DNA from: an uncultured Thermoleophilia bacterium
GTDB lineage: Bacteria; Actinomycetota; Thermoleophilia; UBA2241
DNA: 50,388 nucleotides
Reading direction: 5' to 3'
Assembly (NCBI GenBank): GCA_903862845.1
Contig: CAIOZS010000238.1
Location: 1-50,388, forward strand
Under the pieces are notes generated by a model. The model searched no databases. It saw only the letters and a program-made list of their open reading frames with translations, and had not been told where the DNA came from. Shown here in pieces: positions 1 to 50,388 of this stretch. A program made the translations under genes and the position numbers. How positions within the stretch are numbered: position 1 is the stretch's first letter; each line of letters opens with the position of its first letter.

Positions 1-206
1 CGACGAGGCCAGACCGCTCCAGTATTCAGCGAATAGTTCACTCAGTCAAGACGAATGACGAATAATCTGCCGCAGAATGGCCGTGATGCGCGCCAGAATG
101 TCCAATGTGAGCGCCGCCGCGTCCCCGCGGCGCCGGCGCCCCGGCTGCTTGCCGCGACCGGCGTTGCTCGAGTTACTTGCTTTCACTGGTTCAACCTCTT
201 ACTTGC

Positions 207-236
207 TTGACTGGGTTCGAAGCGACGTCGTAGTGT
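207..236 (+). promoter_or_regulatory. Candidate sigma70-type promoter of mttB copy 1 (TTGACT-N18-TAGTGT)
   Basis: TTGACT 207-212 and TAGTGT 231-236, 38 bp upstream of the ATG; shares GCTTGAC with the candidate promoter before the second mttB. Confidence 0.4.
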
Positions 237-273
237 TCGCTCTCCAGCCCGTCGTCAGCAGAGAGGACGTGAG

Positions 274-1677
274 ATGTCGCGAGTGACCACCGTGGTCTGG
301 GGCGAGGCCGACTGCGCGAGAGCGCGTGCGGCGAGTGACCGGATCCTCGAAGAGGCCGGCGTTGAGGTGCCGCACGCCGAGGCCCGGGACCTGCTGGCCG
401 CCGGCGGAGCACGCGTGGAGGGCTCCCGCGTGCACATCCCCGCGGCCGTGGTGAACCGGGCGCTGGCCACGGCTCCTGCAAGCTTCGAGGTGCCGGGCAG
501 AGGCAAAGGCGGCATGGTCCTCGAGGAGGGCCGCACCTACTTCGGCACCGGCCCCGACTGCCTCTACCTGCACGATCCCCTGAGCGGCGAGCGGCGGCGC
601 GCGGTGCTCGACGACGTGAGGGTGAGCGCGGCCCTGTGCGACCAGCTCGACGAGGTCGATTTCATCATGTCCATGGCTCTTCCGGAGGACGCGCCCATTA
701 CGGCGGACGACCTTCTGCAGTTCGCGGCGATGCTCGAGGGCACGACGAAGCCTCTCGTCATGTCGACGAGCCACGGCGGCGACGGTCTCGAGGCCATGTG
801 CGAGATGGCCGGCCTCTGCGGCGAGCGCGGCAGCTTCGCCTGCCTCATCATGTCGTCGCCGCCGCTGCGTTTCGACCCCGCCGCTGCCGACAAGCTCGTC
901 GCGTGCGCTCGCCTCGGCGTGCCCGCGGTGCTCGCGCCGGCGCCGTCGGCCGGGGCGACCGCCCCGGCGTCCACGAGCGCCGCGGTCGTCGTCGGCGACG
1001 CGGAGGTGCTGGCGGGCCTCTGCATCCACCAACTGGCCTGCCCCGGCGCCCCGTTCGTGTACGGCGTGGGCGCCTCGGCCCTCGACATGCGCACGGCTCT
1101 GGACCCGTACGTCGGCCCCGACCACTTTCTCGGCAACCAGGCGGGCTGCGACCTCGCCCGGCATTATGGTCTGCCCAGCTGGTCCTACGCCGGCCCCTCC
1201 GACGCCAAGTCTCTCGACGAGCAGTGGTCGGCCGACGTGGCGATCACGACCGTGCTCGGCGCCGTGTCCCGGGCCACGCTGCTCCACGACCTCGGCTACA
1301 TGGAGTCGGGGATGGCCGGGGCGCCGGAGTCCATCGTCCTCGGCGCCGAGCTGGCGAGCTTCGCGCGCCGGTTCATGAGGGAGCTGCCCCTCGATGAAGA
1401 GGCTCTGCAGCTGGACGAGATCATCGCCGTCGGGCCCGGGGGCAACCACCTGGGCCGGCCCTACACGCGCAGACACCACCGCGACTTCTGGCAGACCGGG
1501 CTCTTCGACCACACCGTCTTCGAGCGCTGGCACGCGGACGGTGCCTCGACGCTGCGAGAGCGCGTGGCACGCAAGACCGCGGAGCTCCTGGCAAGAACGC
1601 CGGATCACGAGATCCCGGCGGCCACGCGCGCCGAGTTCGAGCGGATCATCGACGAGGTGGCAAGGCGTCGGGAGTGA
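274..1677 (+). CDS. MttB-family (trimethylamine methyltransferase-like) corrinoid-dependent methyltransferase, non-pyrrolysine; copy 1
   Basis: 467-aa ORF; family-like signatures (GEADCARARAASDRILEEAGVEV, GGNHLGRPYTRRHHRDFW); clearly paralogous to the ORF at 2991-4406; no in-frame amber codon. Confidence 0.85.
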   Translation: MSRVTTVVWGEADCARARAASDRILEEAGVEVPHAEARDLLAAGGARVEGSRVHIPAAVVNRALATAPASFEVPGRGKGGMVLEEGRTYFGTGPDCLYLHDPLSGERRRAVLDDVRVSAALCDQLDEVDFIMSMALPEDAPITADDLLQFAAMLEGTTKPLVMSTSHGGDGLEAMCEMAGLCGERGSFACLIMSSPPLRFDPAAADKLVACARLGVPAVLAPAPSAGATAPASTSAAVVVGDAEVLAGLCIHQLACPGAPFVYGVGASALDMRTALDPYVGPDHFLGNQAGCDLARHYGLPSWSYAGPSDAKSLDEQWSADVAITTVLGAVSRATLLHDLGYMESGMAGAPESIVLGAELASFARRFMRELPLDEEALQLDEIIAVGPGGNHLGRPYTRRHHRDFWQTGLFDHTVFERWHADGASTLRERVARKTAELLARTPDHEIPAATRAEFERIIDEVARRRE

Positions 1678-1733
1678 CGGGGCCGGTCGGCGCGTGACGG
1701 AAGCGCGCCGGCGGATACCGCACGCGACGCGCG

Positions 1734-2819
1734 TCAGCCCGCGAGCTCCTCCACAGGCACGCCGAGCTGGCGGGCGGCGAAGCCGAGCAGGAGCTCGCCG
1801 GCCCGCCCCACGTGCATGTCGGTGTAGCCGACGGCGGAGCGGAAGCTCAGTCCGTCGGCGACCGCGACGAACCAGTGCGCGAGCTCGTCGGGCGGCGCCA
1901 CAGGATGGAACACGCCCGCTCGCTCGCCGTCCTCGATCGCCTCGCGGATGAACGAGAGCCAGTAGTCGGACATGGTGACGCAGGCCGTGAGCAGCTCCGG
2001 GTGGAAGCGGATGCGCACCCAGATCTCGAGCCACAGCAACACCTCGTCGTGCAGGCGCCCCTCGGCCGGCAGGGCCAGCTCGAGGATCCCCCTGAGGCGC
2101 TGCGCGCAGTCCGTCGTCTCCTCACGCAGCTCCTCGATGCGCGCATACGTCTGTTCCATGGCCCACTGCAGGGCCGCGAGCAGGATGTCGTCTTTGGAGC
2201 GATAGTAGTAGCGCACCATCGTGCTGGAGACGCCGGCCTCGCGGGCGACGTCCGAGACACGCGTCGCGGGGAGGCCGTGAGCTGCGAACGCGCGACACGC
2301 GGCCGCCCTGATGGTGTCGCGCGCTCTGGACGAGCGCGTGACCGCCCGCTCCTCGTCGCTGCGTTCGCCGGCGCCGCGCGCCGCGCCCGCGTCCTTCCAC
2401 AGCCGCTCGAGCAGAGCTGCGTCGGGCCCGCCGCCGCTCGTCGCTGCCAGGATGGTGTTCTTGATGCGCAGGGCGGACTTGTAGTTCACTCCCAGCCGGC
2501 GGGCCAGCGCCTCCGCCGTCGGCGGCGCGTCCCCCTCACGGACGAGCAGCGCTCCTGTGAACCAGGTGGCGATGCTCAGGCGCGAGTGCTCCATGAACGT
2601 GCCGGCACAGGGGTAAACGTGGCGGCCGCATGAGTCGCACGCGTAGGCGCGCCGCCCAGTGACGCGGTGGAACCGCCGCACCGTGCGGCACTGCCTGCAG
2701 ACGGCGCTCACGCCGTCCGGCGCGTACAGGTTCGTCCACAGCCACTCCAGGCAGTTCGCCTCGTCGCCGAACGGCTCGAACGCAGCGGCGCCCGCGCGCG
2801 CATCGTCGGTCCTTGGCAT
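1734..2819 (-). CDS. TetR-family transcriptional regulator with N-terminal IS1595-type transposase zinc-ribbon/HTH domain
   Basis: Single uninterrupted ORF: CLEWLWTNLYAPDGVSAVCRQCRTVRRFHRVTGRRAYACDSCGRHVYPCAGTFMEHSRLSIATWF...LARRLGVNYKSALRIKNTI (transposase Zn-ribbon-like) followed by TetR HTH (ARDTIRAAACRAFAAHGLPATRVSDVAREAGVSSTMVRYYYRSKDDIL). Start taken at the ATG preceded by GGAGGA; the ORF extends to 2885. Confidence 0.8.
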   Translation of the reverse strand: MPRTDDARAGAAAFEPFGDEANCLEWLWTNLYAPDGVSAVCRQCRTVRRFHRVTGRRAYACDSCGRHVYPCAGTFMEHSRLSIATWFTGALLVREGDAPPTAEALARRLGVNYKSALRIKNTILAATSGGGPDAALLERLWKDAGAARGAGERSDEERAVTRSSRARDTIRAAACRAFAAHGLPATRVSDVAREAGVSSTMVRYYYRSKDDILLAALQWAMEQTYARIEELREETTDCAQRLRGILELALPAEGRLHDEVLLWLEIWVRIRFHPELLTACVTMSDYWLSFIREAIEDGERAGVFHPVAPPDELAHWFVAVADGLSFRSAVGYTDMHVGRAGELLLGFAARQLGVPVEELAG

Positions 2820-2885
2820 CTCGGTCGTCCTCCGCGATCGGCTACTTGGCTCATTGTACGCAGGCGCGCGTTCACTTGTCGACAC

Positions 2886-2936
2886 TGGATATCATCGATA
2901 CGTGCTTGACATGGATATCCGAACGTAGACTAGACT
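2886..2936 (+). promoter_or_regulatory. Candidate promoter/operator of mttB copy 2: two TGGATATC direct repeats around TTGACA
   Basis: TGGATATC at 2886-2893 and 2912-2919 (26-bp period); TTGACA 2906-2911; TAGACT 2931-2936 (spacer 19); between divergent regulator and mttB. Confidence 0.4.
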
Positions 2937-2990
2937 CACTTGATCGTTTCCTTGCCGCGTTCTCGCGGCGACGCGGAGAGGAGCCCGCAC

Positions 2991-4406
2991 ATGCCCACGG
3001 CACGACTGACACTCTGGGGCGAGGCCGACTGCCGGCGTCTGCACGAAGCCACACTCGACCTGCTCGCCGACGTCGGGGTCGAGGTCAGGTACGAGCCGGC
3101 GCTGGCGCTGTTCCAGGCCGCCGGGTGCGCGGTGGACGGGCGCCGGGTGCGCGTTCCGGCGCGCGCGGTCGAGAAGGCGCTGGCGAGCGCCCCGCGCGAG
3201 TGGCTGCTCAAGCCGCGCGGCGGCGACACCGCGCCGCTCGCGCTGCGCGACGGCGACGTGTACTACGGCACCGGGTCGGACGTGCTGTACATCATCGATC
3301 CGGACTCCGGAGAACGTCGCCGCGTACGTCAGGCCGACATCGAGGGGCAGGCCGCACTTTGCGAGAAGCTGCCCCACATCGACTTCGTCATGAGCATGGG
3401 CCTGCCGGAAGACGCGCCGCGCGAGGTCGACGACCTCGTCCAGGTCGTCGCCATGCTGCGCGGCACGCGCAAGCCGCTGATGATCGCGCCGCGCGACGGC
3501 AGCGTGCTGCGTCGCATCCAGGAGATGGCCGAGCTGTGCGGTGAGAAGGAGAGCGTCTCCATCTACGCCATGCCGTCACCGCCGCTGATGCACGACCCCG
3601 ACGCGCTGACCAAGGTCATCGGCTGCGCCGAGCTGCAGATCCCGCTCATCTACGCGCCGGCGCCCAACATGGGCGCGAGCGCGCCGCGCAGCATCGCCGC
3701 CGTGGTGCTCGTCGGCAACGCCGAAACGCTCAGCGGGCTCGTGTTGCACCAGCACGTGCACGCCGGCGCGCCGTTCGTCTACGGCGCCGGCGGCGACGTG
3801 ATGGACATGCGTTCCATGACCGCCCCCTACACGCCCCCGGACAGCCGGCTCGCCCTCCACGGCTGCTGCGAGATGGCGCGCTTCTACGGCCTGCCGAGCT
3901 TCTCCTACGCGGGCGACGCGGACGCCAAGACGCTCGACCAGCAATGGGGCGCCGAGGCGGCCTTCACCACCGCCTACGGCTCGCTGTCCCGCGCCACGCT
4001 GCTGCACGATGTGGGCTACCTGGAGACCGGCCTGCTGACCTCCTACGAGTCCATCGTGCTCGGCAACGAGCTCGTGGGCTACGCCCGCCAGTTCATGCGC
4101 GACGTCCCCGTGGACGACTACTCCCTGGCACTCGACGAGATCAAAGCCGCGGGGCCGGGCGGCAACCACCTGTCTTCCCGGTACACGCGCAGGCACCACC
4201 GCGAGTTCTGGTCGGCCGACCTCTTCGATCACGGCATGCACGACCGCTGGGCGGCCGAGGGCGGCTTGACGCTGCTCGACCGCGTGCGTCAGCGTGTGGC
4301 GGAGCTGCGCGGCTCGCCGCGCCTCTTCGCGCTCACGCCGGAGCAGGACGCGGCGCTCGAGGGTCTCGTGCGCGAGGCCCTCGACGACCACGCGGCACGC
4401 ATCTAG
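2991..4406 (+). CDS. MttB-family methyltransferase, non-pyrrolysine; copy 2
   Basis: 471-aa protein from ATG 2991 preceded by GGAGAGGAG; strong similarity by eye to copy 1 (LWGEADCRRLHEATLDLLADVGVEV; GGNHLSSRYTRRHHREFWSADLFDH). Confidence 0.85.
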   Translation: MPTARLTLWGEADCRRLHEATLDLLADVGVEVRYEPALALFQAAGCAVDGRRVRVPARAVEKALASAPREWLLKPRGGDTAPLALRDGDVYYGTGSDVLYIIDPDSGERRRVRQADIEGQAALCEKLPHIDFVMSMGLPEDAPREVDDLVQVVAMLRGTRKPLMIAPRDGSVLRRIQEMAELCGEKESVSIYAMPSPPLMHDPDALTKVIGCAELQIPLIYAPAPNMGASAPRSIAAVVLVGNAETLSGLVLHQHVHAGAPFVYGAGGDVMDMRSMTAPYTPPDSRLALHGCCEMARFYGLPSFSYAGDADAKTLDQQWGAEAAFTTAYGSLSRATLLHDVGYLETGLLTSYESIVLGNELVGYARQFMRDVPVDDYSLALDEIKAAGPGGNHLSSRYTRRHHREFWSADLFDHGMHDRWAAEGGLTLLDRVRQRVAELRGSPRLFALTPEQDAALEGLVREALDDHAARI

Positions 4407-4434
4407 AGAAACGTCTCCTTCGGAGGTATTGCGC

Positions 4435-5607
4435 ATGGACGGCATTGGCGACCTGCTGTTCCGACACCACACCCGCATCGTGTTCGGGCCCGGAGCGCTC
4501 GCCTCGTTGCCGGACGAAGTACGGGCGCTGGGTGCGAGCCGGGCGCTGGTGGTGTGCGATCCCGGCATCACCCGCCTCGGGCTGGCGGACCGCGTCGCCG
4601 AGGCGCTCGCCACCGGCGGCGTGGAGTCGTGGCGCTTCGACGCGCTCTCCGAGAACCCGCGCGACGCCGAGTGCTGCGCCGCGGCCTCGGCGGCATCGCA
4701 CGGTCTCGGCGCCGACGTCATTATCGGGCTCGGCGGCGGCAGCGCCATGGACGCCGCCAAGGCCGCCGCCGCTCTGGTGACAAACGGCGGCACCGTCAAG
4801 GACTGGGAGGACCCGCGGCAGCTCGAGCGGGAGCCGCTGCCTCTGGTCTGCATCCCCACCACAGCCGGCACCGGCAGCGAGGTGACCTTCGTCGCCGTGA
4901 TCACCGACGAGGTCGGCCACTACAAGATGGCGCTGCGGGGCACAGGCCTCGCTCCTCGGGTGGCCATCGTCGACCCGGAGCTCACGCTGAGCCTGCCGCC
5001 GGCGCTCACGGCGGCGACCGGCATGGACGCGCTCGCGCACGCGATCGAGGCGTACACCTGCAAGAAGGCCAACCCGATCACCGACGCGCTGGCCCTGAAG
5101 GCCGTGGCACTGATCGCCGCGAACCTCAGCACGGCCGTGCACCACGGCGCCGACCTCGAGGCCCGCTCGGCCACGCTGCTCGGTTCCACCATGGCCGGCA
5201 TGGCGTTCGGCAACAGTACCGTCGGCGCCGTCCACTGCGTCGGGGAAGCCCTCGGCGGCCTCTACGACACGCCGCACGGCGTCGCCATCGCCGTATTCCT
5301 GCCGGCGGTCTTCCGCTTCAACAGCGCAGCCGACTTGGCCAGGCACGCCGACGTAGCAAAGGCCATGGGCGTGGACGCGGCGGCCGGCGACCCGGCCGCG
5401 CTCGCCGAGCTCGGCGCCGCCGCCATCGAGCGGCTCATGGCCGACGTGGACATCCCGCGCCTCGCGGACCTGCCGGGCGTCGACCCCGCCGACTTCGACG
5501 AGCTGGCCCGCGTGTCCGCGGGCTTCTCCGTCTCGCAGATGAACCCTCGCGAGATCGCCGCAGCCGACTACCTGGCGATCCTTCACGAGACCTACCGAAC
5601 CGACTGA
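4435..5607 (+). CDS. Iron-containing (group III) alcohol dehydrogenase
   Basis: FGPGALASLP, IIGLGGGSAMDAAKA, CIPTTAGTGSEVT, GMDALAHAIEAY motifs; ATG preceded by CGGAGG. Confidence 0.9.
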   Translation: MDGIGDLLFRHHTRIVFGPGALASLPDEVRALGASRALVVCDPGITRLGLADRVAEALATGGVESWRFDALSENPRDAECCAAASAASHGLGADVIIGLGGGSAMDAAKAAAALVTNGGTVKDWEDPRQLEREPLPLVCIPTTAGTGSEVTFVAVITDEVGHYKMALRGTGLAPRVAIVDPELTLSLPPALTAATGMDALAHAIEAYTCKKANPITDALALKAVALIAANLSTAVHHGADLEARSATLLGSTMAGMAFGNSTVGAVHCVGEALGGLYDTPHGVAIAVFLPAVFRFNSAADLARHADVAKAMGVDAAAGDPAALAELGAAAIERLMADVDIPRLADLPGVDPADFDELARVSAGFSVSQMNPREIAAADYLAILHETYRTD

Positions 5608-5658
5608 GGCCGACAGCGGTCTCGCGCCCGATGAGCCCAGCGACCCGATGGGAGTGAC

Positions 5659-7044
5659 GTGACGACGAAGGAACGCAGACCGGACCGCAGGCGCATCGCC
5701 GAGCTCCTGGAGAGAGAGCTGAAGATCGTCGCAGACAACACGCCCGCGTGCCGTGAGCTCTACCGGCGGGGCCTCGAGTCGCTGCCGATGGGCGTCGCCT
5801 CCAGCTATCAGGCGCGCGACCCGTACCCCATCTACGCGCGCGAAGGCGCCGGCTCGAAGATCGTCACCGTGGACGGCAAGGAGATGGTCGACTTCCACAA
5901 CGCCTTCGGCTGCATGGTCCAGGGTCACGCCCACCCGGTGATCGTCGAGGCGGTGCACGAGCGCATGAAGCTGGGCTCCCAGTTCGCGCTGCCGTGCGAG
6001 GATTCCATCATCGTCGCCGAACACCTGGCGCGGGACTTCAAGCTCCCGAAGTGGCGCTTCGTGAACTCCGGCTCCGAGGCTACGATGGACGCCATCCGCA
6101 TCGCCCGCGGCTTTACCGGCCGCGACACGGTGCTCAAGATCATGGGCTCCTACCACGGGCACCACGACTATGTGATGGTCTCGGTGATGATGTACGACGA
6201 GGACCTCGGCCCACGCGACGGCTACGTCTCGCTGCCGTACGGCACCGGCCTGCCGGCGTGCGCCGTCGCGATGACCGTCCCCGTGCCGTACAACGACATC
6301 GCCATGATGGAGGCGCGCATCGAGCGCCTCATCGATGAGGGCCGCACGCCGGCCTGCCTCATCATGGAACCGGTCATGATGAACCTCGGCGTCGTGCTGC
6401 CCGAGCCCGGCTTCCTGGAGGCCGTGCGCACGCTGACGAAAAAGCACGGCATCGTGCTGATCTTCGACGAGGTCAAGAGCGGCATCACCACGGCCGCCGG
6501 CGGCGCCGTGGAGCGGTTCGGCGTGGTGCCCGACATGGTCACGCTGGCCAAGGCGATCTCCGGCGGCCTGCCAGCGGGCGCCGTGGGCGGCACCGACGAG
6601 ATCATGTCGGTGATCGCCCCCGGCAAGGTCTACCAGGTCGGCACCTACAACGGGAACCCGCTGTGCATGGCGGCCGCCCGGGCCAGCCTCGAGAAGGTCA
6701 TGACTCCCGAGGCGTACGCGTGGCTCGACCACCTCAACGGTCGCCTCATGTCCGGCATCGACGCCGTCAACGCCGCGCACGGGCTGCCGTACTACACCGT
6801 CGGCATCCGCTCCAAGGGTTGCGTGACATTCTCGAGAACGAAGATCACGGACTACGAGTCGTACATCGAGCACCAGGACCACGAGCTTTGCAGGCTCGCC
6901 TGGGCCTACGCGTTCAACCGCGGCGTGCTCATCGCCGGCAACCGTGAGGCCGAGTGGACGCTCTCCATCCAGCACGCTGACGACGACATCGACCGGTATC
7001 TGGCGTTTTACGAGGAGCTCATCCGGGACGTGACCGCGGCCTGA
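5659..7044 (+). CDS. Class III pyridoxal-phosphate aminotransferase / glutamate-1-semialdehyde aminomutase-like
   Basis: FVNSGSEATMDAIRIAR, SYHGHHD, IFDEVKSG, TLAKAISGGLPAGAVGG (PLP lysine), GTYNGNPLCMAA; GTG start. Confidence 0.88.
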   Translation: MTTKERRPDRRRIAELLERELKIVADNTPACRELYRRGLESLPMGVASSYQARDPYPIYAREGAGSKIVTVDGKEMVDFHNAFGCMVQGHAHPVIVEAVHERMKLGSQFALPCEDSIIVAEHLARDFKLPKWRFVNSGSEATMDAIRIARGFTGRDTVLKIMGSYHGHHDYVMVSVMMYDEDLGPRDGYVSLPYGTGLPACAVAMTVPVPYNDIAMMEARIERLIDEGRTPACLIMEPVMMNLGVVLPEPGFLEAVRTLTKKHGIVLIFDEVKSGITTAAGGAVERFGVVPDMVTLAKAISGGLPAGAVGGTDEIMSVIAPGKVYQVGTYNGNPLCMAAARASLEKVMTPEAYAWLDHLNGRLMSGIDAVNAAHGLPYYTVGIRSKGCVTFSRTKITDYESYIEHQDHELCRLAWAYAFNRGVLIAGNREAEWTLSIQHADDDIDRYLAFYEELIRDVTAA

Positions 7045-7060
7045 CAGGAGGGCTCAGCCC

Positions 7061-7090
7061 TGCACGCTCTGGAGGCCGCCGGAGCGTGCA
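7061..7090. terminator. Inverted repeat between convergent genes (candidate bidirectional terminator)
   Basis: TGCACGCTC (7061-7069) / GAGCGTGCA (7082-7090), 9-bp perfect arms; no strong U-tract. Confidence 0.45.
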
Positions 7091-7100
7091 CCCGGAGCCG

Positions 7101-7988
7101 TCAGCCCCAGGCTGGCTGGCAGCGGTCGCAGAGCCCGAGCGCGTTCCAGGCGTCGTAGGCGAGCCCAACCGCGGCGCGCTGCTTGTAGGGCAGCGAGGAG
7201 CGGCCGGGGATCGCGCGCCGCACCGCGTCCGTGCAACCGTCGGCGAACAGGTGAGCCGACTCCTCATGTGCCGCTCGGCCCTCCAGGAGCTCTTCAAGGC
7301 GAGCATCGCGAAAGGCGGTCTCGCCGACCGCCCCCAGCGCGACTCTGACCTCCGACACCGTGCCGGAAACGCCGTCGTACTTGACGATGAGCGCCATGCT
7401 CAGCCTCGCGACAGTGACGGTCGCGCGCGAGCCGATCTTGACGAACGTCGTTCGGCGGTCGGAGCCGAGCGCCGCGAAGCTGACCTCGGTGATGGCTTCG
7501 TCAGGGGCGAGGCTCGTGCGGCCCGAGCCTACGAGAACTTGCTCGAGCGGCCGCACCGTGCTCCGGCCGCCCCCGTCGATCGTCCGCACATCGGCGCCGA
7601 GGGCGACAAGAGCCGTGACGCCGTCGGCGCAAGGCGAAGCGTTGGCGATGTTGCCGCCCACCGTGGCGACGTTGCGGATCTGGGCCGAGCCCACGCGCGC
7701 GGCGGCCTCCGCCAGACAGCGCGCGTGACGACGAACAAGCGGGTCGGTCTGCAGCTCGGCGAACGTCGTCAGCGCGCCGACGCGCAGCCTGTCGCCTTCG
7801 AGGCGCACGTAGACCAGCTCCCGCAAGCCCGAGAGGTCGATGAGCAGGTCCGGCTCCCAGTGGTCGTGACGCATGCTCCGCACGAGGTCGGTGCCGCCGG
7901 CCAGCAGCCGGCTGCTCGAGGTCGTACGCTGCAGAGCGGCCGTCAGTTCTCCGAGGCCGCTCGGCGTCAGAAGTTCCGCCCTCGGCAT
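7101..7988 (-). CDS. Xanthine dehydrogenase family, FAD-binding subunit
   Basis: LLAGGTDLVRSMRH, TVGGNIANASPCADGVTALVALGAD; ATG at 7988 overlaps the stop of the 2Fe-2S gene. Confidence 0.9.
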   Translation of the reverse strand: MPRAELLTPSGLGELTAALQRTTSSSRLLAGGTDLVRSMRHDHWEPDLLIDLSGLRELVYVRLEGDRLRVGALTTFAELQTDPLVRRHARCLAEAAARVGSAQIRNVATVGGNIANASPCADGVTALVALGADVRTIDGGGRSTVRPLEQVLVGSGRTSLAPDEAITEVSFAALGSDRRTTFVKIGSRATVTVARLSMALIVKYDGVSGTVSEVRVALGAVGETAFRDARLEELLEGRAAHEESAHLFADGCTDAVRRAIPGRSSLPYKQRAAVGLAYDAWNALGLCDRCQPAWG

Positions 7989-8497
7989 CAGACGGCCTTC
8001 CCGTCGCGACCCGTGGCCGGCGGCGGCGGTGCGGCCTCCGCCGGCTGCTCGCTCGCCGCCCGCACTGCGGCGACGATCGTCGCGTAGCCGGTGCAGCGAC
8101 ACAGATTGCCGGCCAGGGCCAGGCGGATGGCCTCCTCTGAAGGGTGCGGATCGGCCAGCAAGAGCGCCTTCGCCGACATGAGCATGCCGGGCGTGCAGAA
8201 GCCGCACTGCACCGCGCCGTGCTCGATGAACATGCGCTGCAGCGTGTCGAGACCGTCGTCGTCGGCCAGCCCTTCGACCGTGAGGACCTTCTTGCCTCGC
8301 ATCTGACCGGCGAGGACCAGGCAGGAGTTCACGGCCTTGTCGTCCACGATGACCGTGCAGGCGCCGCATTCGCCCTCCGAGCAGCCCTCCTTGACGCCCG
8401 TGAGGCCGAGGTCCAGACGCAACACGTCGATGAGGCGCGCCGTGGGCCGCACGTCGAGCTCGTGCTCCATACCGTTGACGATGAGCGAGAGTCTCAT
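7988..8497 (-). CDS. Xanthine dehydrogenase family, 2Fe-2S subunit
   Basis: GCSEGECGACTVIVDDKAVNSCL and CGFCTPGMLMSA...GNLCRCTGYATIVAAV. Confidence 0.93.
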   Translation of the reverse strand: MRLSLIVNGMEHELDVRPTARLIDVLRLDLGLTGVKEGCSEGECGACTVIVDDKAVNSCLVLAGQMRGKKVLTVEGLADDDGLDTLQRMFIEHGAVQCGFCTPGMLMSAKALLLADPHPSEEAIRLALAGNLCRCTGYATIVAAVRAASEQPAEAAPPPPATGRDGKAV

Positions 8498-10797
8498 CCG
8501 CCCTCCACCTCCTCCAGATGGAGGGCGGCCAGAACCCTCTCGGGGGTGGCCGGCAGATCCGAGAGCGACGTCCCCAGGGCATGGTTGACCGCGTTGATCA
8601 CGGCCGCCGCAGTCGGCACCGTGGCGATCTCGCCCACGCTCTTGGCCCCGAACGGTCCGTCGTCGCCCGAGTGCTCGACGAGCAGCACGTGGATATCCGG
8701 CATGTCGGGAGCGTTGACCACATGGTAGTTCTTGAACCCGTCGACGCCGCTGCGTCCGGCCTCGTCGACGTCCATGTGCTCGTAGAGCGCGTAGCCGATG
8801 CCCATCTGCACGGCGCCCTGGAACTGCGCGTGGACCATGCCCCTGTTGATCGCTTGGCCGACGTCGCCGACGGCGAGGAAGTCGGTCACCGCGGTCAGCC
8901 CGGTGGCGCAGTCCACCTCGACCTCGGCGAACTGCACCGAGTAAGACGCCGGATTGGAGGTCGCGTAGTACGTGACCGACGCCGTGATCGCCGGCGAGTG
9001 CCGCATTTGGCTCAAGCGGGCGATGTCTCTGAAGGCGACGCCGCGCTGCCCGTCGTCCTGGACGTGAACCTCGCCGCGCTCCACCGTGAGCCTCTCTCTG
9101 GGTTCGTGCAGCAGGTCGGCGGCTGCCGTGACGATCTCCTCTTTGAGCTTCTCGGCCGTGGCCTTGGCGCACGCGCCGACCACGTAGGTCACGCGGCTCC
9201 CGAAGGTGCCGTAGTCGAACGGCGTGCTGGACGTGTCAGCCTCGCCCGCGGCCACGAGGTCGGGGCTGACGCCGAGCACTTCGGCGACGATCACTTTCAT
9301 GACGGTGACGATGCCGCAGCCCGGGTCGTGGAGGCTGGCGCCGAGCTCGAACGTGCCGTCTTCGTTCATCTTGAGCGTCATGTTGCTGGCCTCGGCGAAC
9401 TTGCCGAACATGCCGTTCTTGTGGGCGCCGCAGGCCACGCCGACGCCGCGGCGGAAGCGCCCGCTCCCGGGTGCCCGCCCGCGCCTGGTACTCCAGTCGA
9501 AGGCGGCGGCGCCGCGCTCGAGGCATTCGCGCACGCGGGCATCGCCCAGCGACATCCCGGTGACCTGGTCCACCTCGAAGGGGTGTCTGAGGTTCATCAG
9601 GCGCAGGTCGACCGGGTCGATGCCCAGCTCGCCGGCTACATTGTCCATGTGGATCTCGAGGGCGGTCACGATCTCCGGCGCTCCCCAGCCTCGCGCCGCC
9701 CCGGCCACCGGCGTGTTCGTGTACACCGCCCGCGACCGGTGATGGTAGTGAGGCACGCGGTAGAGCTTGGTGATCTTCTGGCACATGTGGACCGCGTAGT
9801 CGGAGGTGCTCGACGCGTAGGCCCCGGCGTCCAGCACGGTTGCGACCTCCATGTCCTCCAACTGGCCCTGCGGACTGCAGGCGGTGCGGATCGTCGATGC
9901 CGTCGCCGGCCTGACCATGGTGGCGATCATGCACTCCTCACGGTCGAGCAAGAGCTTCACGGGCCGCCGAGTCTTCTGCGCCATGAAGGCCGTCACCGGC
10001 TCTAGGATGTACTCGGTCTTGCCGCCGAAGGAGCCGCCCATGGGGGCTTTGATCACCCTGACGCGGTGGTAGTCCAGCCCCAGAAGGTCGGCGACGACCG
10101 TCCGCGCGCCGTACACGCCCTGGCTCGTGCTCCAGATGGTCAGCCCCCCCGTGCTGTGGGGCTGCACGACGCAGACGTGCGGCTCGAGTGCCGCGTGGTG
10201 GATCCGCGGGGTCGTCGTCGTGCTGCTCACCACCACCGCGTCCCGCGACTCGGCGCTGCGACCGCACTCCTCCTCGTGCTCGAAGAACACGTTGCCGCCC
10301 GGGTGGAGCGGCAGGTCGTCGCGCCGCTGTGCCTCCTCCGGGGTGAAGAGCGCCGGCAGCTCCTCGTACTCGACGTCGATGAGGGTCATGGCCGCCTCGG
10401 CGATCGCCTGGCTGGTGGCCACGACCGCCGCGACTCGGTCGCCGACGAATCGTACGTGTTCGCTGAAGAGCGTCTCGTCTCGCGGGCAGAGCTCCTGCTC
10501 CGGCGTGAGCCGGGCGCGACAGTACACGTCTGCCGGGCTGTTCAGATGCGAGAAGACCTTGACGACCCCCGGCAGCGCCTCGGCAGCGCTGGAGTCGATG
10601 CTCGTGACCATGCCGTGGGGGATGGGGCTGAGCAGAAGCTTGGCGTAGAGCATGCCGGGCAGCTGGATGTCGCTGCCGTACACGAGCTCCCCGGTGACCT
10701 TCTGCCACGCGTCGTGCACGGGGTACGTCAGGCCCACGTACAGCAGGTCCTTCGTCAATCTCTCTCCTCGGCTCTTCTCTTGCGGGGCGGAGTGCAA
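8494..10797 (-). CDS. Xanthine dehydrogenase family, molybdopterin-binding subunit
   Basis: GGSFGGKTEYILEPVTAFMA, AGAARGWGAPEI, C-terminal GPFGAKSVGE; exact start uncertain (10797 or nearby). Confidence 0.9.
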   Translation of the reverse strand: MHSAPQEKSRGERLTKDLLYVGLTYPVHDAWQKVTGELVYGSDIQLPGMLYAKLLLSPIPHGMVTSIDSSAAEALPGVVKVFSHLNSPADVYCRARLTPEQELCPRDETLFSEHVRFVGDRVAAVVATSQAIAEAAMTLIDVEYEELPALFTPEEAQRRDDLPLHPGGNVFFEHEEECGRSAESRDAVVVSSTTTTPRIHHAALEPHVCVVQPHSTGGLTIWSTSQGVYGARTVVADLLGLDYHRVRVIKAPMGGSFGGKTEYILEPVTAFMAQKTRRPVKLLLDREECMIATMVRPATASTIRTACSPQGQLEDMEVATVLDAGAYASSTSDYAVHMCQKITKLYRVPHYHHRSRAVYTNTPVAGAARGWGAPEIVTALEIHMDNVAGELGIDPVDLRLMNLRHPFEVDQVTGMSLGDARVRECLERGAAAFDWSTRRGRAPGSGRFRRGVGVACGAHKNGMFGKFAEASNMTLKMNEDGTFELGASLHDPGCGIVTVMKVIVAEVLGVSPDLVAAGEADTSSTPFDYGTFGSRVTYVVGACAKATAEKLKEEIVTAAADLLHEPRERLTVERGEVHVQDDGQRGVAFRDIARLSQMRHSPAITASVTYYATSNPASYSVQFAEVEVDCATGLTAVTDFLAVGDVGQAINRGMVHAQFQGAVQMGIGYALYEHMDVDEAGRSGVDGFKNYHVVNAPDMPDIHVLLVEHSGDDGPFGAKSVGEIATVPTAAAVINAVNHALGTSLSDLPATPERVLAALHLEEVEGG

Positions 10798-10854
10798 CGC
10801 CTACGTGAGTGTGTCAGGCGCAGGCCGTCGTTGCCAACCGCGGCCGGGCGGCGT

Positions 10855-12492
10855 TCAGATCAGGCTCGCTGGAGGGCGCTCCTCAGGCTTGCTCGCGGCG
10901 AACCATTGCTCGAAGTCGGTACGGCAGCGCCGCGCCGCCGGCGCGGTACACGCGCCGCCGGCCGAGGTGCAGAGCAGCTCCGGCGGCAGGCCGCGGCCGA
11001 TGCCGTCGGCGACGTCGATGGCTTCGTGTAGCGGCAGCACGGCTTCGTGACCGGCCAGCGCCAGGTCGGCGAACACGTGCGCCGTGCAGGTGGCCGCAAG
11101 AATGCGGCTGCGGCAGGGCTGGCAGAGGCCCCCCGGCATCGGGTCGCACGGCATGCCGGTGAAGGCCTGGAGCGCCAGCGACGCCGCGTTCTCGACCTGC
11201 TCCGGTGAGCCGCCGGCCATCTCGGCGATTGCGGCGGCCGCCATGGCTCCGCAGGTCCCGGCCTCGCCGGTGCAGCCTGTCACCTCACCGGTCGGCGCCG
11301 AGCGCGAGTAGGCGATGGCGCCGATCGCGGCCGCGACGAAGAGCCCGTGCAGCAGGTCGTCCTCGCCGAGACCACGGGCGTCCTGCACGGCGCTCATGGC
11401 GGCGTAGATGTAGCCGCCGCCGCCGCCCATCGGGCCCGGTACCACGACGACGCCGGGGATGCCCGAGCCGGCCCCGTAGGCCCACTTGATCGTCTGCGCA
11501 GTGACTCCGTCCGTCACGGCCCCGCCCGACGCGGCGTGTTTCGCCCAGCGGCCGGCGAAGTCGGGCTTGAACGGGCTGAGGGGGACGATCACGTCCTCCT
11601 CGTACACGGCGCGCGTCTGCCGGCGCATGAGACGGGCCAGCATGCGCATGCGCTCGAGGATGCGCTCGCGTGGCCAGCCCGAGGCGTCCATCTCGTAGCG
11701 CACGGCGACCTCCCACAGCGGCAGACCCTCACGCTTCCCTATCTCGCGCCAGGCGGTCATCGTGTCGAACAGCTGTGGTCTGCGATCGCGCTGTGAGACG
11801 ACCGGCAGAAGCGGCTCGAGCACGGCCACGGCCACCCCGGGGAGGGCGGCCGTCGGCAGACCGCCCAGGGCCGCGAGGTCCGGCTCGGCGACCAGCATGT
11901 AGGCGTGCAGCACGCCGCGTCCGTCGACGGCGACCTCGTGGCTCTCCACAAACCCGGCCAGCCCGGGCACCAGCGCCGCGAGCTGCTCCTCGCCGATCCG
12001 CCTCTGCGCGTCGAAGACCAGAAGCACATAGCCGTCGCCGATGGCGTGCAGTGGGAAGCCGTTGACCGAGACTGTCTCCACCATGCCGCCCCCGGTGGAG
12101 TTGCCGACAAGCGCCGCCTCGCGACCGCTGCGACCGGTCATGACGAACTTGACGGCGTTCGGATGCCGACTCTCGGCGAGCTCGGTGAACTCAAACGAGA
12201 CCTCGGCGCCGACTTCTTCGGCGAGCTCGAAGGCACGGAACAGCCGTTCGTCGTCGGGCCGGAAACCGAGGACGCCGCCGACCATGGCGCGGTCCTCGGC
12301 CATGATCCCGAACGTCCCGGCGAACGAGCCGCGCTCATCCAACAGGATCCGGATCCGCGATGGCGGCTCGCCGAGCAGGTTCCCCGCCAGATTGCCGAGA
12401 CGGCACGGCCCGGCGAAGTGGGAGCTCGAGCCCGGCTGCATCACCGGGCCGAAGACGTCGTTGAAGAACTCGGGGTAGGCGGAGACGGCCAT
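10855..12492 (-). CDS. L-serine dehydratase-like protein, fused beta and alpha domains, Fe-S type
   Basis: N-terminal MQPGSSSHFAGPCRLGN (cf. GPSSSHT of beta domain); C-terminal cysteines in TGCTGEAGTCGAMAAAA and GMPCDPMPGGLCQPCRSRIL (cf. alpha domain). Confidence 0.7.
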   Translation of the reverse strand: MAVSAYPEFFNDVFGPVMQPGSSSHFAGPCRLGNLAGNLLGEPPSRIRILLDERGSFAGTFGIMAEDRAMVGGVLGFRPDDERLFRAFELAEEVGAEVSFEFTELAESRHPNAVKFVMTGRSGREAALVGNSTGGGMVETVSVNGFPLHAIGDGYVLLVFDAQRRIGEEQLAALVPGLAGFVESHEVAVDGRGVLHAYMLVAEPDLAALGGLPTAALPGVAVAVLEPLLPVVSQRDRRPQLFDTMTAWREIGKREGLPLWEVAVRYEMDASGWPRERILERMRMLARLMRRQTRAVYEEDVIVPLSPFKPDFAGRWAKHAASGGAVTDGVTAQTIKWAYGAGSGIPGVVVVPGPMGGGGGYIYAAMSAVQDARGLGEDDLLHGLFVAAAIGAIAYSRSAPTGEVTGCTGEAGTCGAMAAAAIAEMAGGSPEQVENAASLALQAFTGMPCDPMPGGLCQPCRSRILAATCTAHVFADLALAGHEAVLPLHEAIDVADGIGRGLPPELLCTSAGGACTAPAARRCRTDFEQWFAASKPEERPPASLI

Positions 12493-12496
12493 TGCC

Positions 12497-12706
12497 TCAG
12501 TCCTCCACAGCGCTGCCGAAATGCCGGGCGCCGGTCACGGCTGTGTCGGCGGTGGCGACCGGCAGGCTGAACACGCGCACCCGGCGCAGCGGCATGACGC
12601 CGCCGCCCTCGGCCGGCATGGTCAGAGCCCGTCGCATCACCACGATGGCCTCGTCCATAGGGAGAAGCTCGCTGACTAGCCTCTGTTCCGCGATCGGCGC
12701 ATTCAT
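12497..12706 (-). pseudogene. N-terminal fragment of ornithine cyclodeaminase/mu-crystallin family protein
   Basis: 69-aa ORF MNAPIAEQRLVSELLPMDEAIVVMRRALTMPAEGGGVMPLRRVRVF... resembles only the N-terminus of OCD proteins; NAD-binding region absent. Confidence 0.5.
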
Positions 12707-12766
12707 GGGCCGGCCTCCTTCAGTCGAGTCGCCGTGAGCCGCCGCCGCCTGCGCGGTCCGGCGAGC

Positions 12767-13894
12767 TCAAGAGTGATGGCATCCGTCGTCCCGCTCGTAG
12801 CGCTCGGCCGCGCGGCGCACCGCGTCCCAGTCGAGCTCGATGCCCAGACCGGGTGTCTCGAAGAGCCCGATCTTGCCCTGGGCGGGCGTAAGATCGGGCG
12901 CCGTGACGAGGTCCTCGACGAGCAGCTGGTGCATGATCTGGTTGCCGTCGGTGAGATTGGCGGTGCGCAGACCGAGGTGGTGCTGGGCGGCGTCGGTGAT
13001 GCCTGAGACGCCTTGGCCGTGCAGGCAGACCGGCACGCCGGCGGCCTCGGCGATCGCGGCGGCCTTGCCGAAGGCGAGCAGGCCGCCGGCTTCGTGCGGC
13101 GACAGGACGACGACGTCGGCGGCGCGCTGCCGGCAGATCTCGTAGACGTCGGCCGGTGTGAACACCGCCTGGTCGGCGGCGATGGGCACGCTCACCGACT
13201 CCTTGACCTGGCGCAGGGCGGCGATGCTCTGCAGCGGCGTCGGCTGCTCGATCCACTCGGGCTCGAACTGCGCCAGCCGGCCGATCATGTGGATCGCCTC
13301 GGGGACGCTCCAGGCGCAGTTCGCGTCCAGGCGCAGCCGGCGGCCGCCGATCGCTTCGCGCACGGCCGCCGTAGTGCGCAGGTCGGCGTCTTCGCCGCGC
13401 CCGATCTTCAGGTAGATAACGCCGTAGCCCGCCGCTGCAAGGTCGCGGGCGTCTTCGGCGAGCTCGTCGGTCGTGTCTCCCTGGACGAAGCCGAAGTAGT
13501 CGACCTCGTCGCGCACGGCGCCGCCGAGGAGCCGGTGCACCGGCCAGCCGGCGGCCTTCCCGAGGATGTCCCAGAGTGCCATCTCCAGACCGGAGAGGAC
13601 GAAGTTGGCGTGCCACGGGGTGTGATTGAAGCTCCCCAGATGTCGCGCCCCGGTGATGAGGCGCTCGATGTCGAAGACGGGTTCGCCGACAAAGAGAGGT
13701 GCGACGCCCTGCAATGCGGCGACGGTGCCCTCCGCCGGGAAGGCGGCCACGGATTCGCCGATGCCGACGAGGCCGTCGTCGGTCTCGACCTCGACGAGGA
13801 CCACGGCCGCCGCGTGGTCCACGCGGCCGGCCCAGTGGTAGGGCTCCCTGAAGGCCAGGGCCATCGGCGTGGTCTTGACGCGGGCGATCTTCAC
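12767..13894 (-). CDS. Mandelate racemase / muconate lactonizing enzyme (enolase superfamily) protein
   Basis: GLEMALWDILGKAAGWPVHRLLGG, RLDANCAW, WIEQPTP, PIAADQAV metal-ligand regions; GTG start overlaps hutH stop. Confidence 0.85.
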   Translation of the reverse strand: MKIARVKTTPMALAFREPYHWAGRVDHAAAVVLVEVETDDGLVGIGESVAAFPAEGTVAALQGVAPLFVGEPVFDIERLITGARHLGSFNHTPWHANFVLSGLEMALWDILGKAAGWPVHRLLGGAVRDEVDYFGFVQGDTTDELAEDARDLAAAGYGVIYLKIGRGEDADLRTTAAVREAIGGRRLRLDANCAWSVPEAIHMIGRLAQFEPEWIEQPTPLQSIAALRQVKESVSVPIAADQAVFTPADVYEICRQRAADVVVLSPHEAGGLLAFGKAAAIAEAAGVPVCLHGQGVSGITDAAQHHLGLRTANLTDGNQIMHQLLVEDLVTAPDLTPAQGKIGLFETPGLGIELDWDAVRRAAERYERDDGCHHS

Positions 13895-15414
13895 GGTGCC
13901 AGGCGACGAACCACGGCGGCGAGCTCGCCGCCCGCGACGGCCTGCGCCGCCGCCTCGATCTCGGGGGCGAGGTAACGGTCGCGACCGAGCGTCGGCGCGA
14001 AGCGCCTCACGAGGTCGCGACCGGCCTTGGTGCCCACGCCCGCCTCGAGCGGCGCCAGCAGGTCGATGGCCTGCGCCGCGCACAGCGCCTCGATTCCCAG
14101 CACAGTCTGGGCGTTGCGCATCACGTCCTCGAGCTTGAGCGCCGCCGTCATCCCCATGCTCACGTGGTCCTCCTGGTCGCCCGAGCTGGGGATGGAGTCG
14201 ACGCTCGCGGGATGGCACAGGATCTTGTTCTCGGCGACCAGCGCGGCGGCCGTGTACTGGACGATCATGTAGCCGTTGTTGAGGCCGCTGTCGGTGGTCA
14301 GGAACGGCGGCAGCTCAGAAAGCGAGCTGGTCAGCATACGGAAGATCCGGCGCTCGCTGATGCTGGCGATCTCGCTCACGGCCATCGCCGCGAGGTCGAG
14401 AGCCAACGCGAGCGGCTCGCCGTGGAAGTTGCCCGCCGAGATGATCTCGCCGCTGTCCGGGAAGACGAGCGGGTTGTCGGTGACGGCGTCCACCTCGACG
14501 CTGATCACCTCGCGCAGCCAGCGCAGGGCGTCGCGGCAGGCGCCGTGCACCTGCGGGATGCAGCGCAGCGAGTAGGCGTCCTGGACCTTGTCGCAGTTGA
14601 GGTGGCTCAGCATGATCCCGCTGCCCGCGGTGGCGGCCCGCACATTGGCGGCCGTGCGGAGCTGGCCGGGGATGGGACGCAGGAGCTGGATGCGCTCCTC
14701 GAAGGGGCCGACGGAGGCGCGCAGGCCCTCGAGGCTCATGGCGCCGACAAGATCGGCGGAGTCGAGCAGCGCCTCGCCGTCGGCCACCGCGAGGCAGCCG
14801 ATGGCGGCCATGAACTGCGTGCCGTTGAGCAGGCTGAGGCCTTCTTTGGCTTCGAGCGTAAGAGGCGCGAGCCCCGCGGCCCGCAGAACGGGCCCGGCCG
14901 GCTCGCGCTCGCCCTTCGGGCCGAGCACCTCGCCCTCGCCCATCATCGCGAGGACGAGATGAGCCGAGGGGGCGAGGTCGCCGGAGGCGCCCAGCGAGCC
15001 CCTGGACGGCACCCACGGCACGAGGTCGGCGTTGAGCATCGCGCCCACAAACTCGGCGACCGAGGCGCGCACCCCCGAGTGGCCGCGCGCCATCGTGTTG
15101 AGGCGGATCGTCATCGCGGCGCGCACGACCTCGCGGGAGAGCGGCACGCCGACTCCGACCGCGTGGCTGCGCACGAGGTTCTGCTGCAGCTCCTCTACCT
15201 TGCCCGCCGGGATGTGCGTGGTGGCCAGCAGGCCGAAGCCCGTGGTGACTCCGTAGGCCACGCGCTCCTCGGCGACGACGCGCGCGATGACGTCGTGGGC
15301 CGCGTCGATACGCTCGCGCGCGGCCCGGCCGAGGGAGACCACGGCTCCGCCGCGCGCCACCGCGAGGACGTCTTCGATGCAAAGCGGGGCGTCACCGATC
15401 ACAACCTGCGTCAT
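13891..15414 (-). CDS. hutH: Histidine ammonia-lyase (copy 1, canonical type)
   Basis: MIO motif GSLGASGDLAPSAH, NLVRSHAVGVG (S-H selectivity pair), GLNNGYMIVQYTAAALVAENK, HPASVDSIPSSGDQEDHVSMG. Confidence 0.93.
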   Translation of the reverse strand: MTQVVIGDAPLCIEDVLAVARGGAVVSLGRAARERIDAAHDVIARVVAEERVAYGVTTGFGLLATTHIPAGKVEELQQNLVRSHAVGVGVPLSREVVRAAMTIRLNTMARGHSGVRASVAEFVGAMLNADLVPWVPSRGSLGASGDLAPSAHLVLAMMGEGEVLGPKGEREPAGPVLRAAGLAPLTLEAKEGLSLLNGTQFMAAIGCLAVADGEALLDSADLVGAMSLEGLRASVGPFEERIQLLRPIPGQLRTAANVRAATAGSGIMLSHLNCDKVQDAYSLRCIPQVHGACRDALRWLREVISVEVDAVTDNPLVFPDSGEIISAGNFHGEPLALALDLAAMAVSEIASISERRIFRMLTSSLSELPPFLTTDSGLNNGYMIVQYTAAALVAENKILCHPASVDSIPSSGDQEDHVSMGMTAALKLEDVMRNAQTVLGIEALCAAQAIDLLAPLEAGVGTKAGRDLVRRFAPTLGRDRYLAPEIEAAAQAVAGGELAAVVRRLAP

Positions 15415-16295
15415 GGTGATCGCCTCCTTTCGAGCTGCGCCTGGAGGAGTGGGACAACGTCCGCCGGAGCGGGCGCCACCGGGATGCCGGCGGCCTCGAG
15501 CGCGGCCTTCTTCTCGGCGGCTGTGCCCGACGAGCCCTCGACGATGGCGCCGGCATGGCCCATGCGCTTGCCGGGCGGCGCGCCGAAGCCCGCGATGTAG
15601 GCGACCACGGGCTTCGAGACGTGTTCGCGCACGAACGCCGCGGCGCGCTCCTCGCCTTGGCCGCCGATCTCGCCGATGAGGACGATCGCCGCGGTCTCGT
15701 CGTCGGCCTCGAAGAGCTCGAGGCACTCGAGAAAGCCGACGCCGTGGATGGGGTCGCCGCCCATGCCGACCACCGTCGACTGGCCGATGCCGGCCATGGT
15801 GAGCTCGTGGACGACCTCGTAGGTGAGCGTCCCCGAGCGGGAGACAAGGCCCACGGCCCCTGGGGTGAACACGTCGGCCGGCATGATGCCGGCGCTGCAG
15901 CGCCGCGGCGTGATCAGCCCCGGCCCGTTCGGGCCGACGAGCAGGGCGCCGCGGCGCGGAAGATGCGCCGTGACCTCCGCCATGTCGCGCACGGGGATGC
16001 CCTCGGTGACGCATACCACGAGCCGTATGCCGGCGTCGGCGGCTTCGATCATCGCGTCGCGTGCGAAGCGCGCCGGGACGAAGAGCACGGCTACGTCGGC
16101 GCCGGTCGCGGCCACCGCGGGCGCGACGGCGTCGAACACGGGCGTGCCCTCGACGGTCTGGCCGCCCTTGCCCGGCGAGACGCCGGCCACGAGGTTCGTG
16201 CCCGCGGCGCGCATGCGCGCCGCGTGAAAGGCTCCCTCGCGCCCGGTGATGCCTTGCACCAGCACGCGGCTGCGTTCGTCGATGAGGATTGCCAT
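15411..16295 (-). CDS. sucD: Succinyl-CoA ligase-like alpha subunit (CoA-binding)
   Basis: VQGITGREGAFHAARM, VGPNGPGLI, SRSGTLTYE, active-site GHAGAIVEGSSGTA. Confidence 0.88.
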   Translation of the reverse strand: MAILIDERSRVLVQGITGREGAFHAARMRAAGTNLVAGVSPGKGGQTVEGTPVFDAVAPAVAATGADVAVLFVPARFARDAMIEAADAGIRLVVCVTEGIPVRDMAEVTAHLPRRGALLVGPNGPGLITPRRCSAGIMPADVFTPGAVGLVSRSGTLTYEVVHELTMAGIGQSTVVGMGGDPIHGVGFLECLELFEADDETAAIVLIGEIGGQGEERAAAFVREHVSKPVVAYIAGFGAPPGKRMGHAGAIVEGSSGTAAEKKAALEAAGIPVAPAPADVVPLLQAQLERRRSP

Positions 16296-17488
16296 CAGCC
16301 CTCCCGGCGGGCGTCGGGGCCGGCCGGCGCGGCCGCGCCGGCGACGGCAAGTCGCACCGCTTCGCCGGCGCTCGGGGCCACAGTGAGACCGGGGATCCCG
16401 GCGTCCGCGAGCAAGGCGCGGCCCTCGGCGGCAGCGTTGCCGTCCAGCCTCACGACCACGGGCACGTCCACGCCCGCGTGACCCAGCACCTGCACGAGGC
16501 CGCGCGCGACCTCGTCGCAGCGCGTGATCCCCCCGAAGATGCTGACCAGCAGCACGGAGACGGCCTCCATGGAGAGGATCACGTCGAGCGCCGCCGCCAC
16601 GACCTCGGCGCGCGCACCGCCGCCGATGTCGCAGAAGTCGGCGGCGGCTCCGCCTGCCGCGGCGATCTGGTCGATGGTGCTCATCACCAGCCCGGCGCCG
16701 TTGCCGAGCACGCCGATGTCTCCGTCCAGCGCCACGAACGAGAGGCCGGCCTCGTGTGCCCTCGCCTCGCGGTCCTCCTTGGCGGCATGGGCTTCGGCCT
16801 TCAGGTCGGCGTGCCGAAACAGCGCGTTGTCGTCGATGGTCACTTTGCTGTCGAGGCACACGAGCTCGCCGGTGGCGGTGACCACCAGCGGGTTGACCTC
16901 GCAGAGCGTCGCGTCGCTGTCGCGATAGAGCCGCCACAGGGCGCGCACGGCGCCGGCAAGGGCCTGCTTCGCCGGCGTGCCGTCCGGGCCGGCGAGCTCG
17001 GGCCCCAGACCCGCCGCGGCCACGACGTCGCGGACCTGGTAGTCACAGAGGCCGAGCAAGGGGTCGACCGGGGTGCGCACCAGGGCGCCGGGGTTGCGGC
17101 GCGCGACCTCCTCGACGTCCACGCCACCCTCGGCCGAGAAGATCAGCATGGGAACACGGTGCGTGCGCGCTGAAGAGATCGCGAGGTAGAGCTCGCGGGC
17201 GATCTCGACCGCCTGTTCCACGAGCACGCAGGAGACGGCGTGCCCGCGGATGGTCATGCCCAGGATGTCCGCGGCCGCGGCCGCGGCCTCGCCGTCGGTG
17301 GCGCAGACGCGAACGCCGCCGGCCTTGCCACGGCCGCCGGTCTTCACTTGCGCTTTGACGACTACCGGCAGCCTGAGCTCGGCGGCTGCGACCTGCGCCT
17401 CCGCCGGCGACCGCGCCACGCGGGACGGCAGGACGGGCAGGCCGGCGGACGCGAACAGGCTCTTGCCCGTGTGCTCGAGTAGGTCCAT
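16295..17488 (-). CDS. sucC: Succinyl-CoA ligase-like beta subunit (ATP-grasp)
   Basis: VVVKAQVKTGGRGKAGGV, CEVNPLVVT, GNGAGLVMSTID, ILLVSIFGGITRCDEVA-type C-terminus. Confidence 0.9.
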   Translation of the reverse strand: MDLLEHTGKSLFASAGLPVLPSRVARSPAEAQVAAAELRLPVVVKAQVKTGGRGKAGGVRVCATDGEAAAAAADILGMTIRGHAVSCVLVEQAVEIARELYLAISSARTHRVPMLIFSAEGGVDVEEVARRNPGALVRTPVDPLLGLCDYQVRDVVAAAGLGPELAGPDGTPAKQALAGAVRALWRLYRDSDATLCEVNPLVVTATGELVCLDSKVTIDDNALFRHADLKAEAHAAKEDREARAHEAGLSFVALDGDIGVLGNGAGLVMSTIDQIAAAGGAAADFCDIGGGARAEVVAAALDVILSMEAVSVLLVSIFGGITRCDEVARGLVQVLGHAGVDVPVVVRLDGNAAAEGRALLADAGIPGLTVAPSAGEAVRLAVAGAAAPAGPDARREG

Positions 17489-17492
17489 CGGC

Positions 17493-18053
17493 TCACGCCT
17501 CGGCGGCGAGTCTGCGGCCGAGCCGGAAGGCCTCGACGTTCAGGTCGCGGAAGCGCTCCGGCACGCGGCTGACGACGGCCGCCTCGGCCGCCTCGGCCGG
17601 CACCATACCGGTGATCTCCACCAGCGCGCCGACGGCGACGATGTTGGCGACCACGGTCTTCTTGAGGTGCTCGGCAGCGGCCTGCGTGAACGGAATGCCG
17701 CGCAGATTGCGGCCGCGCAGGTTGTCGTCGGGCTCGACGAGCCCGGAGTCGTACACGAGCAGGCCGCCCGGGCGCGTGTCTGCGGCGTACTTCTCGTAGG
17801 CCTCCTGCGAAAGACAGAGGCTTACGTCGGGCGTATCGACCTCCGGGTAGTCGATCTCTTCGTCGGCGATGATGGCCTCGGCCTTTGAAGCGCCGCCGCG
17901 CGCCGCCGGCCCATAGCTCTGCGTCTGCACGACGTGCTTGCCCAGGGCGGTGGCGGCCTCGGCGACGATCGCCGCCGCCAGCAGGATGCCCTGGCCGCCT
18001 GAGCCGGAGAAGCGGATCTCGAGGCGCGCCTCGTGCTCGTCGGTTTCAGCCAC
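17493..18053 (-). CDS. korC: 2-oxoacid:ferredoxin oxidoreductase, gamma subunit
   Basis: IRFSGSGGQGILLAAAIVAEAA...QTQSYGPAARGGASKAEAIIAD. Confidence 0.85.
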   Translation of the reverse strand: MAETDEHEARLEIRFSGSGGQGILLAAAIVAEAATALGKHVVQTQSYGPAARGGASKAEAIIADEEIDYPEVDTPDVSLCLSQEAYEKYAADTRPGGLLVYDSGLVEPDDNLRGRNLRGIPFTQAAAEHLKKTVVANIVAVGALVEITGMVPAEAAEAAVVSRVPERFRDLNVEAFRLGRRLAAEA

Positions 18054-18939
18054 GGAGGGCCTCCTGTGCCTCTTCTCTCACGCGGGCGAGCGAGGTCACG
18101 AACTCGGCGCGCTCGCCGTGATGCAGCAGGCCCACGGGGTACTGCTCGTGCAGGCGTGACTCGCCCTCCTCGAACTTGCTGGCCGGCACGGCGTGCTCCT
18201 TCTGGCCCTTGAGAAACTCCGCCGGGTCGGCGGTCAGGTTGAAGCGTCCGTAGTACACGGGGCAGGCGGCCATGGCCTCGACCGCGGCGAAGCCCTTGTG
18301 CGCGATGCCGCCGGCGATGACGGAGACGAGCTGCCGGTAGGCCCAGGCGGTGCCGCGGGCGACGAAGGTCGCCCCCGCGGCGTGAGCCAGCTCGGAGAGG
18401 TCGAAGGCGGCCTCCACGTTGCCGTGCACACTGGTGGTGGACTTGTCGCCGGTGTGCGTGGTGGGGCTCATCTGCCCGCCGGTCATGCCGTAGATCGAGT
18501 TGTTGAAGATCAGCGCGGTGAGATCGATATTGCGCCGCGCCGCGTGGATGAAGTGGTTGCCGCCGATCGCCGAGCAATCGCCGTCGCCCATGGCGACGAC
18601 GACGCGGAGCGACGGGTCGGCGACCTTGACGCCCGTCGCCACGGCCAAGGCGCGGCCGTGGGCGGCGTGCACCGTGCTGTACTCGAGGTACTGGGCGATG
18701 CGGCCACTGCAGCCGATGCCGGCCACGATCACGACCTTCTCGGCGTCGAGCTCGAGGCCGAGAATCGCGTCGATGAGGGCGCGCGTGATGGTCCCGTTGG
18801 AGCAGCCCGGGCACCAGATCGTCTTGGGCGTGCGCAGCCAGGGCACGATCTCGCTGGTCTTGTGCGGATTGATCCGCGGCAGCTTGTAGTCGCTTTCGGG
18901 CGGGCTCTCGATCCGCTGTTCGTCGATGAGGGCGCTCAC
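18046..18939 (-). CDS. korB: 2-oxoacid:ferredoxin oxidoreductase, beta subunit (TPP-binding)
   Basis: IWCPGCSNGTITRALIDAI, AGIGCSGRIAQYLEY, VVVAMGDGDCSAIGGNHFIHAARRN; GTG start overlaps korA stop. Confidence 0.9.
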   Translation of the reverse strand: MSALIDEQRIESPPESDYKLPRINPHKTSEIVPWLRTPKTIWCPGCSNGTITRALIDAILGLELDAEKVVIVAGIGCSGRIAQYLEYSTVHAAHGRALAVATGVKVADPSLRVVVAMGDGDCSAIGGNHFIHAARRNIDLTALIFNNSIYGMTGGQMSPTTHTGDKSTTSVHGNVEAAFDLSELAHAAGATFVARGTAWAYRQLVSVIAGGIAHKGFAAVEAMAACPVYYGRFNLTADPAEFLKGQKEHAVPASKFEEGESRLHEQYPVGLLHHGERAEFVTSLARVREEAQEALRG

Positions 18940-20099
18940 GACTTCGACCAGTCGTGGTAGTAGAACTCGGCCCTGACCAGCTCCTCGATCTGCGTCGGCG
19001 TGATCAGTTTGCCGTCCACGCGGCCGAAGTCGACGACCTTGGCGCGCCCTGACACCGCGGCCTGCACTTCCCAGCTCATCTGCTTGAGGTTCATCTCGGG
19101 CACGATGACGGTGCGCACCTGCTCGGCCATGCGGTCGACGGCCAGCGTCGGGAATGGCCACAGGGTGATGGGCCGCACGAGGCCCACGGGCACATCCCTG
19201 GCGCGCGCCCACTTGACCACGGCCTTGGCCGAGCGCGCCACGGAGCCGTAGGCAAAAATGGCCACCTCGGCATCCTTCATCTCGTACTCCTCGACGCGCG
19301 CGATGGCGTCGCGGTGATGGTAGATCTTCTCGCGCAGGTAGCGCCCCAGGTCGCCGGCGACCTCCGGGTCGCCGGTCTCGGGCGCGTCGGTCCTGCGGTT
19401 ATACACGAGACCCGTGACATGTACGCGGAAGGCCGATCCCAGGGGCGGTCGCGGGAGGATGTTGTCGAGATCGCTCATGACCGTGTCGTATTCGCCGGGC
19501 TCGCAGTCGGGAATGCCGCGCTCTGCGATGCGCAGGCTCCCCGGCTCGGGCAGGGTGACGGCCTCGCGCATGTGGCCGATCAGCGCGTCGCTGAGCACGA
19601 TCACCGGGGTGCGGTACTGTTCGGCGAGGTTGAAGGCTGCGACGGTGAGCGTGTAGCACTCGTAGACGCTGCTCGGCACGAGGGCGATCACCGAGTGCTC
19701 GCCGTGCGTGCCCCACCGGGCCTGCATCACGTCGCCCTGGCTGGGCTCGGTCGGCAGGCCGGTCGACGGCCCGCCGCGCATCACGTCGACGATCACGCAG
19801 GGGATCTGCGCCATCTCGGCGAAGCCGATCATCTCCTGCATGAGGCTGAAGCCGGGACCGGAGGTCGCGGTGAACGCCTTCTGCCCGGCGAGCGAGGCGC
19901 CGCAGACCGCGGCGATGCTGGCGATCTCGTCCTCCATCTGGAGGAACGAGCCGCCCACCTCGGGCATGCGGCGGGAAAGCGTCTCGGCGATCTCCGTGGA
20001 CGGCGTGATGGGGTAGCCCGCGAAGAAGCGCGCGCCCGCGGCGATGGCGCCTTCGGCGACGGCCTCGTTGCCCTGCATGAGGATCGGGGAGGCGGGCAT
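18936..20099 (-). CDS. korA: 2-oxoacid:ferredoxin oxidoreductase, alpha subunit
   Basis: ILMQGNEAVAEGAIAAGARFFAGYPITPSTEIAE, QMEDEIASIAAVCGASLAGQKAFTATSGPGFSLMQE. Confidence 0.9.
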   Translation of the reverse strand: MPASPILMQGNEAVAEGAIAAGARFFAGYPITPSTEIAETLSRRMPEVGGSFLQMEDEIASIAAVCGASLAGQKAFTATSGPGFSLMQEMIGFAEMAQIPCVIVDVMRGGPSTGLPTEPSQGDVMQARWGTHGEHSVIALVPSSVYECYTLTVAAFNLAEQYRTPVIVLSDALIGHMREAVTLPEPGSLRIAERGIPDCEPGEYDTVMSDLDNILPRPPLGSAFRVHVTGLVYNRRTDAPETGDPEVAGDLGRYLREKIYHHRDAIARVEEYEMKDAEVAIFAYGSVARSAKAVVKWARARDVPVGLVRPITLWPFPTLAVDRMAEQVRTVIVPEMNLKQMSWEVQAAVSGRAKVVDFGRVDGKLITPTQIEELVRAEFYYHDWSKS

Positions 20100-20100
20100 G

Positions 20101-20499
20101 TCAGTCGTCCCCTCCGCCGTGGACGCCGCACTCGCTGCCCGTCACGGGCCGCTCGTCGTTGTCGGGACTGCCGGCGAGTGCCGCCTTGACCCGGCCGCGC
20201 TGGGCCTCGGCGATCGCCTCCGGTGTCGCCGCGGCGCCCTTCGCCGGCTTCTTCCGGGCGCGCCGCTCGACTTCGATCGCGAAGTCCGGGCAATGGATCT
20301 CGCAGAGGAGGCAGGAAGTGCACTCGTCGGCGCGCGCGATAGTGGGATAGCCCAGCTTGTCGCGGTCGTACACGTCTTCCGGGCACAGCTCGATGCAGAT
20401 GCCGCAGGCCTTGCAGAGCGCGAGGTCCAGCGCGATCTGGGGAGCGGGCGCTTCGCCGGTCGCGGTCTTCTCTTGCGCGGCCACGATCATCATCGTCAC
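20101..20499 (-). CDS. korD: 2x[4Fe-4S] ferredoxin subunit of 2-oxoacid oxidoreductase
   Basis: [12 protein letters not shown] and [16 protein letters not shown] start overlaps hutU stop. Confidence 0.88.
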
Positions 20500-22178
20500 C
20501 CCTCGACCATCGGCAGGTCGATGCCGCTTTCGCGGGCCTTGTCGATGGCCTCCGGGTAGCCGGCGTCGGCGTGGCGCATCACGCCGGTGCCGGGGTCGCT
20601 CGTGAGCACGCGCTGCAGGCGCGCAGCCATCATGTCGGTGCCGTCGGCTACCACCACCATGCCGGCGTGCAGGCTCTTGCCGATGCCCACGCCGCCGCCG
20701 TGGTGGAAGCTCACCCAGCTGGCTCCGGCCGCCGTGTTCACGAGAGCATTGAGAATGGGCCAGTCGGCGATCGCGTCGCTGCCGTCGCGCATGCTCTCGG
20801 TCTCGCGATAGGGGCTGGCAACAGACCCCGAGTCCAGGTGGTCGCGGCCGATGACGAGCGGCGCCTTGACCTTGCCGCTGCGCACCAGCTCGTTGAAGAT
20901 CTGCCCCGCTTTGGCGCGTTCGCCGTACTCCAGCCAACAGATGCGGCAGGGAAGACCCTGGAAGTGGACCCTCTCGGCGGCCATCTTGAGCCAGCGCGTG
21001 ACCATCTCGTTGTCGGGGAAGGCCTCGAGCAGGGCGGCGTCGGTGGCGGCGATGTCGGCGGGGTCGCCGCTCAGCGCCGCCCAGCGGAACGGGCCGTTGC
21101 CGCGGCAGAAGAGCGGCCGCAGGTACAGGGGCACGAAGCCCTCGAAGGCGAAGGCCTCGGCGCAGCCGGCCTCCTTCGCCACCCCGCGGATGTTGTTGCC
21201 GTAGTCGAACACGTGGGCGCCGGCCTTCTGCAGAGCGACCATCGCCTCGACGTGGACGACGATGCTGGCGACGGCGCGGCGCACGTACTCGGGCGGGTCG
21301 GCGCGCCGCAGCGCGACGGCCTCCTCGAGGCTCATGCCGTTCGGCACGTAGCCGTTCAGGGTGTCGTGTGCCGAAGTCTGGTCGGTGACGAGGTCGGGAG
21401 TGAAGCCGCGGCGCACGAGCTCGGGATAGACGTCGGCGGCATTGCCGAGCAAAGCGATGGACAGGGGCTTCTTCGCCTTCACGGCCTCGTCGGCGAGGCG
21501 CAGAGCCTCGTCAAGCGACTCGGTGGAGACGTCGACGTAGGCCGTCTCGAGGCGGCGCGCGATGCGGTGAGGGTCGATCTCGACGCAGAGCGCGACCCCG
21601 CCGGCCATGGTGACGGCCAGCGGCTGGGCGCCGCCCATGCCGCCGAGGCCGGCCGTCAGGACGAGCCGGCCGCCGAGGTCGGCGCCGTAGTGCTTCTGGC
21701 CGGCGGCCGCGAAGGTCTGGTAGGTGCCCTGGAGGATGCCCTGCGTGCCGATGTAGATCCAGCTCCCGGCGGTCATCTGCCCGTACATGGTGAGACCGAG
21801 CGCGTCCAGACGGCGAAACTCGTCCCAGTTCGCCCAGTCGGGCACCAGGTTGGCATTGGCGATGAGCACGCGTGGGGCCATCTCGTGGGTCTCGAAGACG
21901 CCCACGGGCTTGCCGCTCTGCACGAGCAGCGTCTCGTCGTCCTTGAGGCGGCGCAGGGTGGCGACGATGGCGTCGAAGCTCGCCCAGTCGCGCGCCGCCT
22001 TGCCGGCGCCGCCGTAGACCACGAGCTCGTCCGGCGCCTCAGCCACTTCGGGATCGAGGTTGTTCATGAGCATGCGCATGGCAGCTTCCTGCTGCCAGCC
22101 CTTGCAGCTGATCTCCGTGCCGCGAGGGGCGCGCACCGGGCGCGGGCCCGACGGTTTTGTGGATCCTGTGGTGTTCAC
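20496..22178 (-). CDS. hutU: Urocanate hydratase
   Basis: [74 protein letters not shown] 22178 chosen because the conserved N-terminus lies upstream of the first convenient ATG. Confidence 0.95.
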
Positions 22179-22342
22179 GTGCCGCCTCGTTTCGCGCGTG
22201 GTTGTTCGTGTCCGGCCGTCGCCTGCGATGATCGTCACTTTCAACTTTGACGCGAGCCGGCGAACGCTTCAAGAGGCCCGCGGCTCTGTCCAGATAGCTG
22301 AACTCGTTTTCGCCGTGGGCCGCCGCCCGCGAGGACCCGGGT

Positions 22343-23797
22343 CTACGCGCGCGGCACGAATCCGGCCACGAGCGCGTCGATGCGCGCCGCCACGCCCGCG
22401 GCCAGCGGCTCCGGCCGATGAGTCTCGAGGAGCTTGAGGGCCTTGCGGCGGGCTTTCTCACGAAGGTCGAGCCCGCCCTCTTCTTGCCAGCGCACGTGGC
22501 CTTGGCGGTTGATGATCGTCGGTCGCCACTGGGCCGTGCGCACGTGTTTGGCCGTGTGCTTGCTGCTGAGGAAGTCGCCGCCGGGGCCGACCTGGCGGAT
22601 AGCATCCACTGCCAGGGTCTCCGGGCTGACCTCGACGCCCGCGAAGATGCGGCGGTTGAGCGACAGATACTCATCCATAATGACGATCAGTTCGAGCGAC
22701 GCGGTCATGCCGTAGTCGATGTAGCCGATGTCGTGGTTGAGGTTGGAGCCGGCGGCAAGGCTCAAGAACGTGAGCTCGGCCGCCTCCATGCCCGCCTGCG
22801 CGTCGATCACCTGCGCGTCGCTGGTGCCGGCGTACCCCCAGTTCGGCAGGTCCAGCCAGCGCGCCATCTCGATCGCGCAGAGGTAGCCCATGAGGTACTC
22901 CGGCGCGTTGTAGGCGGACTGCATTGTGCCCATGTCGAGCACGGCCGGGCCGATCCCGAAGAGGAAGGGCGCGCCCGGCTTGCGGAGCTGGTGGACGACG
23001 AGGCCGAGGAGTGACTCGGCCGTGCCCTGAGCGATGTGCCCGGCGACCGTGAGCGGCGCCGTGCCGCCGGCGAGCGGGGACGTGGAGTACACCGCCGGGA
23101 TGCCCCAATCGGCGCACAGCAGCAGCTTGTCGACGCTCTCGACCGGGTGCCGTAGCGGGCTCGTGGGCTCGGCGTACAAGGTGAAGTACGGCTTGGCGCG
23201 CAGCGCGTCGGCGCCGCCGCGCAGCTCGCCGGCGATGCGCCACATCACCTCGAGGTCGGCGGCGTTCTCGGCGACCACCACGAGCGGCTTGGTCGTGTTT
23301 GCCACCAGCGCACGGAAGCTCTCGAGAAGGGCGACGTGCGGGTCTCCGCCGCCGGGGTGCGCGTAGGCCATCACGAAGTCGATCATGGGCAGCGCGTCGC
23401 AGAGGCGGGCGGCCTCGACGCCGTCGGAGAGCGCCGTGGGGCGATGCTCACCGGTGCCCAGGTCGTAGACGCTGGTCACGGCCGAGCCGTTGCCGAAGTA
23501 GGCGTTGTAGCCTCCCAGCGACATCGCCGGCGCGCCGGCGCGGTCGAAGACCTCGATCATGTGAGGCGCCGTGGCCCGCGCCTGCTCCACGAGCCGGCGC
23601 GGGATGCGCGCGAGGTCGGGCTCGGTGATCGTGCAGCCGGCGGCGCGCAGCAGTTCGAGGGCCTCGGGGTGGTGCACGCGCTGGCCCACGCTCTCCATGA
23701 TCTCGAGGGCAGCGCCGTAGATGGCCGCCCTGTCGCTCTCGCTGAGATAGGTCAGCCGGCCTGCGCGCGGCCGCGGCTGCGGATCGTGATCGGGCAC
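22343..23797 (-). CDS. MttB-family methyltransferase, non-pyrrolysine; copy 3 (diverged from copies 1 and 2)
   Basis: YGAALEIMESVGQRVHHPEALELLRAAGC, SKHTAKHVRTAQWRPTIINRQGHVRW; GTG preceded by GGAAGGAG; no in-frame amber codon. Confidence 0.85.
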   Translation of the reverse strand: MPDHDPQPRPRAGRLTYLSESDRAAIYGAALEIMESVGQRVHHPEALELLRAAGCTITEPDLARIPRRLVEQARATAPHMIEVFDRAGAPAMSLGGYNAYFGNGSAVTSVYDLGTGEHRPTALSDGVEAARLCDALPMIDFVMAYAHPGGGDPHVALLESFRALVANTTKPLVVVAENAADLEVMWRIAGELRGGADALRAKPYFTLYAEPTSPLRHPVESVDKLLLCADWGIPAVYSTSPLAGGTAPLTVAGHIAQGTAESLLGLVVHQLRKPGAPFLFGIGPAVLDMGTMQSAYNAPEYLMGYLCAIEMARWLDLPNWGYAGTSDAQVIDAQAGMEAAELTFLSLAAGSNLNHDIGYIDYGMTASLELIVIMDEYLSLNRRIFAGVEVSPETLAVDAIRQVGPGGDFLSSKHTAKHVRTAQWRPTIINRQGHVRWQEEGGLDLREKARRKALKLLETHRPEPLAAGVAARIDALVAGFVPRA

Positions 23798-23962
23798 CGA
23801 AGGGCTCCTTCCGGTGGTGACGTTGCGACGTGTGCAACAAGCCTGACGGTCGGCCGCGGCCGCATCAAGGGTCTTGTCCGGCTGTCCAGCGAGCCGCACT
23901 TGTATTCGTTGTGGTGCTCGGGCATGGCCGCTAGGATGGATTGAGGCCCAGCGAAGAGGAGA

Positions 23963-24838
23963 GTGGGAAGCGTGCCGCAGAGCCGTCCGGAAGTGGAAGG
24001 CACCACGTGGGGGGCCGCCCGAGTCCTCGACGTGCTCGAGTTCCTGGGGCGCAGAAACAGCCCGGCCCCGGCCAGCATCATCGCCGCGTCGTGCGGCATC
24101 CCCAGATCGAGCACCTACGGACTGCTCAACCTGCTGAAGTCGCGGCGCTTCGTCGCCTATCGCGCGGGCGAGCGCGCCTGGACGCTGGGCAGCGCGGCCT
24201 CCGAGCTGAGCTCCGAGGCCCCGCTGTTCGCGCACGGGCTCGCCGTGCTCCGGGCGTTCGCCACGGTGTCTCGCCGCCTGACGCCGCGGCAGATCGTGAG
24301 CGCGGCGGGGATGTCACAGGCGGGCGTCGCGCGGATCCTTCCCTACCTCGTGGAGAGCGACCTCCTGCACGCGGATGCGGACGGCACGTACTCCCTGGGA
24401 CTCGAGCTCGTGAGCCTGGCCTCCAGAGTCGGCTGGGTAGACAGGCTGCGCATCGCCGCGCGCGCTCACCTGATGCGCCTCCGGGACGCCACTCAGGAGA
24501 CGGCCAACCTCATCGTCCTCGACGGCGACCACGCCATCTACGTCGACCAGGTAGAGAGTCCCTACGCCCTGCGTCACAGCGGCTGGGTGGGGCGCCGCGT
24601 GCCGCTCGCCGGCACGGCCACCGGTGCCGCCTTCGAAGACCCCGGCACGGCGCACACGATGGCCGACGCCGTCGAGAACGGGGTCACGGCCATCGCCTGC
24701 ACCATCGACATCTCGGACTACGATGCGGCGGTCGGTATCACGGCGCCGAGCTGGCGCATCGAGGAGTTCGGCGTGCCACGGACCGAGCAGATGGTCGAGG
24801 CGGTCTCGCGCGAGATCGCCCTACGCCTGCGCGCGTAG
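23963..24838 (+). CDS. IclR-family transcriptional regulator
   Basis: N-terminal wHTH (AARVLDVLEFLGRRNSPAPASIIAASCGIPRSSTYGLLNLL) and C-terminal effector domain (YVDQVESPYALRHSGWVGRRVPLAGTATGAAF); divergent from the mttB3-led operon. Confidence 0.85.
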   Translation: MGSVPQSRPEVEGTTWGAARVLDVLEFLGRRNSPAPASIIAASCGIPRSSTYGLLNLLKSRRFVAYRAGERAWTLGSAASELSSEAPLFAHGLAVLRAFATVSRRLTPRQIVSAAGMSQAGVARILPYLVESDLLHADADGTYSLGLELVSLASRVGWVDRLRIAARAHLMRLRDATQETANLIVLDGDHAIYVDQVESPYALRHSGWVGRRVPLAGTATGAAFEDPGTAHTMADAVENGVTAIACTIDISDYDAAVGITAPSWRIEEFGVPRTEQMVEAVSREIALRLRA

Positions 24839-24999
24839 CTCCACGTCGGTCATTTGCGTCCGTAATCCCGGAAACCCGGCACGCCCGCTGTGAAACCAGT
24901 GGGGGTTCGCCTAGAGTCCTGCCTGCGAGACGCGTCGTTTCGGCCGCCCGCGCCCGCCCGTCCCCGCCGGCGCCCGGTCCACTGAGGAAGGAGACGCTC

Positions 25000-26523
25000 G
25001 TGACGATCATCCTGGACGGCGGGTCGCTGACCGTCGAGAAGCTCGTGCGCGTTGCCCGCGAGGGCGAGAGGGTCGAGCTCGACCCGGCGGCCGTGAAACG
25101 CATCCGGGTATGCCGCGCCATGCTCGAAGACAAGATCAAGGCGCGCGAGATCATGTACGGCACCAACACCGGCATCGGCGAGTTCTCCGAGATGGTGCTC
25201 GACGACGACCAGGTGCAGCAGTTTCAGCGCTACCTCGTGTACAACCACTCAGCCGGCATCGGCAAGCCGGCGCCGCTCGAGGTCGTGCGCGCCGCCATGG
25301 CGGGCCGCATCAACGTGCACGCCCACGGCAACTCGGGCAACCGCCCCGAGATCACGCTCACGCTGGTCGAGCTGCTGAACAGGGGCGTCACTCCGGTGAT
25401 CTGCGAGAAAGGCTCGGTGGGCGCCTCCGGCGACCTCGCCCCCATGGCCCAGCTCGCCCTCCTGCTGATGGGCGAGGGCGAGGCGTTTTACGAAGGCGAA
25501 CGCCTGCCGGGTGCAGTGGCCATGGAGCGTGCCGGCATCCCCGTCCCGGGGCTGCAGGCGCGCGACGGCCTTGCCACGATCAACGGCTCCAATGTGCTCA
25601 CGGCGATGAGCGCGTTGCTCTGCTACGACACCGACCGCTGGCTGCGCCAGGCCGAGATCGCCTGTGCCATGAGCCTCGAGGCGCTGCTCGCCAACCTCAA
25701 GCCCTACAACGCCAAGCTCCACGAGCTGCGCGGCTTCGCCGGCGCCATCCGCAGCGCGGCGGCGATCAAGAAGTGCATCGAGGGCAGCGACCTGGCGACC
25801 GGCAAGATCAAGACCAAAGTGCAGGACGCCTACTCCATGCGCTCCTCGCCGCAGGTCATCGGCGCCGCTCACGACGCGCTCGCCTGGGCCAGGTCGCAGG
25901 TCGAGATCGAGCTCAACGGCGTCGGAGACAACCCGATCTTCGTGCCCGAGGACAAGCTCACGCTGACCGGCGCCAACTTCCAGGGCACGCCGGTCAGCCT
26001 GCCGATGGAGCTCGTCGGGCAGGCCATCACCATGGTGAGCGTGCTCAGCGAGCGCCGGCTCAACCGCCTCGAGAACCCGGCGCTCAGCCAGGGCCTGCCG
26101 GACTTCCTCACGCCGAACCCGGGTTTCTACAGCGGCCTCATGCTCAGCCAGTATGCCGCGGACACGCTCATCACCGAGCAGCGCATCCTTGCGGCTCCGG
26201 CCTCCACGATGAGCATCCCGGCGGCGGCCGACCAGGAGGACTTCGTCTCGATGGGCATGAACACGGCCCTCAAGAACCGCCAGATCCTCGAGAACGCCTA
26301 CGGCGTGCTCGGCATCGAATTCATGGCGGCGGCGCAGGCCCTCGATTTCCGCGAGTTCACGCCCGGCGCGGGCGTGAACGCGGCGCACGAGGTCATCCGC
26401 CGCCACGTCGAGCACCTCGACGTCGACCGCCCTCTTTACCCCGATCACAACGCCATGGCGGCCCTCGTCGCCGCGGGCGAGATCCTGGAGGCGGTCGAGA
26501 ACGCGGTCGGCCCGCTGGGCTGA
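25000..26523 (+). CDS. Aromatic/histidine ammonia-lyase family protein, copy 2 (diverged)
   Basis: MIO motif GSVGASGDLAPMAQ; LVYNHSAGIG (N-H in place of HAL S-H); STMSIPAAADQEDFVSMGMNTALK; GTG preceded by AAGGAG. Confidence 0.9.
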   Translation: MTIILDGGSLTVEKLVRVAREGERVELDPAAVKRIRVCRAMLEDKIKAREIMYGTNTGIGEFSEMVLDDDQVQQFQRYLVYNHSAGIGKPAPLEVVRAAMAGRINVHAHGNSGNRPEITLTLVELLNRGVTPVICEKGSVGASGDLAPMAQLALLLMGEGEAFYEGERLPGAVAMERAGIPVPGLQARDGLATINGSNVLTAMSALLCYDTDRWLRQAEIACAMSLEALLANLKPYNAKLHELRGFAGAIRSAAAIKKCIEGSDLATGKIKTKVQDAYSMRSSPQVIGAAHDALAWARSQVEIELNGVGDNPIFVPEDKLTLTGANFQGTPVSLPMELVGQAITMVSVLSERRLNRLENPALSQGLPDFLTPNPGFYSGLMLSQYAADTLITEQRILAAPASTMSIPAAADQEDFVSMGMNTALKNRQILENAYGVLGIEFMAAAQALDFREFTPGAGVNAAHEVIRRHVEHLDVDRPLYPDHNAMAALVAAGEILEAVENAVGPLG

Positions 26524-26560
26524 TGTTTGTGCGGCAGCGCGAGGGCGGCGGCCCTCCTGC

Positions 26561-26607
26561 AGGACGAGGCGGCCGGGCGAAGACAGGCGCCCGGCCGTTT
26601 TCGTCCT
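26561..26607 (+). terminator. Rho-independent terminator downstream of HAL copy 2
   Basis: CGGCCGGGCG (26570-26579)/CGCCCGGCCG (26588-26597) then TTTT; outer AGGACGA/TCGTCCT extension. Confidence 0.75.
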
Positions 26608-26657
26608 GACTGCCGCCCGCCGGCGCGATAGACTACGCGCCGGCTAACGGAGGACCC

Positions 26658-28277
<1,620 letters not shown>

Positions 28278-28379
28278 CAAGCCCTCCTTCGCCGCGGACC
28301 GGGTCCACGCCCCGCCTGACGCGCGCGGCGACGCAGGCAGCCGCCGTCGGCCGTGGGAACGGAGCTTGATGAGGAAGGG

Positions 28380-28457
28380 TGGCGGGAGCGACGGGGCTCG
28401 AACCCGCGACCTCCGGCGTGACAGGCCGGCGCTCTAAACCAACTGAGCTACGCCCCC
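28380..28457 (-). tRNA. tRNA-Asp (GTC)
   Basis: Reverse complement GGGGGCGTAGCTCAGTTGGTTTAGAGCGCCGGCCTGTCACGCCGGAGGTCGCGGGTTCGAGCCCCGTCGCTCCCGCCA; anticodon loop CTGTCAC; CCA encoded. Confidence 0.92.
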
Positions 28458-28549
28458 GCGAAAGGACGATGACGGCCGGCGAACTTGTGGGCCGGCCGCG
28501 GTGCAACGAACCGGCAGTCTAGCACACGCCGAAGAGCGCGGCAAAACGG

Positions 28550-29773
28550 CTACCTGGCCCTCGCGCGCTCCCCGCCGAGCATGTAGTCGGGCCAGGCCCG
28601 ATCGAACCACTGCCTGCCGGGCAGGCCGGGCGGCGCGCCCACGGCCAGTGCGTCCTCATAGGCCGCGAGGATCTCGTTCGTGACGCGACCCCACGAGAGC
28701 GTCTCGGCGACGGCCAGGCCCGCGGTCGCAAGCCGCCGCCGCTGGTCCTCGTCACAGAGCAGGTCGTAGAGCGCGTCGGCGAGCAGGGCCGGCTCTCCCG
28801 GAGGCACGAGCCGGCCGGCCTCGCCGTCGCGGAGCACTGAGCGATAGCCGGGCAGGTCGGAGGCCACCACCGGCACGCCGGCGGCCATGGCCTCGGCCAG
28901 CACGATGCCGAAGCTCTCGGCGGCCAGCGACGGCGCGCACGCCACCTCGGCCTGTGCAAGCTGAGCGACCTTCTCCTCGTCGACCACCCAGCCCAGGGCC
29001 TCGACGCCCGCGAGGTCGAGCGGCGGCCCGTAGCCGAGCCGCGATGCCTCCAGCGCCTGCGCGCGCGTCGCGCCGGCGATGACGAGCGTTGCGTGCGGGA
29101 GCCGCCTGCGCAGCCGCGCGAAGGCGTGCAGGAGCACGCCGATCCCTTTGCGCCTCTCGGCGCGCCCGACGAAGAACACGCGTCCCTTGACCTTGGCCGC
29201 GCCCACCGCCGACGCGTACTTCTCGACCGACACCCCGTTCGGGATGATGCGGTAGTCGCCGGGAAACAGGCGCGCCGGAAACGCGCGCGCGGCCTCCGAA
29301 ACGGCGATGCGCACGGCGATGCGCTTCATGACCGCGCGCGCCAGCCAGGCGGCTTGCTCGTACGCGAGCGACGACTCCAGGGCCGCGTGAAACGTCGCCA
29401 CCACCGGCGAGGCCGCCAGCAGCACGCCCGCCAGGGCGACGATGGGCGTGCATGGTTCGTGCACGTGCAGCACGTCGAAGCGCCCCTGCCGCACGGCGCG
29501 GTCCATGCGCAGGATCACGCGGGGGTTGACGCTGATGTAGGCGCGCGAGCCGTTGGACGGCAGCGGGATGGCCGCGCCCATAGGAATGAACCGTTCGGCC
29601 GCGCGTTGCCGTCGGCTGTCCACCGCACGACGGGTCGGCGAGATGACGCCCACAGGGGCGATGATCCACGCCTCGTGACCGCGCGACTCGAGCTCGGCAG
29701 CCAGATGCTCGATGTGGTGGTTGACGCCGCCCGGCACGGTCCACGAGTAAGGCGTCACGAGCCCGACGCGCAT
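28550..29773 (-). CDS. Glycosyltransferase family 4, PimA-like
   Basis: MRVGLVTPYSWTVPGGVNHHIEHLAAEL, HVHEP, IIPNGVSVEKY, SFGIVLAEAMAAGVPVVASDLPGYRSVL. Confidence 0.85.
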   Translation of the reverse strand: MRVGLVTPYSWTVPGGVNHHIEHLAAELESRGHEAWIIAPVGVISPTRRAVDSRRQRAAERFIPMGAAIPLPSNGSRAYISVNPRVILRMDRAVRQGRFDVLHVHEPCTPIVALAGVLLAASPVVATFHAALESSLAYEQAAWLARAVMKRIAVRIAVSEAARAFPARLFPGDYRIIPNGVSVEKYASAVGAAKVKGRVFFVGRAERRKGIGVLLHAFARLRRRLPHATLVIAGATRAQALEASRLGYGPPLDLAGVEALGWVVDEEKVAQLAQAEVACAPSLAAESFGIVLAEAMAAGVPVVASDLPGYRSVLRDGEAGRLVPPGEPALLADALYDLLCDEDQRRRLATAGLAVAETLSWGRVTNEILAAYEDALAVGAPPGLPGRQWFDRAWPDYMLGGERARAR

Positions 29774-29787
29774 GCACCCGCCGCCTT

Positions 29788-30411
29788 TCAGTCGTCCCGG
29801 TCCAGCCAGAAGCGCCGCCATAGCACGGCTGGGGAGGACGGCCAGCCTGCGCCCGGCGAGCCTTTGATGCGCGCGGCCAGCAGGACCCCGATGAGCACCA
29901 GGGGCCCGAGCGCCCGCGCCGGCCGCCGGTGCAGAGCCAGGCTGAGCAGGGGCAGCGACACGGCGGTGATCGCCACGGTCTGCGGGTTGCGGTGAAGGGC
30001 GAACCCCCCCAGGAGCTCGGCGCTGCCGATCGCCATGGTCCCCGGATCCATGGCGTACATGGCGCCCAGGGCGGCGGCGGCGCCGCGCCCCTTGACGACC
30101 GCGATATGGCCCAGCATGGTGCTGATGCCGATGGCGGCCACGGCGCCGTTGCCGGCGCCGGTCAGGCGCGCCGCCGTAGCCGGCACGTACGCCTTGCCGG
30201 CGTCCAGGACCAGCACGGCGGCGCCGGATTTCCAGCCCACACTGCGGGCGACGTTGGATGAGCCGGGCTTGCCGTCGCCGATCTCTTCCAGGGACTCGCC
30301 GGTGAGCGCCCTGGTGAGCAGTCGGCCGCTGGGGATGCAGCCGGCGGCGAAGGCGCCGCCCATCCACAGCAGCGTGCGGGCCGCGCCCCAGCGGCGACGC
30401 TCACGTGGCAC
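29788..30411 (-). CDS. PlsY-like glycerol-3-phosphate acyltransferase
   Basis: AAGCIPSGRLL, GDGKPGSSNVARSVGWKSGAAVLVLDAGKAYVP, GHIAVVKGRGAAAALG. Confidence 0.75.
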   Translation of the reverse strand: MPRERRRWGAARTLLWMGGAFAAGCIPSGRLLTRALTGESLEEIGDGKPGSSNVARSVGWKSGAAVLVLDAGKAYVPATAARLTGAGNGAVAAIGISTMLGHIAVVKGRGAAAALGAMYAMDPGTMAIGSAELLGGFALHRNPQTVAITAVSLPLLSLALHRRPARALGPLVLIGVLLAARIKGSPGAGWPSSPAVLWRRFWLDRDD

Positions 30412-31504
30412 GACGCGCTCCCCGCAGGCCGAGAGAGACCGCCCCGGCGGCGACCGGGAGGACCCAGGTGAACAACCTCCACAGCACGAGGCTGGAGATG
30501 TGGATGCTGTCGGGCGTTGCAGGTCCGATGAGCGCCAGGTAGCTGAGCTCGGCAACACCGGCGCCGCCGGGCAGCGGAGAGAGCGGCATGAGCACCTGCA
30601 TCACCGCTTGGCCCGTGATGATCGGCACGATGGAACCGCGCCAGCCGAGGGCGTGAAGCACGAAGATGAGGATCGCGAACATGGCGACCCAGAAGAGAAG
30701 CTGGAGGCCCACGAGCCCGGCGATGGTGCGGCGGCTGACGCCGCCGAAGGCCCTCGCCGCCTGGACGAGCTCGTCCAGCTTGCCGTGCAGCTTCTTGGGC
30801 ACGAAGGCGCGTCCCATGGGGCGCTGCACCCAGAGCCAGATGGCGACCCACACGAGGAGCAGCGCGCCCGTGGCACCGAGCAGCAGCCAGCGCTGCAACG
30901 AGGTGATCGGCGAGTCGGTCCACGGCAGCAGCGAGACGAGCGCGACGCCGGCCAGTATGAGCGTGTGCACCAGGCCCTTGAAGATGACCACCGACATGGC
31001 TTGCGAGCCCGTGAGCCCCCCGCGGCGAAGCATCACGATCTGATAGGGGATCTCGAAGCCGCCGAAGGAGGTGGCGCCGCCGATGAGGTGCGACTCGAGC
31101 GCCGTGGAGATCACGGGCCGGCGCTCGATCTGCGGCTCAAAGACGCGCGCCAGGATGAGCAGCGACCAGGCATCGGTGACGATGGCGACCGCGACGCTGA
31201 GCAGGGCCAGCAGCAGGTAGACGGGCTGCACGGAGGCGCGCTGCGCGTTGTGCACGTCGGTGACGATGTTCGGATTGACGATGAGGATCACGGCGATGCC
31301 GACGCCGAGCCCGGCGGCCATGCCCAGCAGCATCCTCCAGAGGCTGGGCACGAGGAGCCGGCCCGGGGCGCTCGCGCCCTGCGGCGCGATGCCGGGGATC
31401 GGCGGCATGCCGTCGAGCGGCATCGTCTCGGCTACTTCGATCGCGTCCATGTCGTTCGTGGGCTGCGGCGCGGGCTCCACGGCCACGTCGAGGCTCTCGC
31501 TCAT
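30401..31504 (-). CDS. Lysylphosphatidylglycerol synthase TM-region (UPF0104-type) membrane protein
   Basis: Multi-TM, RPVISTALESHLIGGATSFGGFEIPYQIVMLRRGGLTGSQAMSVVIFKG, MPLSPLPGGAGVAELSYLALIG. Confidence 0.75.
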   Translation of the reverse strand: MSESLDVAVEPAPQPTNDMDAIEVAETMPLDGMPPIPGIAPQGASAPGRLLVPSLWRMLLGMAAGLGVGIAVILIVNPNIVTDVHNAQRASVQPVYLLLALLSVAVAIVTDAWSLLILARVFEPQIERRPVISTALESHLIGGATSFGGFEIPYQIVMLRRGGLTGSQAMSVVIFKGLVHTLILAGVALVSLLPWTDSPITSLQRWLLLGATGALLLVWVAIWLWVQRPMGRAFVPKKLHGKLDELVQAARAFGGVSRRTIAGLVGLQLLFWVAMFAILIFVLHALGWRGSIVPIITGQAVMQVLMPLSPLPGGAGVAELSYLALIGPATPDSIHISSLVLWRLFTWVLPVAAGAVSLGLRGARRAT

Positions 31505-32712
31505 CTGCCGGCCGCCCGGCGCAGAAGCTCGTGGTAGCGCTCGCCCACCACGCCGGGCGTGTGCCGGGCCAGCGTCAGCGCGCGGCCGCGGGCGCCCATC
31601 TCGCGGCGGCGCTCGGGTGACATGCGCAGCAGCGCGGCGAGCGCCGCGGCCACCTGCCGGGCGGAGTCGCCGTCCACTACCATGCCCGTCTCGCCTTCGA
31701 TCACGGCTTCGGGGGCGCCGCCCGAGCGGCCGGCGATCACCGGCAGTCCGGTGAGCGCAGCCTCGGCGAAAACGATACCGAAGCCTTCCACCTCGAAGCC
31801 GCCCCAGCGCGTACGGCACGGCGAAGCGAAGAGGTCGGCGGCGCGCAGCCAATCGGTGACGGCTGAATCGACGAGCGCTCCGGTGAGATGCACGCGCTCG
31901 CCGACGCCGCGCCGCTGGGCGCGATCGTAGAGGCGCGTGGCGAGGCGCCCCTGGCCGATGAGCGCCAGATGTAGTCGCGGAAAATCGTGGCGCAGCAGCG
32001 CCAGGGCGTCGATGAGCTTGTCCTGGCCCTTGCGCGGCACCAGGCGTCCGAGGCAGACGACGAGCTCGCCGTCGATGCCGAGGCGCCGGCGGAGCTGCTG
32101 CGCCTCGTCGGCCGTGGCCGGCGTGAACCCGTCGACGTTGAGCGGTGGCCGCAGCACTTCGGCGGGCACCTTGCCGCGGACCTGCTGGGAAGCGGCGCGG
32201 GCCGTGTACTCGCTGACGGTCAGGAGCATCGCCGCGTTGCCGAGCACATGCCGAAGAAGGTTGTTGACGCCGGGGACGGCACCGGGCAGCGTGACCTCGG
32301 CGCCGCCGAGAAACACGACGTAGGGAAGCCCGCAGCGGTCTTTGAGCTGCGGGCCGAGCAGGCCTGCCGGGAGCGGGTGGCCGAGCTGGACGAGCTCGGC
32401 GCCCACCTTGACGGCGAGCCCCGCCACAGTGCGAAACATGGCCGCCGTGGGCCAGAGCACCGACGTGGAGGCACGCACCACGGTGTATGGGTGCGTGGCG
32501 TCGAACGCCGCCGCGTCGACGTGCGCCGGCGCGAGGACGGTGACCTCGGAAGGATCGAGCGTGCGGATAACGCCCCAATAGTACGACTGAGCCCCGCCGA
32601 TGCGTGGGGGGAAGTCGTTGGTGACGAAGAGCGTGCGTGGCGCGCGCTCGGCTGACGTGCTCCCTGCCAGGTCGCCCTCCCGCTGCCTAGGATGCCCCAC
32701 TTTACCACGCAT
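31501..32712 (-). CDS. Glycosyltransferase family 4 (phosphatidylinositol mannosyltransferase PimB-like)
   Basis: RTLFVTNDFPPRIGGAQSYYW, CLGRLVPRKGQDKLIDAL, EGFGIVFAEAALTGLPVIAGRSGGAPEAV. Confidence 0.85.
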   Translation of the reverse strand: MRGKVGHPRQREGDLAGSTSAERAPRTLFVTNDFPPRIGGAQSYYWGVIRTLDPSEVTVLAPAHVDAAAFDATHPYTVVRASTSVLWPTAAMFRTVAGLAVKVGAELVQLGHPLPAGLLGPQLKDRCGLPYVVFLGGAEVTLPGAVPGVNNLLRHVLGNAAMLLTVSEYTARAASQQVRGKVPAEVLRPPLNVDGFTPATADEAQQLRRRLGIDGELVVCLGRLVPRKGQDKLIDALALLRHDFPRLHLALIGQGRLATRLYDRAQRRGVGERVHLTGALVDSAVTDWLRAADLFASPCRTRWGGFEVEGFGIVFAEAALTGLPVIAGRSGGAPEAVIEGETGMVVDGDSARQVAAALAALLRMSPERRREMGARGRALTLARHTPGVVGERYHELLRRAAGR

Positions 32713-32778
32713 TCCGCCTGCGCCGGCGCCATGCGAAGGGCGAGTGGACACGGCGCGCCGCTCCGACGCCTCGGCAGT

Positions 32779-33213
32779 TCAGGGCTTCTCGGCCGCGAAG
32801 ATCAGCGACTCGTTGCCGTTCTGGTCGAAGAGCGTGAGCCCGCCGCCGACCTGCTTGTACGACCTCGCCCCCGCGAGCAGCTTCAGATAGGCCGCCTCAG
32901 CGCGCATGTCGGGCTCCGCGCCGGCCATGTTGGTGCTGGCGAGATCGCCCACCGCGAAGGCGTCGCCGGGGCCCGCGGTGTACGAGCCGCCATAGGTGTT
33001 GACCGCGGACTTGCCGGAGATACCGCCGTCCGCGAACCGCGCGGTGATCGTGAAGTCGCTGGGGTCGAGCGAGCTCAGCGTCCATTCGCTGAGGCGCCAG
33101 ACGGTGCCGCCGAGCGCGGGCTTCGTGGTGCCCGAGCCCCCGCATCCGGCACCGGTGAGCAGCGCCAGTGAGAGGGCCAGGGTCACGAGCATGGCGGTCA
33201 GGCGTGGCTTCAT
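32779..33213 (-). CDS. META-domain (HslJ-like) lipoprotein
   Basis: Lipobox LTGAGC; LGGTVWRLSEW...ISGKSAVNTYGGSYTAGPGDAFAVGDLASTNMAG. Confidence 0.8.
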   Translation of the reverse strand: MKPRLTAMLVTLALSLALLTGAGCGGSGTTKPALGGTVWRLSEWTLSSLDPSDFTITARFADGGISGKSAVNTYGGSYTAGPGDAFAVGDLASTNMAGAEPDMRAEAAYLKLLAGARSYKQVGGGLTLFDQNGNESLIFAAEKP

Positions 33214-33344
33214 GATGATTCCCTTTCGCGCGCGTGGAATGCCGCGTCTCCCGCTCCGAAGCCTTTGAGAATGTCGCCGACGAGCTGCTCCGGGTCGCCC
33301 CGCCCCGGCGCGACGCCCACGCGTCACCGGGACACCGGGATGGA

Positions 33345-33419
33345 TGGTGGGCGATGCTGGATTTGAACCAGCGACTCCCTGCTTGTAAGGCAGGTGCTCT
33401 ACCCCTGAGCTAATCGCCC
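33345..33419 (-). tRNA. tRNA-Val (TAC)
   Basis: Reverse complement GGGCGATTAGCTCAGGGGTAGAGCACCTGCCTTACAAGCAGGGAGTCGCTGGTTCAAATCCAGCATCGCCCACCA; anticodon loop CTTACAA; CCA encoded. Confidence 0.93.
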
Positions 33420-33582
33420 GTGCACGCGTAGTATACCGAGCGAAGCGCTGGGGTACGCCTGCCTCCGCGGCTTCGCGTCGCACCGCAATCGCGCAATCGG
33501 CCTGCTTCCGCTGCGGCCCGCGCCGCCCAGAAACCCGCAGGCGCCGGCAGTACCGAGAAAGGTAGGATAGGGAATCGCCGAC

Positions 33583-34818
33583 GTGCACAACGATGAGCAG
33601 ATGACGCCCGAAGATCCGCGCCGGGAGTTCCTCGGCGCGATGGCCGCGGCCCTGTCGCGCTACGGCGAGACCGCCGACAGCCTTGAGAGCGGGCTGCAGG
33701 CGTGCGCCCGCACACTGGGCGTGGAGGTGGCCTTCTTCACGGTGCCGACGGCCGTGTTTGTCGCCTACGGCCACGGCGCCGCCATGCACACGGTGCTTCT
33801 GCACACCCGCGACAGCGCCATCGACTTGCAGGCCTTGAGCCTGCTCGACGAAACGCTGCTCGACGTCACGCGGGGGCGCCGTTCCGCCGCCCAGGGGCTG
33901 GCCGAGGTCAGGCTCATCACGGCCAGCCCGCTCCGCTTTCCCTGGTACATGCGCGTGCTGGCCTCGGGCATGGGCGCCGCGGCGATCAGCGTCTTTCTCG
34001 GCGGCGGCGTGCGCGAGCTCAGCGCCGCTATCCCCGTTGGCCTCGCCGTGGGCGCGCTCTCGGTGCTCGCCCGCCGCGTGCAGCGCCTCACCAGCCTGGT
34101 CGAATTGCTGGCCGGCTTCCTGGCGGCGGTGCTCACGCTCGCTCTCGGCCACGTGCTGCCGCACTTCCACCTCGCGACGGTCGTGCTTGCCGGGCTCATC
34201 TTGCTGCTGCCCGGCCTCAGCATCACCCTGGGCGTCTCAGAGCTGGCAGCGAGACACCTCGTCTCGGGCTCGGCGCGGCTCGCCGGCGCGACGGTCTCGC
34301 TGGTCAGCCTGGGGCTGGGGGTAGCCATGGGCTACGCGATCTTCACCAAGCTCGACTGGGTGCCGCCGGTCGGCCCCGGGCGCGAGATCCCCGGCCAGTG
34401 GCTGACGGTGCTGGCCGTCGTCGCCAGCGCCTGCGCTCTTCTCATCGTCACCAACTCGCGACCGCGCGACATCTGGGTGGTCCTCAGCGCCGTCGTCGTG
34501 GCGGTCTACGGCGCGCGTTTCGGCGCCTGGCTGCTCGGTCCCACCGTCGGCGTGGTCGTCGCCAGCCTGCTCTTGGGGCTGGGCAGCAACCTCTACGCGC
34601 GGCTCACGAGCCGGCCGGTGGCGGTGCCCTTGGTGCCGGGACTGGCGGCGCTGGTGCCCGGCGCCCTCGGCTTCCGCGGCATCTCGGCGTTTCTGCGCAG
34701 CGCCACCGGCAGCCTCGAGATCCTGGCGGCGGTGCTGGTGATCGCCGCGGGCCTGGTCGTGGGCCTGCTCGTGGCCGACGCGACCTTGCCGGCGCGGCAC
34801 GAGCGGTTCAGGGGCTGA
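33583..34818 (+). CDS. ThrE-family threonine/serine exporter
   Basis: N-terminal ThrE domain (YGETADSLESGLQACARTLGVEVAFFTVPTAVFVAYG) plus C-terminal multi-TM half (VPLVPGLAALVPGALGFRGISAFL). Confidence 0.85.
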   Translation: MHNDEQMTPEDPRREFLGAMAAALSRYGETADSLESGLQACARTLGVEVAFFTVPTAVFVAYGHGAAMHTVLLHTRDSAIDLQALSLLDETLLDVTRGRRSAAQGLAEVRLITASPLRFPWYMRVLASGMGAAAISVFLGGGVRELSAAIPVGLAVGALSVLARRVQRLTSLVELLAGFLAAVLTLALGHVLPHFHLATVVLAGLILLLPGLSITLGVSELAARHLVSGSARLAGATVSLVSLGLGVAMGYAIFTKLDWVPPVGPGREIPGQWLTVLAVVASACALLIVTNSRPRDIWVVLSAVVVAVYGARFGAWLLGPTVGVVVASLLLGLGSNLYARLTSRPVAVPLVPGLAALVPGALGFRGISAFLRSATGSLEILAAVLVIAAGLVVGLLVADATLPARHERFRG

Positions 34819-34866
34819 CGCAGGGGCCGCTTGGGAGGGTCGGAAAAGCCGCCCTTCCCGCCGCCG

Positions 34867-35595
34867 TCACTCTTGCGCCAGGCGGTGCAGCTTCTCGAAG
34901 CTGAGGATCTCGATGAGCTGGTGGTCGCCGCTCATGCGGATCACCTGCGCCCGTTTGAGACGGTCGAACGTGCGGCTGAGCGTCTCGGGTACGGTACCGA
35001 GGCGCGCGGCGAGCTCGCGCTTGCTCGTGGGCAGCTTGACGACGCGCGGTGAGGCGGGCCCGCCGCCGGCCGCCGGTCGCCCGGCCGGCGGCTCCAGCTG
35101 CGCGTCGGCGAGCGTGAGCAGGTAGCGCGCCAGCCGCGCCGGCACCGGCAGCAGCAGTTCCTCAACGCGGCGGTTGAGAAGCCCCAGCAGGTGAGCCATC
35201 GCGGCGAGCAGGTTCACCGCCACCTGAGGCTCGGCGAGCAACAGGCGGAGCACCTCCTGCGTGTCGAAACGATAGAGGCGGCAGTCGCTCATCGTCTCGG
35301 TGCTCGAAGGGTATTCCTCGTGAAAGAGTGCGGCTTCGGCGAACGTCTGCCCCGCCTCGACGTGCCGGATCGTGGCCGTGCGCCCGTCGCGGAGGAGCTT
35401 GAAGACCTTGAGCCGGCCTTCGGCCAGAAGGTAGAAGGCCGCAGCGGGGTCACCCTGCAGGAACAGGGTGCGTTCGGCCGGCAGCAGCACGAGCCGGGCG
35501 ATGGCTGCGATCCCGGCGAGCTGCTGGTCGTCAAGCCGGTCGAAGAGCCGCGCGGCGCGCAAGTCGAGCAACGTCTGGGCGCGGCGGTCGGTCAT
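34867..35595 (-). CDS. Crp/FNR-family transcriptional regulator
   Basis: cNMP-binding fold (FLQGDPAAAFYLLAEGRLKVFKLLRDGRTATIRHVEAGQTFAEAALF) and C-terminal HTH (SKRELAARLGTVPETLSRTFDRLKRAQVI). Confidence 0.9.
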   Translation of the reverse strand: MTDRRAQTLLDLRAARLFDRLDDQQLAGIAAIARLVLLPAERTLFLQGDPAAAFYLLAEGRLKVFKLLRDGRTATIRHVEAGQTFAEAALFHEEYPSSTETMSDCRLYRFDTQEVLRLLLAEPQVAVNLLAAMAHLLGLLNRRVEELLLPVPARLARYLLTLADAQLEPPAGRPAAGGGPASPRVVKLPTSKRELAARLGTVPETLSRTFDRLKRAQVIRMSGDHQLIEILSFEKLHRLAQE

Positions 35596-35618
35596 GGCCC
35601 AAAGTATATCGCCGGGCG

Positions 35619-37292
35619 TCAGCCCTCCGGTGAGGTGGAGTTGCCCGGCGCGCCGCCCACGGCCAGCGACGGGTTCGTCGGCAGCACGACGATGGCAGAG
35701 GTGCCCTCGAGCGGGCACTTGTACTCGCAGATGCCGCAGCCGATGCAGCGTTTGGGGACGACCTCGGGGCGCGCCAGGTAGTCCTTCGTACCGTCGGGGC
35801 GCGTGATGAGGTGCCGGTCGCTGAGCACGATCGCCTTGTTCGAGATGGGGCACATCTCCTGACAGACGATGCAGGGCGTGCTCGAAGCCCAGGGCAGGCA
35901 GCGGTTGCGGTCGATCACGGCGACCCCGAGCACCTGCTTGCGCTTCGTATCGAGGTCGAGCTTGGGGATGGCGCCCGAGGGGCACACGTGACCGCACGCC
36001 GTGCACGAGTAGTCACAGTAGCCCAGGCGCGAGGCGAGCACGGGCGTCCAGATCGCTTCGAGGCCGCCCTGCCCGAGCGACGGCTGCAGGCCGGAAGTCG
36101 GGCAGACCTTCATGCACTCGCTGCAGCGCAGGCAGCGCGAGAGGAAGGCGCCCTCGTCCCGGGCGCCCGGCGGGCGGATGAGGCCGGGGGCCTTGACGGC
36201 GCGCGCCACGCTCGTGCCCAGAAGGGCGACCGTCCCGACGCCGATGGCGGCCGCCGCCAGGAACTGCCGCCGGCCGGGGTCGTAGGCGGCCCAGGGTCCG
36301 GGCTTCAGGGCCAGGCCGAAGCTCAGCGCCTCCCGCTCCGGGCAGGCGACCAGGCAGTCCAGGCACATCGTGCACTCGGAGGTGACGACGCGGGCGCCGG
36401 CGGCTTCGCCGCCGCCTCCCGCGCCCGGCGGGATCCCCTCGATGGCTCCCGCGCGGCAGGCGCGTACGCACGCATTGCAGCCGCTGCAGCCGTCGCCGAC
36501 GAGCGGGCGCAGCGCCTGCACCTTGGCGATCAGGCCGAGCAGGGCGCCCAGCGGGCACAGGTACCGGCACCAGAAGCGCTCGGCGAGCACGTTGAGCAGC
36601 ACGATGAAGAGGCAGGCGAGGAAGATGGCGGCGCCCTGGGCATAGTGCGGTTGGTACACGGGCAGCACTGTGCCGCGGAAGTGCGCTTCGACCCAGGTGA
36701 CGACGCCGCTGCCCGGACCCCACCCGACGAGCGTGGATTCGACCGCGCCGACCACGTAGTCGAAGCCCGGGATCAGCGACGTGGTGAACCCGCGCGTGAG
36801 CAGCGCGATCGGGTCGAGGACGAGCAGCGTCATACTGCCCAGCGCCGCCATCACGACAATCACGACGAGCAGGACGTACTTGACGCTGCGCAGGCGCGGC
36901 GGCACGCGCGTTGCCGCCTGCAGCGCCGCGCGAAAGCGAAACCAGCCGAGCAGCGTGCCCAGCGGGCAGATCCAGCCGCACCACACGCGGCCCGCCACGA
37001 GCGCCGCGCCCGCGGTGACGACGGCGAGGGCCAGATGCGGCAGCCATTGCCGGGCGGCCAGCATCGTGCCGAGCGCCGCCAGAGGGTCGAGGCGGAAGAA
37101 GAAGTCGGCGTAGGGGAAGGCGGCGCGGCGCTGCAGCGCCGCGAACAGCAGGTAGATGAAGAAGACAAGGGCGACGATCTGGACGGCGCGGCGGACCCAG
37201 CGGGCGGCTTTCCAGCCGCCCGCCTCCCGCCGCCGCGCAACGGGCGCGCCGCCCTCCCGCGGCGCCTCCTCCACCTGCGCCTCGTCGCTCAA
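35619..37292 (-). CDS. NapH-like membrane polyferredoxin with additional periplasmic/cytosolic [4Fe-4S] domains
   Basis: CGWICPLGTLLGW, CRYLCPLGALLGLI, CSGCNACVRACRAG, CTMCLDCLVACPE, CLRCSECMKVCPTSG, CTACGHVCPSGA, CIGCGICEYKCPLEG; probable TTG start. Confidence 0.85.
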   Translation of the reverse strand: MSDEAQVEEAPREGGAPVARRREAGGWKAARWVRRAVQIVALVFFIYLLFAALQRRAAFPYADFFFRLDPLAALGTMLAARQWLPHLALAVVTAGAALVAGRVWCGWICPLGTLLGWFRFRAALQAATRVPPRLRSVKYVLLVVIVVMAALGSMTLLVLDPIALLTRGFTTSLIPGFDYVVGAVESTLVGWGPGSGVVTWVEAHFRGTVLPVYQPHYAQGAAIFLACLFIVLLNVLAERFWCRYLCPLGALLGLIAKVQALRPLVGDGCSGCNACVRACRAGAIEGIPPGAGGGGEAAGARVVTSECTMCLDCLVACPEREALSFGLALKPGPWAAYDPGRRQFLAAAAIGVGTVALLGTSVARAVKAPGLIRPPGARDEGAFLSRCLRCSECMKVCPTSGLQPSLGQGGLEAIWTPVLASRLGYCDYSCTACGHVCPSGAIPKLDLDTKRKQVLGVAVIDRNRCLPWASSTPCIVCQEMCPISNKAIVLSDRHLITRPDGTKDYLARPEVVPKRCIGCGICEYKCPLEGTSAIVVLPTNPSLAVGGAPGNSTSPEG

Positions 37293-37299
37293 CGACGCC

Positions 37300-38262
37300 T
37301 CACACGGTGCGGATGGTGAGCGACGAGAGGTCCATGGTCCCCAGGTCCATCCTGGCCGCGGCCTTGATGGAGGGCACGGCGGCCGGCTTCATGCCGAAAA
37401 GCCGCGTCGCGTAGGTGTCGGCGGCCACCCAGTCTCTGCAGGCGATCAGCGTGTTCTTCACCCTGACATCGTCGAGGCTGCCGCCCGACGGGCCGTTGCG
37501 AACCAGGATACGCGTGGCGTCGATCACCGTGAGCTCGGGACGCAGTTTGGCGTTGATCTCGGCGATGCTCTGGCTGAGCCCTAGCGTGTGCATGCGCCCG
37601 CGGTCGCTGGTGGTGCCCATCATGTTCTTGCCCGCCAAGGTCAGACCGGTGGAGCCGTGCTGCTTGGCGATGGGCACGTTGATCAGCACGTCGGCGTTGA
37701 CGATGGCGGCGTACAGCGGGTGCGTCTTCAGCAGGTGCCCGGGGATCGCGTAGCTCTTGTAGCCACTGCTGCCCATGACGTGCATGGAGCCGCCGGCCGA
37801 CTTGACCGCGGCGGCGATCCCGCTGGCGCCGTAGCAGTTGGCGGGGTCGCTGCTCACCGGGTTGTCCATGACGACGACGTGCTTTGCCCCCGCCTGACGT
37901 GCCAGCCTGACCAGGGTGGCGACCACCGACGGGTTGGTGGTGACGGCGTACTTGGGCGCCCGCGGGTGCCCGATGTTGGGTTTGATCACGACGACGTCAC
38001 CGGCGCTCACGAACTTACGCATTCCCCCGATGGCGGCGATGGCCTTCCTGGCGTTCGTCCCCGCGGACGTGCCGCGGGCGACGGCGAGGATCGTGCCGGC
38101 GGCGACGGCCGCCGCCGGGTCGCCGTCCAGCGCAGCGGTGTCGAGGTCGTTGTCGGCGCGCGCGAGCGCTGCGAGCGCGCGCTCGGGTCCTCCCAGGATC
38201 GCGAGGCCGGCGCCGCCGAGCGCGACGAGCTTGAGGAACTGCGACCGCTTGAGTGGCTCCAT
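37300..38262 (-). CDS. DUF362 domain protein with N-terminal signal/TAT-like leader
   Basis: MEPLKRSQFLKLVALGGAGLAILGG leader; VVVIKPNIGHPRAPKYAVTTNPSVV, INVPIAKQHGSTGLTLAGKNMMG. Confidence 0.85.
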   Translation of the reverse strand: MEPLKRSQFLKLVALGGAGLAILGGPERALAALARADNDLDTAALDGDPAAAVAAGTILAVARGTSAGTNARKAIAAIGGMRKFVSAGDVVVIKPNIGHPRAPKYAVTTNPSVVATLVRLARQAGAKHVVVMDNPVSSDPANCYGASGIAAAVKSAGGSMHVMGSSGYKSYAIPGHLLKTHPLYAAIVNADVLINVPIAKQHGSTGLTLAGKNMMGTTSDRGRMHTLGLSQSIAEINAKLRPELTVIDATRILVRNGPSGGSLDDVRVKNTLIACRDWVAADTYATRLFGMKPAAVPSIKAAARMDLGTMDLSSLTIRTV

Positions 38263-38376
38263 AGCCGTGGGTTCACCTCTGCCAGTAGCCGGACCTGCCT
38301 GGCCATGGTACTCCTCAGTCTTTCGATTGTCTCGATGAGCGGAACCCGGCGGTGCTCGGCGTCAGCGGCTCACCCG

Positions 38377-38413
38377 GAATCTCCACAGAATCTTCATGCC
38401 GGCCCCCTATCGT
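38377..38413 (+). promoter_or_regulatory. 11-bp-spaced direct repeat (GAATCT) upstream of a TATCGT -10-like box
   Basis: GAATCT at 38377-38382 and 38388-38393; TATCGT 38408-38413; upstream of Met-rich gene. Confidence 0.3.
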
Positions 38414-38450
38414 GAGGCGCTCTCTCAAAGGCGGACACGGAGGATCGACT

Positions 38451-38900
38451 ATGAAGACCCCACGAAAGAGGCTCCAGGCTCTGGCCCCGCTGGTGATCGC
38501 GGTAGTAGCGGCGGCGGCGCTCGCGCTTGCGTTTGGCGCCGCCGAGGCTCGGGCCGCCGATGGCGGCATGTCGAGCATGCCCGGCATGACGGCTGAAGAG
38601 ATGCAGAATATGACCACGCCCGCCCCGGCGCCGAGCGCCACCATGGAGCCCATGACGGCCGAAGAGATGCAGAACATGGCCACTCCCGCTCCGGCGCCGA
38701 GCGCCGTCGGCCAGGCCACGGGCGCGGCGATGGACCCGAACATGGACATGGGCGGCGGCGGCTCGGCCAATTGGTTCGTGGTGGGCGGCTTCGTGGCTCT
38801 GATCGCCGGCGCCACGATCGCGGCCGCGGCGACCAAGCGCCACCTGCGTCGCCGCATGCGGTCCGGTGAGCTGGCCGGCGCCGGGATCCAGGATGTCTAG
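38451..38900 (+). CDS. Small Met-rich exported membrane protein with tandem repeat
   Basis: Signal peptide, MSSMPGMTAEEMQNM...MEPMTAEEMQNM...MDPNMDMGGGG then one TM and basic tail; start ATG after CGGAGGATCGACT. Confidence 0.7.
   Translation: MKTPRKRLQALAPLVIAVVAAAALALAFGAAEARAADGGMSSMPGMTAEEMQNMTTPAPAPSATMEPMTAEEMQNMATPAPAPSAVGQATGAAMDPNMDMGGGGSANWFVVGGFVALIAGATIAAAATKRHLRRRMRSGELAGAGIQDV
38586..38709 (+). repeat. Two-copy 66-bp tandem repeat encoding MTAEEMQNM(T/A)TPAPAPSA
   Basis: ATGACGGCTGAAGAGATGCAGAA at 38586 and ATGACGGCCGAAGAGATGCAGAA at 38652. Confidence 0.8.
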
Positions 38901-40416
38901 GCGCTCATCGAGTGTGGCCGAGCCCGTGGCCGACGCCACGCAGGCCCGGGGCACGCAGGCCGGCCGCATTCTGGCTCAGGTCACGCAAGACGACCTCACG
39001 CAGGTCGACGTCGACGATCTCGAGATGGCTCTCGCGGCGGCCGGCAGCGTGCCCGACGTCCTGCCGCCCTCCGGCCCCGAGCCCAACCTGCTCCACATTT
39101 CCTGGATCGGCCGCCTGTTCCACAGCCGCTGGTACCCGGGCGTCCTTCAGATCGTCGGGCTCGTCGTGTTCGCGGCGGTGATGCTGGCGACCCTCTTCGG
39201 CCCGACGATGGTCCAGGACAACGTCGGTTCCACCATCGTCTGGATCCTCTGGTGGCCGCTGCTCCCGCTCTCCTACTTCGTGTTCTCGCGCTTCTGGTGC
39301 ACGGTGTGCCCGTACCCCGTGGTCGGCGAGTGGTTCCAGCGCCTCACGGGCGTGAGCTTGAAGGCGCCCCGCTTCCTGCGTCGCTACGGCATCTGGATCA
39401 TCGACCTCACGTTCCTCGCGATCACCTGGGCCGACCACGTGTTCGGCATCGTCGAGTCGCCGCGCGGCACCGGCTACCTGCTGCTGGCGATGCTCGGCGG
39501 CGCGATCGTCATGAGCCTCTTCTTCGAGCGCCGCGCCTTCTGCAGCCACCTTTGCTTTCTCGGTGGGCTGTCGGGCAACTACTCAATGACTTCACCACTC
39601 GCGTTTCGCGCCGACCTCGACAACTGCAAGAAGGTCGGCTGCAAGGACCTCTGGTGTGCCAACGGCTCACCGCGTGCGGCCGCGTGCCCTCTGTACGAGG
39701 TCCCGCGCACCATGGACTCCAACCGCGACTGCAACATGTGCGGCAACTGCGTGAAGTCGTGCCCACACGGTTCGCTGCGGCTCGAGGTGCGCAAGCCCAC
39801 CTCGGAGCTCTGGAACGTCCGCAAGCCGCGCCTCGACGTCGCCTTTCTGGCCATCGTCCTGGTCGGCGTCGTGATCGTGCAGAACCTCACGATGCTCGGC
39901 ATCTACCCGACGATCCTGGCCAAGGTCGCAGCGTTCACCGGCACCGACAACGTCAACGTGAACTTCACCGTCGTGTTCCTTCTGGCGATGGCCGCGCCGA
40001 TCGCGCTGCTCGCGGCCGCGAGCTTCGCCTCTTCGCGGCTCAGCGGCGGCGACATGCTGCGCGACTTCACGATCTTCGGCTACGCGCTCATCCCTCTCGA
40101 CCTTGCCGCCCACATGGCGCACAATCTCTTCCACCTGCTGGGTGAGGGCCTCGCGGTCCCGCGCTCCGTGGTCCTCTGGCTGGGCGGCACGTGGGGCGGC
40201 AGCACCGCGCTGCTCAACACGGCCACGATCGAAGTGCTCCAGTATCTGACGCTGGGCGCCGGCATCGCGGCCACCGTCTACGCTGCGTACCGCGTCTCCA
40301 CGTCGACGCGCGGCAAGGCCGGGTGGCGCGCCTTGGTGCCGCAGCTTCTGCTCGTCGCGCTGCTCGTCGCGATCAACGTCTACATGTTCACCCAGCCGAT
40401 GGCGCACAGGGCGTAG
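38893..40416 (+). CDS. Membrane-bound 4Fe-4S protein (NapH/NosR/CcoG-like polyferredoxin)
   Basis: FSRFWCTVCPYPVVGEWF, RRAFCSHLCFLGGLSGNY, CNMCGNCVKSCPHGSL, many TM segments; overlaps stop of Met-rich gene. Confidence 0.8.
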   Translation: MSRRSSSVAEPVADATQARGTQAGRILAQVTQDDLTQVDVDDLEMALAAAGSVPDVLPPSGPEPNLLHISWIGRLFHSRWYPGVLQIVGLVVFAAVMLATLFGPTMVQDNVGSTIVWILWWPLLPLSYFVFSRFWCTVCPYPVVGEWFQRLTGVSLKAPRFLRRYGIWIIDLTFLAITWADHVFGIVESPRGTGYLLLAMLGGAIVMSLFFERRAFCSHLCFLGGLSGNYSMTSPLAFRADLDNCKKVGCKDLWCANGSPRAAACPLYEVPRTMDSNRDCNMCGNCVKSCPHGSLRLEVRKPTSELWNVRKPRLDVAFLAIVLVGVVIVQNLTMLGIYPTILAKVAAFTGTDNVNVNFTVVFLLAMAAPIALLAAASFASSRLSGGDMLRDFTIFGYALIPLDLAAHMAHNLFHLLGEGLAVPRSVVLWLGGTWGGSTALLNTATIEVLQYLTLGAGIAATVYAAYRVSTSTRGKAGWRALVPQLLLVALLVAINVYMFTQPMAHRA

Positions 40417-40514
40417 GCAGGTGGGCGACGCATGAATATCGACCTCTCGGACGGCGACGGCCGCTTGACGGCCGCAGCGGGTCTCATCTAGCATCCGCCC
40501 CGCTTGAAGATGCC

Positions 40515-40670
40515 CGCGAGGGCTTCGAGGGAAGCCGGTGAGATACCGGCGTGGACCCGCCGCTGTGACCGGGGACGAAGGCCGCACGCAGCCACTGTCA
40601 GTTCGCTGACGGGAAGGCGCGGCCCGAGGGTGATCCGGAAGCCAGAAGACCTGTCTTCAAGCGCGCTGAC
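40515..40670 (+). ncRNA. Cobalamin riboswitch 1
   Basis: GGGAAGCCGGTGAGATACCGGCGTGGACCCGCCGCTGTGACC, later GCCACTGT...GGGAAGGCGCGGC, and B12-box-like AAGCCAGAAGACCTG. Confidence 0.9.
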
Positions 40671-40729
40671 GACGCTCTGCGTGGTGAACGGAGCGGCGGC
40701 GGCGCGTGCCGCGGCCTCGAAAACGGGGG

Positions 40730-40770
40730 GCCCGGGCCCGACGAAGTGTCGGCCCGGGCTTTGTCGTTTT
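40730..40770 (+). terminator. Rho-independent terminator between riboswitch 1 and the MDR dehydrogenase (likely expression platform)
   Basis: GCCCGGGCCCGAC (40730-40742) / GTCGGCCCGGGC (40748-40759) with one bulge, then TTTGTCGTTTT; start codon 40791. Confidence 0.75.
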
Positions 40771-40790
40771 CGCAACCGAAAGGCGGCGTC

Positions 40791-41819
40791 ATGCAGCCAG
40801 GCGTCATGCAGGCAGTCCTCGTCCGCGAGGTGGGCGGCTACGAGCTCGCCGAGCTGCCGGTGCCCGAGCCCGGACCGGCCGAAGCCCTCATCCGGGTGAG
40901 CGTCACCGGCCTCTGCCGCACCGACCTTAAGGTCATCAGGCACGGGCACCGCGACCTCACGCTGCCGCGCGTACCCGGCGAGGAGGTCGTGGGCCGGGTG
41001 GTGGCGCTGGGGCCGGAGGGCGCAGCCGCGCCGGCCCATCAGGTCGCCGTCGGTGACCGCGTGTATATCTATCCCGGGGTCTGGTGCGGCGTCTGCCCGA
41101 GCTGCCGGCGCGGCGCCGAGAACCTCTGTCGCGAGATGCGCATCATGGGTTTCCACCGCGATGGCGGCTTCGCCGAGCACGTCGTGGCGCCGCTGCAGAG
41201 CCTCATCCCCGTGCCCGCCGGCCTCAGCGACGAGGAGGCCGTGTTCGCCGAGCCGCTGAGCTGCTGTCTCAACGCCCTGGAGCTCGGCGGCGTCAGTGAG
41301 GGCGACGCGCTCGGCATCTGGGGGGCCGGCCCGGCCGGCACGCTCCTCGGCCGGGCCGGCTCGCTGCGCGGCGCCGAGACGGTCGTGATCGAGCCCGACG
41401 AGCGGCGCCGCGCGCTGGCCTGCGGCCACGCGGCGCCGCCCGCCATGGTCGACGTCGCGATCGTCGCCGTCGGCGCCTCGGAGGCGTACCTCGAGGCCCT
41501 CGCGGCACTCGCTCCCCGCGGCCGACTCGTCGTGTTCTCGGGGCTGCTGCCCGCGGCCGACGACGCCCCGCACGTGAGCCTTAACCGCCTGCACTACAAC
41601 GAGCACACCGTGGTCGGCGCCTACGGCTGCGCGTTCCGTCACGGGGAGGCCGCGCTCGAGCTGCTGGGCAGCGGCAGGCTCCGCGTGGACGACATGATCA
41701 GCCACCGCTTGCCGCTGCGCGACCTCGAGCGCGGCCTCGACCTCGTCGCCCGGCGCACGGGCATGAAGGTCCATCTGTATCCCGATCCTGCCCTGATCCC
41801 CGAGAGGAGCCCTCAGTGA
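40791..41819 (+). CDS. Zinc-dependent medium-chain (MDR) alcohol dehydrogenase-like protein
   Basis: PGEEVVGRVVALG, GVWCGVCPSCRRGAENLCREMRIMGF (structural Zn cysteines), GIWGAGPAGTLLGRAG; alternative start at 40806. Confidence 0.88.
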   Translation: MQPGVMQAVLVREVGGYELAELPVPEPGPAEALIRVSVTGLCRTDLKVIRHGHRDLTLPRVPGEEVVGRVVALGPEGAAAPAHQVAVGDRVYIYPGVWCGVCPSCRRGAENLCREMRIMGFHRDGGFAEHVVAPLQSLIPVPAGLSDEEAVFAEPLSCCLNALELGGVSEGDALGIWGAGPAGTLLGRAGSLRGAETVVIEPDERRRALACGHAAPPAMVDVAIVAVGASEAYLEALAALAPRGRLVVFSGLLPAADDAPHVSLNRLHYNEHTVVGAYGCAFRHGEAALELLGSGRLRVDDMISHRLPLRDLERGLDLVARRTGMKVHLYPDPALIPERSPQ

Positions 41820-42952
41820 CCCCCGACGACACCGGCCTTCGCGCCTTCGGCGCCGAGATCCAGCACTTCATCGACGGCCGTGACCTGAGCCGCGAGCGCA
41901 CCTACGAACTGTTCCGCGAGGTGCTGCTCGGCGAGCAGCCCGATCTGCAGCAAGGCGCGCTGCTCGCGGCGCTGGTCGCCAAGGGCGAGACGCCGGAGGA
42001 GATCGCCGGCGCCTGGCAGGCCATCGTGGAGCTCGACACCGTGCCGGCCACCGTCAGCGCCGCCGGTCCCCTCGTCGAGAACTCGGGCACGGGCATGGAC
42101 GCGCTGAAGACGTTCAACGTGAGCTCGGCAGCGGCCGTGATCGCCGCCGCCTGTGGGGCGCGCATGGCGAGGCACGGCGCCCGTGCCCTCACCTCGAGGT
42201 GCGGCGCCGTCGACATTCTGGAAGCCGTCGGCGTGGACGTGGACTGCGACGGCGCCTCGGTGGAGCGCAGCATCAGCCAGGCCGGGATCGGCATCTTCAA
42301 CGGCATGAGCCCGGCGGTGCATCCCGGCGGGCTGGGCCGCATTCTCAGCCAGATCCGCTTCGGCTCGACGCTGAACATCGCGGCGTCACTGGCCAATCCG
42401 GTGCGGCCCACTCACGGCGTGCGCGGCGTGTACGCAGGCAACCTCGTCGGCCCCGTCGCCGAGGTGATGCTCGAGATCGGCTACCAGCGCGTGATGGTCG
42501 TGCATGGCTACGACGACCGCCGTGAGGCGGGCATGGACGAGCTCTCGGTGCTCGGCGCGTCGCTCGTCACCGAGATGCACGCCGGCGGGCGCCGGGACGC
42601 CTACACTGTCGAGCCCGAGGACTTCGGCATTCGCCGCGCGGCGCACGCGGAGATCGCGCCACTCCGTTACCTGCGCGACGAGGCCGTGCGCTTTCTGCAG
42701 CTGCTCGGCGGCCGCGGGCACGAGGCATGCGGCGACGCCGCCTGCCTCAACGCGGCCGCAGTGCTCTACGTCGCGGGTGAAGCCGCCGACCTCGGCGACG
42801 GCCTCGCGCAGGCGCGCGAGGCCGTCGCCTCGGGAGCAGCCCTGCGCAAGCTCGAGGAATGGGTGGCCGCGCAGGCCGGCGGGCTCGAGCAGCGACGGGC
42901 GGGCGAAGCCCGCCTGGGCGCGCTGCTCGCGGAGGCCGGCCTGGACCTCTGA
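41816..42952 (+). CDS. Anthranilate phosphoribosyltransferase-like (TrpD/nucleoside phosphorylase fold) protein
   Basis: VENSGTGMDALKTFNVSSAAAVIAAACGARMARHGARALTSRCGAVDILEAVGV, GIFNGMSPAVHPGGLGRILSQIRFGSTLNIAASLANPVRPTHGVRGVY. Confidence 0.85.
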   Translation: MTPDDTGLRAFGAEIQHFIDGRDLSRERTYELFREVLLGEQPDLQQGALLAALVAKGETPEEIAGAWQAIVELDTVPATVSAAGPLVENSGTGMDALKTFNVSSAAAVIAAACGARMARHGARALTSRCGAVDILEAVGVDVDCDGASVERSISQAGIGIFNGMSPAVHPGGLGRILSQIRFGSTLNIAASLANPVRPTHGVRGVYAGNLVGPVAEVMLEIGYQRVMVVHGYDDRREAGMDELSVLGASLVTEMHAGGRRDAYTVEPEDFGIRRAAHAEIAPLRYLRDEAVRFLQLLGGRGHEACGDAACLNAAAVLYVAGEAADLGDGLAQAREAVASGAALRKLEEWVAAQAGGLEQRRAGEARLGALLAEAGLDL

Positions 42953-42969
42953 GGGGCGCCGCCGGCGGA

Positions 42970-43013
42970 GCGCCCGCCCCCGCAGTGCTTGACCTCGCGC
43001 GCCCGCCCCCGCA
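42970..43013 (+). repeat. 15-bp direct repeat GCGCCCGCCCCCGCA
   Basis: Identical copies at 42970-42984 and 42999-43013 (29-bp period) upstream of the secreted peptidase gene; TTGACC lies between. Confidence 0.6.
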
Positions 43014-43103
43014 CGATGGCCTCAGGCAGCGGCGGCGGCGCGAGGGGTCGCGAAGAGGGACGTCCCGCCCAGAAGCCGGCTGCGGCCGGCCGAAAGGGGT
43101 CTG

Positions 43104-45575
43104 ATGATGCGCTCGCCGGTCGTCTCTACCGTCCTTGTCGCGCTGCTCTGCGTCGTCGCTGCGCTGGCGGCGGCCGGCTCCGCGCGCGCCGCCGGCGCTC
43201 CCCCGCCTCAGGCCTCATGGACCATCGCTCTCTACGCCAACGGTGACAACAATCTCATGTACACGTGGCCGCTCTTCACCCTGCCGGCGCTCGAGCGCAT
43301 CCCGCCGAACGGCGCCGTGAACGTCGTCGCCATGCTCGACAAGCCGAAGAAGGGCGGCGCCTGGCTCTACAAGATCTCCGGGCCCTCTGTCGAGACCGTG
43401 AAGCACTACGCCGCCGAGCGCGATTTCGGCGCGGGCGCCACGTTCCGATGGTTCCTCGAGCAGGTCCACGCGCGGTTCCCCAGCGACCACCTGCTGGTCG
43501 TCGGCTGGGACCACGGCTACGGCTGGCACTACTTCAGCTGGGACGACACCTCTGGCGACAAGATCCTGCTGCCCGAGCTGAAGAAGGCGATCGTGGGCGC
43601 CGGCGTGCCCATCGACGTCCTGGGCTTCGACGCCTGCAACATGGCCGACGCGGACGTGGCGTACGAGCTTGCGGCCACCGGGCTCGTCGGCCACCTCGTG
43701 GCCTCCGAAGAGACCATCGACCAGGACGGCTATCCGTACGACAACATGTTCACGCCGCTGGCCTACGACCCCCAGCGCGAGCCCGACGCAGTGGTCACGG
43801 ACATGCTCGCCGGGTGGCAGCGCTACTACGGCTCCCGGCGCAACTTCAATTGGGTCAGCCTGTCCGCCGTCGACCTGGCCGGGAGCGTCGCGATGAAGGG
43901 CGACCTCGTCGCCTGGGTCACGCGGCTGCGTGACGATCTGCCGCTGTTCGCGTCCCGCTACCAGGCCGCGATGACCGCGACGATCTACGCCTGGGACTCG
44001 TGGCAGCTCGACCTCGGCGGCTTTGCGGCCCAGCTCGCGGACGACCCGCTGATCACGGACGCCGCCCTCAAGGCGGCCGCGGCCGCCGTGCGTGACGACG
44101 TCGCGGCGGCCGTGATCGACGTCACGAGCGGTTCGTACGCGAGCGAGTTTACGGGCCTGACGGTCTGGGCGGGCAGCGGTGCAGACTGGAAGCAGTACCG
44201 CGAGGACTACCGCGCCCAGGTGGGATTCGGCAAGCCGGTCGCCGCCGGCGGCACCGGCTGGTACGACTTCCTGCGCGCCTTCAACGCCGGCACGGCGGCC
44301 GACCGGCACAAGCCCGACCCCATGGATCTGCCGGGGCGCGCCGCCTACGGCCTCAGCGACGTGTACTTCAGGGACGCCCAGCACGGCTGGGCGACCGGCT
44401 TCAATAACGTCGCGAGCACCTCGTTCGTGATGCGCACGGCGGCCGCGGGCACGGCCTGGAAGACGAGCGACCAGGCGGCGCTGGCGAACTATCTCTTCAG
44501 CGCCATCGCCGCGCAACCCGGCGAAGTCCTGTGGGCGGTGGGCGACTCGGGCTACGACGACAGCATCATTGCGCGCAGCGCCACCGCCGGGCGCACCTGG
44601 ACCCAGCGCCGTTCGCACACCGCCCAGTACCTGTTCGGCGTGGACTTCGCCGATGCCAGGCACGGCTGGGTGTGCGGGGCGGGCGGCACGCTGCTGCGCA
44701 GCGCCGATGCGGGCAGGAGCTGGAAGAAGGTCGCCTCCGCCCCGACGGGCGACCTCTTCGCCCTCGATTTCGGCGACGCGAGCCACGGCTGGGCGGCGGT
44801 CAACGACGAGCGCTACCCGAACGCGCAGCTCGAGTACACCGGCGACGCCGGCGCGCACTGGGTGAGCCGGTACACGGCCGCCAGGGCTCTCCTCTACAGC
44901 GTCGACGCGCTGAGCGACACTGAGGTCTGGGCGGCCGGCGGCGACCCGGCGAGCGAGGCGGGGACACTGGTGCACGGTGGCCTCGGTGAGGTTTGGTCGA
45001 CGCAGTGGAGCGGCGTCCAGCGACTGGCCGACGTGAAGATGGCCGACGTGACGCACGGCTGGGCGGTCGGCGACGGCGGCCTCATCCTGCACACCGGCAA
45101 CGGCTCCACGTGGGCTCCTCAGGTCAGCGGAGTCGCCTTCGACCTCACGGCGGTGAGCGCCGTGGACGAGTTGACGGCGTGGGCGGTCGGCGACGGCGAG
45201 GCGATCCTCTCGACCAGCGACGGCGGCGCGCATTGGGTCGCCGGTCACGGCGACGTCGTGGGGCCTGAGACGCAAGCGCCGCAGGCGGCTCGTGCGTCGC
45301 TCGGCGTCAGGGCCACGCTGCACTTCCGGGTGGCGGACGGCTGCGGAGACGCGCGGCCAACCATCAAGATCAGGGACGCGCGCGGCCGGGTGGTCAAGTC
45401 CCGTGAGCTCGGCTGGGTCGCGAGCGGGGCCGAGCAGGCCTGGACCTTTCGCTGCACGCTCCCACGCGGCACGTACCGCTTCTCCGTGGCCGCCGTCGAC
45501 ATGGCCGGCAACCACCAGGGCAACGTGGCGAGCAACACGCTCAAGGTGACGGCATCGCCGTCGACCGCGCGATGA
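43104..45575 (+). CDS. Secreted clostripain-like (peptidase C11) protein fused to YCF48/BNR-type propeller and C-terminal Ig-like domain
   Basis: Signal peptide; WTIALYANGDNNL; catalytic-type VVGWDHGYGW and LGFDACNMADADVAYEL; repeated HGWA(V/T)G..G.I/L...(S)TDGG-like units; C-terminal FSVAAVDMAGN. Confidence 0.8.
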   Translation: MMRSPVVSTVLVALLCVVAALAAAGSARAAGAPPPQASWTIALYANGDNNLMYTWPLFTLPALERIPPNGAVNVVAMLDKPKKGGAWLYKISGPSVETVKHYAAERDFGAGATFRWFLEQVHARFPSDHLLVVGWDHGYGWHYFSWDDTSGDKILLPELKKAIVGAGVPIDVLGFDACNMADADVAYELAATGLVGHLVASEETIDQDGYPYDNMFTPLAYDPQREPDAVVTDMLAGWQRYYGSRRNFNWVSLSAVDLAGSVAMKGDLVAWVTRLRDDLPLFASRYQAAMTATIYAWDSWQLDLGGFAAQLADDPLITDAALKAAAAAVRDDVAAAVIDVTSGSYASEFTGLTVWAGSGADWKQYREDYRAQVGFGKPVAAGGTGWYDFLRAFNAGTAADRHKPDPMDLPGRAAYGLSDVYFRDAQHGWATGFNNVASTSFVMRTAAAGTAWKTSDQAALANYLFSAIAAQPGEVLWAVGDSGYDDSIIARSATAGRTWTQRRSHTAQYLFGVDFADARHGWVCGAGGTLLRSADAGRSWKKVASAPTGDLFALDFGDASHGWAAVNDERYPNAQLEYTGDAGAHWVSRYTAARALLYSVDALSDTEVWAAGGDPASEAGTLVHGGLGEVWSTQWSGVQRLADVKMADVTHGWAVGDGGLILHTGNGSTWAPQVSGVAFDLTAVSAVDELTAWAVGDGEAILSTSDGGAHWVAGHGDVVGPETQAPQAARASLGVRATLHFRVADGCGDARPTIKIRDARGRVVKSRELGWVASGAEQAWTFRCTLPRGTYRFSVAAVDMAGNHQGNVASNTLKVTASPSTAR

Positions 45576-45604
45576 CATTTGCGCCTGCGGGTCGGCCGCT
45601 GTAG

Positions 45605-45765
45605 CCTTCACGGGCCATCTCTCAGCCGCTGGGAAGCCGGTGCAAGGCCGGCGCTGCCCCGCAACTGTAGGCGCCGACGAAAGCCGCAGCGATGCCACTG
45701 CCCAAGGGCGGGAAGGCGCGGCCGGTAGGACGAAGCGCGAGCCAGGACACCGTGGCTGAGGGAGC
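45605..45765 (+). ncRNA. Cobalamin riboswitch 2
   Basis: GGGAAGCCGGTGCAAGGCCGGCGCTGCCCCGCAACTGTAGGCGCC; GCCACTGCCCAAGGGCGGGAAGGCGCGGC; B12 box GAGCCAGGACACCG; upstream of cobU. Confidence 0.95.
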
Positions 45766-45795
45766 ATCGCGACAACGCCTCGAGGGAGGGCTGCG

Positions 45796-46464
45796 GTGAG
45801 TGCATCTCACGACCGATTCATTCTCGTCACCGGTGGCGCGCGCAGCGGCAAGAGCACCTTTGCCGAGCGGCTCGCGGCGCAGCTCGCCGAGCCGCGCGGT
45901 GGCCGCGTGACCTACCTCGCCACCTCCGAGACCAACGACGTCGAGATGGCGGCGCGGGTCGCGGCGCATCGCGCCGCGCGGCCCACCGCCTGGACCACGG
46001 TGGAGTGCCCGCGCGAGGTGCCGGCGGTGGTGCGCGAGCACGCCGGTGACGGGGTCTTCCTCCTCGACTGCGTCACGTTCTGGGTCACCAACCTGCTGTT
46101 CGCGGGCGGCGCCTTCGGCGGCAGTACGCCGCCCGCCGAGGGCTTCAACTACGACAAGGACCTGCTGCCGGCGGACGAGGAGCGCGCCGCCGCGGCGCGC
46201 GTCTCCGCCGGCATCTCCGATCTTCTCGCCGCGCTCACCGAGACAGGCGCCACTATGATCGCCGTGTCCAACGAGGTCGGGCTTGGGGTCGTCCCCGAGT
46301 ATCCGCTCGCTCGTCTGTACCGCGACCAGCTCGGCTGGGCCAACCAGCGCCTCGCCGCCACGGCCGATCGCGTCTACTTCCTCGTCGCCGGCTTTCCGCT
46401 CGACGTCACGGCTCTCGCCGCTTCCCCGCTCACCCAGTCTTCCGTGAAGGAGTCCGACCAGTGA
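45796..46464 (+). CDS. cobU: Adenosylcobinamide kinase / adenosylcobinamide-phosphate guanylyltransferase
   Basis: ILVTGGARSGKSTFAERLA P-loop, DCVTFWVTNLL, AVSNEVGLGVVPEYPLARLYRDQLGWANQRLA. Confidence 0.95.
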   Translation: MSASHDRFILVTGGARSGKSTFAERLAAQLAEPRGGRVTYLATSETNDVEMAARVAAHRAARPTAWTTVECPREVPAVVREHAGDGVFLLDCVTFWVTNLLFAGGAFGGSTPPAEGFNYDKDLLPADEERAAAARVSAGISDLLAALTETGATMIAVSNEVGLGVVPEYPLARLYRDQLGWANQRLAATADRVYFLVAGFPLDVTALAASPLTQSSVKESDQ

Positions 46465-47549
46465 CCACCGATCTGCTCACCCGCACCATCGCCGCCATCA
46501 TGCCTCTCGATGCCGACGCCATGCGCATCGCCGAGGCGCGGCAGATGGAGCTGACCAAGCCGCCGAAGGCGCTCGGCCGCCTGGAGACGCTGTCCATCCA
46601 GCTTGCCGGCATTCAGGGCAAGGCGCAGCCCGTCATCGAGAGCAAGGCCATCGCCGTGATGGCGGCCGACCACGGCGTGACCGAGGAGGGCGTGAGTGCC
46701 TTCCCGGCCGCGGTCACGCCGGGGATGGTGTTCAACTTCGCGGCGGGGGGCGCCGCCATCAACGTCATCGGCCGCCACGTCGGCGCCCGCGTGCTCGTCA
46801 CCGACGTGGGCGTGAACGCCGACCTCAGCGCCGCCGAAGGCGTGCGCCAGAAGAAGATCCGCATGGGCACCGCCAACATCGCCAAGGGCCCGGCGATGAA
46901 GCGCGAGGAGGCGGTTCGTGCCATCGAGATCGGCATCGCGCTCGTCGAGGAAGAGCTGACGAAGGGTCTTGACATCATCGCCACCGGCGAGATGGGCATC
47001 GGCAACACGACGGCGGCGTCGGCCGTCATCGCGGCGCTCACCGGCGAGCCCGCCGCGACGGTCACGGGGCGCGGCACCGGCATCAGCGCCGACGCTCTTC
47101 CGGCCAAAGTGGCCGTCATCGAGAAGGCGCTGGCCGTGAACCAGCCGGACGCCGCCGATGCCATCGACGTGCTGGCCAAGGTCGGCGGCCTCGAGATCGC
47201 GGCCATGACCGGCGTGTTCCTCGGCGGCGCGGCGCATCGCATCCCCGTGGTCATGGACGGCTTCATCAGCGCCGCTGCGGCGCTCGCCGCGGTGCGCCTC
47301 TGCCACGAGTGCGTGGACTACATCCTGCCGAGCCACGTGAGCATCGAGATCGGGCATCAGGTGGTGCTCGACGAGCTCGGCCTGGTGCCGCTGTTCGACC
47401 TGCAGATGCGGCTCGGCGAGGGTACCGGGGCGGCCCTGTCGATGAGCATCATCGAGGCCGCCGCCCGCATCCTCAGCGAGATGGCGACCTTCGAAAGCGC
47501 CGGCGTCGCCGGCGACCCGAGCGCAGCCGACGCGCGGCTGACGCGGTGA
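46461..47549 (+). CDS. cobT: Nicotinate-nucleotide--dimethylbenzimidazole phosphoribosyltransferase
   Basis: TKPPKALGRLETLSIQLAGIQG, VMAADHGVTEEGVSAFP, GEMGIGNTTAASAV, PSHVSIEIGHQ; GTG start. Confidence 0.95.
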   Translation: MTTDLLTRTIAAIMPLDADAMRIAEARQMELTKPPKALGRLETLSIQLAGIQGKAQPVIESKAIAVMAADHGVTEEGVSAFPAAVTPGMVFNFAAGGAAINVIGRHVGARVLVTDVGVNADLSAAEGVRQKKIRMGTANIAKGPAMKREEAVRAIEIGIALVEEELTKGLDIIATGEMGIGNTTAASAVIAALTGEPAATVTGRGTGISADALPAKVAVIEKALAVNQPDAADAIDVLAKVGGLEIAAMTGVFLGGAAHRIPVVMDGFISAAAALAAVRLCHECVDYILPSHVSIEIGHQVVLDELGLVPLFDLQMRLGEGTGAALSMSIIEAAARILSEMATFESAGVAGDPSAADARLTR

Positions 47550-47574
47550 CGGCGTCCGGGAGGATCGAGGCTCG

Positions 47575-48531
47575 ATGAAGGACGATGGCGACTGGTTCGA
47601 GGTCGATGACGCCGAGCCGGGGCGCGACCGGGTGCTGCTCGGCGCCGAGCGCCTCCCCCGGCAGCCGGCCGAGGACCGTTCGGCAAGAGACGACGTCCAC
47701 CCTACGCCCGGCGAGCCGGCGGCCGGCGGCAGCGCCGCCGCAGGGTCTTTCGTTCGCCGGCTCACCCTCGCGGTCACTTTCCTCACCGGCATTCCTTTAC
47801 CGGTGAAGGGCCATGTGAGCCCGGCCGACCTGTGGCGCAGCATGGGCTGGTACCCGCTGGTCGGGCTCGCCCTCGGCGCGGCGGCTTGGGGCGTGTACGC
47901 GGGCCTGCTCGAGCTTCTCCCGAGCTTCGTCGCCGCGGTGCTCGTGGTGCTGCTGCTCGAGTCCGTCACGCGCGGGCTGCACATGGACGGCCTCATGGAC
48001 ACCGCCGACGGCGTGCTCAGCGGGGCGCCCCGAGAGAGGGCGCTCGAGATCATGAAAGACAGCAATGTCGGCGCGATGGGCGTCGTCGCGGCAGTGCTGA
48101 TCTTGATCCTGAAAGTCGCGGCTCTGGGCGCGCTCACGCGCGCCGCCGCCGCCGCGCCCCTGCTCGCCGGCTGGTGCGCGGCGCGCGCGCTGCCCGCCGT
48201 TGACGTGTACGCGTGGCCGTATGCCCGCGCCGCGGGCACCGGCGAGGCGTTCACGCGCGAGCGCACGATCGGCCCGGTGATGATGGCCGGCTGGCTGCTG
48301 TTGGGCGGCGTGGTCGTGGCCGGACTGGTCGGCCTGGCGGCCGACGCCGCCGGCACCTGGAGCTCCGGCCTCGTGATCGCGGTGGTCGCGATGGGCGTGG
48401 CGCTGCTCGTGCAGGCCGCCGTGGCGAAGCGTCTCGGCGGCCTCACCGGCGACGTCTACGGCATGGGCATCGAACTGGCCGAGGCGGCGGCGCTGGTCGT
48501 CGGGTGCGCGATCGTTAAGCTGGCCGGGTGA
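47575..48531 (+). CDS. cobS: Adenosylcobinamide-GDP ribazoletransferase (cobalamin synthase)
   Basis: RRLTLAVTFLTGIPLPVKG, HMDGLMDTADGVLSGAPRERALEIMKDSNVGAMGV, GGLTGDVYGMGIELAE. Confidence 0.95.
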   Translation: MKDDGDWFEVDDAEPGRDRVLLGAERLPRQPAEDRSARDDVHPTPGEPAAGGSAAAGSFVRRLTLAVTFLTGIPLPVKGHVSPADLWRSMGWYPLVGLALGAAAWGVYAGLLELLPSFVAAVLVVLLLESVTRGLHMDGLMDTADGVLSGAPRERALEIMKDSNVGAMGVVAAVLILILKVAALGALTRAAAAAPLLAGWCAARALPAVDVYAWPYARAAGTGEAFTRERTIGPVMMAGWLLLGGVVVAGLVGLAADAAGTWSSGLVIAVVAMGVALLVQAAVAKRLGGLTGDVYGMGIELAEAAALVVGCAIVKLAG

Positions 48532-48547
48532 CTGCGGCGGTCTCGGC

Positions 48548-49330
48548 ATGAAGCTCTTCCTCGTGCGTCACGGCCAGTCGACGGGCAACGTCGGGGGCAC
48601 GCTGATTGGTCAGAGCGACCACCCTCTCACCGAGCTCGGTGAGGCGCAGGCGCGAGCGGCCGCGGAGCGCCTCGCGCCGCTGGGCCCAATGCCTGTGCAC
48701 TGCAGCGACCTGCCGCGCGCCGTGGCCACCGCCGAGCACATCGTCCGCGCCTTGGCGGAGTCGCCCGGCGTGGGCGCAGAGCTCGCCGGCGTCGCCTGCG
48801 TCCCGCCGCGCGTGATCCCCGACCCGCGCCTGCGCGAGATCGACCTCGGCGACTATGAGGGCCGCTCCTGGGAGGAGTTCGAGGCCGACGAGGAGCTCAC
48901 CGCGGCATTCGTTGTCGACCCCTACGGTACGAGACTGCCCAACGGCGAGTCGCTCGCGCATCTCGAGACGCGGGTGATGAGCGCCGTGGGCGAGATCCTT
49001 GCGGCGCACGGCGTCGGCCCCGACGGTGGTCTCAGCGCCGACGCCGTCGCCTCCGCGGATGCGAGTGCCCTGGCGACCGGCTTCCTCACCGCCGAACCAG
49101 GCGAGAGTGCCTGCATCGTTGCCCACGACGGCCCCATCCGCGCCATCCTCAACCACTACCTCGGCGTGCCGCCGGAGAAGTGGTGGACATTGTCCACCAC
49201 CCACGGCGGCGTCTCGCTGCTCGAGCTCGCCGGCGGCTGGGTCAACGTGCGCTACGTGAACGCGACCAGCCACCTCGCCGGGCTCGGTGACGCGCCGTCC
49301 GAGCCGGCCGACGAGCCGGCCGCCGGCTGA
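48548..49330 (+). CDS. cobC: Histidine phosphatase family protein, alpha-ribazole phosphatase-like
   Basis: FLVRHGQSTGNVGG RHG motif; VHCSDLPRAVATAEHI; LREIDLGDYEGRSWEE; CIVAHDGPIRAIL. Confidence 0.85.
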   Translation: MKLFLVRHGQSTGNVGGTLIGQSDHPLTELGEAQARAAAERLAPLGPMPVHCSDLPRAVATAEHIVRALAESPGVGAELAGVACVPPRVIPDPRLREIDLGDYEGRSWEEFEADEELTAAFVVDPYGTRLPNGESLAHLETRVMSAVGEILAAHGVGPDGGLSADAVASADASALATGFLTAEPGESACIVAHDGPIRAILNHYLGVPPEKWWTLSTTHGGVSLLELAGGWVNVRYVNATSHLAGLGDAPSEPADEPAAG

Positions 49331-49352
49331 CCGCGCGGCGCAGGGTCAGGCC

Positions 49353-50303
49353 GTGTGCTTCCTTCCGCACGACTGGCGGCTGGCGCTCGCGACCGTGCTG
49401 CTCGCCGGCCTCATCGACGTCACGATCGGCGAGCCCCCGAGCGCGCTGCACCCCGTCGTCTGGATGGGCCGGCTGATCGACGCCCTGATGGGGCGCCGCC
49501 CGCGCGGCCGGCCCCGCGCCGAGCTCGCCTACGGCGTGCTGATCGTGGTCGTCACGGCCGGCGCGGCTGCGGCCGCCGGCCTGCTGCTGACGCTGGGCCT
49601 CAGTCACGTGCCCTGGTGGGCGGCGCTGCCGATCGACGCCTGGGTGCTGAAGACAGCGTTCTCGCTGCGCGGCCTGGTGCGCGCCGGCCGCGACGTGCAG
49701 CGCGCCCTCGCCGGCGGCAGCGCCGCGGCTCGCGCCCGTCTCTCGGCGCTCGTGAGCCGCTCCCCCGACCTTGACGCGCGGCTGATCGTCTCAGCCACGG
49801 TGGAGTCGCTGGCTGAGAACCTCACCGACAGCGTCGCCTCACCGCTCCTGTACTATGCCTTGTTCGGGTTGCCCGGCGCCCTCGCTTACCGGGCCATCAA
49901 CACCATGGATGCGATGATCGGCTACCGCGACGAGCGCGAACACGTGGGCAAAGCGGCGGCGCGCAGCGACGACGTGGCCAACTGGGTGCCGACGCGGATC
50001 GCGGCGTTGCTGCTCGTCGCGGTGGCGATCCTGAAGCGGAGGGCCCGGGCCGCCTGGGCGGCGCTGCGCACGCAGCACCGCCCCGAGCACGGGCCCAACA
50101 AGACCCTGGCGATCGCCACCATGGCCGGTGCGCTCGGCGTGCAGCTCGAGAAGCCGGGCGCCTACGTCCTCGGCACCGCCGAGCGGCCGCTCACCGCCGA
50201 CCTGATCGGTGAGGCCGCCTGGTTCGTCTGGGTGGCCGGCGGCGCGACCATCGCCGGCGCCGGCGGCTTGGCGGCGGTCTTCGCCTGGGGAATGCGGGGA
50301 TGA
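49353..50303 (+). CDS. cbiB: Adenosylcobinamide-phosphate synthase (CbiB/CobD)
   Basis: GLIDVTIGEPPSALHPVVWMGRLI, ESLAENLTDSVASPLLYYALFGLPGALAYRAINTMDAMIGYRDERE; GTG 49353 favoured over ORF start 49287, which overlaps cobC. Confidence 0.93.
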   Translation: MCFLPHDWRLALATVLLAGLIDVTIGEPPSALHPVVWMGRLIDALMGRRPRGRPRAELAYGVLIVVVTAGAAAAAGLLLTLGLSHVPWWAALPIDAWVLKTAFSLRGLVRAGRDVQRALAGGSAAARARLSALVSRSPDLDARLIVSATVESLAENLTDSVASPLLYYALFGLPGALAYRAINTMDAMIGYRDEREHVGKAAARSDDVANWVPTRIAALLLVAVAILKRRARAAWAALRTQHRPEHGPNKTLAIATMAGALGVQLEKPGAYVLGTAERPLTADLIGEAAWFVWVAGGATIAGAGGLAAVFAWGMRG

Positions 50304-50342
50304 GCGGCCCGCGAGCCCGAAGGGCGCCGTCGCGGGCCGCTC
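50302..50342. terminator. Strong inverted repeat after cbiB
   Basis: 13-bp perfect arms GAGCGGCCCGCGA (50302-50314) / TCGCGGGCCGCTC (50330-50342); the loop contains GCCCGAAGGGC; no U-tract. Confidence 0.5.
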
Positions 50343-50388
50343 AGCTCTCCGGACCAGACCGAGCCGGCGCTTCGCCGGCCGCGGACGC

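Follow-up and report, generated by a model that had tools for sequence, protein, structure and literature searches.

The window analysed here, a stretch of 50,388 nucleotides from an uncultured Thermoleophilia bacterium, carries on its minus strand a regulator gene in which a transposase-type zinc ribbon and helix-turn-helix (HTH) region are joined through a linker to a TetR protein. The gene is flanked on both sides by genes of the MttB methyltransferase superfamily, and the features of the locus are as follows.

274..1677, plus strand: MttB-superfamily methyltransferase (non-pyrrolysine), convergent neighbour (PF06253, 1.2e-72; no in-frame stop)
1734..2819, minus strand: fused regulator gene (zinc ribbon, HTH, linker, TetR), 361 residues, with a single ORF, Pfam domains and GGAGG before M1
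1764..2105, minus strand: TetR_C_6 (BetI-type) ligand/dimer domain, residues 239-352 (PF13977, 3e-13; closest fold PDB 4NEL/4ICH/4JNN/4KWA)
2172..2312, minus strand: TetR_N HTH, residues 170-216 (PF00440, 1.1e-11)
2334..2375, minus strand: predicted disordered linker, residues 149-162 (pLDDT below 50)
2433..2573, minus strand: transposase-type HTH region, residues 83-129 (alignment with intact transposases; AlphaFold helices)
2619..2762, minus strand: IS1595-type zinc ribbon, residues 20-67 with C41, C44, C61 and C64 (PF12760; four Cys invariant in 15 aligned homologues)
2843..2912, no strand assigned: candidate operator zone with three CAAG cores 30 bp apart (2845-2848, 2875-2878, 2905-2908), of conserved spacing and overlapping promoter elements
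2853..2882, minus strand: promoter-like site TCGACA-18-TACAAT of the regulator gene (10/12 matches; 0.0 expected in shuffles)
2991..4406, plus strand: MttB-superfamily methyltransferase (non-pyrrolysine), divergent neighbour (PF06253, 1.4e-69)
4438..5607, plus strand: iron-containing alcohol dehydrogenase like choline dehydrogenase GbsB (NCBIfam NF053866, 318.9 bits, below the equivalog cut-off of 550)

Reading frame and domain architecture

The frame of the regulator is uninterrupted from the ATG at 2819 to the stop codon at 1734-1736, and a GGAGG Shine-Dalgarno sequence stands 9 nt upstream of M1, the only start preceded by such a sequence that was found in the gene. ATG, GTG and TTG codons were looked for in frame from residue 111 to residue 201 and none was present, which makes it unlikely that TetR is produced separately with its HTH intact. 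A first-pass annotation had placed at 1734-2819 one continuous frame with a transposase-like zinc ribbon, an HTH-like segment and a complete TetR domain, but without a DDE catalytic domain. These coordinates are correct, with the minus strand as the coding strand, and the description held throughout: membership of the TetR family follows from the matches to TetR_N (44.7 bits, cut-off 24) and TetR_C_6 (50.4 bits, cut-off 27), and Pfam gave no match to the DDE domain PF12762 in the regulator.

The zinc ribbon matches Zn_ribbon_IS1595 with 18.9 bits in the whole protein and 20.6 bits when the N-terminal part is searched alone, which is below the gathering score of 25.4 bits. This cut-off is uninformative here, because an intact ISXO2-like transposase of a related genome, which has a full DDE domain (139 bits), also fails it with only 21.2 bits; the regulator thus matches the zinc ribbon profile as well as a genuine transposase does, sub-threshold in both cases. 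Two CxxC pairs, an HTH following them and a tree position beside transposases (see below) assign the N-terminal domain (N-domain) to the IS1595/ISXO2 DNA-binding regions. It is 41% identical to an intact ISXO2-type transposase across zinc ribbon and HTH, with the HTH-like segment aligning to the transposase stretch between zinc ribbon and DDE domain, and the similarity stops where the DDE domain begins; for the N-domain of a paralogue, identity to one transposase reaches 57%. The AlphaFold model of the N-domain is confident, with most of residues 20-148 above 90, and the HTH region is predicted to form helices at residues 83-94, 102-109 and 113-129 with a pLDDT of about 90 or more, followed by the disordered linker and a TetR fold. 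A PDB sequence search with the N-domain gave nothing meaningful and a fold search with its model gave no close solved relative (best E 0.68); the model thus gives a confident picture of an IS1595 DNA-binding domain that lacks a close solved structure. By sequence and model, the captured module appears as the complete IS1595/ISXO2 DNA-binding part, free of the catalytic domain and tethered to TetR by a predicted flexible linker.

Descent and conservation of the fusion

At least 14 further full-length fused homologues were found, of which eight are of the Thermoleophilia type, including one paralogue (C252) from the source genome itself, and six belong to Nonomuraea. The homologues from other genomes (L040-L051 and L055) come from the six Nonomuraea genomes and from seven records with Thermoleophilia or Actinomycetota in the title, with L042 cut by a contig end. 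The pattern scan of genome contigs covered the best 80 loci, and records near the window genome may be missing from it. A divergent fused homologue occurs in a different family, in a 6.4 Mb genome that consists of a single contig. A tblastn search of plasmids gave, among the matches listed, only matches to the TetR half and none to the fused protein. Besides C252, the source genome has a third fused gene, C157 (L009:4771-6190), which is frameshifted near the domain junction, adjoins a C-terminal remnant of an MttB gene, and is probably a decaying copy of the regulator/MttB pair.

In the alignment of 15 sequences, the four zinc ribbon cysteines as well as F50, H51 and R52 are invariant in all 15, and the recognition part of the HTH is variable. 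In close pairs, dN/dS is 0.09-0.37 in the zinc ribbon/HTH region versus 0.08-0.27 in TetR, and the N-domain values are thus similar to, or modestly above, those of the TetR half. Zinc ribbon and HTH are under purifying selection, unlike residues 1-18, which drift.

We compared 17 fused N-domains in a tree with 46 such domains taken from IS1595-type proteins, most of them intact transposases. The fused N-domains formed one clade (support 100/98), recovered in each of the 200 bootstrap trees, and the transposases nearest to this clade come from the same class. The idea that a transposase module had been exapted, already put forward in the first-pass annotation, agrees with this single clade, with the end of the homology at the DDE start and with the purifying selection, and we regard it as well supported by sequence comparison that the N-domain is an exapted IS1595/ISXO2 transposase module. 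The TetR halves fall into one 23-row clade (98/93), together with four plain TetRs and two TetRs that carry an IS630-type transposase HTH in front, in place of the IS1595 module (L056:7506-8648 and L057:7602-8609, both plus strand; NF033545, 46.8 and 58.6 bits). The free tree of the fused TetR halves needs three changes, but the AU test does not reject a single clade (p 0.37). The broader TetR group also takes in XRE-TetR proteins, among them PDB 4ICH.

Other proteins also carry an IS1595-type zinc ribbon/HTH. L116, a 526-residue ORF of Rhizobiales bacterium YIM 77505, continues with a hydrophobic segment and a domain that by eye resembles lytic transglycosylases, and is possibly another DDE-less re-use of the module. 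Three similar proteins of 175-183 residues from Chloroflexota (L059, L063, L070) have a charged tail and no DDE domain, and may represent a stand-alone domesticated module.

Neighbouring genes, predicted ligand and candidate operator

Both MttB neighbours in the window score above the gathering score of PF06253 (245 and 234.9 bits), and neither contains an amber codon. In L040-L042, too, orthologues of the divergent gene, with 74-76% identity, are transcribed divergently from the orthologous regulator, and an MttB gene directly adjoins the regulator, mostly divergently, in the window and in L040, L041, L042, L043, L045 and L049. A corrinoid protein gene lies on the other side of the regulator in L040, and two flank the paralogue C252. 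The source genome, of 4.4 Mb, contains about 35 genes of the MttB superfamily, so that some regulator/MttB adjacency may have arisen by chance, but the conservation of orthologous pairs stands against this. The divergent synteny suggests that the regulator controls a corrinoid methyltransferase locus, with the MttB gene at 2991..4406 as its likely main target. The Nonomuraea homologues and L055 lack an MttB neighbour, and the target pathway is therefore not fixed; in Nonomuraea the neighbours are PrpD-like, ABC transporter and FAD oxidoreductase genes. L045 has an MttB gene as well as a PrpD homologue that shares 68% identity with the PrpD encoded divergently from the Nonomuraea regulators, and by this gene content is a link between the MttB-type and Nonomuraea groups.

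Several MttB genes elsewhere in the source genome have one in-frame TAG (for example C112:36523-37911, C88:1177-2646 and C267:4-1389), so that this Thermoleophilia bacterium may also have pyrrolysine-type MttB. The genes at 45796-50303 of the window, which share a contig with the corrinoid methyltransferases, resemble, by eye, genes of cobinamide/cobalamin biosynthesis.

Non-pyrrolysine MttB members with known function demethylate quaternary amines (PMC12155760). The closest solved TetR structures are those of one Saccharomonospora viridis protein, with 31-32% identity and a TM score by target of 0.84-0.86, which was crystallized with choline (4KWA), N,N-dimethylmethanamine, that is, trimethylamine (4NEL), and benzamidine (4JNN). 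By analogy with 4KWA and 4NEL, the ligand of the regulator would be choline, trimethylamine or a related quaternary amine, and in some actinobacteria of soils and sediments the regulator probably governs how choline- or trimethylamine-like compounds are broken down.

Upstream of the regulator, the three CAAG cores recur in four orthologues with spacings of 30 and 29-30 bp. When one sequence was shuffled, some 4-mer formed such a triple in about 7% of cases, and we therefore treat these cores, which the promoter hexamers overlap, as a lead to a candidate operator. The alignment of the corresponding region of the six Nonomuraea genomes shows CAAGG-N9-CCTTG, in one case with CAAGA, again overlapping promoter elements, and no single perfect palindromic operator was found upstream of the regulator gene in the window.

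Proposed mechanism, alternatives and known systems

Building on the observed architecture, homology, selection and synteny, we propose, with a probability of about 0.72, that the regulator is an amine-responsive protein that uses a captured transposase DNA-binding module and represses the divergent mttB gene and itself until an amine binds; for DNA binding by the N-domain, the ligand, the operator and the sign of regulation, this is what we infer. Each chain of this ligand-responsive transcription regulator would carry two DNA-binding modules. The C-terminal BetI-like TetR half is expected to dimerize and to bind a small amine. With two TetR HTHs and two transposase-type modules, the resulting dimer could read an extended operator of higher selectivity between the regulator and MttB genes. 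The ligand-free dimer would silence the promoter of the divergent mttB gene as well as its own, a repressor role that is the default for TetR proteins and is assumed here by analogy, and amine binding would release the dimer, so that demethylation via the corrinoid pathway is switched on.

A different, rather unlikely role of the N-domain would be that of a protein-protein module, which contacts RNA polymerase or another partner or supports oligomerization off the DNA, with TetR alone reading the operator. Zinc ribbons commonly make protein contacts, and the failure of the fold search to return a close solved DNA-binding homologue and the differences among homologues in the HTH recognition part would fit this role. 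However, the HTH has been kept along with the zinc ribbon, both under purifying selection, and the parent module occupies the DNA-binding position of DDE transposases. That same parentage, from a transposase expected to bind the ends of its elements, could also mean that the fused protein mainly represses, or immunizes against, IS1595-type elements by occupying these ends, under ligand control by TetR and with an incidental MttB linkage. We consider this very improbable, as the conserved linkage is to catabolic genes and not to IS elements, and a simple search for terminal inverted repeats in 11 related IS1595-type elements, with which the operator could have been compared, returned nothing convincing.

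The least credible explanation is an artefact, be it a chimeric assembly, a frameshift, or an untranslated N-terminus with an internal TetR start. The source assembly is indeed fragmented into 352 contigs, and C157 shows that a true frameshift occurs in a paralogue. Yet the same architecture recurs in independent assemblies, in isolates and in one single-contig genome, the frame is under purifying selection, and only M1 has a Shine-Dalgarno sequence, with the startless residues 111-201 speaking against separate synthesis of TetR. The frameshift, split and internal-start explanations that the first-pass annotation had considered are thus very improbable, and the fused ORF is confirmed as real.

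In the literature searched, we found no report of a transposase-derived N-terminal domain on a TetR protein, which is weak evidence of absence, and no regulator of MttB-type demethylation. At the level of sequence, the amine-responsive regulator proposed here is an example of how a bacterial transcription factor can be built from a transposase DNA-binding module and a small-molecule sensor and kept by selection in two classes. It makes the origin of new operator specificity in bacteria testable, and points to choline, trimethylamine and betaines as candidate ligands of a protein that regulates MttB-type demethylation.

An extra N-terminal DNA-binding domain on a TetR is already known, as the S. 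viridis protein (4ICH/4KWA/4NEL/4JNN) carries one like the regulator described here; in S. viridis it matches an XRE-like HTH of actinobacterial homologues, whereas here it is a transposase zinc ribbon. Three further loci from actinobacterial genomes (L180-L182) encode an XRE-type HTH fused to TetR, with the architecture of 4ICH. The choline-sensing repressor BetI is the best NCBIfam match of the regulator (2e-16) and has TetR_C_6 in common with it, but BetI lacks an N-terminal module, and the 60.3 bits of the regulator are far under the BetI equivalog cut-off of 201.3. IS1595/ISXO2-family transposases share the zinc ribbon and HTH and differ by their DDE catalytic domain. Co-opted mobile-element regulators of prokaryotes include Ner/SfsB and antitoxins (PMC8987985, a review of mobile-element recruitment that names phage regulators and antitoxins) and the TnpB-derived regulator TldR (PMC13418256). 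In these cases, too, a mobile-element DNA-binding protein has become a regulator, but whole proteins are re-used, whereas here a one-component sensor has gained the DNA-binding part of a transposase by fusion. Another parallel is offered by host-transposase fusion genes, such as those in which F-box genes captured a Tc1/Mariner HTH (PMC12062965), as they also join a transposase HTH to a host domain, although they are eukaryotic and combine other transposase and host domains. In our judgement, the chances are about even that the amine-sensing TetR lineage of Actinomycetota recruited mobile-element DNA-binding domains more than once, with the IS1595 zinc ribbon and HTH here and the IS630-type HTH in its nearest relatives L056 and L057, which would make transposase capture a recurring route to new operator specificity for bacterial one-component regulators, and a bacterial counterpart of the host-transposase fusion genes.
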